From positions 1-58,983 of the IMG/VR virus record IMGVR_UViG_3300044712_002220: DNA of 58,983 bases; one strand, written 5' to 3'. The translations under genes and the position numbers were made by a program. This DNA comes from a virus. Below are positions 1-58,983 of the stretch, in pieces (positions within the stretch are counted from its first letter, which is position 1; the number at the start of each line of letters is the position of its first letter). The notes beneath the pieces were generated by a model that saw only the letters and a list, made by a program, of their open reading frames with translations, did not search any database and was not told where the DNA came from.

Positions 1-126
1 CGCGGCGTCGCGCGAGATCGCCCCAGGCCCGTACCCGTCGTGCTGTGAGGCCCACGAGTGCGAGACGAAGCAGGCGTGGCACCGCAGGAAGAACCTTCAG
101 ATCCGAGTGGAGGCGCTCCGGACCCC
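1..126. repeat. Terminal repeat, left copy
   Basis: These 126 bases are identical to 58827-58952. The match ends where the right copy runs into a C homopolymer. This is the normal result of assembling a circular or circularly permuted molecule into a linear contig, so the unit genome is about 58,826 bp. A true packaged direct terminal repeat cannot be excluded from sequence alone. Confidence 0.95.
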
Positions 127-196
127 GCCCGCCTCCCCCGCGTCCGCCCCCTCCAGGGGGACGGACCACGACCCCGCCACCAAGGAGCAGTCATGA
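1..196 (+). CDS. C-terminal part of hypothetical protein spanning the contig ends
   Basis: The reading frame 2, 5, 8... stays open to the TGA at 194-196 and is the continuation of the gene that starts with ATG at 58447. On the circle the protein is about 190 residues. Residues encoded here include Cys, Cys and His in a CC-x3-H-x-C spacing that may bind metal, then a Pro-rich tail. Its stop overlaps the ATG of the next gene (ATGA at 193-196). I do not recognise a family. Confidence 0.75.
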   Translation, partial: AASREIAPGPYPSCCEAHECETKQAWHRRKNLQIRVEALRTPPASPASAPSRGTDHDPATKEQS

Positions 197-681
197 CGAC
201 GAGGCTCACCGACGAGCAGATCGAGGCCCTTCGCCAAAAGGCGATCAAGTGGATGCATCCGATCACCGAGGAGGAGGTGATCGCGCTCATCGACGAGGTC
301 CGTGCCTCGCGCTCCTCCTCGGGCTCCGGGGAGAGGGAGGCGGTGCTCGACCTCGTGAAGGAGTACGGCCTCGCATGCCGCAAGGTGATGACCGGCGCCG
401 GTACCGAGACGGAGGCCATCGCTGCACTCGACGCGGTCCGCCGCGCCCTCTCGTCCGCTCCCCCGTCCCCCGACTCCGGTGAGCGGGTCAGGGCGCTGGA
501 GGAGGCGCTGCGGGAGTCTCGCCGCTGCGGCGACAAGCTCGCCAAGGAACTGCGCGGGTGGCGGGACACGTACGTCAGCGACGACGAGGAAGACCCCGAG
601 GGCTGGCTCGCGCTGGACGGGTGGGCGAAGTCTTCCGATGCGAGGGACCTCGCCCTCTCGCCCCAGGGGGACGCGACATGA
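193..681 (+). CDS. Hypothetical charged protein, 162 aa
   Basis: The ATG at 193 overlaps the stop of the previous gene, and its own stop overlaps the next ATG (678), so it belongs to the coupled rightward operon. The sequence is highly charged and predicted helical, with a short Ser-rich linker around residues 36-45 and a second linker near 90-100. No family is recognised. An upstream in-frame ATG at 58 would run through the end of the previous gene and is less likely. Confidence 0.7.
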   Translation: MTTRLTDEQIEALRQKAIKWMHPITEEEVIALIDEVRASRSSSGSGEREAVLDLVKEYGLACRKVMTGAGTETEAIAALDAVRRALSSAPPSPDSGERVRALEEALRESRRCGDKLAKELRGWRDTYVSDDEEDPEGWLALDGWAKSSDARDLALSPQGDAT

Positions 682-881
682 GGCCAGCCGTTCGGTGCGA
701 GGGCCGGACAAGGAAGCGGGCGTGGAGTAACCCGCACGCCCCGATGGCGCAGTGCTCGCGGAATGCCGCGGTGGTGATGGTGCACCCGGACGGCAAGCGC
801 CGGGAGTCGGTGTGCCGCATCCACGCTCGTCGGTTGGAGTCGCTGGGGTGGACCCCGGAGCAGGGAGGGACGGAGCGATGA
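678..881 (+). CDS. Small Cys/His protein, 67 aa
   Basis: Starts at an ATG that overlaps the upstream TGA. The protein is basic and has Cys7, Cys26, Cys46 and His49. The CxxH at 46-49 suggests a zinc knuckle, as in many small phage proteins. No function can be assigned. It is coupled to the following gene by another ATGA overlap at 878-881. Confidence 0.65.
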   Translation: MRPAVRCEGRTRKRAWSNPHAPMAQCSRNAAVVMVHPDGKRRESVCRIHARRLESLGWTPEQGGTER

Positions 882-1150
882 GCGCACTCACGAAGGCGCA
901 GCGGTCGATGCTGGTCGAGGCCGCTCGGATGCCACGCCTGGGGTTCGATGGCGTCGGGTCCCGGAACTGCGCGCGGCGACGGATGCTGGAGCGGATGGCG
1001 GAGGCGGGGCTGCTCCGGGACGTCGGGCTGGGCGTGCTGGCCGACGGAGACGGATTCACCGAGAAGCCCGAGCGATGGATGACCGTGTACGAGATCACCG
1101 ACGCCGGGCGGTCGGCGTTGGGCGCCCCCGAACCGAAGACGAAGGAGTGA
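878..1150 (+). CDS. Putative winged-helix protein, 90 aa
   Basis: The N-terminal half has the alternating helices of a small winged-helix domain. The C-terminal motif YEITDAGRSALG (about residues 69-80) matches the wing of winged HTH proteins, which usually read Y-x-L-T-x-A-G-R-x-A-L. The fold is inferred from this motif; the target is unknown. The start ATG overlaps the previous stop. Confidence 0.65.
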   Translation: MSALTKAQRSMLVEAARMPRLGFDGVGSRNCARRRMLERMAEAGLLRDVGLGVLADGDGFTEKPERWMTVYEITDAGRSALGAPEPKTKE

Positions 1151-1152
1151 CC

Positions 1153-1464
1153 ATGGATTGCTACGACGCGAAGTGGTGCCCCGATGGCGACTGCGCGGTG
1201 TGCGACTACGCCATCAACCAGACGACGGGCCGGCGTTTCGTCTGGGCCAAGGTTCGTCAGTTTCTCGTCCGCGTGGGGCGGCGCGACTTCGGTGCCGGCC
1301 GCGTCGCCTACCAGCCCCCGGTCTACGCCACGCACGAGGACGCTCTCCGGGAGGTGATGCGGACCGGACGAGCGGCCGTGTTCGAGGAGGACGAGCGCGG
1401 CGGGTACCGGAAGACGTGGGAGGACGGAACTGTCAGCGACGGGAAAGGGGACGACCGTGGGTGA
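1153..1464 (+). CDS. Hypothetical protein with N-terminal Cys cluster, 103 aa
   Basis: Starts two bases after the previous stop. Cys3, Cys9, Cys14 and Cys17 form a likely zinc-binding cluster before a small alpha/beta body. A Lys/Glu/Asp-rich tail follows. No family is recognised. It overlaps the next gene by 8 bases. Confidence 0.6.
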   Translation: MDCYDAKWCPDGDCAVCDYAINQTTGRRFVWAKVRQFLVRVGRRDFGAGRVAYQPPVYATHEDALREVMRTGRAAVFEEDERGGYRKTWEDGTVSDGKGDDRG

Positions 1465-2062
1465 CCTCCGAGATGATCTGATCAGGCTGGCGGAGGGATG
1501 GGAGTCCCGCGTCCACGGCGGCAGCGGCTCCGGGAAGCGGTCCACCTACCGGACGTGCGCGTCCGAGCTGCGGTGCCTCCTCGCCCGCCACCCCGCCCCG
1601 TCCCCCCGCTCGGAGGCGCCGGCTCTGCCCGTTCGCAACACGTCGACCGAGGAAGGCCGGGCGTTCTGGTCGTCGGCGGAACAGGCGGCCGCGGAGGTCG
1701 AGTCGTGGCCGGACTGGAAGCGGGCGGGGATCAACGAGGCGGAGTCGCGCGCGCGGGCCCGCTCGGAGGCGGAGCCCGAGGCACCGCGGGAGGTCTACTT
1801 CGCGCGCTGGGTCGCGTCGCGCCCCTGTGAGTGCGCTCCGGGCAGGCCCCCGTGCTTCCCGTGCGGAGCTCGCGCCGTGACCGCCCGCGCCCCCGTCCCC
1901 GCGGAGTCCGCGACCACTAGAACGGAGAATTGCGGCCACGTCGATGACGGGTGGGAGCAGTTCCCGTGCACGCTGCCGACGGGGCATGGCGGGGACCATG
2001 CTTGGACGGGGTCGGTGTCGCTGCGGTCCGCCGCGACCAAGGGAGAGGAGGACGGACGGTGA
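1457..2062 (+). CDS. Hypothetical Cys-rich protein, 201 aa
   Basis: GTG start at 1457 inside the end of the preceding gene. Residues 1-40 include a GSGSGKRST stretch that is not a real Walker A, because the GxxxxGK spacing and context are wrong. The C-terminal part has two Cys clusters (CECAP...CFPC and CGH...PC...GH...DH) typical of zinc-binding phage proteins. Function unknown. Confidence 0.55.
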   Translation: MGDLRDDLIRLAEGWESRVHGGSGSGKRSTYRTCASELRCLLARHPAPSPRSEAPALPVRNTSTEEGRAFWSSAEQAAAEVESWPDWKRAGINEAESRARARSEAEPEAPREVYFARWVASRPCECAPGRPPCFPCGARAVTARAPVPAESATTRTENCGHVDDGWEQFPCTLPTGHGGDHAWTGSVSLRSAATKGEEDGR

Positions 2063-2265
2063 CCGCTCACCTCATCGAAGTCACGCTCCGATGCGTCGTG
2101 GACGCCCGGAAACCATCGGACCTCGCGTGTGCGCTCGACATGCTCCGCTCCCAGGAGAGGGAGACGTACCCGTCGATCAATGCCGGGGTCTTCTCCAGGG
2201 CCGGGTCGTTCCGGGTTCGATGTCTAGGGGTCAAGGCGGTTCGGGAAACCGGAGGTGATCCGTGA
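2059..2265 (+). CDS. Hypothetical protein, 68 aa
   Basis: GTG start overlapping the previous TGA. Predicted strand-helix-strand pattern, two cysteines and no recognised motif. The GTGA overlaps on both sides support a real gene in this coupled operon. Confidence 0.55.
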   Translation: MTAHLIEVTLRCVVDARKPSDLACALDMLRSQERETYPSINAGVFSRAGSFRVRCLGVKAVRETGGDP

Positions 2266-2489
2266 GCCGCGTCACGAAGATCCAGAAGCAGCACCGGAGG
2301 GAGAGGCAGGCGCGGCGGGCCCGGTGGATCCGCGGGTGCGCCCGGTCGATGCGCGAGCGCCGCTGGCACCGCTGCGCTGGCATCGACGAGGCCTGCACTT
2401 GGGTGCCCCGCAGCATGCGGCGGTGCTTCCGCGGGATCCTCAAGGGCCAGGCTCGGCGCTCCGCTGGCGGAGGAGGAGGCAGCCGATGA
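2262..2489 (+). CDS. Arg-rich basic protein, 75 aa
   Basis: GTG start overlapping the upstream stop. Nearly a third of the residues are Arg or Lys, with four Trp and a Gly-rich tail, so nucleic-acid binding is plausible. No family is recognised. Confidence 0.5.
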   Translation: MSRVTKIQKQHRRERQARRARWIRGCARSMRERRWHRCAGIDEACTWVPRSMRRCFRGILKGQARRSAGGGGGSR

Positions 2490-2689
2490 CGCGCCCCTTG
2501 CCGACCCGAGACGACGTGCTCCGCGCCCGCGACTGGCTGCGCGCCGGCGCCCCGGCGGCGCCCACCAAGCGCGCCGCGGACGCGGGACCCGACCGCGCCG
2601 TCGCCGTCCTGCTGCAGCTCATCGAGGCCCTGCCGGACCGGATCCCCGAGTACTGCTACGGCTACCAGCCCCCGGGAGACGCGCCATGA
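2486..2689 (+). CDS. Hypothetical protein, 67 aa
   Basis: ATG start overlapping the previous TGA, preceded by a purine-rich GGAGGAGG ribosome-binding sequence. A short helical protein with an N-terminal basic/Pro segment. No recognised domain. Confidence 0.55.
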   Translation: MTRPLPTRDDVLRARDWLRAGAPAAPTKRAADAGPDRAVAVLLQLIEALPDRIPEYCYGYQPPGDAP

Positions 2690-2946
2690 CCGCCGTCGCC
2701 GTTCTGGACCCCGAGGAGCTCGAGGCGCGCGTCGCCGCCGCCGTCGGGCGCGCCCTCGAGCCGGTCCGCGCCGAGCTCGCCCGCCTGCGCGAGGAACGGG
2801 CAGCCGAACCCCTCACGATGCGCGAGGCGGCCAAGCGCCTCGGCGTGTCCCTCCGCACCGTCGAGCGCCGCGTCGCCGCCGGCGAGTTCCGGGTGGTCCG
2901 CACCGGCCGGGCTGTGCGGGTGTTCATCCCTTCGGACGAGGGGTGA
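2686..2946 (+). CDS. Excisionase-like MerR-type HTH protein, 86 aa
   Basis: Residues 10-42 form a charged helix or coiled coil. Residues 44-86 are a helix-turn-helix of the HTH_17/excisionase type: LTMREAAKRLGVSLRTVERR, then a basic GRAVRVF wing. It lies directly upstream of the integrase (gap 4 bp). In temperate phages this position is commonly held by a recombination directionality factor that binds att DNA and promotes excision. That role is inferred from location and fold. Confidence 0.75.
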   Translation: MTAVAVLDPEELEARVAAAVGRALEPVRAELARLREERAAEPLTMREAAKRLGVSLRTVERRVAAGEFRVVRTGRAVRVFIPSDEG

Positions 2947-2950
2947 CACG

Positions 2951-4237
2951 GTGCAGCGCCTCGGGGTACCGTCCGGACCCATGTCCCGACGCCGCTGGGG
3001 TAGTGGCGAGCTCGTCCCCCCCGCGCGCCCCGGCGGCCCCTGGGCCTTCCGCTGGCGCGAGAACGGCCGCCGCAGGTACAAGGGCGGCTTTCCCACCCGC
3101 GACCTCGCCCAGCGCGCCTTGGACCGCCTGCGGGGCCGTCTCGCTGAGCAGCGCGCGGGGCTCCCGCCCGAGCTGCGCACCCTCCCCACCCTCGGCGCCC
3201 TCGCCGAGGAGTGGCTCGACCGGCGTCAGCACACCCACCGCGACTGGCGACACGACCGAGGCCGATGGACCGGCCACCTCGCCCCCGCCTTCGCGAAGCT
3301 GAAGCCGCCCGAGGTCGACTCCGGCCGCATCCGGTCGTTCGTCGAGGACCGGCTCCGCGCTGGCCTCGACCCCGCCACGGTCCAGCTCTGCGTCCGCGAG
3401 CTCTCCACCCTCTTCTCGGACCTCGCCGAGCGGCCGGCGGAGACGGGCGTCCAGGTGAACCCCGTGCGCGGGCTGCCGCGCGCGACGCGCCGCCTCTTCA
3501 AGCCGCGCCACGACCCGCGGCTCGTGCCCTACGTCGAGACCCTCGCCCAGGTCCGGAGCCTCTTCCGGACCATGCCGCGCGTCGAGGGCGTGGCCTACGC
3601 GATCGGCGTCCTCGCCGGCCTGCGCACCGCGGAGATCCTCGCCGTCGAGTGGGAGCGGATCGACCTCGACGCCCGAAGACTGATCGTGCGGTGGCAAGTC
3701 CAGCACGGCGAGTTCGCGCCGCTGAAGGATGACGAGGCGCGCATCGTGCCGATCTCCTCCGCCCTCCTGCCGGTCCTCGCCGCCTACCGCCTCGAGACGG
3801 GCGGCCGCGGTCTGCTGTTCCCTCCCGCGCACCCCGGCCGCCGCTCCGGGCCCACCCGGAAGCCCGCTCGGTTCATGCGGCCGCACCGCCTCGCCGACGC
3901 GCTGAAGGCCGCCGCGCGCGAGGTGGGGCTGCCGGCGATCTGCGACTGGGAGAAGCCCTGGTACCAGGCGACCCGGCACACCTACGCGAGCCAGTACGTC
4001 CTCGCCGGCGGTTCGCTCGAGCAGCTCTCCGTGCTCCTCGGCCACTCCTCGACCGAGGTCACGAAGCGGTACGCCCACCTACGGCCGGACGCCCTCGCCC
4101 GCGCGGACGTGGACCGCATCGCCGTCGACCTGACGGGGGGTCCCGCCCCCGTCCTGAGCCTGAAGGATGGCCAGCCGTTGGCCAGTGCGACCCGCCACGG
4201 CGAGGGGCGGATCGCTGGGAAACACAAGCGGGCGTGA
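2951..4237 (+). CDS. int: Tyrosine recombinase (phage integrase)
   Basis: A 428-residue site-specific recombinase. The N-terminal arm-binding region (about 20-75) has a WAFRWRENGRR stretch, then a SAM-like core-binding domain (80-180) and a catalytic domain (195-385). Visible catalytic residues are Arg225 (GLRTAEI), Lys259, Arg342 (QATRHTYAS), His365 (LGHSS) and the nucleophile Tyr374 (KRYAH). The usual first His of HxxR is Gln339. The GTG at 2951 is used here; the ATG at 2981 is an alternative. A probable attP begins inside the 3' end of the gene (arm repeat at 4167-4186) and continues just beyond it, so int and attP are adjacent. Confidence 0.95.
   Translation: MQRLGVPSGPMSRRRWGSGELVPPARPGGPWAFRWRENGRRRYKGGFPTRDLAQRALDRLRGRLAEQRAGLPPELRTLPTLGALAEEWLDRRQHTHRDWRHDRGRWTGHLAPAFAKLKPPEVDSGRIRSFVEDRLRAGLDPATVQLCVRELSTLFSDLAERPAETGVQVNPVRGLPRATRRLFKPRHDPRLVPYVETLAQVRSLFRTMPRVEGVAYAIGVLAGLRTAEILAVEWERIDLDARRLIVRWQVQHGEFAPLKDDEARIVPISSALLPVLAAYRLETGGRGLLFPPAHPGRRSGPTRKPARFMRPHRLADALKAAAREVGLPAICDWEKPWYQATRHTYASQYVLAGGSLEQLSVLLGHSSTEVTKRYAHLRPDALARADVDRIAVDLTGGPAPVLSLKDGQPLASATRHGEGRIAGKHKRA
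4167..4186. repeat. Integrase arm-type repeat, left
   Basis: ATGGCCAG-CCGT-TGGCCAGT, inside the last codons of the integrase gene. It pairs with the copy at 4410-4429 and is centred about 100 bp left of the tRNA-like core. Each unit also contains two TGGCCA palindromes 12 bp apart. Confidence 0.75.
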
Positions 4238-4241
4238 TTTT

Positions 4242-4279
4242 GGGGCCGTGGTGGAACGGTAGACACAGGGGACTTAAAA
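4242..4279 (+). other. tRNA-Leu(UAA) 5'-half sequence in attP core
   Basis: GGGGCCG (acceptor strand), TG, GTGG...ACAC (D arm with GGTAGACAC typical of tRNA-Leu), then GGGGA and the loop CTTAAAA with anticodon TAA. Downstream, the 3' anticodon strand GACCC would mispair at two positions. No T arm (GTTCGANNC) and no acceptor partner (CGGCCCC) follows, so this is not a complete tRNA gene. It is best read as identity with a host tRNA-Leu gene. Confidence 0.8.
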
Positions 4280-4409
4280 GACCCGACAGGCTGTCGGGGC
4301 CTGCCGGCACCGACCCGCCACACACCGCCGAACGCGCTGGGAGGCAAGCGGTTCAGGCCGATCCGGAGCGATGTGCCTGTCGGCGCCTCCCGACCCGTCC
4401 CACCTCGAG

Positions 4410-4429
4410 ATGGCCAGAGAATGGCCAGT
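4410..4429. repeat. Integrase arm-type repeat, right
   Basis: ATGGCCAG-AGAA-TGGCCAGT, in non-coding DNA between the tRNA-like core and the HNH gene. It matches the left repeat except for the 4-bp spacer, and is centred about 143 bp right of the core. Confidence 0.75.
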
Positions 4430-4470
4430 CTCGCTGAAACGTCAGTGGCCGCGGCGATGATGCCCGTTCC

Positions 4471-5052
4471 ATGTCTTCGACCCCTCGCCGTCCCGACGTC
4501 GCGGCCCGAGCGAAGCGGGAGCTCGCGGCGGCCGATCGCCTCGAGTGCGCCGTCTGCGGATGGAAACCTCCGCCGGACTTGGGCCGGCAGGCGCTATCAC
4601 GGTGCGTGCAGCTCCACCACGTCGTTCCGCTCGCGGAGGGCGGAGTGGAGGCGCCGGAGAACCTGGTCCCCCTCTGCCCGACCCACCACGTGGTCGCGCA
4701 CGCCCTCCTGAAGCACCGTGACGAGATCGCCCCGGGGCTCGCCCCGCGGACGCGCTCGGAGCTCGTGGAGGCGCTCCGCTGGATCGAACTCCCGCGGGCG
4801 CGGCGAGCGCGGAAGGTGCGGGAGCAGACCAACGTGGAGAAGGCGCGCTTCGCCCAGCAGGGCCGGATCGCCGCGTTCCTGCGCTGGTTCGCCGATGAGC
4901 TTCCCCAGGGGCACGACATGAAGCCGGGCATCCACCGCGCTGGCGAGCTGCTCGAGCAGGCGGCCTTCGCCGTGCCCGAGTGGTGGCGCGACCGGCCGAA
5001 GAAGGTCCTGGCGTTCCTGTTCGGGGAGCGCGAGGACGACCGGGCGGCGTAG
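4471..5052 (+). CDS. HNH endonuclease, 193 aa
   Basis: N-terminal HNH domain (about residues 21-80): Cys26-x2-Cys29 zinc pair, His49-His50 of the LHHVVPL motif, Asn64 in ENLVPLC, Cys69 and His72/His73. The C-terminal 110 residues are helical and unrecognised. It lies between the tRNA-Leu-like attP core and a tRNA 3'-end sequence that begins right after its TAG, a position typical of selfish homing nucleases. The 233 bp upstream carries attP and no other gene. Start ATG at 4471; no strong Shine-Dalgarno is obvious. Confidence 0.85.
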   Translation: MSSTPRRPDVAARAKRELAAADRLECAVCGWKPPPDLGRQALSRCVQLHHVVPLAEGGVEAPENLVPLCPTHHVVAHALLKHRDEIAPGLAPRTRSELVEALRWIELPRARRARKVREQTNVEKARFAQQGRIAAFLRWFADELPQGHDMKPGIHRAGELLEQAAFAVPEWWRDRPKKVLAFLFGEREDDRAA

Positions 5053-5084
5053 GCCCCCGGGTTCGATTCCCGGCGCCTCCACTT
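5053..5084 (+). other. tRNA/tmRNA 3'-end remnant (T arm plus acceptor strand)
   Basis: T stem CCGGG (5057-5061), T loop TTCGATT, stem CCCGG (5069-5073), acceptor strand CGCCTCC (5074-5080) and discriminator A, then C without a full CCA. U70 in this strand would form the G3-U70 pair that marks alanine acceptors, so a tmRNA or tRNA-Ala 3' end is the best guess. No 5' partner GGAGGCG/GGGGGCG precedes it at tRNA distance. The GGGGCCG at 4242 would pair at 6 of 7 positions, counting one G-U. Confidence 0.7.
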
Positions 5085-5249
5085 GAAGTTCCGGGATGTT
5101 GCGAGCCCGGCCCGAAGATGACCCGAACGGAAGCATCGGGCGCGGGCCGGGCGCCGCGCGTCCGCCAGGTGAGAGGTCCGGAGGTAGCGCGACGGCGGGG
5201 CCCTCTCCTCCCGCTCGGCGCCCTCCGACCTGCGGGTAGGCTGCTCGGC

Positions 5250-5474
5250 ATGACCGAGACGACGATGCCGTCGCAGAATGCCGACCTCGTGTTCCGTACG
5301 ATGGGCTCGCTCCTGACGCAGCAGCCATCCTCAACCGTCGCGCGTCTCTCGGCCGCGACGAACCTGTCGATCAACGACACCGAGGCCGCCCTCGCGGAAC
5401 TCCACGCCGTGGGCCGGGTGCGGCAGAACGAATATGGCGAGTGGTTCATCCGGTTCGACCCCGGACCGCGGTAG
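5250..5474 (+). CDS. Small winged-HTH-like protein, 74 aa
   Basis: Residues 15-70 fit a compact winged helix: helices over LVFRTMGSLLTQQ, VARLSAATNLS and DTEAALAELHAVGRV, then a strand pair with WFIRFD. The ATG start follows a 165-bp stretch with no gene. It may be a regulator of this accessory cluster; the DNA target is unknown. Confidence 0.6.
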   Translation: MTETTMPSQNADLVFRTMGSLLTQQPSSTVARLSAATNLSINDTEAALAELHAVGRVRQNEYGEWFIRFDPGPR

Positions 5475-5488
5475 GCTTCGACCCACCT

Positions 5489-5800
5489 GTGCGATGGCAC
5501 CTTGCCGGCCTGGTCGTGGTGCTGTCGGCGTGCGCCTCGGCGCCGCCGCTCGTCTTCACGCCCGCCGCTCCGGAGCGCGACAGCCGCGGCCAGTTCGCCC
5601 GATCGAAGTCGATCCGCGCCGCGTTCATGCGCGAGCACCCGTGCCCCTCGACGGGGGCGACCAGCGGCCGGTGCGACGGGTGGCAGGTTCACCACCACGT
5701 CCCGCTCTTCTGCGGCGGGACCGACACCGTCGACAACCTGCGGTGGATCCGGACCGAGGACCACCGCGCCTTCCACACCGACCGCTCCTGCGAACCGTGA
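5489..5800 (+). CDS. Putative lipoprotein with HNH-type domain, 103 aa
   Basis: Starts with GTG; the first 15 residues form a lipoprotein signal peptide with the lipobox L-S-A-C, lipidation expected at Cys15. The mature part carries an HNH-like motif: CDGWQVHHHVPLFCGG (His68-70, Cys75), VDNLRWI (Asn83) and DHRAFH (His92, His96), plus Cys52, Cys62 and Cys101. A nuclease-like fold on a membrane-anchored secreted protein is unusual. Lipidation and export are inferred; catalysis is untested. Confidence 0.7.
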   Translation: MRWHLAGLVVVLSACASAPPLVFTPAAPERDSRGQFARSKSIRAAFMREHPCPSTGATSGRCDGWQVHHHVPLFCGGTDTVDNLRWIRTEDHRAFHTDRSCEP

Positions 5801-5843
5801 CGTCCGCCGGTCGTCGGGGGGCAGGCCGCGCTAAGCTGTTCGG

Positions 5844-5996
5844 ATGTCCGCCCCGAAGCCCCACGAACCGATCGACCTGAAGACGTTGGACGGCCTATCC
5901 GACGAGAATCTCGATCAACGGATCGACTACTTCCTGGGGCAGCCCGCGCCCGGGCGCGCGGACACTACCACAGACGGTAGCCCGCCTGTCCGCTAG
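5844..5996 (+). CDS. Small hypothetical protein, 50 aa
   Basis: ATG at 5844, stop TAG at 5994. The protein is acidic and helical in the middle (DLKTLDGLSDENLDQRIDYF) with a Pro/Thr tail. It fits the size and spacing of this accessory cluster but has no recognised family. Confidence 0.5.
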   Translation: MSAPKPHEPIDLKTLDGLSDENLDQRIDYFLGQPAPGRADTTTDGSPPVR

Positions 5997-6049
5997 GCCA
6001 GTCGACGCGGAGCACGCACTCGGGCCACGCTACCGCGCCGGAGGCGGCG

Positions 6050-6211
6050 ATGGTGGTGCACTACGCGGTCATCGAGGGCGACGACCTCCGCCCGCTCTGC
6101 GACGACTGGGCCGGCTCGCCGAGCTGGACCAGAGCGGCCGCGGCGGTGACGTGTCCGCGGTGCAGGGAGATGCTCGAGCGTAGCGCGGAGCGCGTCAGGG
6201 CGGCCGGATAG
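6050..6211 (+). CDS. Small zinc-finger-like protein, 53 aa
   Basis: ATG preceded by GGAGGCGGCG, a good ribosome-binding site. Cys17 and a CPRC pair (Cys35, Cys38), together with His4, could bind zinc. The pattern of an N-terminal strand pair, WTRAAAAVTCPRC and a helical tail is common in small proteins of high-GC phages. Function unknown. Confidence 0.6.
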   Translation: MVVHYAVIEGDDLRPLCDDWAGSPSWTRAAAAVTCPRCREMLERSAERVRAAG

Positions 6212-6222
6212 GGTCCGCGGCC

Positions 6223-6858
6223 ATGGGGAAGAACCGCGAACTCCAGCGCCGTCGTGCCGAGCAGAAAGAACGGCAGAGGCTGGAACGAAAGTCGGCCCGG
6301 AAGGCGCGACGGGCAGCCGAAGCGCGAGCGGACAAGCCGGAGGTTTCACCGCTCGGACGCATTCGCCTCATGATCGCCCGGTCGCCGGGCTCGGTCTTCA
6401 CGCTCCTGGCCACGCTTGCCAGCATCGTCGGTGGCTACGTCATGCTCCGTCCGGACGTCACGTTCACGCCGCTCGGGATGGCTCGGCCCGATTCGCCTCA
6501 GACCGCGTCGTTCGAGGTGAAGAACGCCAGCGTCTACTCCCTGTTCGATGTCGCGATCACCTGTCACGTGAACCTGCTGGATAGCACACCCATCTACTTC
6601 GAGGATCTCGGCGTAAAGACTCCGCGTGGGGGGATGAAGACGCCCGAGTTGGAGCGCGGGGAGAAGAAGACGGTCACGTGCGGCATGAGCCCGTTCCCCG
6701 GCATCCGCCTCGCGGACTTCACGATCATCGCGGAGTACAGGCCGCCCATGTGGGCGTTCTTGGCGGATAGGGCGAAGTCCCGCCGGTTCGTCGCACGGAA
6801 GATGGCAGCCGGCTGGACGTGGGAGGAGCAGCCCACGCGCGACACGCCCCTGCGCTAG
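6223..6858 (+). CDS. Single-span membrane protein with external domain, 211 aa
   Basis: The first 45 residues are a strongly basic helix (RRRAEQKERQRLERKSARK). A transmembrane segment lies at about residues 55-75 (SVFTLLATLASIVGGYVML), followed by a beta-rich domain of about 130 residues. By the positive-inside rule the tail is external. The coding GC looks lower than in neighbouring virion genes, and it lies at the border with the convergent fibre operon, as a recently gained moron would. A surface or exclusion role is only a guess. Confidence 0.7.
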   Translation: MGKNRELQRRRAEQKERQRLERKSARKARRAAEARADKPEVSPLGRIRLMIARSPGSVFTLLATLASIVGGYVMLRPDVTFTPLGMARPDSPQTASFEVKNASVYSLFDVAITCHVNLLDSTPIYFEDLGVKTPRGGMKTPELERGEKKTVTCGMSPFPGIRLADFTIIAEYRPPMWAFLADRAKSRRFVARKMAAGWTWEEQPTRDTPLR

Positions 6859-6876
6859 GACTCGCGTCGTTCGCCG

Positions 6877-7059
6877 CTACCGTTCGTTCGTCGGTGCCCT
6901 GGTGCCGGGCTCCGCGAGCAGCCGCTCGATCTCCGGGATCGCGCCGGCGACCTCGCGGTACGGTCGGGCGGCCAGGTACTCGAGGAGGCCTCGGAGCACG
7001 GGCTCGGGGACGGGGATCATGCGGACCTGCGGGGCCTCGGGGGTCGTGGTGGCGGGCAT
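6877..7059 (-). CDS. Small hypothetical protein, 60 aa
   Basis: Last gene of the leftward virion operon, 8 bp after the long fibre gene. Mostly helical (PEPVLRGLLEYLAARPYREVAG). No recognised domain; it could assist the fibre, as small genes next to fibres often do, but nothing in the sequence shows this. Confidence 0.6.
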   Translation of the reverse strand: MPATTTPEAPQVRMIPVPEPVLRGLLEYLAARPYREVAGAIPEIERLLAEPGTRAPTNER

Positions 7060-7067
7060 GGGGTCCT

Positions 7068-8663
7068 CTACGGGTTGAAGACGCGGACGGACACGGTCTG
7101 CGAACCGGCCGGGGTGATCGGGGCCGCGGAGACGTTCGCGGTCCGGAGCGTGACCGTGTTGGTGGCCGACACGTAGGCCGACTGGATGAGACCGGCCTCC
7201 AGTGTCGCGGGCCCGCCCACCGACACCTCGGCTCCGACGGCGGCGCCGGTGACGGTGATGTTCTGCGTCACCGTGGCGCCGGCTGCGATGGCCCCGGTGG
7301 AGAGCGTCGTGGTGGCGCGGATGCTGGCGCTGATCGCGGTCCCGGACGCGCCGATGGTCGTTCCGTTCGCGTCGAACTTCGCCACGTCCGTCGCCGCGTT
7401 GACGGACATCGTGATCGAGGACGACCCGAGCTTCAGCGGCTTCCAGGCGGACCCGGGAGCAAGGCTGCCGAGGAAGCCCACGCCGGCGGTCTCGTTCCAC
7501 CGCAGGAAGATGGCGCCCGAGGACGCACCGCTCGTCGGCTCGCGGCCGACCACGAGATCGTCCCCGGTCCAGTATGACGGGCCGTACACCGTCGCGACGC
7601 TCTTCACGTGCAGACGCGCGCCGGTCGGGGCTGAGACGCCGATCCCGCAGTTGCCCGTGACGCCATCAACCATGAACGGCGTCGAGAGCCCTGCCGCTCC
7701 GACGGTGAGGGTCGCGGTAGGGGTCGAGTTCCCGCCGATCCCGACGCGGGAGTTGTTCAGGTCGATGAACAGATCGTTGACGTACGTATTGGGTGTGGCC
7801 GCCAGGCTGTGACCCAGCACGATCCCGCGCGTTCCTCCGACGGGGAGGACGACGTTGCTGCGCATGTACGCGACGCCCGTGCCTGGGTTATCGAACCCAA
7901 GCCTCATCACGCCGCCGCCTTCGACGAGATCGAACCCGGGGCTGGTGGTCGTCATCGCTCCCGGGTCGGCGGGCCACTCGACCTGGAACACGGGCGCGCT
8001 CACCCGAGGCGAGAACGCCGCGAGCGTTCGGTCGAGAACGAGACCCCACGTGGACCGGTCAACCGCCCACTTCCACGTGTCGTAGCCGGTGCCCCAGTTG
8101 TGGGTGAACGCCAGGGATCTCGACTGCCATGCGCCAGTGCTGGGGTTCCCGAAATCGAGGTTCCACTCGAAGTCGGCGTTCGGGTCAGGGTTGGCTCCGC
8201 TCTGCGTCCAGTGCGACTCGAGCTGGAACGACACCGACCCGAGCGTGTTCACGTCGCGCGTTCGGTTTCCACCACTCCCCGCGACCGCGTCCTCCTTCCA
8301 GTTGTACTGGATCGCGAACACCTGGTCGTCCCGGTTCGGAGCCGGAGCGGAAGTCGAACAGAGGCGCCACGACGCGTTGCCGGCGTGAGGCGTGAGCCTC
8401 AGCGCCTGGGCCTCCGGAACCGCATGCCCGTCCTGGAACACCTTCTCGCCGGCGAGTGTCTGCGCGGCCGTCGTGATGAGGCCGCGCGTCGCCGCCCCCG
8501 CGTCAGGCGGGTCGTACGCGAGGGACGCCCACGCGGTCGACCCATCGCCGACCTTCCGCCGGCCCGTGTCGGTCTCGAGTGCCTGCTCACCCTGCGCGAG
8601 CACCGGGTTCGCGGACGTCCACTGCGCAGCCGTGCCGCGGCGGAGCTGGATCTTGGTCGCCAT
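7068..8663 (-). CDS. Tail fibre protein, 531 aa
   Basis: Begins with the KIQLRRGTAAQWTSANPVLA motif and VGDGSTAW, the N-terminal signature of phage fibres that join a collar to a trimeric shaft. The rest is Gly/Thr/Ala-rich beta sequence with repeated SVNAATDV / GIGVSAPTGARLHV elements of fibre shafts. No C-terminal intramolecular chaperone motif is seen. ATG at 8663 overlaps the stop of the upstream gene. Likely host-recognition fibre. Confidence 0.8.
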   Translation of the reverse strand: MATKIQLRRGTAAQWTSANPVLAQGEQALETDTGRRKVGDGSTAWASLAYDPPDAGAATRGLITTAAQTLAGEKVFQDGHAVPEAQALRLTPHAGNASWRLCSTSAPAPNRDDQVFAIQYNWKEDAVAGSGGNRTRDVNTLGSVSFQLESHWTQSGANPDPNADFEWNLDFGNPSTGAWQSRSLAFTHNWGTGYDTWKWAVDRSTWGLVLDRTLAAFSPRVSAPVFQVEWPADPGAMTTTSPGFDLVEGGGVMRLGFDNPGTGVAYMRSNVVLPVGGTRGIVLGHSLAATPNTYVNDLFIDLNNSRVGIGGNSTPTATLTVGAAGLSTPFMVDGVTGNCGIGVSAPTGARLHVKSVATVYGPSYWTGDDLVVGREPTSGASSGAIFLRWNETAGVGFLGSLAPGSAWKPLKLGSSSITMSVNAATDVAKFDANGTTIGASGTAISASIRATTTLSTGAIAAGATVTQNITVTGAAVGAEVSVGGPATLEAGLIQSAYVSATNTVTLRTANVSAAPITPAGSQTVSVRVFNP

Positions 8664-9232
8664 CAGGGAGTCCCTCCGTCAAAGGCGGGCAGCGTGCCGC
8701 CCCACACCGAGTCCGGCGCGCCGCCATCGATGTTCGTGAGCAGCGCCGCCGCGGCCTGCTGCGCGGCGAGCGCCGATGCGGCGGACGAGCTCGCCGAGCC
8801 GGCTGCTGCCGTCGCCGAGGCCGACGCCGCATCCGCCTGGGCCTGCGTCGACGCGATCGACGGCGCCACCGCCGCTCCGGCGACCGCATCGAGCCGCGTC
8901 ACCGCGCCGATGTCGACCGGGCTCGGCGCCGTCGCGACCTGCCACTTCTCCTCCCAGGAGTACGGCACACCGCGGTCGTCCTTCAGCGCGAACGCGACCC
9001 GATAGAACGTGCCGCTCGGCACGATCGCGTCGTTGGGGCAGAGGCCCCATCCGGCTGGGAGCGCGCCGTCCGAGCCGAGCTCCGCCCGGATCGACGATGC
9101 CACGCGGTGCGAGGCGGCGCCGTCCAGCGCCGACCCGGACTGCGAGAGTTTCGCGGTCAGCGTGCCGCTCGTGGGCGCGACGCCGCTCGGGAGGAGCACC
9201 TTCCCCGTGATGACGGTCTTCGGGATCGCCAC
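8663..9232 (-). CDS. Fibre-associated or collar protein, 189 aa
   Basis: GTG start. The N-terminal 110 residues are beta-rich (ITGKVLLPSG, TFYRVAFALKDDRGVPYSW). Residues 125-170 are almost only Ala, Ser and Gln, a flexible or coiled linker often seen in tail-fibre attachment proteins. Directly upstream of, and overlapping, the long fibre gene, so the two products probably act together. Confidence 0.6.
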   Translation of the reverse strand: MAIPKTVITGKVLLPSGVAPTSGTLTAKLSQSGSALDGAASHRVASSIRAELGSDGALPAGWGLCPNDAIVPSGTFYRVAFALKDDRGVPYSWEEKWQVATAPSPVDIGAVTRLDAVAGAAVAPSIASTQAQADAASASATAAAGSASSSAASALAAQQAAAALLTNIDGGAPDSVWGGTLPAFDGGTP

Positions 9233-9244
9233 GGCGCCTCCGCG

Positions 9245-9580
9245 CTACTCCACGTCATCGTGCTTCGAGACGTACAGGCTCCCCGCGGTCCCGGCCTGGA
9301 GGTAGTGCAGCGTCACCCCGGCCGCGGGGACCTGCCACCACGTCTCGGAACTCGCGGCGAGGTACTCGCGGTTCGACGCGGTCGCCTGGTCCGCCACGCC
9401 GATGAACGCCGGCTGCGCGCCGGTGGCGATGCGGTAGACCGCACCGGCCTCGAGCGCCTGCGTCTGGTCCGACGCGGACATGGTGAGGGTGAAGCCCTTC
9501 GCGGCGACCGGCGGGCCGAACCGCTGGGCCGTGCCGCGCATCGCGCGCTGGATGAGGCCGCTGGGATCCTGTGCGCCCAT
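9245..9580 (-). CDS. Hypothetical virion-associated protein, 111 aa
   Basis: ATG at 9580. Beta-rich, resembling small fibre-tip or decoration domains (AVYRIATGAQPAFIGVAD, AGSLYVSKHDD). Located between the lysis/envelope cassette and the fibre genes. No family assigned. Confidence 0.55.
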   Translation of the reverse strand: MGAQDPSGLIQRAMRGTAQRFGPPVAAKGFTLTMSASDQTQALEAGAVYRIATGAQPAFIGVADQATASNREYLAASSETWWQVPAAGVTLHYLQAGTAGSLYVSKHDDVE

Positions 9581-9589
9581 GGTGTCCTC

Positions 9590-10003
9590 CTACGCCCCGG
9601 CGACCCTGCGCTCGGGGGATGACGTGGTCTGGTCGATGCCCACCTCGGGCGGTGCCGGAGGCGGAGCTGCGGTGCGGAGGTGGCTGGCCCGGAGGCGGCC
9701 GAGGAGCTCGCGGAGCGGCTCGACGACATCGCGCATCCCCTCGAGGAGCCGCCGCATCTCGACGAGCGTCGCCCGGGCATCGTCCTGGCCGCGCTCCAGC
9801 GCCGCGAGCCGCTCCTCGATCTGGCGGTGCTTCTCGTCGTGGGCCCGGCGCACGGCGTCGTAGGAGTCCCCCTGCATCCGCAGGCGCTCCTCCTGGCGGT
9901 CGAGATGGCGCTCGATCCGGCGCGCGAAGGTGGCGAGGAGCGCCGCGCCCTGGTCGGCGGTGCGCCGGCGCGCCGGCTTCCGGGGCCTCGCGCGGGGGCT
10001 CAC
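9590..10003 (-). CDS. Coiled-coil protein, 137 aa
   Basis: GTG start overlapping the upstream stop. A basic N-terminus (SPRARPRKPARRR), then continuous heptad-like helix from about residue 20 to 115 (RIERHLDRQEERL, EERLAALERGQDDA), then a Pro-rich tail. No membrane segment. Part of the block of small envelope/lysis genes; role unknown. Confidence 0.6.
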   Translation of the reverse strand: MSPRARPRKPARRRTADQGAALLATFARRIERHLDRQEERLRMQGDSYDAVRRAHDEKHRQIEERLAALERGQDDARATLVEMRRLLEGMRDVVEPLRELLGRLRASHLRTAAPPPAPPEVGIDQTTSSPERRVAGA

Positions 10004-10266
10004 GGGCAGACCTCCCGCCTCGCGCAGCCGTCGCGATCGAGGTTCTCGACCTTCGCCTTGAGCTTGGCGATCTCGTCGTTGATCTCCCGGAACCGCTTGT
10101 TCCCCTCCTCCAGACGGACGCGCTGGCCGGCGACCTCGGCGACGAGGTTCTGCACCGCCTTGGACACCTCGGCGATCTCGCCGAGCGTGCGCTTCGCCAG
10201 GAGCGCGATGGCCCCGCCCGCGACGAGGAGGAGGATCTCGATGATCAGCCGCGTGTTCGAGTCCAT
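10000..10266 (-). CDS. Small membrane-anchored coiled-coil protein, 88 aa
   Basis: N-terminal transmembrane helix (IIEILLLVAGGAIALLA, residues 8-24), then a long coiled coil (EVAGQRVRLEEGNKRF, INDEIAKLKAKVENL). One TM plus an external coiled coil is the layout of an inner-membrane spanin or of small phage holin-associated proteins. Overlaps its neighbours on both sides. Confidence 0.6.
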   Translation of the reverse strand: MDSNTRLIIEILLLVAGGAIALLAKRTLGEIAEVSKAVQNLVAEVAGQRVRLEEGNKRFREINDEIAKLKAKVENLDRDGCARREVCP

Positions 10267-10388
10267 CAGCCATGCCCTCCGGTGACCACCAGCGCGCGAC
10301 ATCCGGACGGCGGCGGCCCACCGACACGCCCGACCCCGGGGACCTGCCCTGGGACCGCCGCCGCCCAGCTCTGGAACCGCCCGCGCAT
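10266..10388 (-). CDS. Possible 40-aa small protein
   Basis: ATG at 10388 overlaps the previous gene's TGA, and its own TGA overlaps the next ATG at 10266, so it fills the gap perfectly in the ATGA chain. The product is Gly/Pro/Val-rich with one Cys after a PPPSG stretch, which is not a proper lipobox. The overlaps are the main evidence; it could be a spacer. Confidence 0.45.
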   Translation of the reverse strand: MRGRFQSWAAAVPGQVPGVGRVGGPPPSGCRALVVTGGHG

Positions 10389-11224
10389 CAGAAGAGGACC
10401 CCCAGGAGCCCGATCACGCCGCCCGGCCCGGCCGCGGCGCCGGCGAACCCCTCCGGCCCCCATCCCCACAGGTCCGCGCGGTAGGTCGCGCCCGCGCCAG
10501 CCACCCACCCGCCACCGCCCGGCCCCGCGGCGCCTCCGCCGAGCAGGCCGGCGCGCCACCGGCGCTCCGCCGCGGTCGCTGCGCACGCCCCCGCCGCAGG
10601 CTCCGCCACGTAGACCCGGGTCAGGTCGACCGAGAGCGGCCCGCGCGCCAGTTCCTCGCCATCGGCGGCGCGCCGCGCGGCGATGGTCAGGAGCAGCGCC
10701 CGGGCGCCCCGGTCGCCCTCGACGCCGACGCCGGCGAGCTCGAGGCGGAGGGCGTCACCCTCCCGGAGCAGCACGCGCGGCGCCGGGGGCCCCGCCGGAG
10801 CGGGCTCGCCCGGGCGCGCGGCACCGTGCGCCGGCACGGGGTCGGTCTGCCCCCGGACCGCGAGAAGCGTGCGCAGCGGCCCGATCTCCTTCCGGAGCCG
10901 GTCGCGCTCGGCGCGGACCTGGGGGTACTCGGCGAGCATACGCCGCGCCTCCTCGTCGACGGCCGGCTGCGGGACCTGATCGACGACAGGAACGCCCGCG
11001 CCGCGCATCTTGGCGTCCTGCGTCTCCCGCGCGGCCGCCGCCGCGAGCTCGCCCTCGGCCCGCGAGGCGCGGCCGCAGGACCGGACGTAGAGCAGCGACA
11101 GGAGGCAGGCCGCCACCGCGAGGACCGGCGTCCGGCGGGCCCACAGCCACCGGCCCGCCGCGGCCGCGCGCTCCCGCGTGACGCCGGCCGACCAGGACCG
11201 GAGCAGCGCGAGGGCCCAGGTCAC
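10388..11224 (-). CDS. Membrane protein with coiled coil, spanin-like, 278 aa
   Basis: GTG start overlapping the upstream TGA. One transmembrane helix (residues 34-47, VLAVAACLLSLLYV), then a helical region with heptads (residues 55-120, EEARRMLAEYPQVRAERDRLRKEIG), then a Gly/Ala-rich C-terminus. The N-in topology with a periplasmic coiled coil resembles an i-spanin, although it is much longer than typical ones. Location beside endolysin and holin candidates supports an envelope role. Confidence 0.55.
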   Translation of the reverse strand: MTWALALLRSWSAGVTRERAAAAGRWLWARRTPVLAVAACLLSLLYVRSCGRASRAEGELAAAAARETQDAKMRGAGVPVVDQVPQPAVDEEARRMLAEYPQVRAERDRLRKEIGPLRTLLAVRGQTDPVPAHGAARPGEPAPAGPPAPRVLLREGDALRLELAGVGVEGDRGARALLLTIAARRAADGEELARGPLSVDLTRVYVAEPAAGACAATAAERRWRAGLLGGGAAGPGGGGWVAGAGATYRADLWGWGPEGFAGAAAGPGGVIGLLGVLF

Positions 11225-11658
11225 GGCGTGCCTCCCGGCGTCCAGAGCGCGCGCTGCGGGAAGGCGACGTAGGCGAGCACGCCCCCGACCGCGGCCACCA
11301 CCGGGGGCCACCGAATCCACTGGGTGACGATCGGCCAGTAGGCGTGATCGGGGTCGAGCGCGTCGGCGGCGAGGTACGCCGCGAGGACCGACCACCAGAG
11401 GATGACCAGCGCGGTCGCGATCCAGCCGTCCCAGGTCGGGCGGGTCCAGTTCACGAAGAAGTGCACGCTCAGACCCGAGAGCGCGTACGCGATCGACGGG
11501 AACCCGCGGTACGCGAGCCGGCGCGCCTCCTGCGAGACGAGCAGGACCGGCCACCCGCGGGCGCGGAGGGCGAGGAGCACGAGCTCCCAGGCGAGCCACG
11601 CGAGGAACGGCCCGACGACGAGCCAGCGGGTGACGAGGTCGACGGCGCGCGGGGTCAC
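11221..11658 (-). CDS. Multi-pass membrane protein, holin candidate, 145 aa
   Basis: GTG start overlapping the upstream TGA. Hydrophobic stretches at about residues 10-35, 50-70, 80-100 and 115-135 suggest four membrane spans. It lies directly after a two-span protein and the endolysin, so it is one of two holin/antiholin candidates. The specific role cannot be decided from sequence. Confidence 0.6.
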   Translation of the reverse strand: MTPRAVDLVTRWLVVGPFLAWLAWELVLLALRARGWPVLLVSQEARRLAYRGFPSIAYALSGLSVHFFVNWTRPTWDGWIATALVILWWSVLAAYLAADALDPDHAYWPIVTQWIRWPPVVAAVGGVLAYVAFPQRALWTPGGTP

Positions 11659-11930
11659 GGGGTGCCTCCGGGCGGAGGCTGCTGTCCGCCGGGCTGCTGG
11701 TCGGTCATGAGTGCCGACTTCGCTCCGGCGATGCCTCCGCCGGTGGCGAGGCTCTCGACGCCGTGCTTCGCCGCGATGGTGCCCGTGATCACCCCGACCG
11801 CGATCGAGAAGGCGCCGAAGAGGTCCTTCCCTGGCACGGGAACCCCCAGGCACAGGGCGAGGCCGACGGTCAGGAACACGAGGGCGACCACCCCGAAGAA
11901 GATCGTCCGGCTGCCGGGTTCGATGCTCAT
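11655..11930 (-). CDS. Two-span membrane protein, probable holin, 91 aa
   Basis: ATG overlapping the endolysin stop. Transmembrane helices at residues 10-30 (FFGVVALVFLTVGLALCLGV) and about 38-56, then a Gly/Pro/Gln-rich polar tail (QQPGGQQPPPGG). Small size, two spans, polar tail and direct linkage to the endolysin fit a phage holin. Confidence 0.65.
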   Translation of the reverse strand: MSIEPGSRTIFFGVVALVFLTVGLALCLGVPVPGKDLFGAFSIAVGVITGTIAAKHGVESLATGGGIAGAKSALMTDQQPGGQQPPPGGTP

Positions 11931-12661
11931 GCGGACCTCGGGGGGACGGGGATCTCGACCGCGGTGTCCGGCCAGCGCGCGGCGACCGCGGCCTCGAGGG
12001 CGAGGACGTCGCGCGAGTAGTCGTGCCCAGTGGTGACGTCGTCGATGGCGTCCGGGCGCCCCGCGGAGACGGCGGAGCGGAGCGCCTTCGCCGCGCGCAC
12101 GGCGCCCGCGTTGTAGGCGACGACCACTGCTCGCTCGAGCATCGCGGCGTCCCCGGTCACGTCCCGGAGCACGCGGCGCGCGATGTCCATGTGCTGGGCC
12201 GCGGCGTAGGCCTGGAGGTCCACCTGCCACGGCGCGTCCGGCGGCGGGATGAGGTCCCGGCACGCGCCGAGGATGTCGAGCTGGAACAGCCCGCGTCCCC
12301 ACCCTCGGCCGTCCCGCGGCGTCGCGTATGGGCCCGGCAGCACCTCGCCCCGCGAGTCGCGCGGGAGGCTCCACCCCGCCGCCTTGAGCGTCGAGCGGAA
12401 CCCGCCCGTGTCGGGCCACTGGACGACCCCGAGCTCGTGCGTCCAGTGCCCGGTGCGGAGGACCCAGTCGCCGGTGCCCGTCGGAGATCCCCGCGGCCGG
12501 TACCCGGGCGCCCAGCCGGCGTGCGTCTCGCGCAGGCAGATCGCCGCGAGGAGGCTGACCCGCTCCGGCCGCGTCCCGTGCTGCTGGGCGTAGGCGAGCG
12601 CCCCCTGGGCGAACGCCGCCAGGTAGGGCTCGACCTGCGGGATGACGGACGCCGGGGTCAT
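11927..12661 (-). CDS. Endolysin, lytic transglycosylase type, 244 aa
   Basis: Lysozyme-like fold of the GH23/SLT type: catalytic Glu45 in CLRETHAGW, then GRGLFQLDI, and YNAG near residue 187. No signal peptide is evident, so export probably depends on a holin. It leads the lysis cassette and is coupled to the holin candidate by an ATGA overlap. It would cleave host murein at the end of infection. Confidence 0.8.
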   Translation of the reverse strand: MTPASVIPQVEPYLAAFAQGALAYAQQHGTRPERVSLLAAICLRETHAGWAPGYRPRGSPTGTGDWVLRTGHWTHELGVVQWPDTGGFRSTLKAAGWSLPRDSRGEVLPGPYATPRDGRGWGRGLFQLDILGACRDLIPPPDAPWQVDLQAYAAAQHMDIARRVLRDVTGDAAMLERAVVVAYNAGAVRAAKALRSAVSAGRPDAIDDVTTGHDYSRDVLALEAAVAARWPDTAVEIPVPPRSA

Positions 12662-12671
12662 GGCTCCGGCG

Positions 12672-13163
12672 TCAGTGCGACCGCAGGGTGCAGAGCACGC
12701 GCGCGACGCCCGAGGCGGACGCCGACTTCACGGTGAGGAACGCGCACGGGCGGAACGGGTAGACCGTCACCGAGGAGCCCGCGGCGTCCGGGTGCGTGGT
12801 GCCCGCCGAGTCCGGGTCGAACACCAGCACCGCCGTCTGGCCGGTGGCGACCGTGATGGTGGGGAGCTGGCCCACGGTGGTCGCGAAGGTCGGATCCCAG
12901 CACTCGGCCTGGACGGACCGGGACGCGCCGGTGGCGACGTTCGTGAACTCGCAGTCGGCGCTCCGGTACATCCGCGTGTCCATGTTCCCGGAGTTGACCG
13001 CGGCGCCGGTGGCGACCGCGCCCGGGTCGAACGTGGCGGCGTACGGCGAGGGGTTCCACGAGCCGTTCTGCGCCGTGGAGGTCGGGGGCGTGGCGGTCGC
13101 GGCGACCGCGGAGGACACGACGAGGCACGCCGCGAGGGCGGCGAAGAAGACGCGGAGACGCAT
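12672..13163 (-). CDS. Secreted hypothetical protein, 163 aa
   Basis: Signal peptide at residues 1-22 (MRLRVFFAALAACLVVSSAVA) with an A-x-A cleavage site. The mature part is beta-rich with four or five cysteines that could form disulphides. ATG chosen because the signal peptide starts there and GGAGGAG lies upstream. Periplasmic or surface location expected; function unknown. It sits first in the lysis cassette, divergent from the gene at 13300. Confidence 0.65.
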   Translation of the reverse strand: MRLRVFFAALAACLVVSSAVAATATPPTSTAQNGSWNPSPYAATFDPGAVATGAAVNSGNMDTRMYRSADCEFTNVATGASRSVQAECWDPTFATTVGQLPTITVATGQTAVLVFDPDSAGTTHPDAAGSSVTVYPFRPCAFLTVKSASASGVARVLCTLRSH

Positions 13164-13299
13164 GGAGGAGGCTCCCTTCGGGGCGCGGTGACGGGGGTCC
13201 CGATTCACGCCCGCGAGTGGCACGCCTTGCGCGCGCGCGCCAGCCCGACCGCCGCTTCCGGGCCTTGCCCGGGCCCGCCCGTCCCGCTACGGTCGAGGG

Positions 13300-13620
13300 G
13301 TGTCGCCCGCGGCGTGCCCGTCCTGCCGTCACGACCTCGCCGTCGGGGCGCTCCGATGCCGGTGGTGTGGCTCCGACGCCCGGGACGCGCCGGTCGAGGC
13401 CCGGGTCTCCGTCGCCCTCGACTCCCTCCTCTCGGACGCCCAGGTCCGAGCGCTCGCGCTCCTCGACGAACTCCACGCGCTCGCGCCGGCGGTGGGGATC
13501 TGGCTCCGGCAGGACCCGGCGACGCGGGGCCCCCGCCCGGACGTCCACCCGGACCACCGCGAACGGGTCGAGCACCTCCTCGCGGAGATGGACCTCGTGC
13601 GCGCGCGACTCCAGCGATGA
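13300..13620 (+). CDS. Zinc-ribbon protein, 106 aa
   Basis: GTG start. CPSC (residues 6-9) and CRWC (20-23) make a treble-clef or zinc-ribbon pair at the N-terminus; the remaining 80 residues are helical. One of only two plus-strand genes inside the leftward virion region. The 136 bp upstream (13164-13299) is a divergent intergenic region in which I see no clear promoter. Confidence 0.6.
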   Translation: MSPAACPSCRHDLAVGALRCRWCGSDARDAPVEARVSVALDSLLSDAQVRALALLDELHALAPAVGIWLRQDPATRGPRPDVHPDHRERVEHLLAEMDLVRARLQR

Positions 13621-14093
13621 TCCTGGTCCTCGCACTCCTCCTCGCCGCCGAGCCGGCCGGGATCGCGCGCGTCGATCCCCCTGCGCCTGCCCGCACGCCA
13701 GACCTCCGGGTCGACTGGGACGCACCCTCGCGCGCGCTCGCCCCCCCGCCAGCGCTCCCGGCGTATCGGGACGGCTGGTCCGAGGCTCGGCGCTGGACGT
13801 GGTACGACCTCACGCTCCAGGCCGCCTTCGTCGGCGTCGTCGCCGTGGACTGGATGCAGACGAGCGACTTTCGCGCGCACGGCGCGGAGGAGTCGAATCC
13901 GCTGCTCGGATCTCACCCGAGCCAAGCCAAGGTCAACCTGCTCTTCATCGGCGCGCTCGCGGGACACACCCTCGTCGCGCACCTGGCGCCGCGGCCATTC
14001 CGCACGATCTGGCAGGTCATCTTCATCCCGCCCGAGCTCGTCGCGATCCACTCGAACCGGGCGCTCGGGACCGGCCTGCGGATCCCGTTCTAG
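13617..14093 (+). CDS. Membrane protein of a recurrent phage family, 158 aa
   Basis: ATG overlapping the previous TGA. Signal-like N-terminus (MILVLALLLAA), a Pro-rich segment, then WYDLTLQAAFVGVVAVDWMQT, ESNPLLGSHPSQAKVNL and two further hydrophobic helices. The pattern D-W-x-Q-T ... E-x-N-P-x-L-G-x-H-P recurs in phage and bacterial membrane proteins of unknown function. Its stop shares CTAG with the convergent gene at 14090. Confidence 0.65.
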   Translation: MILVLALLLAAEPAGIARVDPPAPARTPDLRVDWDAPSRALAPPPALPAYRDGWSEARRWTWYDLTLQAAFVGVVAVDWMQTSDFRAHGAEESNPLLGSHPSQAKVNLLFIGALAGHTLVAHLAPRPFRTIWQVIFIPPELVAIHSNRALGTGLRIPF

Positions 14094-14551
14094 GCTGCGC
14101 GGAACTGGATCCCGTCGAAGTAGGCCCACCCGGACCCGACCGCGCCATAGCTGGTGACCGTCCCGTCGGACTGAACCACCACGGAGGACGCACCGATGCT
14201 CTTCGAGCAGATGAACGCCCTCGTCGTCGCGGGACGGTAGCCCGCCGGAAGCGTGAAGACGATCAGACCCGGATCGGAGGTCCAGTTGGCCTGGCCCTCG
14301 ATGTGGACGATCCCCTGGGCGTCCCTCCAGTACTTCACCTCGGTGCCCGTGACGTGCGCCCACCCGGCGTTGAGCGTCGGCTGGGTCGGGCTGGTCCCGT
14401 TGCCCATGAGGAAGGCGACGAAGTCCGCGAGCTTCCGAAGCCCGACGTTGAACCCCTCTTCGCTGAGAACGTCGGTGCTCTGGGCGACCGTGATGGCCGC
14501 GGTGTCGTGCGGTGAGATTCCGGACGCGCTGCCGTTGTACGTCGTGCTCAT
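14090..14551 (-). CDS. Receptor-binding/tail-fibre tip protein, 153 aa
   Basis: The N-terminal half resembles a fibre foot (FNVGLRKLADFVAFLMGNGT). The C-terminal half is a beta-rich domain like those that tip tail fibres: VTGTEVKYWRDAQGIVHIEG, then WTSDPGLIVFTLPAGYRPA. Located directly after the baseplate I-type gene, where fibre genes usually sit. Stops in a CTAG shared with the convergent gene at 13617-14093. Confidence 0.65.
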   Translation of the reverse strand: MSTTYNGSASGISPHDTAAITVAQSTDVLSEEGFNVGLRKLADFVAFLMGNGTSPTQPTLNAGWAHVTGTEVKYWRDAQGIVHIEGQANWTSDPGLIVFTLPAGYRPATTRAFICSKSIGASSVVVQSDGTVTSYGAVGSGWAYFDGIQFRAA

Positions 14552-14561
14552 GAGCCTCTCC

Positions 14562-15314
14562 TCACCCTGCCGGCGGGGTCCACGTCGCCGAGATCCCGGC
14601 GCCGACCTGCGCCCAGGTCTGGCCGGGGTAGCTGTTCCAGTGGTCGTCGCCCGGATAGCCCCACAGGGGCCCGCCGGCGACGACGAGTTTCACGCACCGG
14701 GCGTGCCCCGGCTTCCACCTCGAGATGAGATCCCGGATCCCGTCCACCTCGTCGGAGCCATCGACCGGCGGCGTCGGGATCCAGGCCGACAGGATCGGGC
14801 CCACGAAGAGGACGGCGAAGTCCGGCCAAAGTTCGGCGGGCGAGCCGCCGAGGTGGACGACGCCCAGGTCGGCGATCACGAGCGCGTTCTCGGGGGTGTG
14901 CACCGTCGGGTCGAAGTCGGCTCGGAGCGTGAACTGGCGCCCGCCGGCGACCGCGTCGCCCTGCGTCTGGATCGCCACGCGCCCGGCCGTCGGGCGGTAC
15001 CCGGCCCAGTAGAACGCGAGCAGCATGCCGTAGGGCGTTCCCGCCCAGCGCCAGGCCTCCCACGCGCCCCTCAGCCGGGCGCGGTACGAGTCTACGGTCT
15101 CGGTCCTGCCCCGGGTGATTCCCCGCTCCCGACCGATGAGCGGGAGCGCGTCGAGCGGCGCGGCCCCAGGCATGCGCGCCTTCACGCCCTGCTTCAGCGC
15201 GTCGGCGAGCCAGTCCTTCTGTGCGCCCCGCGCCTTCAGGAGCGCGGCGCCCCAGGGGTCCCGTAGCCACCCCGGCGCGAGTTCGCTGGACTCGTAGTCA
15301 GCGAAGGTCGGCAT
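14562..15314 (-). CDS. Baseplate/tail protein, I or gp48 position, 250 aa
   Basis: Follows the J-type baseplate gene with an ATGA overlap, the place of P2 I / Mu gp48 proteins that connect baseplate and fibre. The N-terminus (SSELAPGWLRDPWGAALLKARG) and the long alpha/beta body fit that class in outline. The C-terminus is Trp/Gly-rich. Assignment rests mainly on position. Confidence 0.65.
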   Translation of the reverse strand: MPTFADYESSELAPGWLRDPWGAALLKARGAQKDWLADALKQGVKARMPGAAPLDALPLIGRERGITRGRTETVDSYRARLRGAWEAWRWAGTPYGMLLAFYWAGYRPTAGRVAIQTQGDAVAGGRQFTLRADFDPTVHTPENALVIADLGVVHLGGSPAELWPDFAVLFVGPILSAWIPTPPVDGSDEVDGIRDLISRWKPGHARCVKLVVAGGPLWGYPGDDHWNSYPGQTWAQVGAGISATWTPPAG

Positions 15315-16720
15315 CAGGTGTTGCTCCAGGACAGGCCGGCGGAGAGCGTCGCGACCTGGGACGTAGTGAGGGCGGTGTCTCCGGCCGGAGCCGCGATCGT
15401 GACGTTCTCCACGCCGGTGATCCGGATGAGCGCGCCGAAGATGGCGGCGCGGTAGATGGTCCCACCGATCGGGGTCGCGGCGATGAGGTCGGCGAGGTTC
15501 ACGGCTGCGGCTGCCAGCGCGGCGGTCTGGTACTGCGCCTTCCCGTAGAGCGTGGCCGTCACCGTCACCGCAAGAGGGGTGGCATTCGTGACGACCGGGG
15601 TGGTCCCGAGGGGCGCGCGCGGAGTGATGTAGTTCTGCGCCGCGGTGACCGCGCCGGCGGCGACAGCTCCGGAGGCCCCCCCGACGTAGATGTCGACGCG
15701 CCCAGCGACGGTGCCGGACGCGACGACCTTGGTCCGCGTGATGGTCGCGTCGGCGGTGCGCGCCCAGAGGTCGTACGACGCCGCCGGCGAGCCAAAGCCC
15801 GACTCCGGCCACCGCGCCTCGCACCTCGAGCGCAGCGCCGCGTCCGTCTCCTCGTCGACGCCGGCGACCGTGAGCCAGGATCCCGTGCCCGGGTCGGGGT
15901 TGTTGCAGGTGACCCCGGCGAGCTGGGTGAGCATGGTGGTGATGGTGCTGTTCGCGACGTTGTACGCGGCGCCCGGGGACTCCGCCTGGACCACGAGGTC
16001 GAGCGTGCCGCCCCTGACGAGCGTGACGTTCGTGGTGTTCGCGCTCTGGAAGCGGAGCCCCGACGTCGAGGCGACGCGGAGTTGCCCGGGGGCGATCGTG
16101 TAGGGGCCCGCCTCGGCGGTCGCCGTGAGCCGCACCGTGCCCCTCGTCGCCACCGCAGCGTTGCGGGTGAGCCCGTACACCTCGGACGCGAGGAGCGTGA
16201 GCCAACTCGCCGACGCCTGGTGCAGGAACCCGCCCTGCGTGATCGCGACGACGAGCGCGGTGAGGTCCGAGAGCGCCTGCGCGTCGATCTCGACGAGCGT
16301 CCGGGCAACGTCGCCCTCGCGCCAGGAGTCGACAGGGAAGGTCGGAGTCGCCATCGCGAACGAGTACACGTCGGCGAGGACGAACGACGTGCCCGCCCCG
16401 GCCGGCCCGGCGGCGAACGTGAGGGAGACGCCCGTCGAGCCGAGCGCGACCGGGCCCGAGGCCGGGACTGTCGCCGCGGCGCCGTAGGTCGCCCCGCCGT
16501 CGTAGCTGATCTGGTACGCCGCCGCCCCGGGCTCGCCCGCGGTGCTGATCTTCACCCGGACGTCGACGTACGACGCGACGGGGGTTCCGGAGAGCGCCAG
16601 CGAGCCCGTGCCCGTCCCGACGTGCGTGACGACGCCGCGCCCCTGGAGCGCGTCCAGGAGTTGCTGGCGCATCTGCGCCTGCGTCTTCGCCGTCACGAGC
16701 TGCGCGAACGTGAGCCCCAT
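15314..16720 (-). CDS. Baseplate J-like protein (Mu gp47 type), 468 aa
   Basis: Baseplate wedge protein. The central region has the J-family pattern DEETDAALRSRCEARWP and a following ARTADATITRTKVVASGTV. The N-terminal part is beta-rich, with YQISYDGGATYG repeats. ATG at 16720, 4 bp after the W-like gene. Expected to form wedge arms around the hub during sheath attachment. Confidence 0.85.
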   Translation of the reverse strand: MGLTFAQLVTAKTQAQMRQQLLDALQGRGVVTHVGTGTGSLALSGTPVASYVDVRVKISTAGEPGAAAYQISYDGGATYGAAATVPASGPVALGSTGVSLTFAAGPAGAGTSFVLADVYSFAMATPTFPVDSWREGDVARTLVEIDAQALSDLTALVVAITQGGFLHQASASWLTLLASEVYGLTRNAAVATRGTVRLTATAEAGPYTIAPGQLRVASTSGLRFQSANTTNVTLVRGGTLDLVVQAESPGAAYNVANSTITTMLTQLAGVTCNNPDPGTGSWLTVAGVDEETDAALRSRCEARWPESGFGSPAASYDLWARTADATITRTKVVASGTVAGRVDIYVGGASGAVAAGAVTAAQNYITPRAPLGTTPVVTNATPLAVTVTATLYGKAQYQTAALAAAAVNLADLIAATPIGGTIYRAAIFGALIRITGVENVTIAAPAGDTALTTSQVATLSAGLSWSNT

Positions 16721-16724
16721 CGGT

Positions 16725-17111
16725 TTACCCCACGGGCATGAGTTCCACGCTCAGGGCGGTGACCGCCAGCCCGAGCACGAACGGTCCATCGGAGGTGGTT
16801 CCCTCGATGCTGACCTTGGCGATCTTGGTCGCGGGATCGAACGAGAGGGTCGCCGCGACGGTATCGACGCGCTCGTCCTTCCGGCACTCCGCCTCGATCC
16901 GGAGCCGCCACGCGTCGAGCCGGCGCTGGTCCATTCGGCCCACGAGCATCTCCCGGAGGTCGGTGCCGTACCCGGGGGCATAGAAGAGCGAGCCCCGCTC
17001 GGTGGTCAGGCGCCGGAAGATCGCCTCGGCGACGATGCGGGTTCCGGTGACGAGCGTCATCGCGGGGTCGAGACCCAGGGTGGCGGAGAGGTCGAGGCCG
17101 AGGTCGGTCAT
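16725..17111 (-). CDS. Baseplate wedge protein, gp25/W-like (Mu gp46 type), 128 aa
   Basis: Short wedge protein with the lysozyme-like gp25 fold: RIVAEAIFRRLTTERGSLFYAPGYGTDL is the signature helix and loop, with the conserved EIxxRL-type motif replaced by EAIFRRL. Placed between the hub/spike gene and the J gene, as in Mu. The start ATG directly abuts the upstream stop. Confidence 0.85.
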   Translation of the reverse strand: MTDLGLDLSATLGLDPAMTLVTGTRIVAEAIFRRLTTERGSLFYAPGYGTDLREMLVGRMDQRRLDAWRLRIEAECRKDERVDTVAATLSFDPATKIAKVSIEGTTSDGPFVLGLAVTALSVELMPVG

Positions 17112-18290
17112 CTACGTGCTCACCTTCACGATCGAGGAGGCGATCGTCTGGGCGTGCGTGTTCACCGGCACGATCTCGGAGGCCGTGGTCGGCGGGCTGG
17201 TCGGGCTCCCGGGCGCGGCCGACGTGTGGACGTGAGCGGCGAGGAACGTCCACATGGCGTCGATCTCGGTCCGCAGCGCGGTCGCCACCGCGACGGGCTG
17301 GTTCGCGCCCGGACCGATGATGATCTCGGACGGGGTCGCGCTCTCCCACACCGTCGCGAAGGGCTTCGAGGGGTCGCCCGCGGCGAACTCGAGGAGCACG
17401 CGCGCGCCCGGCGCCACCGTCGCCTTGACCCCGGGGACCCCGTAGCGGATCGGTACGTTCGACCGGCTCGCGATGCGCGCGTCGTCTGGCACGAGCTCGA
17501 GCGTGCCGTCCGCGTTCTGCGAGACGGCACGGCACCAGTAGGCCGCGAAGTGGTCGAGCCGCGGGAACTGGGACCGCACGAACGCGGCGAGCCCCGCCTT
17601 GAGGCGGTCGAGCTCGCCCGCGCCGTCCTCGTCCTCGAACCAGATCCGGGTGCGGAGCTTCCGGTCCGAGAACCGGTGCGACACCGCCGACACTTTCCGG
17701 TCGCGGAACGTCTCCCCGGGGAACACCCGCGGGTCGCCGGCGAACACCTCGACGAACCCGGGCCCGGGGCTCGCCGAGAGGTAGACGTGGTCGTCGAGCG
17801 ACGTCGGAGCCCAAGTGTCGGTCCCGATCCACAGCGTCCCGTCCGGCAGGATCCGCCACGTCGTCGCGCCGGCGACCTGGAGCAGGGCCGCGAGCGCGTT
17901 GCCGGCGGTGCCCGCCGAGCGGCTCCAGTTGTAGAGGATCGTCCCGAGGATCGCCGGGTCGGTGCTCGGCGCGAGCGTCTCGCCCGCCTCCTGGAGGATC
18001 TCCTCGAGCGGGATCCGCACCGGCACGCCCTGGTACGCCTTCGCCGCGATGGGGGTCGAGAGCCCGTCCGCGCCGCCCACGACGCGCGTGACGATCGTCC
18101 CCTTGTTCTCCCCCGAACGCCGGACCGTGCCCTTCCACGTGGTCGATCCGACGCTGAGCTCCACCGGGCCGGCCAGGGCGAGTTCGTCCCCGGGGCGCGC
18201 GATGGAGACGTCCGCATGCCACACGCCGACGCGCGGCACAGTGAGTTCGCCCCAGAGCGCGGCCTCGCCATTGAGGACGAACGCGCTCAC
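17112..18290 (-). CDS. Baseplate hub/spike protein, 392 aa
   Basis: GTG start overlapping the previous TGA. The N-terminal 250 residues are beta-rich, like a tail hub. Around residues 285-320 (RYGVPGVKATVAPGARVLL, then EFAAGDPSKPFATVW) there is an OB-fold signature of gpV/Mu gp45 spikes, ending in a beta tail. Mu uses separate gp44 hub and gp45 spike genes. Only one large gene is present here, so hub and spike may be combined; that is an inference. Confidence 0.65.
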   Translation of the reverse strand: MSAFVLNGEAALWGELTVPRVGVWHADVSIARPGDELALAGPVELSVGSTTWKGTVRRSGENKGTIVTRVVGGADGLSTPIAAKAYQGVPVRIPLEEILQEAGETLAPSTDPAILGTILYNWSRSAGTAGNALAALLQVAGATTWRILPDGTLWIGTDTWAPTSLDDHVYLSASPGPGFVEVFAGDPRVFPGETFRDRKVSAVSHRFSDRKLRTRIWFEDEDGAGELDRLKAGLAAFVRSQFPRLDHFAAYWCRAVSQNADGTLELVPDDARIASRSNVPIRYGVPGVKATVAPGARVLLEFAAGDPSKPFATVWESATPSEIIIGPGANQPVAVATALRTEIDAMWTFLAAHVHTSAAPGSPTSPPTTASEIVPVNTHAQTIASSIVKVST

Positions 18291-18976
18291 GGCTTCCCCT
18301 GGGTCTCGGACGGCTTCTGCTTCGGGCGGAGTTCCTTCGCGACGGACTTCTTGTCGAGGCCGTCGAGCGAAGAGTCGACCGACTTCACCGCCTTGTCCTT
18401 CTTCGGCTTCGGCCGGTGACGGTACTCCACGGCGAGGATCGTCGACTCGTACGTCCCGCGCTCCGCGCCCGGCTCGAGCACCCCGACCTGGCGCAGGTAC
18501 AGCGACGTGACGCCGGCGAGGTTGAGGCCCGGGTGGATCACATCGAGGCCCGGAGGCTGCTCGCGCTTCACCGCCGCAGCCTCCGCCGCGCGGAACCAGT
18601 CGCGCGCCGCGTCCATGAACCGCTCCCACTGCGCGAGGTGGCCGGGGGTCCAGACCTTCACGGTGATCGCGACCTCGGCCGAGGTCGCGCCGAGGTCGTT
18701 CAGCACCTCGACGTCTTCCATCGGAGCGCCCGCGACATCGACCTTGCGCGAACGGCCCGAGGAGCGAACCCGGCACACGCCGGGGAGCGCGAGTCCGGCG
18801 AGCGTCACACGCTCCCACGCCGTGACCAGGTTGACGTTGAACTGGACGTAGGCGTCCTGCCCCCACTTGTCCTGGCCGTCGCCCGGCCCCGTCGGCGCGT
18901 GATCCCAGAACGTCGTCTTCGGCGTCTCGGACGCCTGACTCGTGGGCGGCGACGAAACGATCACCTCGCCGGCCAT
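18287..18976 (-). CDS. Tail protein in the N/gp43 position, 229 aa
   Basis: Lies between the tape measure and the hub/spike gene, where Mu carries gp43. The body (residues 20-190) mixes strands and helices, with YVQFNVNLVTAWERVTLAG and VAITVKVWTPGHLAQWERF. The last 40 residues are Lys-rich and disordered. No confident family; a role in joining tube and baseplate is inferred from position. Confidence 0.55.
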   Translation of the reverse strand: MAGEVIVSSPPTSQASETPKTTFWDHAPTGPGDGQDKWGQDAYVQFNVNLVTAWERVTLAGLALPGVCRVRSSGRSRKVDVAGAPMEDVEVLNDLGATSAEVAITVKVWTPGHLAQWERFMDAARDWFRAAEAAAVKREQPPGLDVIHPGLNLAGVTSLYLRQVGVLEPGAERGTYESTILAVEYRHRPKPKKDKAVKSVDSSLDGLDKKSVAKELRPKQKPSETQGKP

Positions 18977-20640
18977 TACCCGACCCCCTGCTGGATCGCG
19001 TACTGCTCGAACAGCGACGAGAGCCGCTCCTGAACCTCGTCACCGACCGCTCGCGGGTCCCTGGCCCCGTTGACGTGGACGTGGATGCCGCCGGGGATGT
19101 TGAACGAGGTCTTCGCGGGCCCCTCGCCCGCCGCGCCGGTCGCGCCCGGGGGTGCCGGCGGCGCCCCGGTGGACCCCGCGGGCGTAGTCTGCGATGCCGG
19201 CTGCCCAGGCGCGACCGGGGTAGGGAACCCGAGCCCGCGGAGACGGAAGATCACGGCGTCGAGTTCCTGCCGCTCGAACCCGGTGAGCGACGGCTTCGAC
19301 TGGAGCTCGGTGAGGCGCTGGACGAGCGCTCCGATCGGGCCGCTCTGGACTGCTCCGCCGGCGACCTTCGCCACCTCGGCGCGCTCGTCGAGGATCGCGC
19401 TGACCGGGTTGGGCCAGATCTTGGCGAACTTCACCGCGAAGTCGAGCACCTTGGGGAGCGAGCCAACGAAGTCCCCGACCGCCTTCCCGATGCGCTCGAA
19501 GATCGGGATGAGCTTACCGATCCCGTCGATCATCGCGTTCGCCCACGCGGTCATCGCCGCGGGGTCCTCAAACCGCTTGAAGACGCCGGTCAGGAGCTTG
19601 TCGAAGAGGAGTTCCACGTTCCCCTTCAGCCGCGCGCCGGTAGGCGACGTCGGGTCCAGGACGTTGACGAGGTTGTCGAGCGCCTTCTTCATCGAGTCCC
19701 AGGCCGGCGTCGTGCCGAGGTCCTCGGCCATCCGGTACCAGCGGGACTTGAGGGTCGAGTAGAGGCCCGAGGCGGTGCGCGACGCCGGGCCCATGCCGCC
19801 GCCGAGTTGCCCTCCGCCGTAGCGCTCCGCGGACGCCTCGAGGATGGCCTGGAGGCCCTCGCCAGCGCCGAACTTCCCCTCCCACTTCTCGGACCGAGCC
19901 TCGGCGATGCTGATGCCGTGCTTCTTGGCGAGTTTCTCGTAGACGAGCCCGAGCGGAACGCCCGACTCGGCGAGGGGGCGCAGGTCGTTCCCGAGCATGC
20001 GCCCCTTGTTGAGCATCTGGGTGACCTGGAGGAGGATCCGGTCCATCGCCTCGCCGGGGTTGTTCTGCGTCGAGGCGATGTCCCCGAGGCCGGCGAGGAT
20101 CTTCAGGATGCGCGACCCGCCCGGCGTGCCGAGCCCCTGCGTGCCGACGCCGGCGGCGACGAGCTGCCGGTACCACTTCAGCGTCGGCTCGGTCTCGAAG
20201 GGCGAGATGTCGGCGAAGTTGACCGCTTCCTGGTACAGCGCCTTCGACTTCGCCGGATCCCGGAGCATCATGTTGAGCCCCAGCATCGTGTTCTCTTTGA
20301 ACGACGCCGCGGCGATCCCGGCCTTCGCGAAGGCGTACGGGAGCTCGAGGATCGACGACGCGAGCCCTCGGACCGCGGCGATCCCGGCCTGCATGCCGAG
20401 ATACCAGCCGGTCATCTTCACGAAGAACCCGCTGCCGCCCACGCTCGCCCTGCGCTGCGAGTCACCCAGGGAGCGCGTCGAGCGCGTCACCCGCTCCTGC
20501 GTCTTCCCGAGCTTCCCCGTGGCGGACTCCAGGCCCTTCGCGGCACGCTCGGTGCGCTCCAGCGACGTGGCGATCCGGCGGGCCGGGGCCCCCATCCTGT
20601 CGATCAGGTCGAAAATCCACTGGAGCCGCTTCGCCGCCAC
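18976..20640 (-). CDS. Tape measure protein, 554 aa
   Basis: Follows the frameshifted tail chaperone genes, as tape measures do. The N-terminus has a basic coiled coil (LERTERAAKGLESATGKLG), then hydrophobic helices (GWYLGMQAGIAAVRGLASS) and a TMP N-domain region with MDRILLQVTQMLNKGRMLGN. The C-terminus has a Pro/Gly linker. GTG start. At about 0.15 nm per residue it predicts a tail near 80 nm, short for a myovirus. Confidence 0.85.
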   Translation of the reverse strand: MAAKRLQWIFDLIDRMGAPARRIATSLERTERAAKGLESATGKLGKTQERVTRSTRSLGDSQRRASVGGSGFFVKMTGWYLGMQAGIAAVRGLASSILELPYAFAKAGIAAASFKENTMLGLNMMLRDPAKSKALYQEAVNFADISPFETEPTLKWYRQLVAAGVGTQGLGTPGGSRILKILAGLGDIASTQNNPGEAMDRILLQVTQMLNKGRMLGNDLRPLAESGVPLGLVYEKLAKKHGISIAEARSEKWEGKFGAGEGLQAILEASAERYGGGQLGGGMGPASRTASGLYSTLKSRWYRMAEDLGTTPAWDSMKKALDNLVNVLDPTSPTGARLKGNVELLFDKLLTGVFKRFEDPAAMTAWANAMIDGIGKLIPIFERIGKAVGDFVGSLPKVLDFAVKFAKIWPNPVSAILDERAEVAKVAGGAVQSGPIGALVQRLTELQSKPSLTGFERQELDAVIFRLRGLGFPTPVAPGQPASQTTPAGSTGAPPAPPGATGAAGEGPAKTSFNIPGGIHVHVNGARDPRAVGDEVQERLSSLFEQYAIQQGVG

Positions 20641-20641
20641 G

Positions 20642-21120
20642 TCACTTCCCCTTCCCGCCCGGAGCCACCCAGGCCAGCGCTCCGGCCGCCATGATCAACG
20701 CCCCGAGATGCTCGTCCTCCTCGTCTCCTCCGCGGAACAGCGCGTGGACCGCCTCACCAGCCAGGAGCGGATTCGAGAGCGCCTCCTCGAACCGCTCCGC
20801 TAGGCGTTTTTTTCGACGGCCAGCCCGATCCCGGCGATGGTCGCGACCTCCTCGCCGAAGATGAGCCCGAGCGCCGGCCGCTCCTCGAGCAGGGCGTCGA
20901 AGTCCTTCGCGGACGGCTCGAGCAGGCAGTCCCGGGCGAGCATCTCGATCGCGTCGGCGCGACGCTCCGGAACCGCGGACGTCTGCATGAACCGGCGCCA
21001 CTGGGCGCGCCCGGGCGAGCGCACGAGGATCTCGTACTCGCCGGCCTTGAGGTGGTGGACCTTGTCGCTGCCGAGCTTCGCCTTGTGGTCTTCGATCTTC
21101 GCGGGGTCGATGGCGGCCAT
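20642..21120 (-). CDS. Tail assembly chaperone, -1 frameshift fusion, about 159 aa
   Basis: Product expected when ribosomes slip at A AAA AAC (20812-20806) just before the TAG of the short form. The -1 frame gives 54 more residues (RLAERFEEALSNPLLAGEAV ... WVAPGGKGK) and ends at 20642, directly before the tape measure gene. This mirrors G and GT of phage lambda and equivalent pairs in Mu-like and other long-tailed phages, which bind the tape measure during tube assembly. Confidence 0.85.
20800..21120 (-). CDS. Tail assembly chaperone, unshifted form, 106 aa
   Basis: ATG at 21120. Small alpha/beta protein (AGEYEILVRSPGRAQWRRFM, VPERRADAIEMLARDCLL), ending GLAVEKNA just past the slippery heptamer. 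Position between tail tube and tape measure, and the frameshift at its end, identify it as the G-type chaperone. Confidence 0.85.
   Translation of the reverse strand: MAAIDPAKIEDHKAKLGSDKVHHLKAGEYEILVRSPGRAQWRRFMQTSAVPERRADAIEMLARDCLLEPSAKDFDALLEERPALGLIFGEEVATIAGIGLAVEKNA
20806..20812 (-). promoter_or_regulatory. Programmed -1 ribosomal frameshift site A AAA AAC
   Basis: On the minus strand the zero frame reads GTC GAA AAA AAC GCC TAG. The heptamer A AAA AAC fits the X XXY YYZ rule exactly in frame and lies one codon before the stop. The run of seven A is conspicuous in such GC-rich DNA. A downstream GC-rich sequence (GCGGAGCGGTTCGAGG) could act as a pause element. Confidence 0.9.
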
Positions 21121-21151
21121 GGGGTCGTGGCCCTCCGTGCTGCGGGGTGAG

Positions 21152-21640
21152 CTACCTGAGCATCGCGTCGACGCCGAGCGGCATCAGGCCGTCGCGCATG
21201 ATGTACTGCACGAAGCACTCGAACTTCACGGTGAGGCCGTCGGGGCCCTTCGCGTGCGTCTCGTCCACGCTCTTGACGCGGCAGCCGTTGAGGCGATCGG
21301 TCTGCGTCTTCCCGAACCCCTCGGCGTACGAGACGGTCACCTCGAAGCGCGCCTCCATGAAGCCGCCGGCGGACCCGGCGCCGCCCGCGGTCGCCGCGAG
21401 CGCCTTGAGGAACGTGGTCGACTCCTCCTTCGGCATCTCGAGCGTCATCTCGGCGGTGTACTCGCCGCGGGTGAGGCCGAGGGGGAGCGCCGAGCCGCCG
21501 CGCACCACGCCGGGCTCGAGCGAGTCCCGGTACGTGATCGAGGACGGAGCCCGACCAAGGATCGGGATGCCGTCGATCGCGATGTCGATCGAGGTGAAGT
21601 CGTACCGCCGGCCATTGACGATCGGGATGGCGAGACCCAT
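21152..21640 (-). CDS. Tail tube protein, 162 aa
   Basis: Directly follows the sheath gene and precedes the chaperone pair, the standard place of the tube protein. Beta-rich with a helix near residues 70-90 (PKEESTTFLKALAATAG) and ending in strands (LTVKFECFVQYIMRDG), fitting the tube fold (gp19/Mu M type). ATG at 21640. Confidence 0.8.
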   Translation of the reverse strand: MGLAIPIVNGRRYDFTSIDIAIDGIPILGRAPSSITYRDSLEPGVVRGGSALPLGLTRGEYTAEMTLEMPKEESTTFLKALAATAGGAGSAGGFMEARFEVTVSYAEGFGKTQTDRLNGCRVKSVDETHAKGPDGLTVKFECFVQYIMRDGLMPLGVDAMLR

Positions 21641-21652
21641 GACGTTCGCTCC

Positions 21653-23080
21653 TTACGCGGCCGCCGCGATGGCGGGCGAGGTGAACCCGAGCTCGACCTG
21701 GATGTCCGAGGCGTAGCCGAAGGGCCGCACCCGGACCCGGAGCTTGAGCTGCCCGGTCGAGAGGATGTTGACGGTGCGGTCGACCTGCACTCCCACGTCG
21801 ACGGCGTCGTCCTTCTGCGTGAGCTCGCCGCGGAGCCCGGCCTCGACGTAGCCTTCGATCGCGGTGGCGGCCTTGTCCTGGATCGTGCCGTTCGAGTTGA
21901 CGGCGATCTTGGCGTTGAGGAACTTGAGCGCGCGGTCGCGGGCGACCGAGCACGCGATGTCCATCACGCGGCGGTTCGGGACGAGGGAGTAGTCCGAGCC
22001 CGCCGAGGCGAAGACGCGTCCGCGGGTCAGGTAGTAGCCCTGCCGGCCGACGATGGTCCGCGCGGTGGTGAACCGGCCCGCGTCGAGCCCCTCGGTGGCG
22101 CGCTCGTCGCGCGCGAGGCTCACGACGCCCGAGAGCGGGCCATCCTCGACGGCGCCGAGATCCTGCGACGGGGCCACCTTGGACGCCCGCGCCGCCGCCT
22201 CCCACGCCACGTTCCGGGTGTAGGAGCGCCCGGAGATCGGGGAGATGACGTCGAGGTACCCGGCACCGACGGCGACGCGGGAGTCCGCGAGGTCGCCGAA
22301 CCCGGTGCTCGAGGCGAGGAGGTTCGCGTCGGTGTCGCTCGGCGCCTCCATGAGCGCGAACGCGTAGCGGTACCCGCTCGCCGCCGTGGCCATGTGGGTC
22401 GCGAGGGCAGCGAAGACGCCGCGCGCGCCGGAGAGGTTCGTGGGGACGCCGACGAGGTGCAGCATGAACCACGTGCGCGGGTCGGCGAGGAGCGGCGTCA
22501 CCGCGTTCGCGATGTCGGTCGTCGAGTAGCCCGGCGCCGTCGCCGCCGCGGTCCAGTAGTCGCCCACCACGAACGCCGTGCCGGAGACGTACGTCCACTG
22601 GAGGGTGATCCCGCTGTTCGGGATGACGTAGGTGCCCGAGGCCGGGACCGCGAGCTCGGCGGAGAGGGTGTTGCCGCCGTCGAGGCTGTACTGGAACGTC
22701 GCCGTCGCCGCGGCGAGCGTGGCCCCGCCCTTCACGATGATGACCTTCAGCTCGTAGGCGTCGTACGCCGCCCCGGACGCGGCGAGGGTCGCCGTGCCGG
22801 TCTGGGTGGCCGTGACGGAGCCGACGGCGCCGGCGACGGAGCCGGTGACCCGCATGCACAGGACCGGCCCGCCGGCGATGGCGAGCACCCGCGCCGCGGC
22901 CTCGACGAGCGGCCCCTGGCCGAACGTGGCCTGGAGGGTCGAGATGTCGGAGATCGAGTAGAGCGTGTTGACGGTGCCCGCGGAGCTCGTGCCGAGCTTG
23001 ACCTGGGTGCGGGAGGCGGAGCCCGAGGAGAGACCGAGGGCGCCGTCGAGGATGGTCAGTCTGACGTCGGGAATCGACAT
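21653..23080 (-). CDS. Contractile tail sheath protein, 475 aa
   Basis: Large alpha/beta protein with an N-terminal VRLTILDGALGLSSGSASRT and VKLGTSSAGTVNTLYSISD. An inserted beta domain follows (about 85-190), then a Rossmann-like part (WFMLHLVGVPTNL). The C-terminal domain (residues 360-475) contains NRRVMDIACSVARDRALKFL and ends in strands, typical of DUF2586-type sheaths. It makes this phage a myovirus. Confidence 0.85.
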   Translation of the reverse strand: MSIPDVRLTILDGALGLSSGSASRTQVKLGTSSAGTVNTLYSISDISTLQATFGQGPLVEAAARVLAIAGGPVLCMRVTGSVAGAVGSVTATQTGTATLAASGAAYDAYELKVIIVKGGATLAAATATFQYSLDGGNTLSAELAVPASGTYVIPNSGITLQWTYVSGTAFVVGDYWTAAATAPGYSTTDIANAVTPLLADPRTWFMLHLVGVPTNLSGARGVFAALATHMATAASGYRYAFALMEAPSDTDANLLASSTGFGDLADSRVAVGAGYLDVISPISGRSYTRNVAWEAAARASKVAPSQDLGAVEDGPLSGVVSLARDERATEGLDAGRFTTARTIVGRQGYYLTRGRVFASAGSDYSLVPNRRVMDIACSVARDRALKFLNAKIAVNSNGTIQDKAATAIEGYVEAGLRGELTQKDDAVDVGVQVDRTVNILSTGQLKLRVRVRPFGYASDIQVELGFTSPAIAAAA

Positions 23081-23084
23081 GGTC

Positions 23085-23288
23085 TCACCTCATCTCGATC
23101 GCGCCGGCGTCCCGGAGCGCGTCGGTGAACTGGGCCTCGGTGATCTCCTGCCCGATCGCCCACCCCTGCATGGCACGGGCGGCGGCGGCGAGCCACGCCG
23201 CGGGCTTCTTCTCGGCGACCCACTCCTCGAACGGCCTGCGCGCCGGCGGGGGCGCGCTGTCGCGGGTCTCGGTGCTGGTCTTCGCCAT
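23085..23288 (-). CDS. Small hypothetical tail protein, 67 aa
   Basis: ATG at 23288, just upstream of the sheath gene. Residues 20-60 are helical (FEEWVAEKKPAAWLAAAARA) with a basic Pro-rich N-terminus. Equivalent to the small gene found before the sheath in many Mu-like phages. No function known. Confidence 0.6.
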   Translation of the reverse strand: MAKTSTETRDSAPPPARRPFEEWVAEKKPAAWLAAAARAMQGWAIGQEITEAQFTDALRDAGAIEMR

Positions 23289-23296
23289 GGTGGTCC

Positions 23297-23803
23297 TCAC
23301 GGTCCGGGAGGTGGGTCGAACGCGACGTCGGTCGTCGCCGCGGTCCCGGCGACGGTGATGGTGGCGAGCCCGGTGCCCGACGTGACCTCCAGGATCGGGA
23401 CCGGGAATGTGACGAGCAGGACGTAGGCGCGCCCCGATTGCAGCACGGTGTGCTCCGGCTGGACCCAGGAGCCCGCCTGCACCGAGAACGCCGCGGCGGC
23501 GGCCCGGCGGAGCGCCGTGATCATCGTGTCGCGGAGGAGCTCGACCTCCGCGGTGGTTCGGCCCCAGAGGTGGATCGCCACGGAGGCGATGCACTCGTAG
23601 AGCGGCCGCTCCCCCTCGCCGAGGGCGTAGCCGGTCGTCTCGTGGATCTCCGGCGGACCGTACGTGTCGGCGGTCGGAACCCAGACCGCGCGCGGCGGCG
23701 CCTCGTTCTCGGCGAGGTACTCGCCGCCGAACCGGAGCGGCACGTCCGGGATGAGCGCGCGGAACTCGGTCTGGACCGCCTCGAATGCCTCGGTGAGGGC
23801 CAT
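23297..23803 (-). CDS. Neck/tail terminator-like protein, 168 aa
   Basis: ATG overlapping the end of the gpG-like gene. Alpha/beta pattern: an N-terminal helix (EAFEAVQTEFRALIPD), strands with RPLYECIASVAIHLWG, a helix (VELLRDTMITALRRAAAAA) and a final strand pair. This order and the place before the sheath fit a tail terminator/gp37-type protein. No conserved catalytic motif. Confidence 0.65.
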   Translation of the reverse strand: MALTEAFEAVQTEFRALIPDVPLRFGGEYLAENEAPPRAVWVPTADTYGPPEIHETTGYALGEGERPLYECIASVAIHLWGRTTAEVELLRDTMITALRRAAAAAFSVQAGSWVQPEHTVLQSGRAYVLLVTFPVPILEVTSGTGLATITVAGTAATTDVAFDPPPGP

Positions 23804-24336
23804 CAGGGATGCCCCACGGCCAGCCGGATCGCCTCGTCGGCGGCGTCGCCGATTCCCTTCCCCCAGCGCGGGCCGACGTCGCCCTCGGGCATGTACTGGC
23901 GCTGCGGGATCGTGACCTTCTGCGCGAACGCCACCGGGTTGAGCTTGCCGCGCGGGCTCCGCTTCGTCGGCGCGCCGCGGGTCCGGAACGCGAGCGCCTT
24001 CGCGTTCTTCGGCTTGATCACCGCGCCGTACTGGTGGACGGCGGCGCCCGCGAAGGCGATGTCGATGGTGAACCCGGAGGGCATGAGGTGCGGCGTGAGC
24101 CGGTTCTGCAGGTGGGTCCGGGTGTCGAGGAGCGGCTTCCCGACGCGCGACTTGAGCGGCGTCCAGGGGCGTCCGTACGGGTCGGTGCTCGTGCGGAAGC
24201 CGTCGTCGATGAGCTTCATGGCTGCCTGGGCGCACACGTGGTTGACGTTCATCCGGACGTTGCCGTCCGCGATGGAGGCCACGCGGCGCCGCAGGTCTTC
24301 GAGGCCGCGCATATCGCCGCGGAAGCCGTCGCCCAC
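23803..24336 (-). CDS. Phage virion morphogenesis protein (Mu gpG-like), 177 aa
   Basis: Tail completion family: an N-terminal helix (LEDLRRRVASIADGN), then AMKLIDDGFRTSTDPYGRPW, the signature of this family, then LKSRVGKPLLDTRTHLQN. GTG start at 24336 chosen because GGAGGTAGCC precedes it; the internal ATG at 24312 lacks such a site. Expected at the head-tail joint. Confidence 0.8.
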   Translation of the reverse strand: MGDGFRGDMRGLEDLRRRVASIADGNVRMNVNHVCAQAAMKLIDDGFRTSTDPYGRPWTPLKSRVGKPLLDTRTHLQNRLTPHLMPSGFTIDIAFAGAAVHQYGAVIKPKNAKALAFRTRGAPTKRSPRGKLNPVAFAQKVTIPQRQYMPEGDVGPRWGKGIGDAADEAIRLAVGHP

Positions 24337-24338
24337 GG

Positions 24339-24797
24339 CTACCTCCACCCGCGGGAGCGCGGCTCCCCGGTCTCGAGGATCGGGAAGCCGGCGGAGTCGA
24401 CCTGGCCGGAGGACCGGGCCTGCGTGACGAACGGCCCGCCGCCGGGGCCGGACGCGGCGCTCGAGTCGACCAGCGCGGGCGTGGTGGTCCCGTCGGCGAC
24501 GCGCTTCAGCCACGCCATCGCGTCCTGGTACCCGAGGCGCGTCGCCTGGCCTCCGGGGTCGTCGGGGTTGAACCCGCGCCGGCGGAGGAGGTTCCAGGCC
24601 GCGATCTGCGCCACCGCCATGATGAGGTCGGCGGAGGGCGTGACGATCGGCAGGGTGAACTTGTTGCGGAGGAACCCGTCGGCGAGGGTGGACGCCGCGT
24701 CGAGCTGCGCCTGCTGGTCCGCGACCGACACGTCCCCGAGCGCCGCGGCGGGGATGCCGTAGGCGTAGAGGTTCGCGATCGTGGCGTAGCTCGACAC
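24339..24797 (-). CDS. Head-tail connector (Mu gp36-like, DUF1320), 152 aa
   Basis: Begins with YATIANLYAYGIPAAALGDVS, the DUF1320 pattern, followed by a helix (QQAQLDAASTLADGFLRNKF) with the conserved LPIVTPSADL and AAWNLLRRRGFNPDDPG. These match the Mu gp36 connector family. Lies between the capsid block and the gpG-like gene, as expected. Confidence 0.8.
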   Translation of the reverse strand: MSSYATIANLYAYGIPAAALGDVSVADQQAQLDAASTLADGFLRNKFTLPIVTPSADLIMAVAQIAAWNLLRRRGFNPDDPGGQATRLGYQDAMAWLKRVADGTTTPALVDSSAASGPGGGPFVTQARSSGQVDSAGFPILETGEPRSRGWR

Positions 24798-24812
24798 GGG
24801 GTCTCCGCCGGG

Positions 24813-25205
24813 CTACTTCGCGGCCTTCGAGCCCTTCGCGGTGACCTTCTCGGCCTCCGCGTCGGCGGTGGCCTTCGCCTTCTTGGCCTCGTCCGCCTTC
24901 GCCTGGGCGGCGGCGAGCGCCTTCTCGGCGTCGGCCTCGGCCCTCGCGGCATCCGCGGCGGCGGCGGCGGCGCGGCGCGCGGCGGCCTCGGCGGGGCTGT
25001 ACTCGATGACGATGAGGAAGCCCGCGGCCTCGTCCTCCTTCAGCTCCGCGAGCTCGGTCGGCGTGACCTCGAGGTCGGTCTTGCCGGTCTCGAAGTGGAC
25101 GCCCTTGCCCGGGCGGGAGCGCCCGAGGCTGTAGTAGCCCTTGAACTCCTCGCGCTTCGGGACGACGACGGTGACGGGGATCTTCTGGGGAGCGGTCTCG
25201 GCCAT
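24813..25205 (-). CDS. Hypothetical capsid-proximal protein, 130 aa
   Basis: Residues 1-65 are a small folded part (IPVTVVVPKREEFKGYYSLG, TPTELAELKEDEAAGFLIV). Residues 68-125 are an uninterrupted Ala/Glu/Lys coiled coil. Corresponds to the short gene between capsid and gp36 in Mu-like phages (Mu gp35 position). Role unknown. Confidence 0.65.
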   Translation of the reverse strand: MAETAPQKIPVTVVVPKREEFKGYYSLGRSRPGKGVHFETGKTDLEVTPTELAELKEDEAAGFLIVIEYSPAEAAARRAAAAAADAARAEADAEKALAAAQAKADEAKKAKATADAEAEKVTAKGSKAAK

Positions 25206-25233
25206 GGTGGCGGTCTCCAGGGGTCAGGGGAGA

Positions 25234-25266
25234 GCGCCGGGCGGCTCACGGGGAACCGCCCGGCGC
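25234..25266 (-). terminator. Strong hairpin downstream of the capsid gene
   Basis: Perfect 11-bp inverted repeat GCGCCGGGCGG (25234-25244) and CCGCCCGGCGC (25256-25266) with an 11-base loop, located just after the major capsid stop on the minus strand. No U-run follows. It may be a partial terminator or an mRNA-stabilising stem that raises capsid expression over downstream genes. Confidence 0.6.
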
Positions 25267-25290
25267 GGGCGAGGCGTCAGGCGGCGCGGC

Positions 25291-26226
25291 CTACGCCGTG
25301 TTCTTCACGCAGAGGAAGTACGGGCCGTACCCGGCGGCGCCGCGGGCGCGGACGCCGTAGAGGTACTCGTCCCGCATGAAGACGTTCTCGTCCTCGGGCA
25401 GGTTGAGCCACGAGAACTCGGCGGGGATGCGGTTCTGGAAGACGAACGGCTTCACCACGCGGTCCGTGCAGGCGAGGTACCAGGTCGTCGCGGAGTCCGC
25501 CTCGAGGCGCGGGAAGACCACGTACTTCAGCTTCCCGAAGAACGGGTTCTCCTGCGTGTACGTCGATCCCGCCCCGAAGGTCGCGCCGGGCGCGATCTGC
25601 TTCGTGTTGCAGATCTGCTCGGCGACCGTCTCGAGGCTCGGCGGCACGATGAGGGTGTTGAACTCCAGGGACATCGGGACGCCGTTCTCCGACTTGAGCA
25701 CCCGCGCCGCGGCGCGGACGATCCGGAGGTTCTCGAAGGTGAGCGCCTTCGAGGTGTTCAGGTTCGCCTGCGTCCCGAGGTTCGAGTCGTCCGGGTTGAC
25801 CGGGTGCGACGCGGAGAAGAACGCCTGGCCGTCGTGCGCGAGCGCGCTCGACCCGGCGATGATGGCCTCGGCGAGGATCTTGTCGGGCCAGAGCTTCGAC
25901 GCCTCGGCGAGCATGCTCACCGCCTGCGACGTGAAGAGGCCGTACTTGTCGTCCTCGAACTTCGTGCGCTTGACGCCGAAGGTGTCCTCGAAGAGGCGGT
26001 TCTTGAGGCGCTGGACGTTGAGCGAGAGGTTGTTCACCTGGCGCTCGCCCATCCACTCCCGGAGCTCCGGGACGCGCTTCAGCCAGGGGTAGAACTCCTC
26101 CTCCGTCTCGCTCTTGATCTCGGTGGCGAGGAGCTGCCAGTAGGTCTTGGTCTGGTCGAAGACGCTCCCGAAGAGCGTCTTCATCCCGTAGAAGGCGAAC
26201 GCGAGGTTGGACGGGGTGATCAGCAT
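25291..26226 (-). CDS. Major capsid protein (Mu gpT-like), 311 aa
   Basis: HK97-fold capsid of the Mu gpT family: it starts with LITPSNLAFAFYGMKTLFGS, has LLATEIKSETEEEFYPWL, the P-E-L-R-E-W-M-G-E-R motif (residues 53-62), then NLSLNVQRLKNRLFEDTFGV and DGQAFFSASHP. ATG at 26226. Upstream are the decoration protein and protease/scaffold genes; a strong hairpin follows downstream. Confidence 0.9.
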   Translation of the reverse strand: MLITPSNLAFAFYGMKTLFGSVFDQTKTYWQLLATEIKSETEEEFYPWLKRVPELREWMGERQVNNLSLNVQRLKNRLFEDTFGVKRTKFEDDKYGLFTSQAVSMLAEASKLWPDKILAEAIIAGSSALAHDGQAFFSASHPVNPDDSNLGTQANLNTSKALTFENLRIVRAAARVLKSENGVPMSLEFNTLIVPPSLETVAEQICNTKQIAPGATFGAGSTYTQENPFFGKLKYVVFPRLEADSATTWYLACTDRVVKPFVFQNRIPAEFSWLNLPEDENVFMRDEYLYGVRARGAAGYGPYFLCVKNTA

Positions 26227-26252
26227 GACGTGTCTCCTTGGCGCGCGAGCGC

Positions 26253-26690
26253 CTAGTCGATCTCCACGAGGACGCCGTTGGTGCTGTCGACGGCGAGGGC
26301 GCGCCCCGCGAGGATGGACGAGGTCGAGGTGTGCCGGACCGTCTGGTCGTCCTCGACGTAGCAGGGGCCCGGGGGCAGGCCGGCAGCCGCCTTCACCGCG
26401 ATGTCCGCCTGGGTGACGAGGTCGGTCGCCTTGTTGGCGAACCAGAACGCGCCGCGGCGGACCACGATGCTGACCGCGCCGTCCGCGCCGGTGTTCGCGA
26501 CGGTGTCGGTGGCGACGCCGACGACGATGTTGTCCCCGGCGGCCGCGGCCTTCGCGTAGCCGGAGGAGTTCAGGGCGACCATGCCGCCCTGGTAGATGGT
26601 GACGCCGGTCGCGACCTTGTACTCGACCAGCGCGCCGATGGCGTGATCGCCCCGGCGGACGGTGCTGCGGGTTGCGGACAGTGCGGCCAT
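26253..26690 (-). CDS. Head decoration/capsid accessory protein, 145 aa
   Basis: Beta-barrel-like protein with VTIYQGGMVALNSSGYAKAA, GDNIVVGVATDTVANTGADG and AFWFANKATDLVTQADIAV. These resemble the head decoration proteins (DUF2190-like) that lie between scaffold and capsid in Mu-like phages. ATG at 26690. Confidence 0.75.
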   Translation of the reverse strand: MAALSATRSTVRRGDHAIGALVEYKVATGVTIYQGGMVALNSSGYAKAAAAGDNIVVGVATDTVANTGADGAVSIVVRRGAFWFANKATDLVTQADIAVKAAAGLPPGPCYVEDDQTVRHTSTSSILAGRALAVDSTNGVLVEID

Positions 26691-26714
26691 GGACGTGTCT
26701 CCTTCGGGAGGGTG

Positions 26715-27248
26715 CTACTGGGCGGACGCGGCGACCTTCGCGACGTCCTCGGGCTTCACGCCGAGCTTGGCCGCGATGCTCTTCTGCTCGTCCGTGACGG
26801 CGGCGGGCGTCGGCTCCTGGCCGGGCTTCTTCGCGTCGACGACGGGGGTGACGACCGGCGCGGCCGCGGCGAGGAACGCCTCGAGCGACGCGATCGGCTG
26901 GTCCTTCGCCCACGCCTCGAGCGCCGGCGGGAGCTTCCCCTCGCGCTTGCCCTGGTCGATGAGCGCGTCGCGCTTCGCCTGGAGCTGGGCCTTCTCGATC
27001 GCGTCGAGCTTGGCAACGAGGCCCGGGACCTTCTCGGCCTCGGCCTTGAAGCCCTGGATCGCGCCGAGCGCCTCGGCGGAGGTGGCCTTGCCGGTGAGGG
27101 CGAGGACGGGGGCGAGCGCGTCGGCCGCGGCCTTCGCCTCGGTGCGGGCGCGGGCGCCGTCGTCCTGCACGCGGGCGAGCGCGGCGATGATGTCGGCCTC
27201 GGAGGCGGTCTCGGGGAGGCCCAGGCGGGCGGCGATGAGCTTGAGCAT
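26715..27248 (-). CDS. Nested scaffold protein, 177 aa
   Basis: In-frame ATG at 27248 (residue 272 of the protease gene) preceded by AAGGAG with 6-base spacing, one of the best ribosome-binding sites in the operon. The product is the Ala/Lys/Glu-rich helical scaffold alone (LKLIAARLGLPETASEADII ... EDVAKVAASAQ). This repeats the lambda C/Nu3 and Mu I/Z arrangement, in which a separate scaffold is made from within the protease gene. Confidence 0.8.
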   Translation of the reverse strand: MLKLIAARLGLPETASEADIIAALARVQDDGARARTEAKAAADALAPVLALTGKATSAEALGAIQGFKAEAEKVPGLVAKLDAIEKAQLQAKRDALIDQGKREGKLPPALEAWAKDQPIASLEAFLAAAAPVVTPVVDAKKPGQEPTPAAVTDEQKSIAAKLGVKPEDVAKVAASAQ

Positions 27249-28061
27249 GTGCGGCTCCTTCGGATCCGCGCTGGGCGCGGGGGTGATGGGGGCGGGGTGC
27301 GGCACCGCCGCGTGCGCGGCGAGCCGGAGCGTCTGGGGGGTCTTCTCGAAGCGGTCGAGCGCGGAGGCGTGAAGCGCGACCACGGCGACGTCGGCGTCGC
27401 CCTCGGTCTCGTGCGAGAGCCCGGAGTCTTTCGCCTCGGCGGCGGTGAACCACCGCTCCTCGGCCATCCACGCCTTGACCTCGTCGAGGGGCTTCCCGGT
27501 GCGCTTCGCGTAGGTCTCGGCCATGAGCGCCGAGGCCTGGTCGAGCCGCTCCGCGAGCTTCCGCATGTCGCCGGACTCGCCGGCGGCGTGCGGGGTGCGC
27601 GCGTTGTGCACCATCCACTGCGCGTTCGCGGCCGTGACCCGATGGTCGCAGGCGAGGGCGATGACGGACGCGATCGAGGCGGCGAGGCCGTCGACCGAGC
27701 AGACCTTCTTCGCGGCCTCGAACCGGGCGATGGCGTTGTAGATCGCCAGACCCTCGAAGAAGTCGCCGCCGGGGCTGGAGACCCTGACCCGGAGCTCCGA
27801 GCAGCCGCGGCACGCCTCGAGCGCGCGCACGACGTCGTTCGCGGAGACCCCGGAGGAGAAGAGCCCGGAGCCGCCGCCGATCTCGTCGTAGAGGTACAGC
27901 TCCGCGACGCCGCCGGCCTGCGCGCGGACGTACGAGGACTTCCCGAATCGGAGCGGCTCGGCGCCCGCGGGCCCGGCGATGATGCGGGCCTCGGGCGCCT
28001 GGCCGGCGAGGAGGGCGACGCGCTGCGGGGCGTGGATTCCGCTCACGTGAGCGGGTGGCAC
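26715..28061 (-). CDS. Head maturation protease (ClpP/S14-like) with C-terminal scaffold domain, 448 aa
   Basis: Residues 45-220 form a ClpP-like serine protease: SSPGGDFFEGL near 95-105, catalytic Ser129 in GLAASIAS, His152 in MVHNA, and the helix following. A Pro-rich linker (252-270) leads to a charged helical scaffold region (272-448), as in Mu I. GTG start at 28061; no clear Shine-Dalgarno, and a 7-bp hairpin lies 22 bp upstream. The scaffold part has its own start (see nested gene). Confidence 0.85.
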   Translation of the reverse strand: MPPAHVSGIHAPQRVALLAGQAPEARIIAGPAGAEPLRFGKSSYVRAQAGGVAELYLYDEIGGGSGLFSSGVSANDVVRALEACRGCSELRVRVSSPGGDFFEGLAIYNAIARFEAAKKVCSVDGLAASIASVIALACDHRVTAANAQWMVHNARTPHAAGESGDMRKLAERLDQASALMAETYAKRTGKPLDEVKAWMAEERWFTAAEAKDSGLSHETEGDADVAVVALHASALDRFEKTPQTLRLAAHAAVPHPAPITPAPSADPKEPHMLKLIAARLGLPETASEADIIAALARVQDDGARARTEAKAAADALAPVLALTGKATSAEALGAIQGFKAEAEKVPGLVAKLDAIEKAQLQAKRDALIDQGKREGKLPPALEAWAKDQPIASLEAFLAAAAPVVTPVVDAKKPGQEPTPAAVTDEQKSIAAKLGVKPEDVAKVAASAQ

Positions 28062-28082
28062 GACACGCAGCGCTTCGCAAGG

Positions 28083-28100
28083 GGCGCGCCAGCGCGCGCC
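28083..28100. repeat. GC-rich hairpin before the protease gene
   Basis: GGCGCGC (28083-28089) and GCGCGCC (28094-28100) pair around a 4-base loop. It sits in the only 53-bp gap upstream of the protease start. A perfect palindrome GCTCACGTGAGC follows at 28041-28052. No T-run. It could tune translation of the protease or be a weak processing site. Confidence 0.5.
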
Positions 28101-28114
28101 GGATCCGGGCTACT

Positions 28115-28585
28115 TCACGGGGCCAGGAGCCGTTCCATCCGCTCCCCGAACAGCCCCCGCGCCACGTCGCGCACTGGAGGAGAGAGGCCGGCGAGGAAGG
28201 AGCGGAGCTCCCCCAGCACCTCGCGCATCTCGGCGCCCTCGCGGACGTCCCGGGCGGCCCGGGCCTTCGTCTCGGGGTCGCTCGCGCGGACCGTGACCTC
28301 AACCCAGACCGGCGGCTCGCCGCGCGGGTCGGAGGTGAAGACGCTCTCGGCGCGCAGGCGCTCCACCTCGGCGATGAGAGCGGGGAACGCCTCGGCAACG
28401 ATGCGCGCCACATCCGGGCTCTCCGCCATCGTCCCGACGACGCGCAGGTAGGCCGCGCGCCACTCCGCGAACTTTTCCAGATCGATCGGGGTCGTCGCGT
28501 AGGACTTCCCGCAGATCGGGCAGGACCGCCACCCGCGGTCCGGGCGACGATCAGCGCCGCACTCGCACACCCCGATGGCCGGCAT
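28115..28585 (-). CDS. Zinc-ribbon hypothetical protein, 156 aa
   Basis: The N-terminal CECGAD...SCPICGKSY places four Cys (residues 7, 9, 21, 24) as a zinc ribbon. The rest is mainly helical (FAEWRAAYLRVVGTMAES, EVERLRAESVF). ATG chosen inside a longer open frame because it overlaps the upstream stop region and is preceded by purines. Function unknown. Confidence 0.65.
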   Translation of the reverse strand: MPAIGVCECGADRRPDRGWRSCPICGKSYATTPIDLEKFAEWRAAYLRVVGTMAESPDVARIVAEAFPALIAEVERLRAESVFTSDPRGEPPVWVEVTVRASDPETKARAARDVREGAEMREVLGELRSFLAGLSPPVRDVARGLFGERMERLLAP

Positions 28586-28761
28586 CACCCCTCCCCGCGC
28601 AGCGCGCGCGCCTTGAAGTGCCACCACATCCGCAACGGGTCACGGCTGCGGGTGCGAACCGCCAGCTCGAGCGCATCCACGAGCCACCGCATGCTCAGCG
28701 TCCTGCCGAAGAGGCTTCGCACCGGGACGAGGTCGGACTCGCGCAAGGTCGCGCTTCGCAT
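28585..28761 (-). CDS. Small basic protein, 58 aa
   Basis: ATG overlapping the upstream TGA. Trp-containing helix (LSMRWLVDALELAVRTRSRD, WWHFKARALRGEG), net positive. Ends at the start of the zinc-ribbon gene. No family recognised. Confidence 0.55.
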   Translation of the reverse strand: MRSATLRESDLVPVRSLFGRTLSMRWLVDALELAVRTRSRDPLRMWWHFKARALRGEG

Positions 28762-29258
28762 CACGCCCTCACCAGGAGCCGCCGCACCCACGCCTTGAAC
28801 CGCTGCCACCGCGTCAGCCGCGGCTCGGCCTCGAGCCCGAGGTCCATGCGCGTCAGCGTCAGGGGCGGGATGTCCGTGCGCAGGGCGATCCGGTACGCGA
28901 AGCCGTCGTCCGCCGGGGCGGGCGGCCCGTCCGGAACGACCACCGGGCGGTTCAGGCGCGGCGGCACGACCGCCCAGCCGTCGGGCGGAAGGTGCCGGTT
29001 GACCAGGACCGGCATCCCGAGCAGCGCGGCCGGCGACCCCGGGGCGGCGACGGGGGCCGCGCGGTGGAGCTCATCGGCGAGCCCGGGGTGCACCACCAGA
29101 GCGGCGGGCGGCGGCTCCCGGCGGAGCGCCTCCACGACCGCCTCGAACGTGAGCGGCGTGGCGTCCGGCGGCTTCCACGCGTTCGAGACCGGCGCGTCGC
29201 TGCGCGCCGCCTGGAAGATGAGGTCGTCGATCGCCTTCTGGTCGAGGTCGTCGGGCAT
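28761..29258 (-). CDS. Hypothetical protein, 165 aa
   Basis: ATG at 29258. The sequence has TPLTFEAVVEALRREPPPAALVVHPGLADEL and LLGMPVLVNRHLPPDGWAVVP split by short loops, and a basic C-terminal helix (RWQRFKAWVRRLLVRA). A similar pattern occurs in small phage proteins that mimic capsid-domain strands, but I cannot name a family. Confidence 0.6.
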   Translation of the reverse strand: MPDDLDQKAIDDLIFQAARSDAPVSNAWKPPDATPLTFEAVVEALRREPPPAALVVHPGLADELHRAAPVAAPGSPAALLGMPVLVNRHLPPDGWAVVPPRLNRPVVVPDGPPAPADDGFAYRIALRTDIPPLTLTRMDLGLEAEPRLTRWQRFKAWVRRLLVRA

Positions 29259-29260
29259 GC

Positions 29261-29725
29261 TCACCCCTCCCTGATCGCGCCCGGCCGGGCGCCGTGGACC
29301 TCGAGCGGCCCCGCGGCGCTCCGCCCGTCCGCGGTGACGAGGTCGCCGCGGTTGATGCTCTCCGCCGCGCGCATGAGGACGGCGTTCGGGTCGCGCTTCC
29401 ACTCCTCGATGCGCGCGAGGAGGGCCTGCCGCTCCTCCGGCGGGATCTCGATGTCGAACGCGAGGCGCTGCCTCGCCTCCCAGACGGCGTACGCGGCATC
29501 GTCCTGGGCGCGAACGACGTCCCGCAGCGTCGGGCGCCGCCTGCTCCTCGCCGCGTGGCACTCCCCGAGGAGGCGCTCGACCTCCGCGCGGTGCTCGCGG
29601 ATGTAGACGTCGATGTCGTACCGACCGTCCGTGTCGCCAGGCGCGAACCGGCTCCCCGCCCGCCGCATCTCGAGTGCGATCCGCACCCGCTCCCGCGCCT
29701 CGTCCACCATCGCCATCGTGACCAT
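29261..29725 (-). CDS. Hypothetical protein, 154 aa
   Basis: Start ATG at 29725 selected over the GTG at 29731 because GGAGG lies 5 bases before it. Helical and Arg/Glu-rich (DEARERVRIALEMRRAGSRF, EERQALLARIEEWKRDPNAV). Directly downstream of the antitoxin, overlapping within its end region if the GTG is used. Unknown function. Confidence 0.6.
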   Translation of the reverse strand: MVTMAMVDEARERVRIALEMRRAGSRFAPGDTDGRYDIDVYIREHRAEVERLLGECHAARSRRRPTLRDVVRAQDDAAYAVWEARQRLAFDIEIPPEERQALLARIEEWKRDPNAVLMRAAESINRGDLVTADGRSAAGPLEVHGARPGAIREG

Positions 29726-29727
29726 GG

Positions 29728-30090
29728 TCACCTCCCCGGCTTCGCCGCGCGGCGCCGCGCCCTCGTCGGGTGAGTCGGCCTCTCGGGTTCGACCCCGATC
29801 TTCAAGGGGACCATCTTCTCGCCGAAGAGCGCGTAGGAGTGGAACTCTCCCCCGAGCGCCTCGAGGTAGCGCCGGATGGTCGAGACCTGGACGTCGCGCC
29901 GCTTCTCGAATCGCCCGACCTCGACCCCCGAGACCCCCATCGCCTCCCCGACCTCCTCCTGCGTCCTACCAGCGAGCGCGCGCAGCTCGGCGAGGGTCGC
30001 GCCGTTCACAGAGAACGGGGCCCACCGCTTGTTCTCCGCGATCTTCTCCGGCGACGTGCGTCGGACTTCCTCCCACCGCTTCGTCTCCAT
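29728..30090 (-). CDS. XRE-family antitoxin (HigA-like), 120 aa
   Basis: Residues 24-85 carry an XRE helix-turn-helix: ATLAELRALAGRTQEEVGEA, MGVSGVEVGRFEKRRDVQVS, TIRRYLEALGGEF. It lies downstream of a HigB-type toxin, the order usual for higBA. A basic Pro-rich tail may wrap DNA. Ribosome-binding site GTAGGAGG before the ATG at 30090. Expected to bind the toxin and repress the promoter at 30538-30566. Confidence 0.8.
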   Translation of the reverse strand: METKRWEEVRRTSPEKIAENKRWAPFSVNGATLAELRALAGRTQEEVGEAMGVSGVEVGRFEKRRDVQVSTIRRYLEALGGEFHSYALFGEKMVPLKIGVEPERPTHPTRARRRAAKPGR

Positions 30091-30155
30091 GCAGCCTCCT
30101 ACCTCATACGGTAACCGGGCCCGGGGCGCCCGTCCAGCACCCCGGGCCTCGTGCC

Positions 30156-30530
30156 CTACCTCCGCCACCCGTTCGCCCGAAGGTAGGCGTCCCAGAGCTT
30201 CCCCGCCCGCTTCGCCATCTTGGCCGTCCACGGGCCCTCGTCCGCGACGCCCTTCTTCGCCCCGCCGAGGATGAGCACCGCGGCCCGGTTGGGGTTGAAG
30301 GCGTAGAATACCCGCATCGCAAAGGCCCGCGTGGCCGGGCGAAGCTCAAGGATCGGCTCCTTCGCGTCCGTCACCTTCTTGGCGTGGGGCATGGTGAGGT
30401 GCGGGCCGTACTGGGCGAGTAGCCCGACCGAGTAGTCCACCGCCGCCTGCTGCTCGGGGGTGAGGTCCCGGTACCACTCCACGGCCTCGGCCATCCACAG
30501 CACCGTCGTCGGAATCGGCGTCATCGTCAT
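30156..30530 (-). CDS. RelE/HigB-family toxin (phage Gp49-like), 124 aa
   Basis: DUF891/HigB pattern: EAVEWYRDLTPEQQAAVDYS, LLAQYGPHLTMPHAKKVTD, ILELRPATRAFAMRVFYAF and AAVLILGGAKKGVADEGPW. These proteins are ribosome-dependent mRNA endonucleases. Two ATG codons (30530, 30524) lie right at the predicted transcription start, so the mRNA is probably leaderless. The antitoxin follows 65 bp downstream. Confidence 0.8.
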   Translation of the reverse strand: MTMTPIPTTVLWMAEAVEWYRDLTPEQQAAVDYSVGLLAQYGPHLTMPHAKKVTDAKEPILELRPATRAFAMRVFYAFNPNRAAVLILGGAKKGVADEGPWTAKMAKRAGKLWDAYLRANGWRR

Positions 30531-30537
30531 GAGAAGC

Positions 30538-30566
30538 AGCCTACCGTTTACGGTTGCCGTCGTCAA
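30538..30566 (-). promoter_or_regulatory. Toxin-antitoxin promoter (leftward)
   Basis: On the minus strand TTGACG (30566-30561), 17 bp, then TAGGCT (30543-30538). The predicted start is about 30531, one base before the toxin ATG. The palindrome ACCGTTTACGGT (30543-30554) lies in the spacer and touches the -10, ideal for autorepression. Confidence 0.7.
30543..30554. promoter_or_regulatory. Operator palindrome ACCGTTTACGGT
   Basis: Perfect 5-bp arms (ACCGT/ACGGT) around TT, between the toxin gene and the divergent DUF4942 gene. A half-site ACGGT recurs just upstream of the antitoxin start (30109-30113). Probable binding site of the XRE antitoxin or the toxin-antitoxin complex. Confidence 0.65.
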
Positions 30567-30582
30567 CTGTATAGAGTAGATT
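30554..30582 (+). promoter_or_regulatory. Rightward promoter for the DUF4942 gene
   Basis: TTGCCG (30554-30559), 17 bp, TAGATT (30577-30582). The predicted start is about 30589, at the ATG, so the transcript would also be nearly leaderless. An alternative pair TTTACG/TATAGA (30547-30575) is possible. It overlaps the same palindrome as the toxin promoter. Confidence 0.5.
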
Positions 30583-30589
30583 CGTCTCC

Positions 30590-31471
30590 ATGATGCTCGC
30601 CGCTCTCCCGGCCCCCTCCGACGCACCCGCCTCCGGCCCGGTCATCCCCTCGACCGACCTGGAGGCTCTCCTTGCCCGCCGCGACGCGGCCGTCGGCCAG
30701 CTCCGGACCATCGCCGGCGCGGTCGCTGCGTACCGCGACGTGGGCGACGCCATCTGGCCGCCGCCGAAGGAGGGCGAGGAGCACCGGGGCGCCGGCTCGT
30801 CCTCGGCGCGCTTCACCTTCGACGAGCCGACGAACCAGCAGGCGCGCGGCCGCGGGCACTGGCTCGGCGATGATCGCTGGCTCGAGGCTTCGATCGCCGC
30901 GGTGGACGCGTCCCTCTGGGACCACCTCCTCGACGCGACCGGGCTCCGGACCTTCCTCGACCACAAGGCGCGCGAGGAGTGGCGGGAGCAGATCGAGCAG
31001 CGTCGGACGCCCCCGCTCACCCCCGAGAACGTGCGCGCGACGTTCCAGGGGCTCCACGCCCGCCGCGGCGAGTTCTTCGAGCGCGGGGTCTGCGCGGTGT
31101 TCCGCTCCCTCTCGTGGGACTACAAGACGAACCGGCCTCACGCTTTCGGGAGGCGCATCGTCGTCCGCGGCGTGCACGGGGCCTACGGCTTCCCGGACTC
31201 GCGCCGCTGCGACCTCCTCGATGACCTGGAGCGCGCCTTCCACGTCCTCGACGGAAAGCCCGAGCCGGACCACCGGGAGGGCACGTACCAGCGCCTATCG
31301 CGCCGAAACCGCTCGGACGCCGGGTCCCCGCTCGGGGACGCCTACCTCTCGATCCGGACGTTCAAGAACGGGAACGCGCACGTCACGTTCCTGCGCCCGG
31401 ACCTCGTCGACGAGATGAACCGGATCCTGGCCCGCCACTACCCCGACGCGCTGCCGCCCGCCCGCGACTAG
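30590..31471 (+). CDS. DUF4942 family protein, 293 aa
   Basis: Contains the DUF4942 signature: EFFERGVCAVFRSLSWDYKT, then HAFGRRIVVRGVHGAYGF, LERAFHVLDGKPEPDHREGT, and at the end YLSIRTFKNGNAHVTFLRPD, VDEMNRILARHYP. The family is common in plasmids and phages of proteobacteria; its function is unsettled, and some members are fused to methyltransferases. It is the only plus-strand gene in this region, divergent from the toxin. Its stop shares CTAG with the phosphoesterase gene. Confidence 0.85.
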   Translation: MMLAALPAPSDAPASGPVIPSTDLEALLARRDAAVGQLRTIAGAVAAYRDVGDAIWPPPKEGEEHRGAGSSSARFTFDEPTNQQARGRGHWLGDDRWLEASIAAVDASLWDHLLDATGLRTFLDHKAREEWREQIEQRRTPPLTPENVRATFQGLHARRGEFFERGVCAVFRSLSWDYKTNRPHAFGRRIVVRGVHGAYGFPDSRRCDLLDDLERAFHVLDGKPEPDHREGTYQRLSRRNRSDAGSPLGDAYLSIRTFKNGNAHVTFLRPDLVDEMNRILARHYPDALPPARD

Positions 31472-32616
31472 GCGGCGCGGTCCGCCCGGGCCGCCCTCGG
31501 CTTGTCGAGGTAGATCGGCCAGGTGCACGTGATGCCGTGCCGCGGGTGCGTGTAGAAGAGCGTCTGCTGCGGCGGCTCGAACGGGAAGGCGCGGCCGCTC
31601 GCGTACTCGCCGTACCCGGGCAGGCAGCCGTTCACGATGGCGCCGGGGATGGCGATTCGGGTGTGGAAGTGGCCCATCACCGCCGTGTCGAACGGGAGGC
31701 CAATCTGCATGTGGAGCGAGCGCAGGCGCTTCACGCCGCGCGCGACCACGTTCACGGCGCCCGACTCCGAGTCCCCGCCCTTCGGCATCCCGGAGCCCGG
31801 GTCCCCGTGCAGCCCGAGGAAGCGGTGCCCGTACACGGTCCAGATCAGCCGCGGGCCCGTCGCGTGCTCCATCGTGATGCGCTTGTCCCCGCGGAGTCGG
31901 CCCTCGAGGATCTTGAACACCGCGTAGTCCAGGCTCTTCGCGTTCCGGTCCTCGTAGGCGACCTGCTCGGTGAGCCTCGGGTGATTCCCCGTCACCCAGT
32001 ACGACCGGACGCCCCCGAGGGCGTCGGCCAGGAACACGAACCCGGGCTGGAGGATGTCGGCCACGAGCGCGGCGGCATCGATCCCCACCGGCTTCGCCTG
32101 CCGCTCGCCGCGATGGATGAACCCGCCGAGGAGGTCGAGGAGGTCGCCCAGGACGGGGATCACGATCCCCTCCCTGCTCGGCTTGACCATGTGGTTGAGG
32201 CAGAGGTCGACCGTGGTCCGGAAGCACGCATCAAGGCGCTCGGCCGCGCGCTCCGGGCCGAACGCGTTGACCCCGAGAACCTGCTCCGGGTCGATGGTCT
32301 GGTTCACGTGGAGGTCCGACAGGACGAGCGTCGGGATCCCGGGCCCGCTCTTCGGGGGCTCGCGGGTCACGTTCCAGTGGGCGAGATTCGTGCCGCCGGC
32401 CATCGCCGCCTGCATCTCCTGCGCGCGCAGGACCCGGGCCGCCTCGGCCTCCCTGAGCGGCGCGAGCTCGCGCTCGAGCTCCCGGATTCGCCCCCGGGCC
32501 TCCTTGTTCTCCGCGTACAGCGCCTCCGCGACGGGGTCGCGCTTCGGCTTGCGGATCTCGGCGCGCAGCGCCTTGTTCTCTGCCTGGAGCTTCTCGAGGA
32601 GCTGCCGGTCGGTCAT
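31468..32616 (-). CDS. Calcineurin-like metallophosphoesterase with coiled-coil N-terminus, 382 aa
   Basis: Residues 1-70 are a coiled coil (LEKLQAENKALRAEI). The phosphoesterase domain shows the metal-binding motifs D101-x-H103 (LSDLHV), G-D158 (VLGDLLD), G-N211-H212 (VTGNHPR), a later GLHGD, and GHFH. Unusual for a phage packaging region; it could act on DNA ends or nucleotides. ATG overlaps the upstream stop (ATGA). Confidence 0.85.
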   Translation of the reverse strand: MTDRQLLEKLQAENKALRAEIRKPKRDPVAEALYAENKEARGRIRELERELAPLREAEAARVLRAQEMQAAMAGGTNLAHWNVTREPPKSGPGIPTLVLSDLHVNQTIDPEQVLGVNAFGPERAAERLDACFRTTVDLCLNHMVKPSREGIVIPVLGDLLDLLGGFIHRGERQAKPVGIDAAALVADILQPGFVFLADALGGVRSYWVTGNHPRLTEQVAYEDRNAKSLDYAVFKILEGRLRGDKRITMEHATGPRLIWTVYGHRFLGLHGDPGSGMPKGGDSESGAVNVVARGVKRLRSLHMQIGLPFDTAVMGHFHTRIAIPGAIVNGCLPGYGEYASGRAFPFEPPQQTLFYTHPRHGITCTWPIYLDKPRAARADRAA

Positions 32617-32924
32617 GGGGTCTTCCTCGCTCGCTTCCACGCGGCCTTCTGCCGCCTGCGTTGCACCGTCGCGCCGTCCCGCTGGCGCCGCGCACGACCC
32701 CGGGGGCTGTGGTCGTAGCGCCACCACCGCCGGCGCCCCGCGGGAGTCCGGTTCCGGATGGCGTCCCGCGCGATCCCCCGCGCCGACGTGTTGTACCGGC
32801 GGTACCGCTCGCGCCCGCGCACGGAGGCGTTGTAGCGGTCCTGTGATGCCCGCCCCTTCGGCGAACGGTTGTAGCGGCGGCGGCGCTCGAGCAGCTTCAC
32901 CCGGTCCACGCCGCGGCGCCTCAC
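32613..32924 (-). CDS. Highly basic YN-repeat protein, 103 aa
   Basis: About 38% Arg/Lys. The first 75 residues are five imperfect units of 13-15 residues with the core R-Y-N-x-S-x-x-G-R: RRYNRSPKGRAS, DRYNASVRGRERY, RRYNTSARGIARD, AIRNRTPAGRRRW, RYDHSPRGRARR. The repeat and charge suggest binding to nucleic acid. GTG start overlaps the upstream stop; the phosphoesterase follows with ATGA. No enzyme motif. Confidence 0.65.
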   Translation of the reverse strand: MRRRGVDRVKLLERRRRYNRSPKGRASQDRYNASVRGRERYRRYNTSARGIARDAIRNRTPAGRRRWWRYDHSPRGRARRQRDGATVQRRRQKAAWKRARKTP

Positions 32925-33082
32925 GCGTGGGTCTCCAGGCAGTCGCCGATGCTCCCGCCGAGCACCGTCCAGTCCTCGTCGTCACCGCCTTCGTCGGGGT
33001 CGTCGACGAGCAACGCGTGCGGGCGCGGGTCGGGCTGGTCCTGCGGGATGCGGTGTTCCTCCGGGAGCGCGGGCGCGGTCAC
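32921..33082 (-). CDS. Small acidic protein, 53 aa
   Basis: GTG start overlapping the previous TGA, with AAGGAG 9 bases upstream. Pro/Asp-rich and acidic (DDPDEGGDDEDWTVLGGSIG). Ends in a GTGA overlap with the basic repeat protein, so an acidic and a very basic small protein are made side by side. Function unknown. Confidence 0.6.
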   Translation of the reverse strand: MTAPALPEEHRIPQDQPDPRPHALLVDDPDEGGDDEDWTVLGGSIGDCLETHA

Positions 33083-33528
33083 CTGGGCTGCTCCTTCGCC
33101 CCCTCGACCCGGGCCACGGAGAGGAGCGCGTACCCCGCGATGTCCCGCCACGGAGACTCGCCCAGCGCGTCGCGCGAGGTCGCGATCCGGAAGAGCTTGT
33201 CGAGGACCCGGACCACCGTCAGCGCGTCGTCCATCTTCTCGGGCGGAACGCCGTCGGGGTACAGGATCCGCATCACTGCGCCGGCCTTCCCGAAGCTGTC
33301 GCCGTAGGCAGCCTGCTTCTCCGCCACGAGGCGGCCGATCTCGCCGCCGATGCGCTCCCAGGGGGCCGCGGTCGCCTCCTGCGTGCTCACGGGGACACCC
33401 GTCGACGTCCCGATCTGCGGCGCCCATGCGGGCCACGCCGGCGCGGTCGCCTCCAGCGCCTTCCCGCACTGGCCACACACGGTGACCCCCTCGACGTGAG
33501 CGACGGGGCAAGAGCACAGGGTCGTCAT
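33079..33528 (-). CDS. MazG-like/DUF1599-type protein with N-terminal zinc pair, 149 aa
   Basis: CSCP...CGQCGK (Cys5, Cys7, Cys18, Cys21) at the N-terminus, then IGGEIGRLVAEKQAAYGDSF and MDDALTVVRVLDKLFRIATS, ending in IAGYALLSVARVEG. The E-K-Q-x-x-Y-G-D and R-x-x-D-K pattern resembles all-alpha NTP pyrophosphohydrolase-type proteins linked to nucleotide modification (DUF1599). Family assignment is tentative. Confidence 0.6.
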   Translation of the reverse strand: MTTLCSCPVAHVEGVTVCGQCGKALEATAPAWPAWAPQIGTSTGVPVSTQEATAAPWERIGGEIGRLVAEKQAAYGDSFGKAGAVMRILYPDGVPPEKMDDALTVVRVLDKLFRIATSRDALGESPWRDIAGYALLSVARVEGAKEQPR

Positions 33529-34205
33529 GTTCCGGTCCTCCGGTACTCGTCCTGGAGCTGCGCGGGGTAGCGGGAGAGGTCGGGCTCCCACGGGATGTCG
33601 GGCTTCCCGCCGAAGCCCTCGTCCGCGGCCACGTCGGGCCCGGGCGGGAGCGGATCGTCGCCGACCTCGGACCTCGACCGGGTCACGACGAGCGAACGAC
33701 AGGAGAAGTGCAGGGGCGGGATGCGTCCGTCCCACCACGGGTCGTCGGCGGGGCGCACGACGCCATCGAGCGTGCGGCACGTGATCGTCGTGCGCAGGTC
33801 GAGGATCGCGGAGAAGCTCCGGTACGGCCTCGCCTGCTTCACCGCGGGGTGCTCCATCTGGACCCAGCGGCCGGCGGAGAAGGCGCGCTGGACGTTCGTC
33901 CTGTAGATGGTCTCCACGCGCCACGGCTGCTCTCGCCCCCACGCCGCGGTGAGCCTGGCGGAGACGCGCTTCCGGAAGTCCTCGAAACTCTCGCCGCGCG
34001 AGACGGCGCGGTCGAGCGCCTCCCAGACCTCGGTGACGAGGTCGAGTTGCGAGACCCCGGCGATCGTGAACGCCTGGTCGTGCGACGCCTCGGCGAGCGC
34101 GTTGAACTCGTCGTCGCTCATCAGTAGCCGCTCCCGGAACCAGCGGACGGCATCGTCGCTGGAGCGTGGGTCGGCGGGAGGCTGCGCCGGGGGCTTGCGG
34201 GGCAT
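33525..34205 (-). CDS. Minor head protein, Mu gpF (SPP1 gp7)-like, 226 aa
   Basis: Head morphogenesis domain: DDEFNALAEASHDQAFTIAG, then ESFEDFRKRVSARLTAAWG, VETIYRTNVQRAFSAGRWVQ and C-R-T-L-D-G-V-V with HFSCRSLVV. These match the MuF family that sits next to the portal. Start ATG at 34205 chosen because GGAG lies 5 bases before it. Shorter than Mu F; the C-terminal part may be missing. Confidence 0.85.
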   Translation of the reverse strand: MPRKPPAQPPADPRSSDDAVRWFRERLLMSDDEFNALAEASHDQAFTIAGVSQLDLVTEVWEALDRAVSRGESFEDFRKRVSARLTAAWGREQPWRVETIYRTNVQRAFSAGRWVQMEHPAVKQARPYRSFSAILDLRTTITCRTLDGVVRPADDPWWDGRIPPLHFSCRSLVVTRSRSEVGDDPLPPGPDVAADEGFGGKPDIPWEPDLSRYPAQLQDEYRRTGT

Positions 34206-34217
34206 GCGCACTCCGGC

Positions 34218-36140
34218 CTACTTCGCCGCGACCTCCTTCTGCACCGAGTACCGCCCCGAGAGCTGCGCCATGAGGATGCAGCGCCGGAGCGAGTCCGCGA
34301 GGTCGTCCTCCCGCATCTCGGCGTACGCGGCGAGGAGCGCCGCCTTGATCCCCTCCGCGTCGATGCGCCCGTCCTCGAGCGGCTTCGCCTCGGCGAGCAC
34401 GCGCTTGAGGGCGCGCACGTCGCCGGCGAGGATGCGCGCCGCCTCGTCCCGGCCGCGGACCGCGAGCTCGTCCACGTACGCCTGGCCCTGGAGCGGGGCG
34501 CGGTCCCGCCGGCCGAGCCGCGACGCGGAGAGCGCCGCCCGGATGACCCCGGTGTCGGCCCGGGCCGCCGCGAGAGCCTTGCGCTGCCGCTGCTCCTCCG
34601 GGTCCTCGTCGTCCGGATCGTCGTCGGGCTCCGGCTCCTCGGGGTCGTCCTCCGGGAGCGGGATCTCGACGCCCTCGACCAGGGGGATCCCGAGGCGCTC
34701 GCACACCGCCGCGAAGTCGACCGGCAGCCCCGTCGCGCGGAGCGTGGAGATCGCCTCGGCGCCGGTCTTCACCGCCTCCGCGGTGCCCTTCTTGTCCTCG
34801 GGCGGGCTCGTGTCCCACGCCGGCCGCGGCGCCTTCCCGTCCGCCTTCGGGCCGAAGTTCAGGACCGCCCACTCGGCGAGGAGCTGCCCGCGGATGGCGT
34901 CGGAGATCGTCGACGCGTCGGAGCGGATGATGGACGCCGCGACGCGCTCGTGCACCTGGGCGGCCGCGTAGGCGCCGCCCTTCACCTCGGCGGTGAGGTT
35001 CTGCCCGAGCAGGACGATCGCGATCGAGCTGTTCGCCTGCTCCATGCCCAGCTTGAACGAGTCGTACGTCCGAGCCGTCGCCTCGATCAGCTTGAGGTCG
35101 AACCCATGGCCCTCGCGGTTCTGTGGGAGCCGGACGACCGACTCCGAGGCGAGCTTCGCGACCTCGCGCAGCGCCTTCCGCTTCTCGTCGTCCTCCCACT
35201 CGGACGGCTCGATGACCGCGCGGATCGGGAGCCCGTGGACCTCGTTGTAGCGGCCCCAGTCGCGGTACCCGAACTGCCGGAACAGCCACGGGATCGCGAG
35301 CGAGCGGATGAGGCCCTCCATCCACCCGGCGCGCCCGTAACCGAACGGCGCGTAGATCACCCAGTGCGGATCGCCCTCCCGCACCTCGACCGGCCCGTCC
35401 TGCGTCGAGAGCCAGAACGACCGGGTGGTCCAGTTCCAGTACAGGTACCGCGGGTGCCAGACCTTGAGCTTCGGCACCCAGCCGTCACGGCTCTCGGTGT
35501 CGTAGAGCTTCTCGGCGATGCCGATGCCGAGGAAGCGGCCCCACTTCCAGAGCTCGCGCAGGTCCGCGCTCGAGGCCATGCGCGGCCAGAGCGCGCCCGC
35601 CTGCTCCGCGAGTTCGGCGGCGAACGCGTCGTCCTCGTCCGACGGCTCGAGATGGAAGTCGAGCCCGAGGAGGCCGTCGATGCGCTGGGAGACGACGCCC
35701 TTGATCCGGTCGTCCGCCATCATGGCGTCGACGATCTCGGCCGCGGCGGTGAACTGGCCCTGCTCGAACTGCACGAGGGCGGCCCGGACCGCCGTGACGG
35801 TCTCGTAGGCGGTCGAGTAGCTGACGACCGGGAGGTCGTTGAGGCGCTTCGCCTCGACCTTGATCCGGCGGCCCTCGACCTCGACGACCTGGCTGGGCAC
35901 CGGCGCGGCGCCGGGGCGGTCCGGTGGCTGGCCGAGAGGCGGCGTGGCCGGGTCCGCCGCGAGGGCGGCGACGACCTTGCCGAGGCTGCTCGAGGAGACG
36001 TGCCCGCCGGCCTCGATGGCCGTCACGGTGCGGCGGGAGACGCCCGCGCGCTGCGCGAGACCCGCCTGCGTCCACCCGACCTGCTCTCTCGCCGCCCGAA
36101 TCCCGCCGCCAGTGATCTCGCTCACCGTCTCGGGTGACAC
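34218..36140 (-). CDS. Portal protein (Mu gp29-like, DUF935) fused to N-terminal XRE helix-turn-helix, 640 aa
   Basis: Residues 12-62 are a complete XRE HTH: GIRAAREQVGWTQAGLAQRA, GVSRRTVTAIEAGGHVSSSS, then LGKVVAALAA. After a Pro-rich linker (63-85) comes a full DUF935 portal (residues 86-560) with VDAMMADDRIKGVVSQRIDG, WGRFLGIGIAEKLYDTESRD and HPRYLYWNWTTRSFWLSTQD, then an acidic D/E-rich loop and a helical tail. GTG start; no in-frame stop and no good internal start separate the two parts. TGCGCA repeats lie just upstream. Confidence 0.85.
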   Translation of the reverse strand: MSPETVSEITGGGIRAAREQVGWTQAGLAQRAGVSRRTVTAIEAGGHVSSSSLGKVVAALAADPATPPLGQPPDRPGAAPVPSQVVEVEGRRIKVEAKRLNDLPVVSYSTAYETVTAVRAALVQFEQGQFTAAAEIVDAMMADDRIKGVVSQRIDGLLGLDFHLEPSDEDDAFAAELAEQAGALWPRMASSADLRELWKWGRFLGIGIAEKLYDTESRDGWVPKLKVWHPRYLYWNWTTRSFWLSTQDGPVEVREGDPHWVIYAPFGYGRAGWMEGLIRSLAIPWLFRQFGYRDWGRYNEVHGLPIRAVIEPSEWEDDEKRKALREVAKLASESVVRLPQNREGHGFDLKLIEATARTYDSFKLGMEQANSSIAIVLLGQNLTAEVKGGAYAAAQVHERVAASIIRSDASTISDAIRGQLLAEWAVLNFGPKADGKAPRPAWDTSPPEDKKGTAEAVKTGAEAISTLRATGLPVDFAAVCERLGIPLVEGVEIPLPEDDPEEPEPDDDPDDEDPEEQRQRKALAAARADTGVIRAALSASRLGRRDRAPLQGQAYVDELAVRGRDEAARILAGDVRALKRVLAEAKPLEDGRIDAEGIKAALLAAYAEMREDDLADSLRRCILMAQLSGRYSVQKEVAAK

Positions 36141-36143
36141 GGG

Positions 36144-36167
36144 TGCGCAAGTTGCGCAACCTGCGCA
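36144..36167. repeat. Triple TGCGCA repeat upstream of the portal gene
   Basis: Three TGCGCA palindromes at 36144-36149, 36153-36158 and 36162-36167, spaced exactly 9 bp, in the 30-bp gap between terminase and the HTH-portal gene. Repeated palindromic hexamers are typical operators. They could be recognised by the fused XRE domain, but this is untested. Confidence 0.6.
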
Positions 36168-36170
36168 CGT

Positions 36171-37673
36171 TCACCACGAGCGCTTGACGGTGGGGGACTC
36201 GGCGTCGCCGAAGGTGACGACCGACCCCTCCGAGAGTTCGGTCAGCGCCCACACCAGCGCGTCGACGCGGTCGGGGCTCCTCTCGTTCCCCTCGGGGAGG
36301 AACGTCACCATCTGGTCCTCGAGCTCGGCGAGCGCGCCGACGTGGTGGACCTTCTTCTGCTCGTAGAGCGCGCTGATCGGCTCTGCCCGAACCCGCTTCC
36401 CGCGGCTCGCGCGCACCGCCTTGAACGGGACGTTCTTCCGCACGGTCCGGATCGTGGTCTCGACGAGGTCGCCGCCGTTGTTTACCTCGCCGACGATGAG
36501 ATCGCCCTGCAGGTCGTCGTACGTCACAACGGCCCGGCGCGCCCAGGCGTCGGGCGAGAGGTGGCAGGTCCGGTCCGCGAGGACGTAGAAGTGCCCGTCG
36601 GCCCCCTTCCCCGCGGCAACGATTCCCGTGTCGTCGGACTCCTCGCCGGCGGTGACCGCCGGATCGACGCCGACCACGATGCGGACGAGCTCTGGTGCAG
36701 CCCTGACCCGAAGCTCGTCGAGGACGGCGCGCGTCCAGAGCGCCCCCGGCACGTCGTCGAGCACCTCGCCGTTGAGTTCCTGGCGGCCGAGGCGCGTCCC
36801 CTCGTACTTCGCCCGGAGTTTCGCGAGCTGCGGCGGGGCCAGGTTCGCCGCGTTGTCGAACGTCGACCCCCGGGTGATGACCGTGGTGCGCTCCGCCATG
36901 AGCTCCCGGAGCACCTTCACCGGCCGCGGCGTCGTCGTGACCAACACGCGCGGCACGTCGCCGAGACGTAGGCCAAACATCAGGTTGTCCCAGGTCTCCT
37001 CGAGGTACTTCCACGAGGCGAGTTCGTCTGCCCAGGCACCGTGGTGCTGCGGGCCGCGAAGCGCGTCGGGCTCCTCCGCCGTGAAGGTCGTCGCCATGAA
37101 CCCGTTCGGCCACGTGAGGCGCCGCTTCGACGGCTCGTAGTTCGGCGCGAAGTCGGGAGGCGAGCAGGCGATGAGCCCGGACTCGCCCTCGATCATCGTG
37201 TCGCGCACGTCGGCGGCGGTGCGCGCGACGAGCGCCCAGCGCCACTTCGGGTGGGCCCGGGCGTTCTCGATCACCCACTGCGCCCCGGTCCTCGTCTTCC
37301 CCCAGCCACGCCCCGAGAGGATGAGCCAGGTCAGCCACGCACCGGCGGGGGCCGCATCATCCGGCGGTGCCAGTTGCTCCGGGCGCGCCCATAGCCCCCG
37401 CCAGTCGTAGAGGAGCGCCTCGGCCTCCCGATCCGAGAGCTCGTCGATCGCCTCCGCGATGACGTTCTCGGGCGCCCCGCGCAGCGCGTCCACGAACCCT
37501 CCCGGCTGGCTCCGGAGCGCCGGCCCACACGGAGCCGCCGGCGCCACCTCCGCCGGGCGCTCTTCCCGGCGCGCGGCGGACGCCTGCGCCGGCGGCCGGG
37601 GCGGCGCGGGCGGTGCGACGACCTGCCGGAGCCGAGCGACCTCCGCGGCGAGCTGGGCGAGGCGGTCGTTCAT
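36171..37673 (-). CDS. terL: Terminase large subunit, 500 aa
   Basis: ATPase with Walker A-like LILSGRGWGKTRTG (about residues 117-130) and ADELASWKYLEE as the Walker B region, then LGDVPRVLVTTTPRP. The nuclease domain starts near VRIVVGVDPAV with its first metal-binding Asp, and continues with GDLIVGEVNNGGDLVE and SPDRVDALVWAL. Of the Terminase_6 class. ATG overlaps the small subunit stop. A Pro-rich N-terminal 60 residues precedes the motor. Confidence 0.9.
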   Translation of the reverse strand: MNDRLAQLAAEVARLRQVVAPPAPPRPPAQASAARREERPAEVAPAAPCGPALRSQPGGFVDALRGAPENVIAEAIDELSDREAEALLYDWRGLWARPEQLAPPDDAAPAGAWLTWLILSGRGWGKTRTGAQWVIENARAHPKWRWALVARTAADVRDTMIEGESGLIACSPPDFAPNYEPSKRRLTWPNGFMATTFTAEEPDALRGPQHHGAWADELASWKYLEETWDNLMFGLRLGDVPRVLVTTTPRPVKVLRELMAERTTVITRGSTFDNAANLAPPQLAKLRAKYEGTRLGRQELNGEVLDDVPGALWTRAVLDELRVRAAPELVRIVVGVDPAVTAGEESDDTGIVAAGKGADGHFYVLADRTCHLSPDAWARRAVVTYDDLQGDLIVGEVNNGGDLVETTIRTVRKNVPFKAVRASRGKRVRAEPISALYEQKKVHHVGALAELEDQMVTFLPEGNERSPDRVDALVWALTELSEGSVVTFGDAESPTVKRSW

Positions 37674-38152
37674 CCCGCCGGCGTCTCGGGCGGCGCCCCT
37701 CCGTCCTTCCGGTCCGTGGCCTTGAGGAGCGACGCGAGGCGCTGCGCGAGCCGCTCGCGCGCGTCGTTCACCTCGATCGGCCCGCCGTCCTTCCCGGTCA
37801 GTTGCATCACGTCCGGCGCCTTCCCGATGGTCCGGTCCGTGAGCCACTGCGCCGCCATGAAGCGAACGATCGCGGGTGCCTTCTTGATCTCCCCCCTCAC
37901 AAGGTCGACGCAGAACTGCGCCTGAAGCTGCATGTCGTCCGTCATCGAGCGGAGGAGCTCGGCGAACTCCCGCTGTCCGCGCGGGCGGCCGCCGGGGTTC
38001 CCGGAGACGCCCTTGACGAACCGCCCCGCGCCGTCTCGTGCGCCCTCAGGGTGCCTGTTCTCAGGCGCTTCCGGCGGCTTCGCGTCCGTCTGGCCAGCGG
38101 GAATCGAACCCGTGCTCTTCTTTCGCGGTTCCGGCTGCTTGCGCTTCGCCAT
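37670..38152 (-). CDS. terS: Terminase small subunit-like protein (DUF5681 type), 160 aa
   Basis: Contains AGRFVKGVSGNPGGRPRG (about residues 42-59), the signature of DUF5681 proteins found just before large terminases, then a helical DNA-recognition region (FAELLRSMTDDMQLQAQFCV). ATG at 38152, 38 bp after the upstream gene. Direct coupling to terL supports the role. Confidence 0.8.
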   Translation of the reverse strand: MAKRKQPEPRKKSTGSIPAGQTDAKPPEAPENRHPEGARDGAGRFVKGVSGNPGGRPRGQREFAELLRSMTDDMQLQAQFCVDLVRGEIKKAPAIVRFMAAQWLTDRTIGKAPDVMQLTGKDGGPIEVNDARERLAQRLASLLKATDRKDGGAPPETPAG

Positions 38153-38190
38153 CGTCGTCTCCTACCCCCTGAGTGGCACGGGGCCCCGAC

Positions 38191-38688
38191 CTACCCCTCG
38201 TCGTCGTCCGCCGGCGGCTCGTCGAGGCTCGGGACCGGGGCGAGAAGCCCGCGGGCCTGGAGCCGGGTGAACGCGGCGCGCTGCTCCCGGGCGTCGCGCC
38301 GGCCGCGCTCGAACCGGCCGTTCGGGCCCGCCCCCCGCCACCGGATGACGCCGTGGGGGTCCAGGGCCTCGCGCATCGCCCGGCCGGTGGCGCATAGGGA
38401 GGTGACGCAGCTCGGGTAGTCCGAGGCCTGCCCGCGCTCCCGGTTCGTGCGGTTGGCCTGGGCGTCCGAGGCCGCCTGCCGAGCGACGCAGACGTGCACC
38501 GGGATGACCTCGCCGTCGAGGCGGTCGCAGCGGAAGGCCACGAACGGGAAGATCGTCTGCCCGCCCAGGTCCGCGCAGCGCCGCGCCGGCGCGTCGAGGC
38601 GCCCCAGCGCCACCAGCGCTCCCGCGCGGTCCCCCGCCTTGAGGAGTGCCCTCGCCCTCCGGACCTCTCGTCGCTCCGCGGTGTTCAT
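38191..38688 (-). CDS. Hypothetical protein, 165 aa
   Basis: Helical N-terminus (RREVRRARALLKAGDRAGALVALGRLD), then CADLGGQTIFPFVAFRCDRL with several Cys/His (CVARQAASDAQ, CVTSLCATGRA). A metal site is possible. Located directly before terS. No family assigned. Confidence 0.55.
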   Translation of the reverse strand: MNTAERREVRRARALLKAGDRAGALVALGRLDAPARRCADLGGQTIFPFVAFRCDRLDGEVIPVHVCVARQAASDAQANRTNRERGQASDYPSCVTSLCATGRAMREALDPHGVIRWRGAGPNGRFERGRRDAREQRAAFTRLQARGLLAPVPSLDEPPADDDEG

Positions 38689-38690
38689 GG

Positions 38691-38918
38691 CTACCCGACC
38701 TCCAGGGTGTTCCGCGCCCGGGCTGCCTCGGCCTCGCCGCCGTGCTTCACCGCGTCTCCGAGCCGGTGGAGGATCTCCGCGAGCTCCTGCCTCGGGATCG
38801 TCTGGGTCTCACGGCAGAAGGAGCCCTCGGCCACCCGGACGAACCCCTCGTCCCCGAACCACTCGACCTCGAGCGAGGTCCGGGGGCCTACCTTGACCGA
38901 CACGACCGCTGGCTTCAT
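38691..38918 (-). CDS. Small hypothetical protein, 75 aa
   Basis: ATG at 38918, overlapping the membrane-protein gene upstream. N-terminal strands (VVSVKVGPRTSLEVEWFGDE), then a helix (QELAEILHRLGDAVKHGGEA). Unknown function. Confidence 0.55.
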   Translation of the reverse strand: MKPAVVSVKVGPRTSLEVEWFGDEGFVRVAEGSFCRETQTIPRQELAEILHRLGDAVKHGGEAEAARARNTLEVG

Positions 38919-39070
38919 CGCGCGCTCCTGCGGTACTGGTTCCAGAGGTCCGTTGCGAGCTTCGCCGCCACCGCCGCATTGAGCGCCACCAGCCACCAGT
39001 ACCGGTTCGCCGCCTGGATCGCCGCCGCGGCCACGAAGAAGACCGTCCACCCGACCTTGCTCGCCTTCAC
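38915..39070 (-). CDS. Small membrane protein, 51 aa
   Basis: GTG start with GGAGGT 5 bases upstream. Two short hydrophobic helices (VGWTVFFVAAAAIQAA and YWWLVALNAAVAAKLA) and a basic tail. Unknown role. Confidence 0.6.
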   Translation of the reverse strand: MKASKVGWTVFFVAAAAIQAANRYWWLVALNAAVAAKLATDLWNQYRRSAR

Positions 39071-39363
39071 CGTGCACCTCCCTCCGCCGCCTCTACGGGC
39101 AGCGGCATCTCCCGCTTCGCCTTGCCCCGCCACTTCCGCCGGCGCGGCAGCACCGTGATCACCGTCCGGGTCGACTCCTCCCAGACCAGGCGGACCCGGC
39201 GCCCGGCGAGGAACGCCCGCCACTCCGAGCGCCCGCCGTGCAGGGGGCGCACGAACCGCGCTTCGCCCGAGAGGATGATGGCCTTCGCCGCGGAGACCAC
39301 GCCCTCCGCGTTCCGCCGGACCCCGTACCGCTCCGAGAGCCTCGCCGCTGCGTGACCGCGCAT
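39067..39363 (-). CDS. Small protein with DUF4258-like features, 98 aa
   Basis: RLSERYGVRRNAEGVVSAAK, then IILSGEARFVRPLHGGRSEW, VRLVWEESTRTVITVLPRR. The helix, G-x-A and final TVLP strand resemble DUF4258/RelE-like small proteins, but no catalytic residues are certain. ATG at 39363. Confidence 0.5.
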   Translation of the reverse strand: MRGHAAARLSERYGVRRNAEGVVSAAKAIILSGEARFVRPLHGGRSEWRAFLAGRRVRLVWEESTRTVITVLPRRRKWRGKAKREMPLPVEAAEGGAR

Positions 39364-39365
39364 GA

Positions 39366-39557
39366 TCACCCTCCCTCTCTCGTCGCGGCCTCCTCGCACT
39401 TCGCGATGAGGCCCTTGAGACCGCCGGACGACTGCAGCAGCGCGAGGAGGATCGAGGCGTTGCCGCCGAGCTCGGCGAACCGCTCGTCCTCGAGCCCGGC
39501 GATCAGGGCCAAGCCGAGGGTCGCTTCGAGGTTCCGCTCCAGGTCGGGGACGGTCAC
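39366..39557 (-). CDS. Small hypothetical protein, 63 aa
   Basis: GTG start chosen because it overlaps the TGA of the upstream gene (GTGA at 39554-39557), the pattern used throughout this operon. Helical (LERNLEATLGLALIAGLEDE, ILLALLQSSGGLKGLIAKCE). No recognised family. Confidence 0.55.
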   Translation of the reverse strand: MTVPDLERNLEATLGLALIAGLEDERFAELGGNASILLALLQSSGGLKGLIAKCEEAATREGG

Positions 39558-39988
39558 GAACACCACCTCGCCCACCAGGGGATCCGCCAGCTCGGGAGCG
39601 TGCGCCGGTCTACGGGGCGCCCGAGCGACGAGGCGACCCGGGCGCCGTAGACCATCCCCTCCGACGCGCCGAGGTCGACGTAGAACGCGGATGCGGGCAT
39701 GTTCGCTGGGACGAAGTGCTCCGGGCGCCCCCACGCGAGCCCCGCGTCGATGCCGAGCCGACGCTCCGCGAGGACGTCGTCCCGCAGGATCCCGGGCTGG
39801 GTGAGGAGCAGGTGCGAGGCGATCGGCGCCTCCCCGCGGAGGACCGAGTCGCGCACGGCGGCGCGCGCGTACCGGACGTTCCGCCACCGGAGGACCGTCG
39901 CCGCGACAGCGCGGAGGCCGGGGATCTTCGCGATGACGCCGGTCGGCCGGCCGGCGAAGGGCGACTCCACGATGACCAGGCGACTCAT
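39554..39988 (-). CDS. DUF7768-type protein, 144 aa
   Basis: Begins RLVIVESPFAG, then NVRYARAAVRDSVLRGEAPI, ASHLLLTQPGILRDD, AGLAWGRPEHF and GMVYGARVASSLGRPV. This arrangement is the DUF7768 family, related to nucleoside-deoxyribosyltransferase-like folds, widespread in phages and uncharacterised. ATGA overlap with the next upstream gene. Confidence 0.75.
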   Translation of the reverse strand: MSRLVIVESPFAGRPTGVIAKIPGLRAVAATVLRWRNVRYARAAVRDSVLRGEAPIASHLLLTQPGILRDDVLAERRLGIDAGLAWGRPEHFVPANMPASAFYVDLGASEGMVYGARVASSLGRPVDRRTLPSWRIPWWARWCS

Positions 39989-40215
39989 GAGACCCTCCGC
40001 CCGTCCGCGGTGAAGCGCGGCGCCGTGGCCGACCAGACGAAGTGGTCACGGACGTCGTCCCGGACCCGGCGCTGGTCCTCGTCCGAGAGACCCTCCAGCG
40101 CGGGCCACCACCCCGCGCGCCCGCGCAGCTCGATCCCCTGCTTCAGCGCCTTCAGCCGCCGGAGGAACGTCCGCGCCTCCGGGGCGACCTTGTCGTTGCC
40201 GATCAGCCGTTGCAT
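39985..40215 (-). CDS. Hypothetical basic protein, 76 aa
   Basis: ATG inside the end of the RusA gene (13-base overlap). Helical, rich in Arg (APEARTFLRRLKALKQGIEL, DEDQRRVRDDVRDHFVWS). Placed between RusA and the DUF7768 gene. Function unknown. Confidence 0.55.
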   Translation of the reverse strand: MQRLIGNDKVAPEARTFLRRLKALKQGIELRGRAGWWPALEGLSDEDQRRVRDDVRDHFVWSATAPRFTADGRRVS

Positions 40216-40631
40216 GCGACCTCCTCGACGTCGAAGACCTTCCCCGCCGGCCCGACGACGACCTCGACGCGCGCCGGCCGCGCGCCCACCCGCTTCCGCA
40301 CCACGTGGTCGCGGACCTGGCGGTCGTTCTCGTAGATGCCGGCGCCCGGCAGCCCCCTCCTCGGCTGCGGGTCCTGCATGGCATCGAGGACGGTCTTCAC
40401 CGGCCCGTCGCCGTCCGGGAGGGAGGAGTCGAAGTGGAACGTGATGAGCACGTCCACGTCGCACAGCATCTTCGGCGCCCGCGCCGCGGCGCGCGCCTTC
40501 CGCCCGTACGTGGCGACCGCGCCGTGGAACGCGACCGCCTCGGGGGTCTTGTGGACGCCGCCCGGGTGCCGACTGTACTGGGCGTTCACCCCGACGGGCC
40601 GCCACGGCACCGTGAACCGGAGGACGGTCAT
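40203..40631 (-). CDS. RusA-like Holliday junction resolvase, 142 aa
   Basis: RusA fold with Asp73-x-Asp75 (PDGDGPVKTVLDAMQ), Lys79, and a later AGIYENDRQVRD that supplies the third acidic site (Asp103). The Asp-x-Asp pair at the start of this motif binds the metal. It would resolve branched DNA before packaging. ATG overlaps the upstream stop (ATGA). Confidence 0.85.
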   Translation of the reverse strand: MTVLRFTVPWRPVGVNAQYSRHPGGVHKTPEAVAFHGAVATYGRKARAAARAPKMLCDVDVLITFHFDSSLPDGDGPVKTVLDAMQDPQPRRGLPGAGIYENDRQVRDHVVRKRVGARPARVEVVVGPAGKVFDVEEVACNG

Positions 40632-40885
40632 CACGCGGCCTCCGCCTTCAGGCCGAGTTTGACCAGGGCCGCGTGCCGCTCGTTGTGGCGCCGGAGCAGT
40701 TCCTCCGCGCACAGCGTCAGGTAGTCCTCTGGCCAGAGCTTCGGATCCGGGAGCTTGGACCGGGTTCCCGGGAAGCCCCGGCCCGCGAGCTCGGGATCGC
40801 AGTCCCGGCAGATCACCGAGACCCGGTACGTGGGCGAGCCGCACTTGAGGCAGCGCCGGGCGTGACGGATCCGATCGGCCTTCAT
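40631..40885 (-). CDS. Zinc-ribbon protein, 84 aa
   Basis: CLKCGS (residues 12-15) and CRDCD (26-29) form a zinc ribbon. The remainder includes KLWPEDYLTLCAEELLRRHN. ATG overlaps the previous gene. Often found near replication genes of phages; function unknown. Confidence 0.65.
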   Translation of the reverse strand: MKADRIRHARRCLKCGSPTYRVSVICRDCDPELAGRGFPGTRSKLPDPKLWPEDYLTLCAEELLRRHNERHAALVKLGLKAEAA

Positions 40886-41100
40886 GACTCGCGCCTCCGC
40901 TCGATCTGCCGCCGGTGCCGATTGGTGCAGCGGTAGCAGTAGCCGCTGCGGTTCGTTGCCCCGAGCGGCCACCCACACCCGGGCCAGGCGCACCGCGCCT
41001 CCGTCATCGGCATGCCCGATGCGACGTGGCCCTCGCCGAAGGGGTAGGCGCGCATCTTCTGCTCCGAGCGCGCGGCCGCGATGCTCTCCAGGTCGATCAC
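40882..41100 (-). CDS. Cys-rich small protein, 72 aa
   Basis: GTG start with GGAG upstream. CAWPGCGWPL and CYRC place four Cys as a probable zinc module, followed by a basic tail (RHRRQIERRR). Unknown function. Confidence 0.6.
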   Translation of the reverse strand: MIDLESIAAARSEQKMRAYPFGEGHVASGMPMTEARCAWPGCGWPLGATNRSGYCYRCTNRHRRQIERRRES

Positions 41101-41246
41101 GCGCTCTCCTCCTCCCCCGACGCCTCCACGGGCCGGGGTCTGTCGTCCTCTGCGTCGAGTGGATCCGGGGTCCACTCCGGGTGGTGCCGCAGCAGCGCCG
41201 CGTCGTAGGCCGACCACTGGGCGGGGGTCAGGTCCCGGAACGTCAC
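41097..41246 (-). CDS. Small acidic-tail protein, 49 aa
   Basis: GTG start overlapping the stop of the DnaC-like gene (GTGA). Helix LTPAQWSAYDAALLRHHPEW, then an acidic tail. Unknown function. Confidence 0.55.
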   Translation of the reverse strand: MTFRDLTPAQWSAYDAALLRHHPEWTPDPLDAEDDRPRPVEASGEEESA

Positions 41247-41920
41247 CGCACCACCTCGAGCGGGCGCCGCATCGACGGGCCCGAGAGGTTCACCCACTGC
41301 CCCGCGGTCCTGAGCCGGTCCGCGAGTCGCTCGAGTCCGTTCGCCAGGTAGCGCGTGCGGAAGTCGGCCGCGAGGAGGTTGGTCGCGATCAGCGTCTTCC
41401 GGTTCCGCTGGTATCTCGCGTTCAGGAGCCCGTAGAGCCGGGCCTCGAACGCGTCGTGCATCTTCTCGCCGCCGAGCTCGTCCAGCGCCAGTACCGGAGC
41501 GGCCTCCAGGCGGTCCCAGAACACCTCGGCGAAGCTGCTCGCCGTCGCGAGCTCGTGCAGGTTCACGAACTGCCCGCCCTTCTCGTGGACCGCCCACGCG
41601 AGGGCGAAGCTCTTGCCCTGCCCCGCCGTCCCGGCGAGGACCAGGAGGCGGGCCTTCGGCGGTGCCGCGAGGAACGCCCGCGCCGCGTCGAGCGCCGGGC
41701 TCGCGGACGGCGCGGCGAGAGTGCCCCAGTGCTCCTCTGGCACGCCGGAGCGCAGCAGCCGGGACCGCAGCGCCCGCGCCGCCGTGAATGCCTCGAAGTC
41801 GCGGATCTCGGCCTCGAGTTTCGCCATCTGGCGCCGGTACTCGGGATCGTCGTTCCGGGCTGCCATCCGGGCGGCCCACTCGCGGAACCGCGGGTCCTTC
41901 GGCTCGACGTACTCGTCCAT
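41243..41920 (-). CDS. DnaC/IstB-like helicase loader ATPase, 225 aa
   Basis: AAA+ ATPase: Walker A GTAGQGKS (97-104), Walker B VLALDELG (143-150), and a sensor-like TLIATNLLAADF (177-188), ending LADRLRTAGQWVNL. Preceded by GGAGGAGCGC. It would load the host replicative helicase at the phage origin, working with the DUF1376 protein upstream. Confidence 0.85.
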   Translation of the reverse strand: MDEYVEPKDPRFREWAARMAARNDDPEYRRQMAKLEAEIRDFEAFTAARALRSRLLRSGVPEEHWGTLAAPSASPALDAARAFLAAPPKARLLVLAGTAGQGKSFALAWAVHEKGGQFVNLHELATASSFAEVFWDRLEAAPVLALDELGGEKMHDAFEARLYGLLNARYQRNRKTLIATNLLAADFRTRYLANGLERLADRLRTAGQWVNLSGPSMRRPLEVVR

Positions 41921-41931
41921 GCGCTCCTCCG

Positions 41932-42762
41932 TCACCACGGCTTCTCGTCCTTCGCGAACGCTTCCGCGCTGCCCATCGGCGCCATTCCAGGGCGCTTCCC
42001 GGGCGGCAACGCCCCCGCCTTCCGCGCGAGCCAGCGCGCGTGCTTCGCGACGAACGTGTCGAGGTCGAGCTTCGAGCCCCAGAACTCGTCGGCCGCGGCG
42101 GCGTCCATGGCCGCGCAGATCGCAGCGACGCCGTGCTTGTTGCTCAGGACGGCGAGGCTCTGGGCTTGCGTCGTCGTGACATCGGGGCACGCGGCGCCAG
42201 ACAGCTTCGGCCACACCTTCCCGGTCCAGTGCGCAACGGCCTCGAATGCCGGCGACCCGACCCCCACCCTCGCGATGCGCTGCGGATGGGCTGTGCTGTG
42301 CTGATCTGCGTTGTGCTGATCTGTGGGCACTGCGGTGTCCGGCGTGGTCGCATTGCGGTCGAACTCCGGTCGCAATGCGGTCGCATCGCCCTGTTCCTGT
42401 GGTTCCGCTGTGTTGTCGCGCTTGCTCCAGCGAGACCGTGCCCCGGTCCTTCCGGCCTCGGACCGCAGCATCGCCTCGGCGCGCTCGTCCTCGAGTCGTG
42501 GGGACGTCATCCGACCGTGGTCCGACGGGTGTGGGATGAAGCGATCACCGATGGCCGACCACACCGCGGCGAAGCTCTTCGGGCTCATCCGGAGGATGCG
42601 CGCGAGTGCCTTCGGGTCATCCGGGATCGACCCGTTCGTCCACGCGTGGAGGATGAGCGTGAACCACGCCCCCCGCTCGGTGACGGTCCAGGATGCGAAC
42701 CGCTCGTCGGCGAGCGTCTCGGCCGGGAAGAACTTCAGGTACGGCAGCAGATCGCCGGCCAT
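41932..42762 (-). CDS. Replication initiation protein, DUF1376-like N-terminus, 276 aa
   Basis: The N-terminal domain (residues 8-85) matches DUF1376/YdaU: YLKFFPAETLADERFASWTV, ERGAWFTLILHAWTNGSIPD, and a winged-helix pattern. A low-complexity Asp/Thr/His region (115-160) follows, then a C-terminal helical domain. Typical neighbour of DnaC-like loaders in phages, where it acts as the initiator/DnaT-like factor. Confidence 0.8.
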   Translation of the reverse strand: MAGDLLPYLKFFPAETLADERFASWTVTERGAWFTLILHAWTNGSIPDDPKALARILRMSPKSFAAVWSAIGDRFIPHPSDHGRMTSPRLEDERAEAMLRSEAGRTGARSRWSKRDNTAEPQEQGDATALRPEFDRNATTPDTAVPTDQHNADQHSTAHPQRIARVGVGSPAFEAVAHWTGKVWPKLSGAACPDVTTTQAQSLAVLSNKHGVAAICAAMDAAAADEFWGSKLDLDTFVAKHARWLARKAGALPPGKRPGMAPMGSAEAFAKDEKPW

Positions 42763-42764
42763 CC

Positions 42765-43325
42765 CTACTCCTCCCGTTCCAGGGCCCGGATGCGGACGAG
42801 GCCGAGGGCAAACCCGATCGCCTCCTCGGCAACGCCCAGGGGATCCCGGTAGACCTGCGACCCCGTGAACCGCGCGACGTGGTAGCCGACCGACTGCAGG
42901 TCGCGGTCCCGCTTCTTGTCGCGCTCCGCCTGCTCCTTGGTGCGCTCGTGGAAGTCGTGCCCGTCGAGCTCGACATCCACGAACACCCGCAGCCTCTCCC
43001 AGCGCGCCGCCAGCACGAAGTCGAGGCGGTATGCGTTGTGATTCGCCACCACGGGCACCTGGCTCCAGAGATCCATCTCGATCCCGGACGCCGAACTCAC
43101 CGAAGCGCCGCACGCGCCCGCGCTCTCATCCGCTCCCGGAAGGCCGACGGGAGGCATCCAGCCGTACCCGGTGACGGAGCCCTGCTGGCAGCAGAAGGCC
43201 CAGAAGAACGCGCGCTCGATCGGCGACTCGAGCGACCCGTCCATGATGTCGAGTTGCTCGAGATACGCCTCGATGAACTTCGTGCGCAGGTGCGCGACCT
43301 TGTCGATGAGGTCCGGCCTCGCCAT
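42765..43325 (-). CDS. DUF559/VSR-like endonuclease, 186 aa
   Basis: DUF559-type features: SPIERAFFWAF, YRLDFVLAARWERLRVFVDV-ELDG with Asp and Glu of a PD-(D/E)xK site, DFHERTKEQAERDKKRDRDL and VGYHVARFTGSQVYRDP. Placed with two methyltransferases, so it may be a DNA-repair or anti-restriction nuclease. Function is inferred. Confidence 0.75.
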   Translation of the reverse strand: MARPDLIDKVAHLRTKFIEAYLEQLDIMDGSLESPIERAFFWAFCCQQGSVTGYGWMPPVGLPGADESAGACGASVSSASGIEMDLWSQVPVVANHNAYRLDFVLAARWERLRVFVDVELDGHDFHERTKEQAERDKKRDRDLQSVGYHVARFTGSQVYRDPLGVAEEAIGFALGLVRIRALEREE

Positions 43326-43511
43326 CTACTTCGCCTCCTTCCCCACCACCCGGAGCCTGGGCACCGCTCGCGGCGACCCCGCCTCCTTCGCCGCGAGCTC
43401 GGCCAGCGCGCGCGCCGCCTTCGCGGCGAAGTGCGCCGCCACCGTGGTCCGGCCCGACTCCATCGCCCAGGTGGCGATGTGCAGGTCTCGGGTGATCTCG
43501 CGGTCCGTCAT
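43326..43511 (-). CDS. Small hypothetical protein, 61 aa
   Basis: ATG overlapping the methyltransferase stop (ATGA). Helical (EITRDLHIATWAMESGRTTV), basic C-terminus. Unknown function. Confidence 0.55.
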   Translation of the reverse strand: MTDREITRDLHIATWAMESGRTTVAAHFAAKAARALAELAAKEAGSPRAVPRLRVVGKEAK

Positions 43512-44884
43512 GCGACCTCCGAAGCACGGACCGGCTCGGCGAACTGGGCCCGGACGATGGCCGCGGCGATCGGCGGGCAGACGGAGTTCCCAGCCATCCG
43601 GACCTGCGCCGTCTTCGTGAGCGGCGCCCCTTGGTACTCCGGCGCGATCTGGTAGGAGTCCGGGAAGCCCTGGGCGCGGTAGAGCTCCCTGGGCGCGAGC
43701 ATCCGCATCCCGATGTCCGCGACCTCATACGCCTGGCCGTGGATGGTGACGAGGCCGAACCGGTCCTTCGTCGTCACCGTGTGCAGCGGCATGCGGAGCT
43801 GCGGGTCCTGGTCGGTGCCGTAGTAGGCGAGGAGGAAGGCGCGAACCTCGGCGGCCCGCGACCCGTGCCCGAGCTGCGCGGTGACCAGGGCGTGGTGGTC
43901 CTTCGCGGTGATGGTCGGGATCGCCATCTGGAGAGGTGCGCCGTCGTTCTCGTGCCCGCCGTAGTGGCGGGCGAGGAACGCTGCGACCAGGGCGTGCTTG
44001 ATCCCGCCTCCGACCACGGTCCCGAGGGGTGCCTGGATGTCGAGGCAGCGCGGCGCCTGACCCTTCCGCTCGCCCCAGCTCTGCTGGATGAGCGTCGGCG
44101 CGACCAGCCCCGACACGACGAACGGGTCCCGCGCCTCGAGGACGTACCGCCGCATCCCGCGCGCGATCCGCCGGAGCGTCGCCTCGGCGAGCGGCCGCTC
44201 GCGCCCGAAGATGGAGGGGCACTCGAGGGACCAGTCCATGCACTCGGCCGCGGTCCGGTACGGGATCCGGCCCGGGCCGTGGGTCGGCGACGGCCAGACG
44301 ATCGGCAGCCCGTCGGACCGCGCGATGACGAACAGCCGCTTGCGGGTCGTGGGGGCGCCGTAGTCGCAAGCGCGGAGCTCGCGCCACTGGACCTCGTACC
44401 CGGCGGCGCGGATCTTCCCGACCCAGATCCGGAAGGTGAGGCTCTTCCGCATCGGGTCGGGGTTCCCGTCGGCGAGGAGCGGGCCCCACTCGGCGAACTC
44501 CTCGACGTTTTCGAGGCAGATGACGCGGGGCTTCACCGCCCGAGCCCATCGGTTCGCCACCCACGCGAGCCCGCGGATCTTCGCGTCCCGAGGCTTCCCT
44601 CCCTTGGCCTTCGAGTGGTGCTTGCAGTCGGGGCTGAACCACGCGAGCGCGACGCGCCGGCCCGCGCACGCCTTCACCGGATCGACCGCCCAGACGTTCT
44701 CGCAGTAGTGCCGCGTCGCTGGGTGGTTGGCCGCGTGCATCGCGATGGCCTCGGGGTCGTGGTTGATCGCGATGTCGGGGGACCGGCCGAGGGCCGTCTC
44801 GATGCCCAGGGAGGCGCCGCCGCCGCCGGCAAACGAGTCGACGATCAGTTCCTCGGTGTGGATCCGCAGGACCGGGGGCCTCAT
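43508..44884 (-). CDS. DNA (cytosine-5) methyltransferase, 458 aa
   Basis: Motif I DSFAGGGGASLGIE (16-29), motif IV FSPDCKHHS with catalytic Cys87 (Pro-Asp-Cys instead of Pro-Cys), motif VI ENV (125-127), motif VIII RKRLFVIAR (181-189), and motifs IX/X near the C-terminus (RELYRAQGFPDS, AGNSVCPPIAA). The SPDCxHHSKAKGG form is typical of phage-encoded enzymes. It probably protects phage DNA from host restriction. Confidence 0.9.
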   Translation of the reverse strand: MRPPVLRIHTEELIVDSFAGGGGASLGIETALGRSPDIAINHDPEAIAMHAANHPATRHYCENVWAVDPVKACAGRRVALAWFSPDCKHHSKAKGGKPRDAKIRGLAWVANRWARAVKPRVICLENVEEFAEWGPLLADGNPDPMRKSLTFRIWVGKIRAAGYEVQWRELRACDYGAPTTRKRLFVIARSDGLPIVWPSPTHGPGRIPYRTAAECMDWSLECPSIFGRERPLAEATLRRIARGMRRYVLEARDPFVVSGLVAPTLIQQSWGERKGQAPRCLDIQAPLGTVVGGGIKHALVAAFLARHYGGHENDGAPLQMAIPTITAKDHHALVTAQLGHGSRAAEVRAFLLAYYGTDQDPQLRMPLHTVTTKDRFGLVTIHGQAYEVADIGMRMLAPRELYRAQGFPDSYQIAPEYQGAPLTKTAQVRMAGNSVCPPIAAAIVRAQFAEPVRASEVA

Positions 44885-45444
44885 GCCGCCCTCCCCGCCC
44901 GCGCCGGCCTCGTCGGCGTCCAGACCATGCCGTGCGGCTCGAACGCCGCGTGGAAGACCGCGGGGCGCGGGCCCCAGTAGGCGAACGACACCGGGAAGGG
45001 CGCGCAGGCCGCCGCCCCGACGAACCGCAGCCGCCCGCGCCAGTGACAGATCAGCGCCGCCGTCGAGACGTGGTCGTGGAAGTACGCGGTGTCGGTCCGC
45101 GACGGGAAGAGCAGGATGACCTCCGCCCCCCGCTCCGCCTCGGCGACGCACTTCGCGCACCAGGCCGCGAGCTCCCCGAAGTCCGGGTTCACGAAGCATC
45201 GCCCGGCCCAGGGCAGCTCCAGCCCGTCGCCGATGGTCAGCCGCTCCTCGAACCCCGCGATGACCCAGCCGTCGCCGAGGTGGTCCGGGATCCAAATGTG
45301 GTGGGCAGCGAGGCCCCAGGCGTCGGGGTGCCCGCACGGATCGAGATCGATCTCCCCGAACACCTTCCGAACCACGGCGAGTTCGCCCGCCGAGGTGCGC
45401 CAGTCGCCGCGCGCGGAGCGCAGCATGTACCCGCGGTCGCTCAC
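44881..45444 (-). CDS. Phage DNA N6-adenine methyltransferase (Dam family), 187 aa
   Basis: Phage Dam family: DWRTSAGELAVVRKVFGEID, then DPCGHP, GRCFVNPDFGELAAWCAKCV with the catalytic NPPY replaced by Asn86-Pro-Asp-Phe, then VILLFPSRTDTAYFHDHV. GTG start overlapping the upstream TGA, AGGAGG 8 bases upstream. The NPDF change deserves testing for activity. Confidence 0.85.
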   Translation of the reverse strand: MSDRGYMLRSARGDWRTSAGELAVVRKVFGEIDLDPCGHPDAWGLAAHHIWIPDHLGDGWVIAGFEERLTIGDGLELPWAGRCFVNPDFGELAAWCAKCVAEAERGAEVILLFPSRTDTAYFHDHVSTAALICHWRGRLRFVGAAACAPFPVSFAYWGPRPAVFHAAFEPHGMVWTPTRPARAGRAA

Positions 45445-45563
45445 GCCCGGTCCTCCTGGGCCAGCGCGCCCCGGACGATCACCGGGAGGAGCACCAGCAC
45501 CGCGCCGAGGCACGTCAGCGCGACGGCGACGCTCAGGACGACGTTGTGGATCGCTCGCGTCAT
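45441..45563 (-). CDS. Small membrane protein, 40 aa
   Basis: One transmembrane helix (VVLSVAVALTCLGAVLVLLP) with a basic N-terminus. ATG overlapped by the upstream stop, GTGA overlap with the Dam gene. Unknown role. Confidence 0.6.
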   Translation of the reverse strand: MTRAIHNVVLSVAVALTCLGAVLVLLPVIVRGALAQEDRA

Positions 45564-45967
45564 CGAGTTCCCTCCGCGCGGACCTGGCCGCGCAGTTCGA
45601 ACAGCCGGCTTCGCTGCCGGCGCCTTCGGGTGAGGAGCCGCTTCGCCTTCCGCTCCGTCTCGGCGAGGCTCGCCTCCACCTCTTCCGGAGTCGTCGCGAT
45701 CCAGTACCCGTCGGCGGAGGTCGAGCAGATCGTGACGTCGTCGAGGAGCAGGTCGACCGCCTCGCCGATGGAGCGCAGCCGCCGGCACGGGTACTGGCAG
45801 AGGATCCCGAGGGCGCGCATGAGCACCGCGCCGTGACGCGCGTTGGCGCGGCCGCGGCAGAAGGTCTCGAGGAGCCACCGCAAGCGCATCGCGAGCTCGG
45901 GGTCGCCCCGGACGTCCGCGCGCGGAGGCCGGAGGTCGAAGGACACCTGGCGCTCGGGGGTGTTCAC
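45560..45967 (-). CDS. Hypothetical Cys-containing protein, 135 aa
   Basis: GTG start overlapping the upstream TGA. Helical (RLRWLLETFCRGRANARHGA, LLLDDVTICSTSADG), with a very basic C-terminal segment (LLTRRRRQRSRLFELRGQVR). Unknown function. Confidence 0.55.
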   Translation of the reverse strand: MNTPERQVSFDLRPPRADVRGDPELAMRLRWLLETFCRGRANARHGAVLMRALGILCQYPCRRLRSIGEAVDLLLDDVTICSTSADGYWIATTPEEVEASLAETERKAKRLLTRRRRQRSRLFELRGQVRAEGTR

Positions 45968-46533
45968 GCGGTGGTCGCCTCCCGGCGTACGCGCGGGAAG
46001 AGCAACGCCTGGCGCCGGTCGCGGGGCTCGCCGCCGCGGCAGGCCTTGCACCTGGGGATGGACCGGATCTTCCCGTCGGGCATCCGCCGAAGACCGAACG
46101 CAGCGAGCGGCTTGGAGCGGCCGCACTTCGTGCAGATCTGGGTGACCAGCACCTCGACGCCGTCGGCCGTGAAGAGGCGGCACGCGATCGGGGTGCGCTT
46201 CGCGGCGGCCGAGGGGGTCGGTGGCCCACCCTCCTCGGAACCGCGCCGCCCGACCGGGTTTCCGGCCCGCGTCGGGTGCTGCTCGTCGCCGGTTCGACGT
46301 GCGGTCTCGACGCCGCCGATGCTGCCGGCGCCGCGCTGAACGGCATGCTGCTCCCGGCCGCCCGGGTCCTTCGCTCGTGGGTGGAGCGCGTCATCACCGG
46401 CCACCAGTTGCCCGTCGGCTCGGCGCTCCTTCGTGGGATTCGTTGCCGGCGCGCGGGAACCCGCTTCTCCAGTGAGGGAGGGGCCGCCGGCGGGCCCGAG
46501 AGAAGTGGCCGGGCTTTCCCCGGCCTGGCGCAT
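45964..46533 (-). CDS. Protein with C-terminal zinc module, 189 aa
   Basis: Start ATG at 46533 has GGAGG 5 bases upstream; a longer frame to 46641 would run through the tRNA-Trp gene and is rejected. Residues 1-110 are low-complexity Gly/Ala/Arg/Glu. Near the C-terminus CTKCGRSKPLAAF and CKAC form a zinc module of the kind seen in HNH-associated phage proteins. The disordered N-terminus and the tRNA just upstream make the true start uncertain. Confidence 0.5.
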   Translation of the reverse strand: MRQAGESPATSLGPAGGPSLTGEAGSRAPATNPTKERRADGQLVAGDDALHPRAKDPGGREQHAVQRGAGSIGGVETARRTGDEQHPTRAGNPVGRRGSEEGGPPTPSAAAKRTPIACRLFTADGVEVLVTQICTKCGRSKPLAAFGLRRMPDGKIRSIPRCKACRGGEPRDRRQALLFPRVRREATTA

Positions 46534-46564
46534 GGCGTCCTCCGGGGAGCAGGCCATGCGAGAG

Positions 46565-46633
46565 CGGGCCACCGAGGAGTCGAACCCCGCCGCCGCGGTT
46601 TTGGAGACCGCGCCGCTCCCAGAGCTGTGACCC
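46565..46633 (-). tRNA. Compact tRNA-Trp(CCA)-like gene, 69 nt
   Basis: Minus strand. Acceptor GGGTCAC (46633-46627) pairs fully with GTGGCCC (46572-46566), counting one G-U. D stem GCTC/GAGC has only a 3-base loop TGG. Anticodon stem GCGGT/ACCGC with loop CTCCAAA, anticodon CCA. T stem CGGGG/CCTCG (one G-U) with loop TTCGACT, discriminator G. No encoded CCA. The tiny D loop and 3-base D-to-anticodon junction are abnormal, so it may be divergent or decaying. Confidence 0.75.
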
Positions 46634-46640
46634 AGGTCCA

Positions 46641-46871
46641 TCACCGCATCACCTCCACCGCGACCCGCGCGACGAGCACGGCGCCGAGCATCACGGCGAG
46701 GCCGAGGAAGCAGACGAGCGCGACCCAGGCCTCGGCCGCGAGGGGGCGCCGCGGAGGCGCGGTCACGGCCGGGCGCACCAGGCACTCGAGGACGGAGGTC
46801 CGGCGGGTGGCGACGAGCGTGCCGTTCACGGCGACGAGGTGCAGACGGGGGCGGCGGAGAGGGACGGCCAT
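46641..46871 (-). CDS. Small membrane protein, 76 aa
   Basis: Basic N-terminus (VPLRRPRLHLVAVNG), then a transmembrane helix near the C-terminus (WVALVCFLGLAVMLGAVLVA). ATG at 46871; its TGA lies 8 bases before the tRNA-Trp 5' end. Unknown function. Confidence 0.55.
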   Translation of the reverse strand: MAVPLRRPRLHLVAVNGTLVATRRTSVLECLVRPAVTAPPRRPLAAEAWVALVCFLGLAVMLGAVLVARVAVEVMR

Positions 46872-46873
46872 CG

Positions 46874-47047
46874 CTACGCCCTCGCCTCGAGTTCGTCGTT
46901 GAACCGCGTGACGAACGCCACGTGGAGCATCAGCCCCGGCATCCACTCCTTGACCGGGACGAGGACCCGCTCCTCCATCGGCTTGGGGGCCGGGTGCGTG
47001 CGGACCACCTCGGAGACCAGCGCTTCGGCGTTCTCGATTCGCTGCAT
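46874..47047 (-). CDS. Small hypothetical protein, 57 aa
   Basis: ATG at 47047, TAG at 46874-46876. Mixed helix/strand (MQRIENAEALVSEVVRTHPA, VKEWMPGLMLHVAFVTRF). Sits between the HTH regulator and the membrane-protein gene, filling the operon with no gap. No family recognised. Confidence 0.6.
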   Translation of the reverse strand: MQRIENAEALVSEVVRTHPAPKPMEERVLVPVKEWMPGLMLHVAFVTRFNDELEARA

Positions 47048-47065
47048 GGATCCCCTCCTCGTGGG

Positions 47066-47536
47066 CTACGGCTTCACCATCCCGAGCCGCTTGGACACGC
47101 GCTCGCGCACGACCTCGTGGATGCCCATCTCGCGGAGCACGTCGACGGTGGCCGCGTGGCGCTCCTCGACCGAGGGCGGCGGCTTCGGCCTGAACTCGCC
47201 GTCCGCGACGGAGCAGATCGCGACGACCACGGCGGCCGGCCGGATGCGGCTCTGCTCGATGGCCCAGGTCAGCAGCTTCGCGGGCGGGTGAGCGGCCCCG
47301 TGCCGGATGCGAGAGAGCTGCGCCGCGGCGACGCCCGTGCGCTCCTCGATCTCGTCATCGGAGAGCCCCGTCGACTCGATGTCCGAGCAGAGCGCGGCAA
47401 GAACGCGCGCCCCCTCCTCCTCGTACGACTCGCGGATAACCCCGCGGAATGACCGCTGCTGCATGGCCCCCACAGCGATCGTCGCCTTCGGCTGACTGTC
47501 GCTGACGGTTTCGTTCCGGGCATGAGTAGACGGCAT
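47066..47536 (-). CDS. XRE-type helix-turn-helix regulator, 156 aa
   Basis: HTH in the middle: GLSDDEIEERTGVAAAQLSR, IRHGAAHPPAKLL. The N-terminal 40 and C-terminal 60 residues (SVEERHAATVDVLREMGIHE) are predicted helical. ATG at 47536 has AAGGTGA 9 bases upstream. Third gene of the leftward early operon; likely a Cro- or activator-like regulator. Confidence 0.7.
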   Translation of the reverse strand: MPSTHARNETVSDSQPKATIAVGAMQQRSFRGVIRESYEEEGARVLAALCSDIESTGLSDDEIEERTGVAAAQLSRIRHGAAHPPAKLLTWAIEQSRIRPAAVVVAICSVADGEFRPKPPPSVEERHAATVDVLREMGIHEVVRERVSKRLGMVKP

Positions 47537-47561
47537 GACGGTGCGTCACCTTTCCGAAGTG

Positions 47562-47801
47562 CTAGCTGCGGCGGTCGGGAACCTGGCCCGGCGTGTGGCC
47601 GGACCGGCGGCGAATGGGCGCGCCCAGCTCCCGCTCGAGGGCGGCGCGCTGCTCGGGGGGCATGTCGGCGAGGGTGCGGACGGGGCCGGAGAGCTCGCGG
47701 GCCTCGACCTCGCCGCGGAGCCACACCACGCGCTCGTCGACGGGGAGCTGGGCGGTGATGACCCGGGCCAGGTCGCGAGCGTGGGCGCGGCGGCGGGCCA
47801 T
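47562..47801 (-). CDS. Hypothetical protein, 79 aa
   Basis: ATG at 47801 directly abuts the stop of the switch gene. Rich in Arg/Glu with helices (ARDLARVITAQLPVDERVVW, PPEQRAALERELGAPIRR). Unknown function; early leftward operon. Confidence 0.6.
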   Translation of the reverse strand: MARRRAHARDLARVITAQLPVDERVVWLRGEVEARELSGPVRTLADMPPEQRAALERELGAPIRRRSGHTPGQVPDRRS

Positions 47802-48050
47802 CTACCGAGCCACCTTCCGACCGGCGCGCCGAGCGGACTGCTGCTTCGCTTCCTTCGCCCATGCCCTGAAGGGCACGGCGCCACCGGTGGCGTCCTCGAT
47901 CGCGAGTGCGTAATCGATGCCGGGCTGCCCCTCGCCATCGTGGGTCCACCGCCAGACCAGGGCGACCGGGGCGTCGATCTTCGCGGCGAAGTCACGGAGC
48001 GAGAGGCCGTTGCGCTCCAGGAACCGCGAGAGGAGAGACGTGCCTTCCAT
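47802..48050 (-). CDS. Switch regulator, Cro/CI-like HTH, leftward, 82 aa
   Basis: First gene of the leftward operon. HTH pattern LSRFLERNGLSLRDFAAKID, APVALVWRWTHDGEGQPGID, then a helical C-terminus. Faces the regulator at 48133 across 82 bp with inverted operators, the layout of a temperate-phage genetic switch. The transcript would start 1-2 bases before the ATG. Confidence 0.75.
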   Translation of the reverse strand: MEGTSLLSRFLERNGLSLRDFAAKIDAPVALVWRWTHDGEGQPGIDYALAIEDATGGAVPFRAWAKEAKQQSARRAGRKVAR

Positions 48051-48058
48051 GAAGAAGA

Positions 48059-48087
48059 ATGTTCACAAAAGTGCACCCCGAAGTCAA
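48059..48087 (-). promoter_or_regulatory. Leftward early promoter
   Basis: Minus strand TTGACT (48087-48082), 17 bp, GAACAT (48064-48059), ending 9 bases before the ATG at 48050. The operator GTGCAC (48071-48076) lies in the spacer, so a bound regulator would block transcription. Confidence 0.65.
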
Positions 48088-48124
48088 GAGGTACCCCACG
48101 GTGAACAGCCCGCAGTGCACTTTT
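48061..48124. promoter_or_regulatory. Switch operators (GTTCAC/GTGCAC inverted repeats)
   Basis: GTTCACAAAAGTGCAC (48061-48076) is repeated in inverted order as GTGAAC (48101-48106) and GTGCACTTTT (48115-48124). AAAAGTGCAC and GTGCACTTTT are exact inverted copies. Located between the two divergent HTH genes and overlapping the leftward promoter, as expected for CI/Cro operators. Confidence 0.75.
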
Positions 48125-48132
48125 CTGACCCT

Positions 48133-48417
48133 ATGACGCAGCTCGATCCCGTAGAGGCGCGCAACCGCTGGGTGCGCTGGGTGTCCTGGTATCTCAGGAC
48201 GCACCCTAAGGACGTGCCAACGAAGACCGCGCTCGCTCAACGATTGCGCGTGGTCAAGTCGGCGCTAACGCCGCTGCTTGATATCGCGGGAGACCGGGCC
48301 CCGTCCTTTGAGACACTGGTCGCGTCGAGCGATCTGATCGGTGCGCCGATCGATGTGATGCTGCGCACAGAGCCACCCTCGGAACCGCCTCCACCCCACC
48401 ACCGCGTCAAGCGCTGA
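48133..48417 (+). CDS. Switch regulator, HTH, rightward, 94 aa
   Basis: HTH-like core TKTALAQRLRVVKSALTPLL, then DIAGDRAPSFETLVASSDLI, with a Pro-rich tail. First gene of the rightward operon, opposite the regulator at 47802. ATG at 48133 chosen because upstream in-frame codons run through the operator region. Either of the two may be the lysogeny repressor; I cannot tell which. Confidence 0.7.
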   Translation: MTQLDPVEARNRWVRWVSWYLRTHPKDVPTKTALAQRLRVVKSALTPLLDIAGDRAPSFETLVASSDLIGAPIDVMLRTEPPSEPPPPHHRVKR

Positions 48418-48469
48418 CACCGGGTTATGGTGCGAGGCGTGTGGGCCCCGGCTGCTACAGTCGGGTCCT

Positions 48470-48715
48470 ATGCCGACGCCCAAGGGGGGTCTCGCTGATG
48501 CACGGGCGGCGAGTACCGACGACGATCCTGTGCTCTCCGCGCTCCTGGCCGACCTGGACGAGGCCAAGGAGCGCGCAACCGCGGCCTGCGCAGCTTTCGA
48601 CGAGGTCTGCCGCACCCACCGCACGGCACTCAGCGAGCTCGAGACTGCCGCGACCCGGGCGTACCTCAGTGCTGGGCGCGTGATGGCACTCGCGACGCGC
48701 ATCCGCACGAGGTAG
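48470..48715 (+). CDS. Small coiled-coil protein, 81 aa
   Basis: ATG at 48470. Helical, Ala/Glu/Asp-rich (LLADLDEAKERATAACAAFD, LSELETAATRAYLSAGRVMA). Followed directly by a strong terminator, so it closes the first rightward transcript. Unknown function. Confidence 0.6.
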   Translation: MPTPKGGLADARAASTDDDPVLSALLADLDEAKERATAACAAFDEVCRTHRTALSELETAATRAYLSAGRVMALATRIRTR

Positions 48716-48721
48716 CCCGCC

Positions 48722-48756
48722 AGCCTCCCTCCCCTCCGTGGGAGCGGAGGCTTTTT
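48722..48756 (+). terminator. Rho-independent terminator
   Basis: AGCCTCC (48722-48728) pairs with GGAGGCT (48746-48752), and inside it CTCCC (48729-48733) with GGGAG (48740-48744), leaving a 6-base loop, followed by TTTTT (48752-48756). The best terminator in the window. It separates the regulator unit from the main rightward operon, which has its own promoter at 48777. Confidence 0.9.
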
Positions 48757-48776
48757 CGGGTCCGCGTGGTTCACTC

Positions 48777-48805
48777 TTGTGCACGCGTTCATTTTCGTGT
48801 ACATA
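48777..48805 (+). promoter_or_regulatory. Promoter of the main rightward operon
   Basis: TTGTGC (48777-48782), exactly 17 bp, TACATA (48800-48805). The -35 contains GTGCAC (48779-48784), the same motif as the switch operators 660 bp upstream, so a switch regulator may control it. A 127-base leader with a CGCCCCC/GGGGGCG hairpin (48828-48854) precedes the first gene at 48933. Confidence 0.75.
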
Positions 48806-48932
48806 CTGGAGTCGTCAGCACGCAGCACGCCCCCGGCACCTGAGAGCGGGGGCGGGGAACCGGGAAGGAACGGACTCGACCCGACCCACGCTGCACGACG
48901 AAGGGCAGCAGCACGACGCGGAGGGGGTTGCG

Positions 48933-49088
48933 ATGAACCGGACGAACACGACGACCGAGAGCAGCACGCAGCCGAAGCCCACGACGCCGACGGAGGCGCT
49001 GGCCCAGGTGGCCCGCCACCTCGAGAACGCGGCCCGCCACCTGGCGCGCGTGCGGGTGCGCACCGCTCTCCGCGTGGAGGCTCGGTAG
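48933..49088 (+). CDS. Small hypothetical protein, 51 aa
   Basis: First gene after the rightward promoter leader. Thr/Ser-rich N-terminus (NRTNTTTESSTQPKPTTPT), then a basic helix (VARHLENAARHLARVRVR). GGAGGGGGTTGCG precedes the ATG. Unknown function. Confidence 0.6.
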   Translation: MNRTNTTTESSTQPKPTTPTEALAQVARHLENAARHLARVRVRTALRVEAR

Positions 49089-49090
49089 CC

Positions 49091-49312
49091 ATGACGACCC
49101 GCACCGAGTCCGCAGTCGCGCTGGTCGAGCAGGAGCTGCGCGCCGCCGGCGTGCCGGCCCGCATCACCGGCGAGCAGCGCCTCATCGACGTCGCGCTGTC
49201 GAGGCCGACCCGGGCGGAGTTCGCCGCGGCCGTGGACGTCATGAAGCGGCACCGCGGCGACGGCTACTCGTACCTGATCCACGCCTCGTACGGGACGACG
49301 GAGGTCCACTGA
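49091..49312 (+). CDS. Hypothetical protein, 73 aa
   Basis: ATG 3 bp after the previous stop. Helix-strand pattern (AVALVEQELRAAGVPARITG, AAVDVMKRHRGDGYSYLIHA). One of a run of small genes typical of phage early operons. Unknown function. Confidence 0.6.
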   Translation: MTTRTESAVALVEQELRAAGVPARITGEQRLIDVALSRPTRAEFAAAVDVMKRHRGDGYSYLIHASYGTTEVH

Positions 49313-49314
49313 TC

Positions 49315-49668
49315 ATGGCCGCCAAGACCGAGACGAAGTGGACGCCGGGGACGCTGCGGATCGTCGACCTGCGGCACCAGAAGAACGGGCAGATCAAGCT
49401 CGTCATCGACGAGGGGATCGCGGGAGGCGACCACATCGCCAACGTGATGGCGAACCAGTGGCGCCCCGAGACGGGGACCGCCGCGAGCCCCGACGCGCTC
49501 GCGTGGGCGAACCTGCTCCGGGCCTCTCCGCACATGTACGCGGCGCTTCTGGCGATCGTCGCCGAGCATGACCGCGCCGCGGCAGAGATCGAGCCCGGCT
49601 TCACGTGCGGCTGCGACCGGGTCTGCAAGGTCGCCCACGCCGCGCTCGCGAAGGCGGAGGGCCGCTGA
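49315..49668 (+). CDS. Hypothetical protein, 117 aa
   Basis: Small phage protein of the type WTPGTLRIVDLRHQKNGQIK ... VMANQWRPETGTAASPDALA with LLRASPHMYAALLAIVAEHD. The ASPxxYxALxxI helix recurs in many phage proteins of unknown function. C-terminal CGCDRVC may bind metal. Confidence 0.65.
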   Translation: MAAKTETKWTPGTLRIVDLRHQKNGQIKLVIDEGIAGGDHIANVMANQWRPETGTAASPDALAWANLLRASPHMYAALLAIVAEHDRAAAEIEPGFTCGCDRVCKVAHAALAKAEGR

Positions 49669-49670
49669 TC

Positions 49671-49865
49671 ATGACCACCTCCGCCCTCATCACCGAGACC
49701 TCGGCCGACCTCGCCGCGCGCCACGTGCACGCGCACGTCGAGGTGGACGAGCGCGAGCACCTGCGGCTCGTCACCGACCGAGGGACCTCTCCCGAGGAGC
49801 GCGCCGCCGCCGCCGCGATCCTCTGGCTCCACCTCCACCGCGCCGCGGCGAGTGAGGTCCACTGA
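49671..49865 (+). CDS. Small hypothetical protein, 64 aa
   Basis: ATG 3 bp after the previous gene. Helical, His/Glu-rich (AARHVHAHVEVDEREHLRLV). Unknown function. Confidence 0.55.
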   Translation: MTTSALITETSADLAARHVHAHVEVDEREHLRLVTDRGTSPEERAAAAAILWLHLHRAAASEVH

Positions 49866-49867
49866 CC

Positions 49868-50152
49868 ATGGCCGCGACCGGTCACGCCGTGCCGCTCGGC
49901 TACTGCGACGAGGCGGAGTGCGTCTCGGATCCGATGCCGTACTACGAGTTCGTCACGTTCGACGGCGCCGAGTTCTGCCCGCCGTGCGCGTTCGAGGCTG
50001 CCGCGCAGGTGGTCTCGCCGCTCCTCCGGCCGCACTGGACCCACACCTCGACCACGCTCCGCTCCGCCGAGGACGGCGTGCGGGTGCTCGAGCAGCTTCT
50101 CGCCCGCGCGAAGGCGCTGATCGCGGTCGAGCGCACGAAGGAGGTGCGGTGA
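49868..50152 (+). CDS. Cys-containing small protein, 94 aa
   Basis: CDEAEC and CPPC pairs (Cys13, Cys18, Cys37, Cys40) suggest one zinc site. C-terminal helix AEDGVRVLEQLLARAKALIA. Unknown function. Confidence 0.6.
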   Translation: MAATGHAVPLGYCDEAECVSDPMPYYEFVTFDGAEFCPPCAFEAAAQVVSPLLRPHWTHTSTTLRSAEDGVRVLEQLLARAKALIAVERTKEVR

Positions 50153-50355
50153 TGGCCCCCGCTGCCGCCGCTCACCTGATGGACCTCGAGTCCGCGCTCG
50201 ACCGGGCCCGGCGGATCCACGCCCGGATCACCTGCGGCCCCACCAGCGCCAGCACCGTGGCGCTGCTCCTCGCGGCGGACTCGGCGCTCTCGGACGCACG
50301 CCGCGCCCACGACGAGTTCGCCGCCGCCGTCCGCACCGCACAGGAGGCCGCGTAG
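50152..50355 (+). CDS. Small helical protein, 67 aa
   Basis: ATG overlapping the previous stop (TGATG). Ala-rich helices (MDLESALDRARRIHARITC, STVALLLAADSALSDARRAH). Unknown function. Confidence 0.55.
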   Translation: MAPAAAAHLMDLESALDRARRIHARITCGPTSASTVALLLAADSALSDARRAHDEFAAAVRTAQEAA

Positions 50356-50357
50356 CC

Positions 50358-50702
50358 ATGCGCACGATCTGGACCACCGTCAGCTGCACCGACCCGATCA
50401 CGGAGGAGGACTGCTCCGCTCGCTGCCGCGTCACCCTCGGCTCGCGGCGCCCCTCCAGCCTCTACCCCGGCTGCTCCTCGCGCTGGGTCCCCGCCGACGT
50501 GGCCGCCGAGGTCGAGGTGCACGCGGTGGTCTCCGAGACGACCGGCATCGCGCGCGAGGACCTGGTCGAGCTGCTCCAGGCGGACGCGGAGTTCTGCGCG
50601 CTCGTCGCCGCGGCGGCCGAGGACGAGCACCGCGCCGCCCGGTGCGTCGCCGCCGAGGCGTACGGCGACGCGCGACGCGAGGACCGCCGCCTGAGCCTGT
50701 AA
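50358..50702 (+). CDS. Hypothetical protein, 114 aa
   Basis: Two N-terminal Cys pairs (CTDP, CSARC) and CSSRW, then a helical, acidic C-terminus (EDLVELLQADAEFCALVAAA). Last of the small genes before the recombination block. Unknown function. Confidence 0.6.
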   Translation: MRTIWTTVSCTDPITEEDCSARCRVTLGSRRPSSLYPGCSSRWVPADVAAEVEVHAVVSETTGIAREDLVELLQADAEFCALVAAAAEDEHRAARCVAAEAYGDARREDRRLSL

Positions 50703-50731
50703 CCGACCACCCCGAACCCAGGAGACCCCGC

Positions 50732-51709
50732 ATGGAAGCAACCTCGACCGCACCTACCACCGCCCCCGCGCCGTTCTCGCCCGCGGCGATGATGACCGCC
50801 GCATGGGAGAAGCATCTCGCAAGCCGCGTGAAGGTCTCCCCGTGGACCACCACGCGCGCCTCCGGGATCGGGGACCCCTGCGAGCGCCGAATCTTCTACC
50901 GCCGCACCGAGGGCGTCCGGGAGAAGCCCTACGACCCGGACCTGCAGGCCATCTTCGACCTCGGCAACCACCTGGAGGTCTACGTCGTCCGGAAGATCGA
51001 AGCGATGGGGTTCGACGTCGTCCAGCGCGGGAAGGACTGGGCGGACCCCGACCTCGAGATCACCGGTCACGTCGACGCGCTCGTCTCCCGTGAGGGGTGG
51101 CCGCGCGCCGTCCCCACCGAGATCAAGGGCCTGAACCCCTTCACGGCGGGGACGATCGAGCGGATCGAGGACATCCGCGACCACGCATCGTTCTGGGTCC
51201 GGAAGTACTACGACCAGCTCCAGACGTACCTCGACTTCGAGAAGAAGCCGCTGGGCCTGTTCGCGCTCCTCGACAAGAGCGCCGGCCAGATCCGGTTCAT
51301 CGACTGCCCGCGCGACGACGCGCGGATCGCCGCCCTCAAGGCGAAGGCCGCCCGCATCCGCGACGCCGTCCGGGCCCGCGCCGTGCCCGATCGGACCTCC
51401 GCGACCGGCGAGTGCGAGCGCTGCGGGTTCCGGCACCTCTGCTGCCCGGACATCGACTACGGCGACGGGCCGGTCGTGCTCGACAACCCCGAGCTCGCGG
51501 ACCTCCTCTCGCGCCGCGCCGCCATCGAGGCCACCGGACGCGAGTTCGCCCGGCTCGACAAGAAGGTGAAGGAGTTGCTTCCCGACGCGCCCACCGTGCT
51601 CGTCGGCGACTTCGAGGTCACCGCCCGGAAGCAGGATCGCGCCTCCTACGTCGTCCCGGCGGGCACCTCGTGGGTCCGGAAGATCGGCCGCATCGGAGGG
51701 ACGCACTGA
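50732..51709 (+). CDS. Cas4/RecB-like exonuclease with Fe-S cysteines, 325 aa
   Basis: PD-(D/E)xK nuclease: His80 (GNHLEVY), Asp115 (ITGHVDALV), Glu130-x-Lys132 (PTEIKGL), and Q162-x3-Y (YDQLQTYL). Cys50 and a C-terminal Cys228, Cys231, Cys237 (CERCGFRHLC) are placed as in Cas4/AddB Fe-S nucleases. Likely the 5'-3' exonuclease partner of the next gene in phage recombination. GGAG precedes the ATG. Confidence 0.85.
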   Translation: MEATSTAPTTAPAPFSPAAMMTAAWEKHLASRVKVSPWTTTRASGIGDPCERRIFYRRTEGVREKPYDPDLQAIFDLGNHLEVYVVRKIEAMGFDVVQRGKDWADPDLEITGHVDALVSREGWPRAVPTEIKGLNPFTAGTIERIEDIRDHASFWVRKYYDQLQTYLDFEKKPLGLFALLDKSAGQIRFIDCPRDDARIAALKAKAARIRDAVRARAVPDRTSATGECERCGFRHLCCPDIDYGDGPVVLDNPELADLLSRRAAIEATGREFARLDKKVKELLPDAPTVLVGDFEVTARKQDRASYVVPAGTSWVRKIGRIGGTH

Positions 51710-52755
51710 TGGCCGCCAACGGAACCTCCGCCGCGCTCCCCGCCGGCGCGCAGACGATCGAGATCCTCAACGACCCCGTCGCGCTCGCCAGGGCGACCCC
51801 GGACCAGCTCGAGCAGGCGATCGACCGCCGCAACGCGCTGATGGACAAGATCCGCGACGCCGCCGTCAAGGCGACCTGGTCCGAGCAGTGGACGAACATG
51901 GACGGGAAGCCGTGGCCCACCGCCGCGGCCGCGGAGACCATCGCGCGCCGATGCGCGGTGAAGGTCCACTCGGTCTCGTACAAGCGCGAGGAGCGCCACG
52001 ACGACCAGGGGGGATTCTTCTTCTACGCCTACACCGGGACCGTCGAGCTCCCGGGCGGCCTCGACTCTGCCGAGGTGGTCGGGACCTGCTCCTCGCGCGA
52101 CCAGTTCATCGGCACGGGGACCGGCGACGGCGCCGACGACCTCTCCGAGATCAACGAGGACGACATCCTCAAGGCCGCCTACAGCAACATGATCGTCAAC
52201 GGGGTGATGCGCCTCCTCGGGCTCCGCGGCCTCACCTGGGCGCGCCTCTCGGAGCTCTCGGGCGGGAAGCTCGAGTCGGAGAAGGCCGCCCAGATCACAC
52301 ACAAGGGTGGCGCCCGCGGCGGCGGGCAGGGCCAGACCGCGAACGACGTCGTCCTCAAGTTCGGCCGCTCGAAGGACAAGAAGCTCTCCGAGTGCTCGGA
52401 CGAGGACGTCCGCTGGTACATCGGCCGGTGGGAGGCCGACCTCGCCGACGCGGCAAAGGAGAAGTTCCACAAGTTTTGCAAGCGCGACATCGAGATCGGC
52501 CGCGCCATCCTCGCCGCCCGCGCGAACGCCCAGGCTGGCACCACCGCCGGCGCGCCCGCGGCGGACCAGAAGCCCTCGCCCTGGCAGCGCATCCGCGCCC
52601 TCGACCGCCAGATGCCCGAGGACGAGCTCAAGGCGATCACGAAGAAGGCCACCGGCAAGGCGAACGCGAGCCAGCTCGCCGACGCAGACGTCGACCTCGT
52701 GGCGAAGGCCATCGTCGCGCACCGCCAGGCCGGCGGCGACGACATCCCGTTCTAG
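51709..52755 (+). CDS. Putative single-strand annealing/binding protein with SSB-like tip, 348 aa
   Basis: Follows the nuclease with an overlapping ATG. Central domain with ATWSEQWTNMDGKPWPTAAAA, FFYAYTGTVELPGG and INEDDILKAAYSNMIVNGVM is unassigned. The last residues GGDDIPF match the acidic tip of bacterial SSB proteins that recruit partner enzymes. Context between exonuclease and SMC-like ATPase suggests a recombinase; the family is unproven. Confidence 0.65.
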   Translation: MAANGTSAALPAGAQTIEILNDPVALARATPDQLEQAIDRRNALMDKIRDAAVKATWSEQWTNMDGKPWPTAAAAETIARRCAVKVHSVSYKREERHDDQGGFFFYAYTGTVELPGGLDSAEVVGTCSSRDQFIGTGTGDGADDLSEINEDDILKAAYSNMIVNGVMRLLGLRGLTWARLSELSGGKLESEKAAQITHKGGARGGGQGQTANDVVLKFGRSKDKKLSECSDEDVRWYIGRWEADLADAAKEKFHKFCKRDIEIGRAILAARANAQAGTTAGAPAADQKPSPWQRIRALDRQMPEDELKAITKKATGKANASQLADADVDLVAKAIVAHRQAGGDDIPF

Positions 52756-52766
52756 GAGACCCACCC

Positions 52767-54071
52767 ATGTCCCGCATCGTGAAGCTGGAAGCCGAGAACG
52801 TGAAGCGCCTCCGGGCCGTGACCATCACGCCCGAGGGCTCCGTGGTCACCATCCGCGGGGAGAACGGCCAGGGGAAGACGAGCGTCCTCGACGCGATCGA
52901 GTACGCCCTCGCCGGGGAGAAGACCCACCCGGCGGAGCCGATCCGCCGCGGCGCCGAGAAGGCCCGGGTCGTCCTCGAGACCGACGACGGACTCGTGGTC
53001 GAGCGCCGGTGGACCTCCAAGGGCACCACCCTCGCCGTGAAGACGAAGGACGGGGCTAAGTACAGCAGCCCGCAGAAAATGCTCGACGGGCTCGTCGGCC
53101 GCCTCTCCTTCGACCCCCTCGCCTTCATGCGCGAGAAGCCGGAGCGCCAGGCCGAGGTGCTCCGCCAACTCGTCGGGGTCGACACCACCCTCCTCGACGC
53201 GAAGCGGAAGCAGATGTTCGACGCCCGCACGGAGGTGAACCGGCGCGTGGCGGCGGCGAGGGCGCGCCTCGACGCGACCCCCGTGGTCGATGCGCCCGAC
53301 GAGCCCTCCAGCGCCGCCGACCTCGTGGCCGAGCAGGAGCGGCGCCGGGGGATCCGGGACGGCAACGAGACGGTCCGCCGCGAGCTCGCGGCGGCGAAGG
53401 ACCGGTTCCGCGAGGTGGAGCGCCGGATCGCTGCCGGGAAGGCCGAGATCGCGAAGCTCGAGAAGGCGCTCGCCGACGCGAGGGCTCTCCTCGCCGCCGA
53501 CGAGCGCGACCTGGAGACCGCCCGTCAGCGCGGGAAGGCGCTCGTCGAGCAGGTGAACGCGCTCGCCGACCCGGACCTGGACGAGATCCCGGCGCGGCTC
53601 CGCGAGGTCGAGGCGGTGAACGAGCGGGTCCGCCAGAAGAAGGCCCGCGCTGCCCTCGCCGGCGAGCTCGCGGCCGCGGAGTCCGAGGCTTCGAAGCTCT
53701 CGGCGGAGATCGAGGCGATCGACGGTCAGAAGGCCGCCGTCCTCGACGAAGCGTCCTTCCCGGTCCCGGGTCTCGGGTTCGGCGAGCGCGGGGTCACGCT
53801 GAACGGGCTTCCCCTCGACCAGGCCAGCGCCGCCGAGCAGCTCCGGGTGTCGATGGCGATGGGGCTGGCCCTGAACCCGAAGCTTCCGGTCGTCCTCATC
53901 CGCGACGGCTCCCTCCTCGACGCGAAGTCCCTCGCCCTCGTCTCGGCGATGGCCGAGGCGGCGAAGGCGCAGGTGTGGCTCGAGGTCGTCGGGAAGGGCG
54001 GCGTCGGCGTCGTCATCGAGGACGGGCAGGTCGAGGGCGCGGCGGCACAGGCCGAGAAGGGAGCGGCGTAG
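52767..54071 (+). CDS. Rad50/RecN-like ABC ATPase, 434 aa
   Basis: N-terminal ATPase with Walker A GENGQGKTS (31-39), then a long coiled coil (about 140-315, RRVAAARARLDATP ... EIEAIDGQKAAVLDE). The C-terminal part contains LDQASAAEQLRVSMAMGLAL (signature-like) and KLPVVLIRDGSLLDAKSLAL (Walker B region). Architecture of small SMC-like phage ATPases of recombination operons. Together with the Cas4-like nuclease it resembles Rad50-Mre11/SbcCD-type end processing. Confidence 0.85.
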   Translation: MSRIVKLEAENVKRLRAVTITPEGSVVTIRGENGQGKTSVLDAIEYALAGEKTHPAEPIRRGAEKARVVLETDDGLVVERRWTSKGTTLAVKTKDGAKYSSPQKMLDGLVGRLSFDPLAFMREKPERQAEVLRQLVGVDTTLLDAKRKQMFDARTEVNRRVAAARARLDATPVVDAPDEPSSAADLVAEQERRRGIRDGNETVRRELAAAKDRFREVERRIAAGKAEIAKLEKALADARALLAADERDLETARQRGKALVEQVNALADPDLDEIPARLREVEAVNERVRQKKARAALAGELAAAESEASKLSAEIEAIDGQKAAVLDEASFPVPGLGFGERGVTLNGLPLDQASAAEQLRVSMAMGLALNPKLPVVLIRDGSLLDAKSLALVSAMAEAAKAQVWLEVVGKGGVGVVIEDGQVEGAAAQAEKGAA

Positions 54072-54073
54072 CC

Positions 54074-54439
54074 ATGACGGAGACGACAGCGACCTGCCAG
54101 ACGTGCCCGTTCGCAACGCCGCTCGACCAGAGGCGCGAGGACGGGACCCCGGAGATCCGGTGTCACCACACCGCGGCGGTCAACGCTTTCGAGACCACCT
54201 TCCAGCGCGCCGACTGGTGGTGCTCGGAGCACCCCGAGCGCTCCGCCGTCGCCGGGCGCCTCGAGCTCACGCGCGGCGTCATCGGGGCCGCGGACGCCAT
54301 CTGCCAGGAGCTCGGCGGGGCCGAGTGGTCCGACGCCGCCCACGCGGAGGAGATCCTCCGCGGGCTCATCAACCGCCACTGGAAGCCGCTCCGCGACGCG
54401 CTGCGCGCGCACCCGCTGGATGCCCCGGAGGCCCCGTGA
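54074..54439 (+). CDS. Zinc-binding hypothetical protein, 121 aa
   Basis: CQTCPF, CHH and WCSEH (Cys8, Cys11, Cys30, Cys50) form a probable zinc site; the C-terminal 60 residues are helical. Similar small proteins occur after recombination genes in phages. Unknown function. Confidence 0.6.
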   Translation: MTETTATCQTCPFATPLDQRREDGTPEIRCHHTAAVNAFETTFQRADWWCSEHPERSAVAGRLELTRGVIGAADAICQELGGAEWSDAAHAEEILRGLINRHWKPLRDALRAHPLDAPEAP

Positions 54440-54501
54440 AGACCGCGACGCGCTACCGCCCCGAGTTCGTCGTCGCGCGGGAGTCACGGAGGCCGACGTG
54501 A
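54436..54501 (+). CDS. Possible 21-aa micropeptide
   Basis: GTG overlapping the previous TGA, and its TGA overlaps the next GTG, so it forms a link in the GTGA chain. Basic peptide (TATRYRPEFVVARESRRPT). It may only couple translation of its neighbours. Confidence 0.35.
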   Translation: MKTATRYRPEFVVARESRRPT

Positions 54502-54680
54502 CCCCCGCGGAGCGCCGCATCGTCGAGCGGCTCGTCGCCGCCGCCGAGGCGCTGATCGTCCCCGACGGCCAGATCGGCCGCCCCGAGGTGTGGGCGGAGA
54601 GGTGGGCCGCCCTCGGGCCCGCCGTCGCCGAGGCCCGCAAGCTGCTCAACCCCCGCCGCACCACCCAGACCAAGGAGTAG
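54498..54680 (+). CDS. Small hypothetical protein, 60 aa
   Basis: GTG start overlapping the upstream stop. Helical (AERRIVERLVAAAEALIVPD), C-terminal LLNPRRTTQTKE. Unknown function. Confidence 0.55.
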   Translation: MTPAERRIVERLVAAAEALIVPDGQIGRPEVWAERWAALGPAVAEARKLLNPRRTTQTKE

Positions 54681-54684
54681 CGCC

Positions 54685-54918
54685 ATGACCGACGCCGTCC
54701 CGACCAGCAGCCCCGCCCCCGTCGCCGCGATCGACCTCTCCGGCGTGATCCTCCTCGTCAGCCGCGAGGAGGTGCAGTTCCTCGCGTCGGAGCCGATGAC
54801 GGAGGAGGGGCCCGGGTCGACCAACCTCATCACCATCACCGGCCTGCCCTACGCCACGGTCCGCGATCTCGCCAAGCGGTGGGGCGAGTCGATGCCCTGC
54901 TCCATCCGGTTCGGCTAG
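54685..54918 (+). CDS. Small hypothetical protein, 77 aa
   Basis: ATG 4 bp after the previous stop. Contains LSGVILLVSREEVQFLASEP and ITITGLPYATVRDLAKRWG, an alpha/beta pattern. No family. Confidence 0.55.
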   Translation: MTDAVPTSSPAPVAAIDLSGVILLVSREEVQFLASEPMTEEGPGSTNLITITGLPYATVRDLAKRWGESMPCSIRFG

Positions 54919-54926
54919 GGGTCCAC

Positions 54927-55340
54927 GTGTCCGCCCGCGAGACCGCCGCGGTCCTCCTCGCCGCCCAGGCCGCCTCGGGCACGCGCCCGGCGCGCCGCCG
55001 CACCTCCTCCCCGCCTCCGGGCGCTGGAGTGGGCTCCCCACCCGCAGCCGTGGCCGCCGCCCCCCTCGGCGTTGCCACCGAGCGCGGTGAGGGGAGTCCT
55101 CTCGAGCGCCCGGAGGCGGCGGGCGGGCAGTCCGAGGCGACCGACGTCCGGGCTGACCTCGGGTACGTGCACACCCCGTCGCCGAAGGCGAAGGCGCCGA
55201 CGGGTGAGGTCGAGTGGGTGAAGCCCAGCGGCTCCCGGTGGGAGGCTCAGGTCCGGCGCGTCAGCGGGAAGCGGTGCTGGGTGTACGGGCCCACGGAGGC
55301 CGCGGTGCGCGCCGCCGCGGCGACGGAGGCTCGGCGATGA
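54927..55340 (+). CDS. Pro/Ala-rich hypothetical protein, 137 aa
   Basis: GTG start. Residues 20-85 are low-complexity Pro/Ala/Gly/Arg. The C-terminal WVKPSGSRWEAQVRRVSGKR, CWVYGPTEAAVRAAAA resembles an AP2-like DNA-binding strand motif (W-x-A-x-V). Located before an HNH-associated zinc protein. Tentative. Confidence 0.5.
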   Translation: MSARETAAVLLAAQAASGTRPARRRTSSPPPGAGVGSPPAAVAAAPLGVATERGEGSPLERPEAAGGQSEATDVRADLGYVHTPSPKAKAPTGEVEWVKPSGSRWEAQVRRVSGKRCWVYGPTEAAVRAAAATEARR

Positions 55341-55804
55341 CCTGCTTCTACTGCCACAAGGATCGCCCCGTCGCGCCGTTCGATCACCACGACGGGATCA
55401 GCAGGACGGTGACCACCGTGGACGCGTGCTCCGAGTGCGTCGCGTTCGTCATCGCCGATCGCGAGGACGAGGCCGCGATGTTCAACGCGATGGTCGTGCC
55501 CGCGCCGGAACTGCCGGACATCGTGGAGCGCCGGGTGCGCCAGCCGATCCGGGACCTCACCGGCCAGCGGTTCGGGGACCTCACGGTCCTGCACAGCGTC
55601 GAGCTCCAGCGCGGGCGCAAGGTCCGCACGTACTGGGTCTGCCGCTGCGGATCCTGCGGGCGCTCCCTGCCGTTCCTGCCCGAGTCGCTCCGTCACGGCA
55701 CGAAGCGATGCAAGGCGTGCGCGACCGCTCGCGCCAACCAAGCCGGCCCGCTCCGTGGGGTCGCTGCGACGCGGGTCGGGCACCCGCGCAGGAGGGCAGC
55801 GTGA
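55337..55804 (+). CDS. Double zinc-ribbon, HNH-associated protein, 155 aa
   Basis: First ribbon CFYC...CSEC (residues 3-35). Second module RDLTGQRFGDLTVLHSVELQ, then YWVCRCGSCG and KRCKAC, matching the LTGQRFGRLTV...CxCG unit found with AP2/HNH homing proteins. ATG overlaps the upstream stop. The HNH gene follows directly with a GTGA overlap, so the two may act together. Confidence 0.65.
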   Translation: MTCFYCHKDRPVAPFDHHDGISRTVTTVDACSECVAFVIADREDEAAMFNAMVVPAPELPDIVERRVRQPIRDLTGQRFGDLTVLHSVELQRGRKVRTYWVCRCGSCGRSLPFLPESLRHGTKRCKACATARANQAGPLRGVAATRVGHPRRRAA

Positions 55805-56298
55805 ACCGGGCACTCCGCCAGGCCCTCGAGGCGTCGCCCCAGGGGCGCGCGCTCCTCGCCGCCCAGGAGCAGGAGAAGCGGGACCGCCGTGCCCGGGCGA
55901 AGGCGCTGCGGAAGCGCGGACGGGCGCCGGGCCCGACCCGGGAGCGGCGGCGCGCCGAGGATGACGCGCGCGAGCTCGCGGGGAAGGCGGCCGCGATGCG
56001 GCGCGCCGGTGGTCGCTGCGAAGTCCACGAGAAGGGAGCCCGCTGCGACGCGTCCGCGACCGACGCGCACCACGCGATCGGTGGCCGGTGGAAGCGGGAC
56101 GTCGAAAGCCTCCCAAACGGCGAGGGGTTCATCGCGGCGTGCCGCCTCCACCACGACCTCCTCCTTCATGGACCCGACCGTGCCGGAGCGATTCACCAGG
56201 CGTGGGAGCACGCGATCCGGGTCGGGTCGCGATGTCTGCGCCGGCTCGTGGACGCGGCGGCGGCTCGGTACCACGCGAAACACCCGGAGGGACGATGA
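55801..56298 (+). CDS. HNH endonuclease, 165 aa
   Basis: Helical basic N-terminus, then HNH: CEVHEKGARC (Cys73, Cys82), His90-His91 (DAHHAIGG), Cys114-x2-His117-His118 (CRLHHDL). Third HNH-type gene in the genome. GTG overlaps the previous stop. Confidence 0.75.
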   Translation: MNRALRQALEASPQGRALLAAQEQEKRDRRARAKALRKRGRAPGPTRERRRAEDDARELAGKAAAMRRAGGRCEVHEKGARCDASATDAHHAIGGRWKRDVESLPNGEGFIAACRLHHDLLLHGPDRAGAIHQAWEHAIRVGSRCLRRLVDAAAARYHAKHPEGR

Positions 56299-57173
56299 GC
56301 GACAAGAGCACGATCGAGTGGCTGAACGGTGGGTCCACGTGGAATGCCACGAGAGGGTGCACCCCCTGCGCGCCCGAGTGCGCCCGGTGCTACGCCCGCA
56401 CGTTCGCGGAGCGGTGGCGTGGCATTCCCGGCCACCCCTACGAGCAGGGCTTCGACCCGCGCCTGGTGCCGGACGCGCTCGATCTCCCGCTCCGGTGGCG
56501 GAAGCCCCGGACGATCTTCGTCAACTCCATGTCCGACCTCTTCCACGACGCGGTGCCGGACACGTACATCGAGGCCGTCTTCGGGGTGATGAGCCTCGCG
56601 TCGCACCACAGCTACATCCTCCTCACTAAGCGCGCGGCGAGGATGCGCGCGTGGCTCGCCGGCGCGACGCTCGCGCGATGCCAGGCAGAGGCCGCCGTCC
56701 GCGGCATCGAGATCCGCTCGCCCGCCGGGCGCCGTGACCGGGCGCGCGGGCCGTTCATCAACGGGCCGTGGCCGCTCCCGAACGTGATGGGCGGGGTGTC
56801 CGTTGGGACGCGGGACCGCCGGATCGACATCGCTGAACTCCAGGCGTCCGACCTCGCGATGCGGATGGTCTCCTTCGAACCGCTCCTCGAGGAGATGGGC
56901 GACGTCGACCTGCGCGGCATCGACCTCGCGGCGATCGGCGGGGAGAGCGGGCCGGGTGCCCGGCCCTGCAACCTCGCCTGGATCCGCTCGCTCGTGAAGC
57001 GGTGCCGCATCTTCGGCACGCACGCGTTCGTGAAGCAGCTCGGTGCGCGCTCCGTCGTGTCTCCGCCGCAGGGGCAGTGCCCGACGCCCGGCATCCGCGA
57101 TCGGAAGGGCGGCGACCCCGCCGAATGGCCCGCCGACCTCCGCGTCCGCGAGCTCCCGGAGGTGACGCGATGA
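56295..57173 (+). CDS. DUF5131 (phage Gp37/Gp68) protein with radical-SAM-like cysteines, 292 aa
   Basis: DUF5131 hallmarks: IEWLNGGSTWNATRGCTPC, AFERWRGIPG-type segment, FVNSMSDLFHDAVPD, LLTKRAARM, VMGGVSVGT, SFEPLLEEMGDVDL and GGESGPGARP. Cys25-x3-Cys29-x2-Cys32 matches the radical SAM CxxxCxxC spacing, with Cys22 extra. Substrate is unknown; it may modify a nucleic acid or protein. Start ATG overlaps the HNH stop. Confidence 0.85.
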   Translation: MSDKSTIEWLNGGSTWNATRGCTPCAPECARCYARTFAERWRGIPGHPYEQGFDPRLVPDALDLPLRWRKPRTIFVNSMSDLFHDAVPDTYIEAVFGVMSLASHHSYILLTKRAARMRAWLAGATLARCQAEAAVRGIEIRSPAGRRDRARGPFINGPWPLPNVMGGVSVGTRDRRIDIAELQASDLAMRMVSFEPLLEEMGDVDLRGIDLAAIGGESGPGARPCNLAWIRSLVKRCRIFGTHAFVKQLGARSVVSPPQGQCPTPGIRDRKGGDPAEWPADLRVRELPEVTR

Positions 57174-57646
57174 CCCCCGGCGACATCCTGATCACCCTGC
57201 GCACCTGCGGCGACCTCCGACGAGGAGACGTGGTCACGGTCTCGCACACGAGTCCGAGTGGCGAGTACGTCTACCTCGACGAGCAGGACGGGAAGATCTC
57301 GTCCAGGGCCGACGCGTTCATGGTCGCGGTCCGCCGCCCGTGGCACGCGTGGGCGGACCCGGAGTGGGAGCGTAGGGCCCGCGAGGCGGCGGAGAGGTTC
57401 GTGCGGGAGGGGATCGCGGTCGAGGCGACGGACCCGGATGTGCTGCGGACGGCGCTGGTTCGGTGCGTGGCCGAGTTCGAGCACCGCGACTGGGGCCGCA
57501 GAACGGACGGCAACGCTCCGGGTCACGCTCACAGCCGCCCCGGCATCTGGGACGACGACAACGGCGCGAAGGCTGGCACGCGCTGCGAGTGGTGCGCGGC
57601 GTGGCCGAAGATCCGCGCCCTCGCCGAGAAGGAGACCTCCCGATGA
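57170..57646 (+). CDS. Hypothetical protein, 158 aa
   Basis: ATG overlapping the previous stop. N-terminal strands (GDILITLRTCGDLRRGDVVT), helical middle (WERRAREAAERFVREGIAVE), and a C-terminal CEWC. Unknown function. Confidence 0.6.
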   Translation: MTPGDILITLRTCGDLRRGDVVTVSHTSPSGEYVYLDEQDGKISSRADAFMVAVRRPWHAWADPEWERRAREAAERFVREGIAVEATDPDVLRTALVRCVAEFEHRDWGRRTDGNAPGHAHSRPGIWDDDNGAKAGTRCEWCAAWPKIRALAEKETSR

Positions 57647-58173
57647 CCATGGACGAGATCGAGAAGCTGGCCACGGAACTGGAGCGCCACGCCCAGGCCG
57701 ACGTGCGCACGGGCCGCTCCCCCGAGGACCGGCATCCGGCGCGCATCGCCGCCCGCGCCGCCCTCCTCCGAGCGGTCGAGGGGATCGTGCGCGAGCGGGA
57801 CCGGGCCGAGTCCGCCCTCGTGGCCCGGCACGGAGGAGAGCCCCTGGCGCTGCTGGCGGAACTGGACGAGGCGCGCGCCCGCGCCGAGGCCGCCGAGAAG
57901 GAGCGGGACCGCCTTCTGGCCGAGCGGGACGCGGCGAACGCGACCGCGCAGAGGATCGCCGAGCGCCTCACCGCCGCCGAGTCCGCCCTCGCCGCGATGA
58001 GGCGTGAGGTCGAGGACCGACGCGACCGATGGCTGTCCGCGGACCCGGCGCCGAGCCCCTTCGATGCGGGCACGCTGCGCCTGGCCGGGACGGAACTGCG
58101 GCTCATGCTGGCGCGCCTGGCCGCCTCCCCTCCCACCGCCGCGCTGAGCACGGAGACAGAGGTGAAGCTGTGA
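57643..58173 (+). CDS. Coiled-coil protein, 176 aa
   Basis: Continuous Ala/Glu/Arg heptads from about residue 15 to 125 (DEARARAEAAEKERDRLLAE), Ser/Pro C-terminus. ATG overlaps the previous stop. Role unknown. Confidence 0.6.
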   Translation: MTMDEIEKLATELERHAQADVRTGRSPEDRHPARIAARAALLRAVEGIVRERDRAESALVARHGGEPLALLAELDEARARAEAAEKERDRLLAERDAANATAQRIAERLTAAESALAAMRREVEDRRDRWLSADPAPSPFDAGTLRLAGTELRLMLARLAASPPTAALSTETEVKL

Positions 58174-58446
58174 AACGCGACGACCTGTGGCGCGGACGCT
58201 GCGTGACGTGGATGCATGAATCCCGAGGAGGCTACGGGTATCTGACCCCGGTCCCCGCGACGGTCGTCCGCGTCGGCCCCAAGCGCATCACCATCGACGC
58301 GCAGCTCGCGCGAGGCGGCACGAAGCGCATCACCGTCAGCGCCGAGTCACTGCGCGACATCCGCACGGAGGCGAAGGACAGCCCGGGGTCGTTCGCCTGC
58401 GCCTACCGCGCCCCCACCCCGACCAAGAGCAAGGAGGACCAGCACC

Positions 58447-58454
<8 letters not shown>
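58170..58454 (+). CDS. Small hypothetical protein, 94 aa
   Basis: GTG start overlapping the previous TGA. Beta-rich (YLTPVPATVVRVGPKRITID, RITVSAESLRDIRTE) with the look of a small SH3-like fold; tail Lys/Pro-rich. Overlaps the last gene by 8 bases. Confidence 0.55.

Positions 58455-58983
<529 letters not shown>

Follow-up and report, generated by a model that had tools for sequence, protein, structure and literature searches.

Two related, uncultured phages are predicted to encode a portal protein of the Mu/JBD30 type that has acquired an XRE helix-turn-helix (HTH) domain, carried on a flexible linker in one polypeptide. The first is represented by a single virus record, IMGVR_UViG_3300044712_002220, whose 58,983 bp constitute the whole stretch of DNA that was analysed and are referred to below as the window. 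The second is contig G036 (IMGVR_UViG_3300044712_001509, 65,278 bp), where locus L057 shows the same HTH-linker-portal order as the window at 62% identity; the two phages are syntenic through the head, tail and several other genes. In both of them, the HTH domain is part of the portal protein rather than a stand-alone or sensor-linked XRE regulator, and, to judge from the sequences, the fused protein is very probably made.

Domain structure and neighbourhood of the fusion gene

The earlier note on this DNA had described one uninterrupted frame in which a Pro-rich linker separates an XRE domain from a portal, and both points hold. The ORF lies on the minus strand, runs from 36140 to 34218 and encodes 640 amino acids from a GTG codon in a single open frame, within which Pfam detects HTH_3 (E 3.6e-10, 40.1 bits against a curated cut-off of 23) and Portal_Mu (PF06074; E 3.3e-56, 191.5 bits against a curated cut-off of 23.9). 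The same combination recurs in the second phage, with HTH_3 at 33.1 bits. The HTH part matched only regulator and DNA-binding families and no terminase small-subunit family. In phmmer searches of solved structures, the window portal matched 8rka of JBD30 (E 2.7e-23) and 9khx of Mu, and the top Foldseek matches of the AlphaFold model of the fusion were the portals 8rka, 9knu and 9khx (for 8rka, E 8e-17, TM 0.68 on target). In this model, pLDDT is 92–95 in the HTH, mostly 92–97 in the wing part of the portal body, and falls below 50 over a portion of the linker, with a minimum at ORF residues 66–71; a β-hairpin is placed N-terminal to the portal body.

Table 1 Features of the fusion gene and its surroundings in the window.
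Feature	Position	Strand	Remark
HTH-portal fusion gene, most likely extent	34218..36125	-	635 aa from GTG codon 6; maximal ORF from 36140
XRE/HTH_3 helix-turn-helix domain, residues 14–60	35961..36101	-	Core TQAGLAQRAGVSRRTV
Pro/Ala-rich linker, residues 63–82	35895..35954	-	Low predicted confidence
GTG codon 81	35898..35900	-	Sole ATG/GTG/TTG between the HTH and the first portal-body residues in the window
Predicted β-hairpin SQVVEVEGRRIKVE, residues 83–96	35853..35894	-	AlphaFold
Portal_Mu domain, residues 135–485	34686..35738	-	Pfam
Near-perfect palindrome GTGCGCAAGTTGCGCAACCTGCGCAC, 26 bp	36143..36168	.	No other gapless palindrome in the window has 12/13 arm pairs; candidate operator or packaging site
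Three 9-bp repeats of the TGCGCAAGT type (iterons)	36144..36171	.	Contain TGCGCA; form the palindrome
Terminase large subunit, terL (Terminase_6N/6C)	36171..37673	-	TGA stop 45 bases upstream of fusion GTG codon 6
Small DUF5681 protein, candidate terminase small subunit (terS)	37670..38152	-	Weak PHROG terS match
Mu gpF-like head protein (Phage_Mu_F)	33525..34205	-	Directly after the portal gene
Head maturation protease	26715..28046	-	ClpP-type domain and Mu-like protease I in one protein

The portal body is homologous to JBD30 gp32 (8rka) and Mu gp29 (9khx/9knu), with terL upstream in common. Compared with these portals, where the alignment of the window protein starts at JBD30 residue 2, the fusion adds about 80 residues in front, comprising the XRE HTH and the Pro-rich linker, and its C-terminal part has a longer acidic stretch. 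The closest isolated phage is the contractile-tailed, Mu-like Myxococcus phage Mx4 (OK085710; 43% identity over residues 97–488), in which the portal gene also directly follows terL, but the Mx4 portal has only 23 residues ahead of the aligned body and no HTH, and its gene begins immediately after terL, with no repeat array. As in XRE/lambda-repressor-like regulators (HTH_3, PF01381), a canonical HTH within a predicted helical bundle is found with a palindrome beside its own gene; unlike in those regulators, the HTH is joined to a virion structural protein and not to a dimerisation or sensor domain. The connector gp10 of phage phi29 is also a portal with an N-terminal tail that contacts nucleic acid, but that tail is short and basic, binds the packaging RNA, and is not a folded sequence-specific domain.

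The two fusion proteins differ in conservation along their length. Amino-acid identity is highest in the portal core (72%), followed by the HTH (63%), the C-terminal part (47%) and the linker (32%), which also differs in length; the corresponding dN/dS values (NG86, with dS compressed by a G+C content of 72%) are about 0.52 for the HTH, 0.42 for the portal core and above 1 for the linker. Within the HTH, helix 2 (6/8 residues), the turn GVS (3/3) and the beginning of helix 3, RRTV in both phages, are best kept. Because the HTH is more conserved than the C-terminal region of the portal, it must be under selection.

The fusion gene is placed between terL and the Mu gpF-like head gene, as expected of a Mu gp29-like portal. 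Several other features of the window were observed. Among the head genes, a Gp49/HigB-like toxin gene (29728–30090) is followed by an XRE antitoxin-like gene (30156–30530), and no counterpart of this pair was found in G036 by protein similarity. A tyrosine integrase and an excisionase-like HTH gene (2686–4237) mark the phage as probably temperate. A tail-fibre-like protein with an N-terminal domain of the Mtd (major tropism determinant) type is encoded at 7068–8663, and adjacent genes for C5-cytosine and Dam-type DNA methyltransferases at 43508–45444. An 11-bp repeat, GGTCGCAATGC, occurs in three to four copies at 42346–42385, within a gene (41932–42762) adjoining an IstB-like ATPase gene, and resembles the iterons of a replication origin located in an initiator gene. 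The 35 consecutive C at the contig end (58949–58983) are probably a sequencing or assembly artefact.

Translation start and rarity of the fusion

GTG codon 6 (36125), which aligns with the start in the second phage and is also picked by a codon-usage gene finder, is more likely to be the start of the fusion than codon 1. Both fusion starts lack a Shine-Dalgarno match (0.6/−3.8 and −2.5 kcal/mol), whereas most other starts checked in these phages have one (−8 to −12.6 kcal/mol), which makes initiation unusual and perhaps subject to control. The statement in the earlier note that no credible internal start is visible is correct in effect but not literally, since GTG codon 81 is present. Initiation there would yield a product beginning MPSQVVEVEG, close to the canonical JBD30 portal start MAQIVDVYG, as would be the case if the fusion were an annotation artefact, with the portal beginning inside the ORF and the HTH being a separate or untranslated piece. 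However, GTG81 has no Shine-Dalgarno match (−1.7 kcal/mol), and the codon at this position in the second phage is CCC (Pro); we therefore rejected it as a portal start. In the second phage, no ATG, GTG or TTG occurs from the HTH recognition helix to ATG125, which is itself within the portal body, and translation of an HTH-less portal is thus unlikely. The HTH is moreover in the same frame as the portal, with a stop-free junction in both phages and coding-like codon usage (log-odds +21.1 and +16.1, the other five frames being negative in both). We consider an annotation artefact highly improbable.

The presence of the same fusion in a second virus record rules out an assembly chimera, a missed stop or a chance frame; there is no stop between the two parts in either phage. 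Read-through from the terminase gene into the fusion was also rejected: terL and the fusion share a frame in the window, whereas their frames differ in the second phage.

The portal-alignment search identified 62 related loci in IMG/VR and five in genomes. Apart from L057, none of the 66 other portal loci, a few of which are cut off at a contig end, has an HTH in the portal frame, and no HTH was detected when the N-termini of some 60 portal relatives were examined. A whole-contig HTH_3 search of 35 contigs with Mu-type portals gave a match to the portal only in G036, and further IMG/VR scans revealed no third fusion. In the phyla to which the Phenylobacterium and Microbacteriaceae records belong, the 299 and 396 genomes sampled contained three portal relatives and no fusion. 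Portal matches occur in 232 phage records, of which none covers 80% of the query and the HTH-less Mx4 is the nearest. Locus L110 gave a weak match containing an in-frame TGA, which was dismissed as Ala-rich noise. These results exclude a general family of HTH portals in the 35 contigs, the relatives and the genomes searched. The literature search found no HTH-portal fusion either, in line with the remark in the earlier note that no portal with a repressor-type HTH was known; the search of portal families that it had proposed thus yielded one further fusion and none in the remaining relatives.

In the portal tree, the two fusions group together in a single clade (support 1.00) next to HTH-less sister portals, which, as far as these collections show, points to a single gain in one lineage. 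Capture of the HTH from a neighbouring gene of the relatives was considered and rejected, as the sister portals (L058, L060 and L062) have none there. The HTH genes in the terL-portal gaps of two other loci, L068 and L071, were rejected as a source because they are of other types (MerR and MarR-like). At L068, a small MerR-type HTH gene (3584–3802) in this gap is followed by about three copies of a 9-bp repeat, TCGTTCGCC (3863–3889), and the locus represents, by its sequence, an independent HTH-plus-iteron arrangement. L071 encodes, between terL and the portal gene, an HNH endonuclease (3450–3980) that has a MarR-like HTH as its tail and overlaps the portal start.

Predicted position of the HTH in the head

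In JBD30, the crown and wing of the portal are internal already in the procapsid, as well as in the capsid, and the top of the wing is lined by a positive rim of Arg13, Arg18 and Arg146, which contacts the portal-wrapped DNA (PMC11445458). By BLASTP, window residues 83–96, the predicted hairpin, align to JBD30 residues 2–15, with Lys94, replaced by Arg in the second phage, at the position of Arg13. Because the alignment becomes uncertain past JBD30 residue 15 and no such hairpin is present in the nearest HTH-less relatives, we infer, rather than read off, the exact junction of HTH and portal body. Given that the N-terminal region of the JBD30 portal faces the head interior by the wrapped DNA, the HTHs probably end up inside the capsid, tethered by about 20 flexible residues. 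The idea put forward in the earlier note, that the HTH guides DNA at the vertex, is weakened by this comparison as far as guiding from the outside is concerned; contact with DNA already in the head would fit.

Such contact could take the form of a clamp in the lumen, in which twelve HTHs hold the packaged DNA at the wing with little sequence preference, reinforcing the ring of DNA there, and the repeat array next to the gene (see below) is unrelated. The DNA ring of JBD30 is held by the three arginines named above, and the N-terminus is located there (PMC11445458); the conserved basic residue at position 94 and the net charge of the HTH, +3 in both phages, are consistent with a clamp. We nevertheless consider it unlikely, as it leaves a genome-unique array beside the gene unexplained, XRE domains are usually sequence-specific, and the hairpin bearing Lys94 is not shared with the nearest HTH-less relatives.

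The HTH might, on the other hand, be a captured domain that is passive or temporary, either cleaved off at head maturation by the ClpP/Mu I-type protease or of use during assembly only. The window encodes this protease, which could in principle process the portal, and the linker is disordered and variable. In the Mu virion, the portal gp29 lacks its last 124 residues, a loss ascribed to protease I (PMC11915804). That cleavage is at the opposite end of the protein, however, and the selection evident from the higher identity of the HTH relative to the portal C-terminal region speaks against a passive domain, which we regard as quite improbable.

The repeat array in the terL-portal gap and its possible roles

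A repeat array that forms a palindrome, and that the earlier note had not picked up, lies between terL and the fusion gene. The sequence TTGCGCAA occurs once in the 59 kb, against 0.19 occurrences expected, and the motif GTTG[CT]GCAAC is found once per genome in each of the two phages, both times in the terL-portal gap. Just 0.17% and 0.03% of same-sized segments of the two genomes reach the combined density of TGC and GCA found in the gap. The gap of the second phage contains three GTGCAAC and two CGCGCA-type copies and no long palindrome, and the array is only partly conserved between the phages. RNA folding is strong in the gap of the window (z −3.1), but not in that of the second phage (z −0.7), which argues against the gap functioning mainly as an RNA hairpin and favours a DNA site. 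With a genome-unique palindromic array in this position and a related array in the second phage, the suggestion in the earlier note that the portal could bind its own gene gains support, and we lean, on balance, towards the fusion's HTH reading the adjacent array.

A first broad motif scan returned mostly chance coding matches. In a scan of all viral contigs for 9-bp TGCGCA arrays, 64 stretches were found, 47 of them no more than 200 bp from a terminase small-subunit gene start. The terS genes belong to unrelated families (phrog_370 in 38 cases and Terminase_2/phrog_51 in nine) and include those of Aeromonas and Klebsiella phages; the 47 arrays amount effectively to two lineages. At these loci (L141–L204; for example, L143:169–230 and L141:3440–3510), the arrays are located at or just before the terS starts, where they are possibly pac or operator arrays. 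They resemble the array of the fusion in lying at the start of a packaging gene, except that the latter is at the terL-portal boundary beside a portal-borne HTH.

Since the arrays of both lineages tie TGCGCA repeats to packaging genes, a role in packaging stays live and fits the arrays as well as regulation does. The array would then be pac-like, with DNA recognition moved from terS to the portal HTH and the pac end brought to, or anchored at, the vertex; no HTH was detected in the candidate terS of the window. Against this stand the small number of lineages behind the 47 sites, the location of pac sites, usually in or near terS and here 1.5 kb off, and the N-terminus of the JBD30 portal, which is inside the procapsid and away from the motor (PMC11445458), so that an encounter of the HTH with pac DNA would be limited to the time before assembly or after DNA entry. 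We therefore rate packaging-site recognition as a rival, if a rather unlikely one, to autoregulation, our leading, though tentative, reading.

Under autoregulation, the HTH would recognize the TGCGCA repeats or palindrome directly before the fusion's own start, and free, unassembled portal bound to the array would lower expression from the portal gene onward, keeping the 12-copy portal scarce. Once built into the procapsid, the portal would have its HTHs facing the interior, cut off from the site, and repression would be relieved; in the virion, the twelve HTHs would lie beside the DNA wrapped around the portal wing. No sigma-70-like promoter was found at the array, which is located inside a block of genes on the same strand, and repression would accordingly have to act as a roadblock or at translation. 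Other considerations also weigh against autoregulation: repression at the array would also hit the downstream head and tail genes, the repeats of the second phage (GTGCAAC and GCGCAA) form no long palindrome, and the fusion has only two known members. The complete sequence of array binding, repression by free portal and release on assembly is thus possible and no more than tentatively proposed. That the portal senses head assembly, as the earlier note had also suggested, is a plausible extension; a portal doubling as a regulator of its operon, silenced once assembly locks the HTH inside the capsid, seems rather doubtful.

To our knowledge, portals are regarded as structural rings without sequence-specific DNA reading of their own. 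A conserved repressor-type domain together with a candidate site would mean that the portal itself has a part in controlling how much portal is made or which DNA is packaged. The fusion would also provide a test case for how an assembly starter of twelve copies is kept scarce, for which the usual answer is translation strength alone. If the proposed autoregulation is true, virus assembly would be read directly by gene expression.
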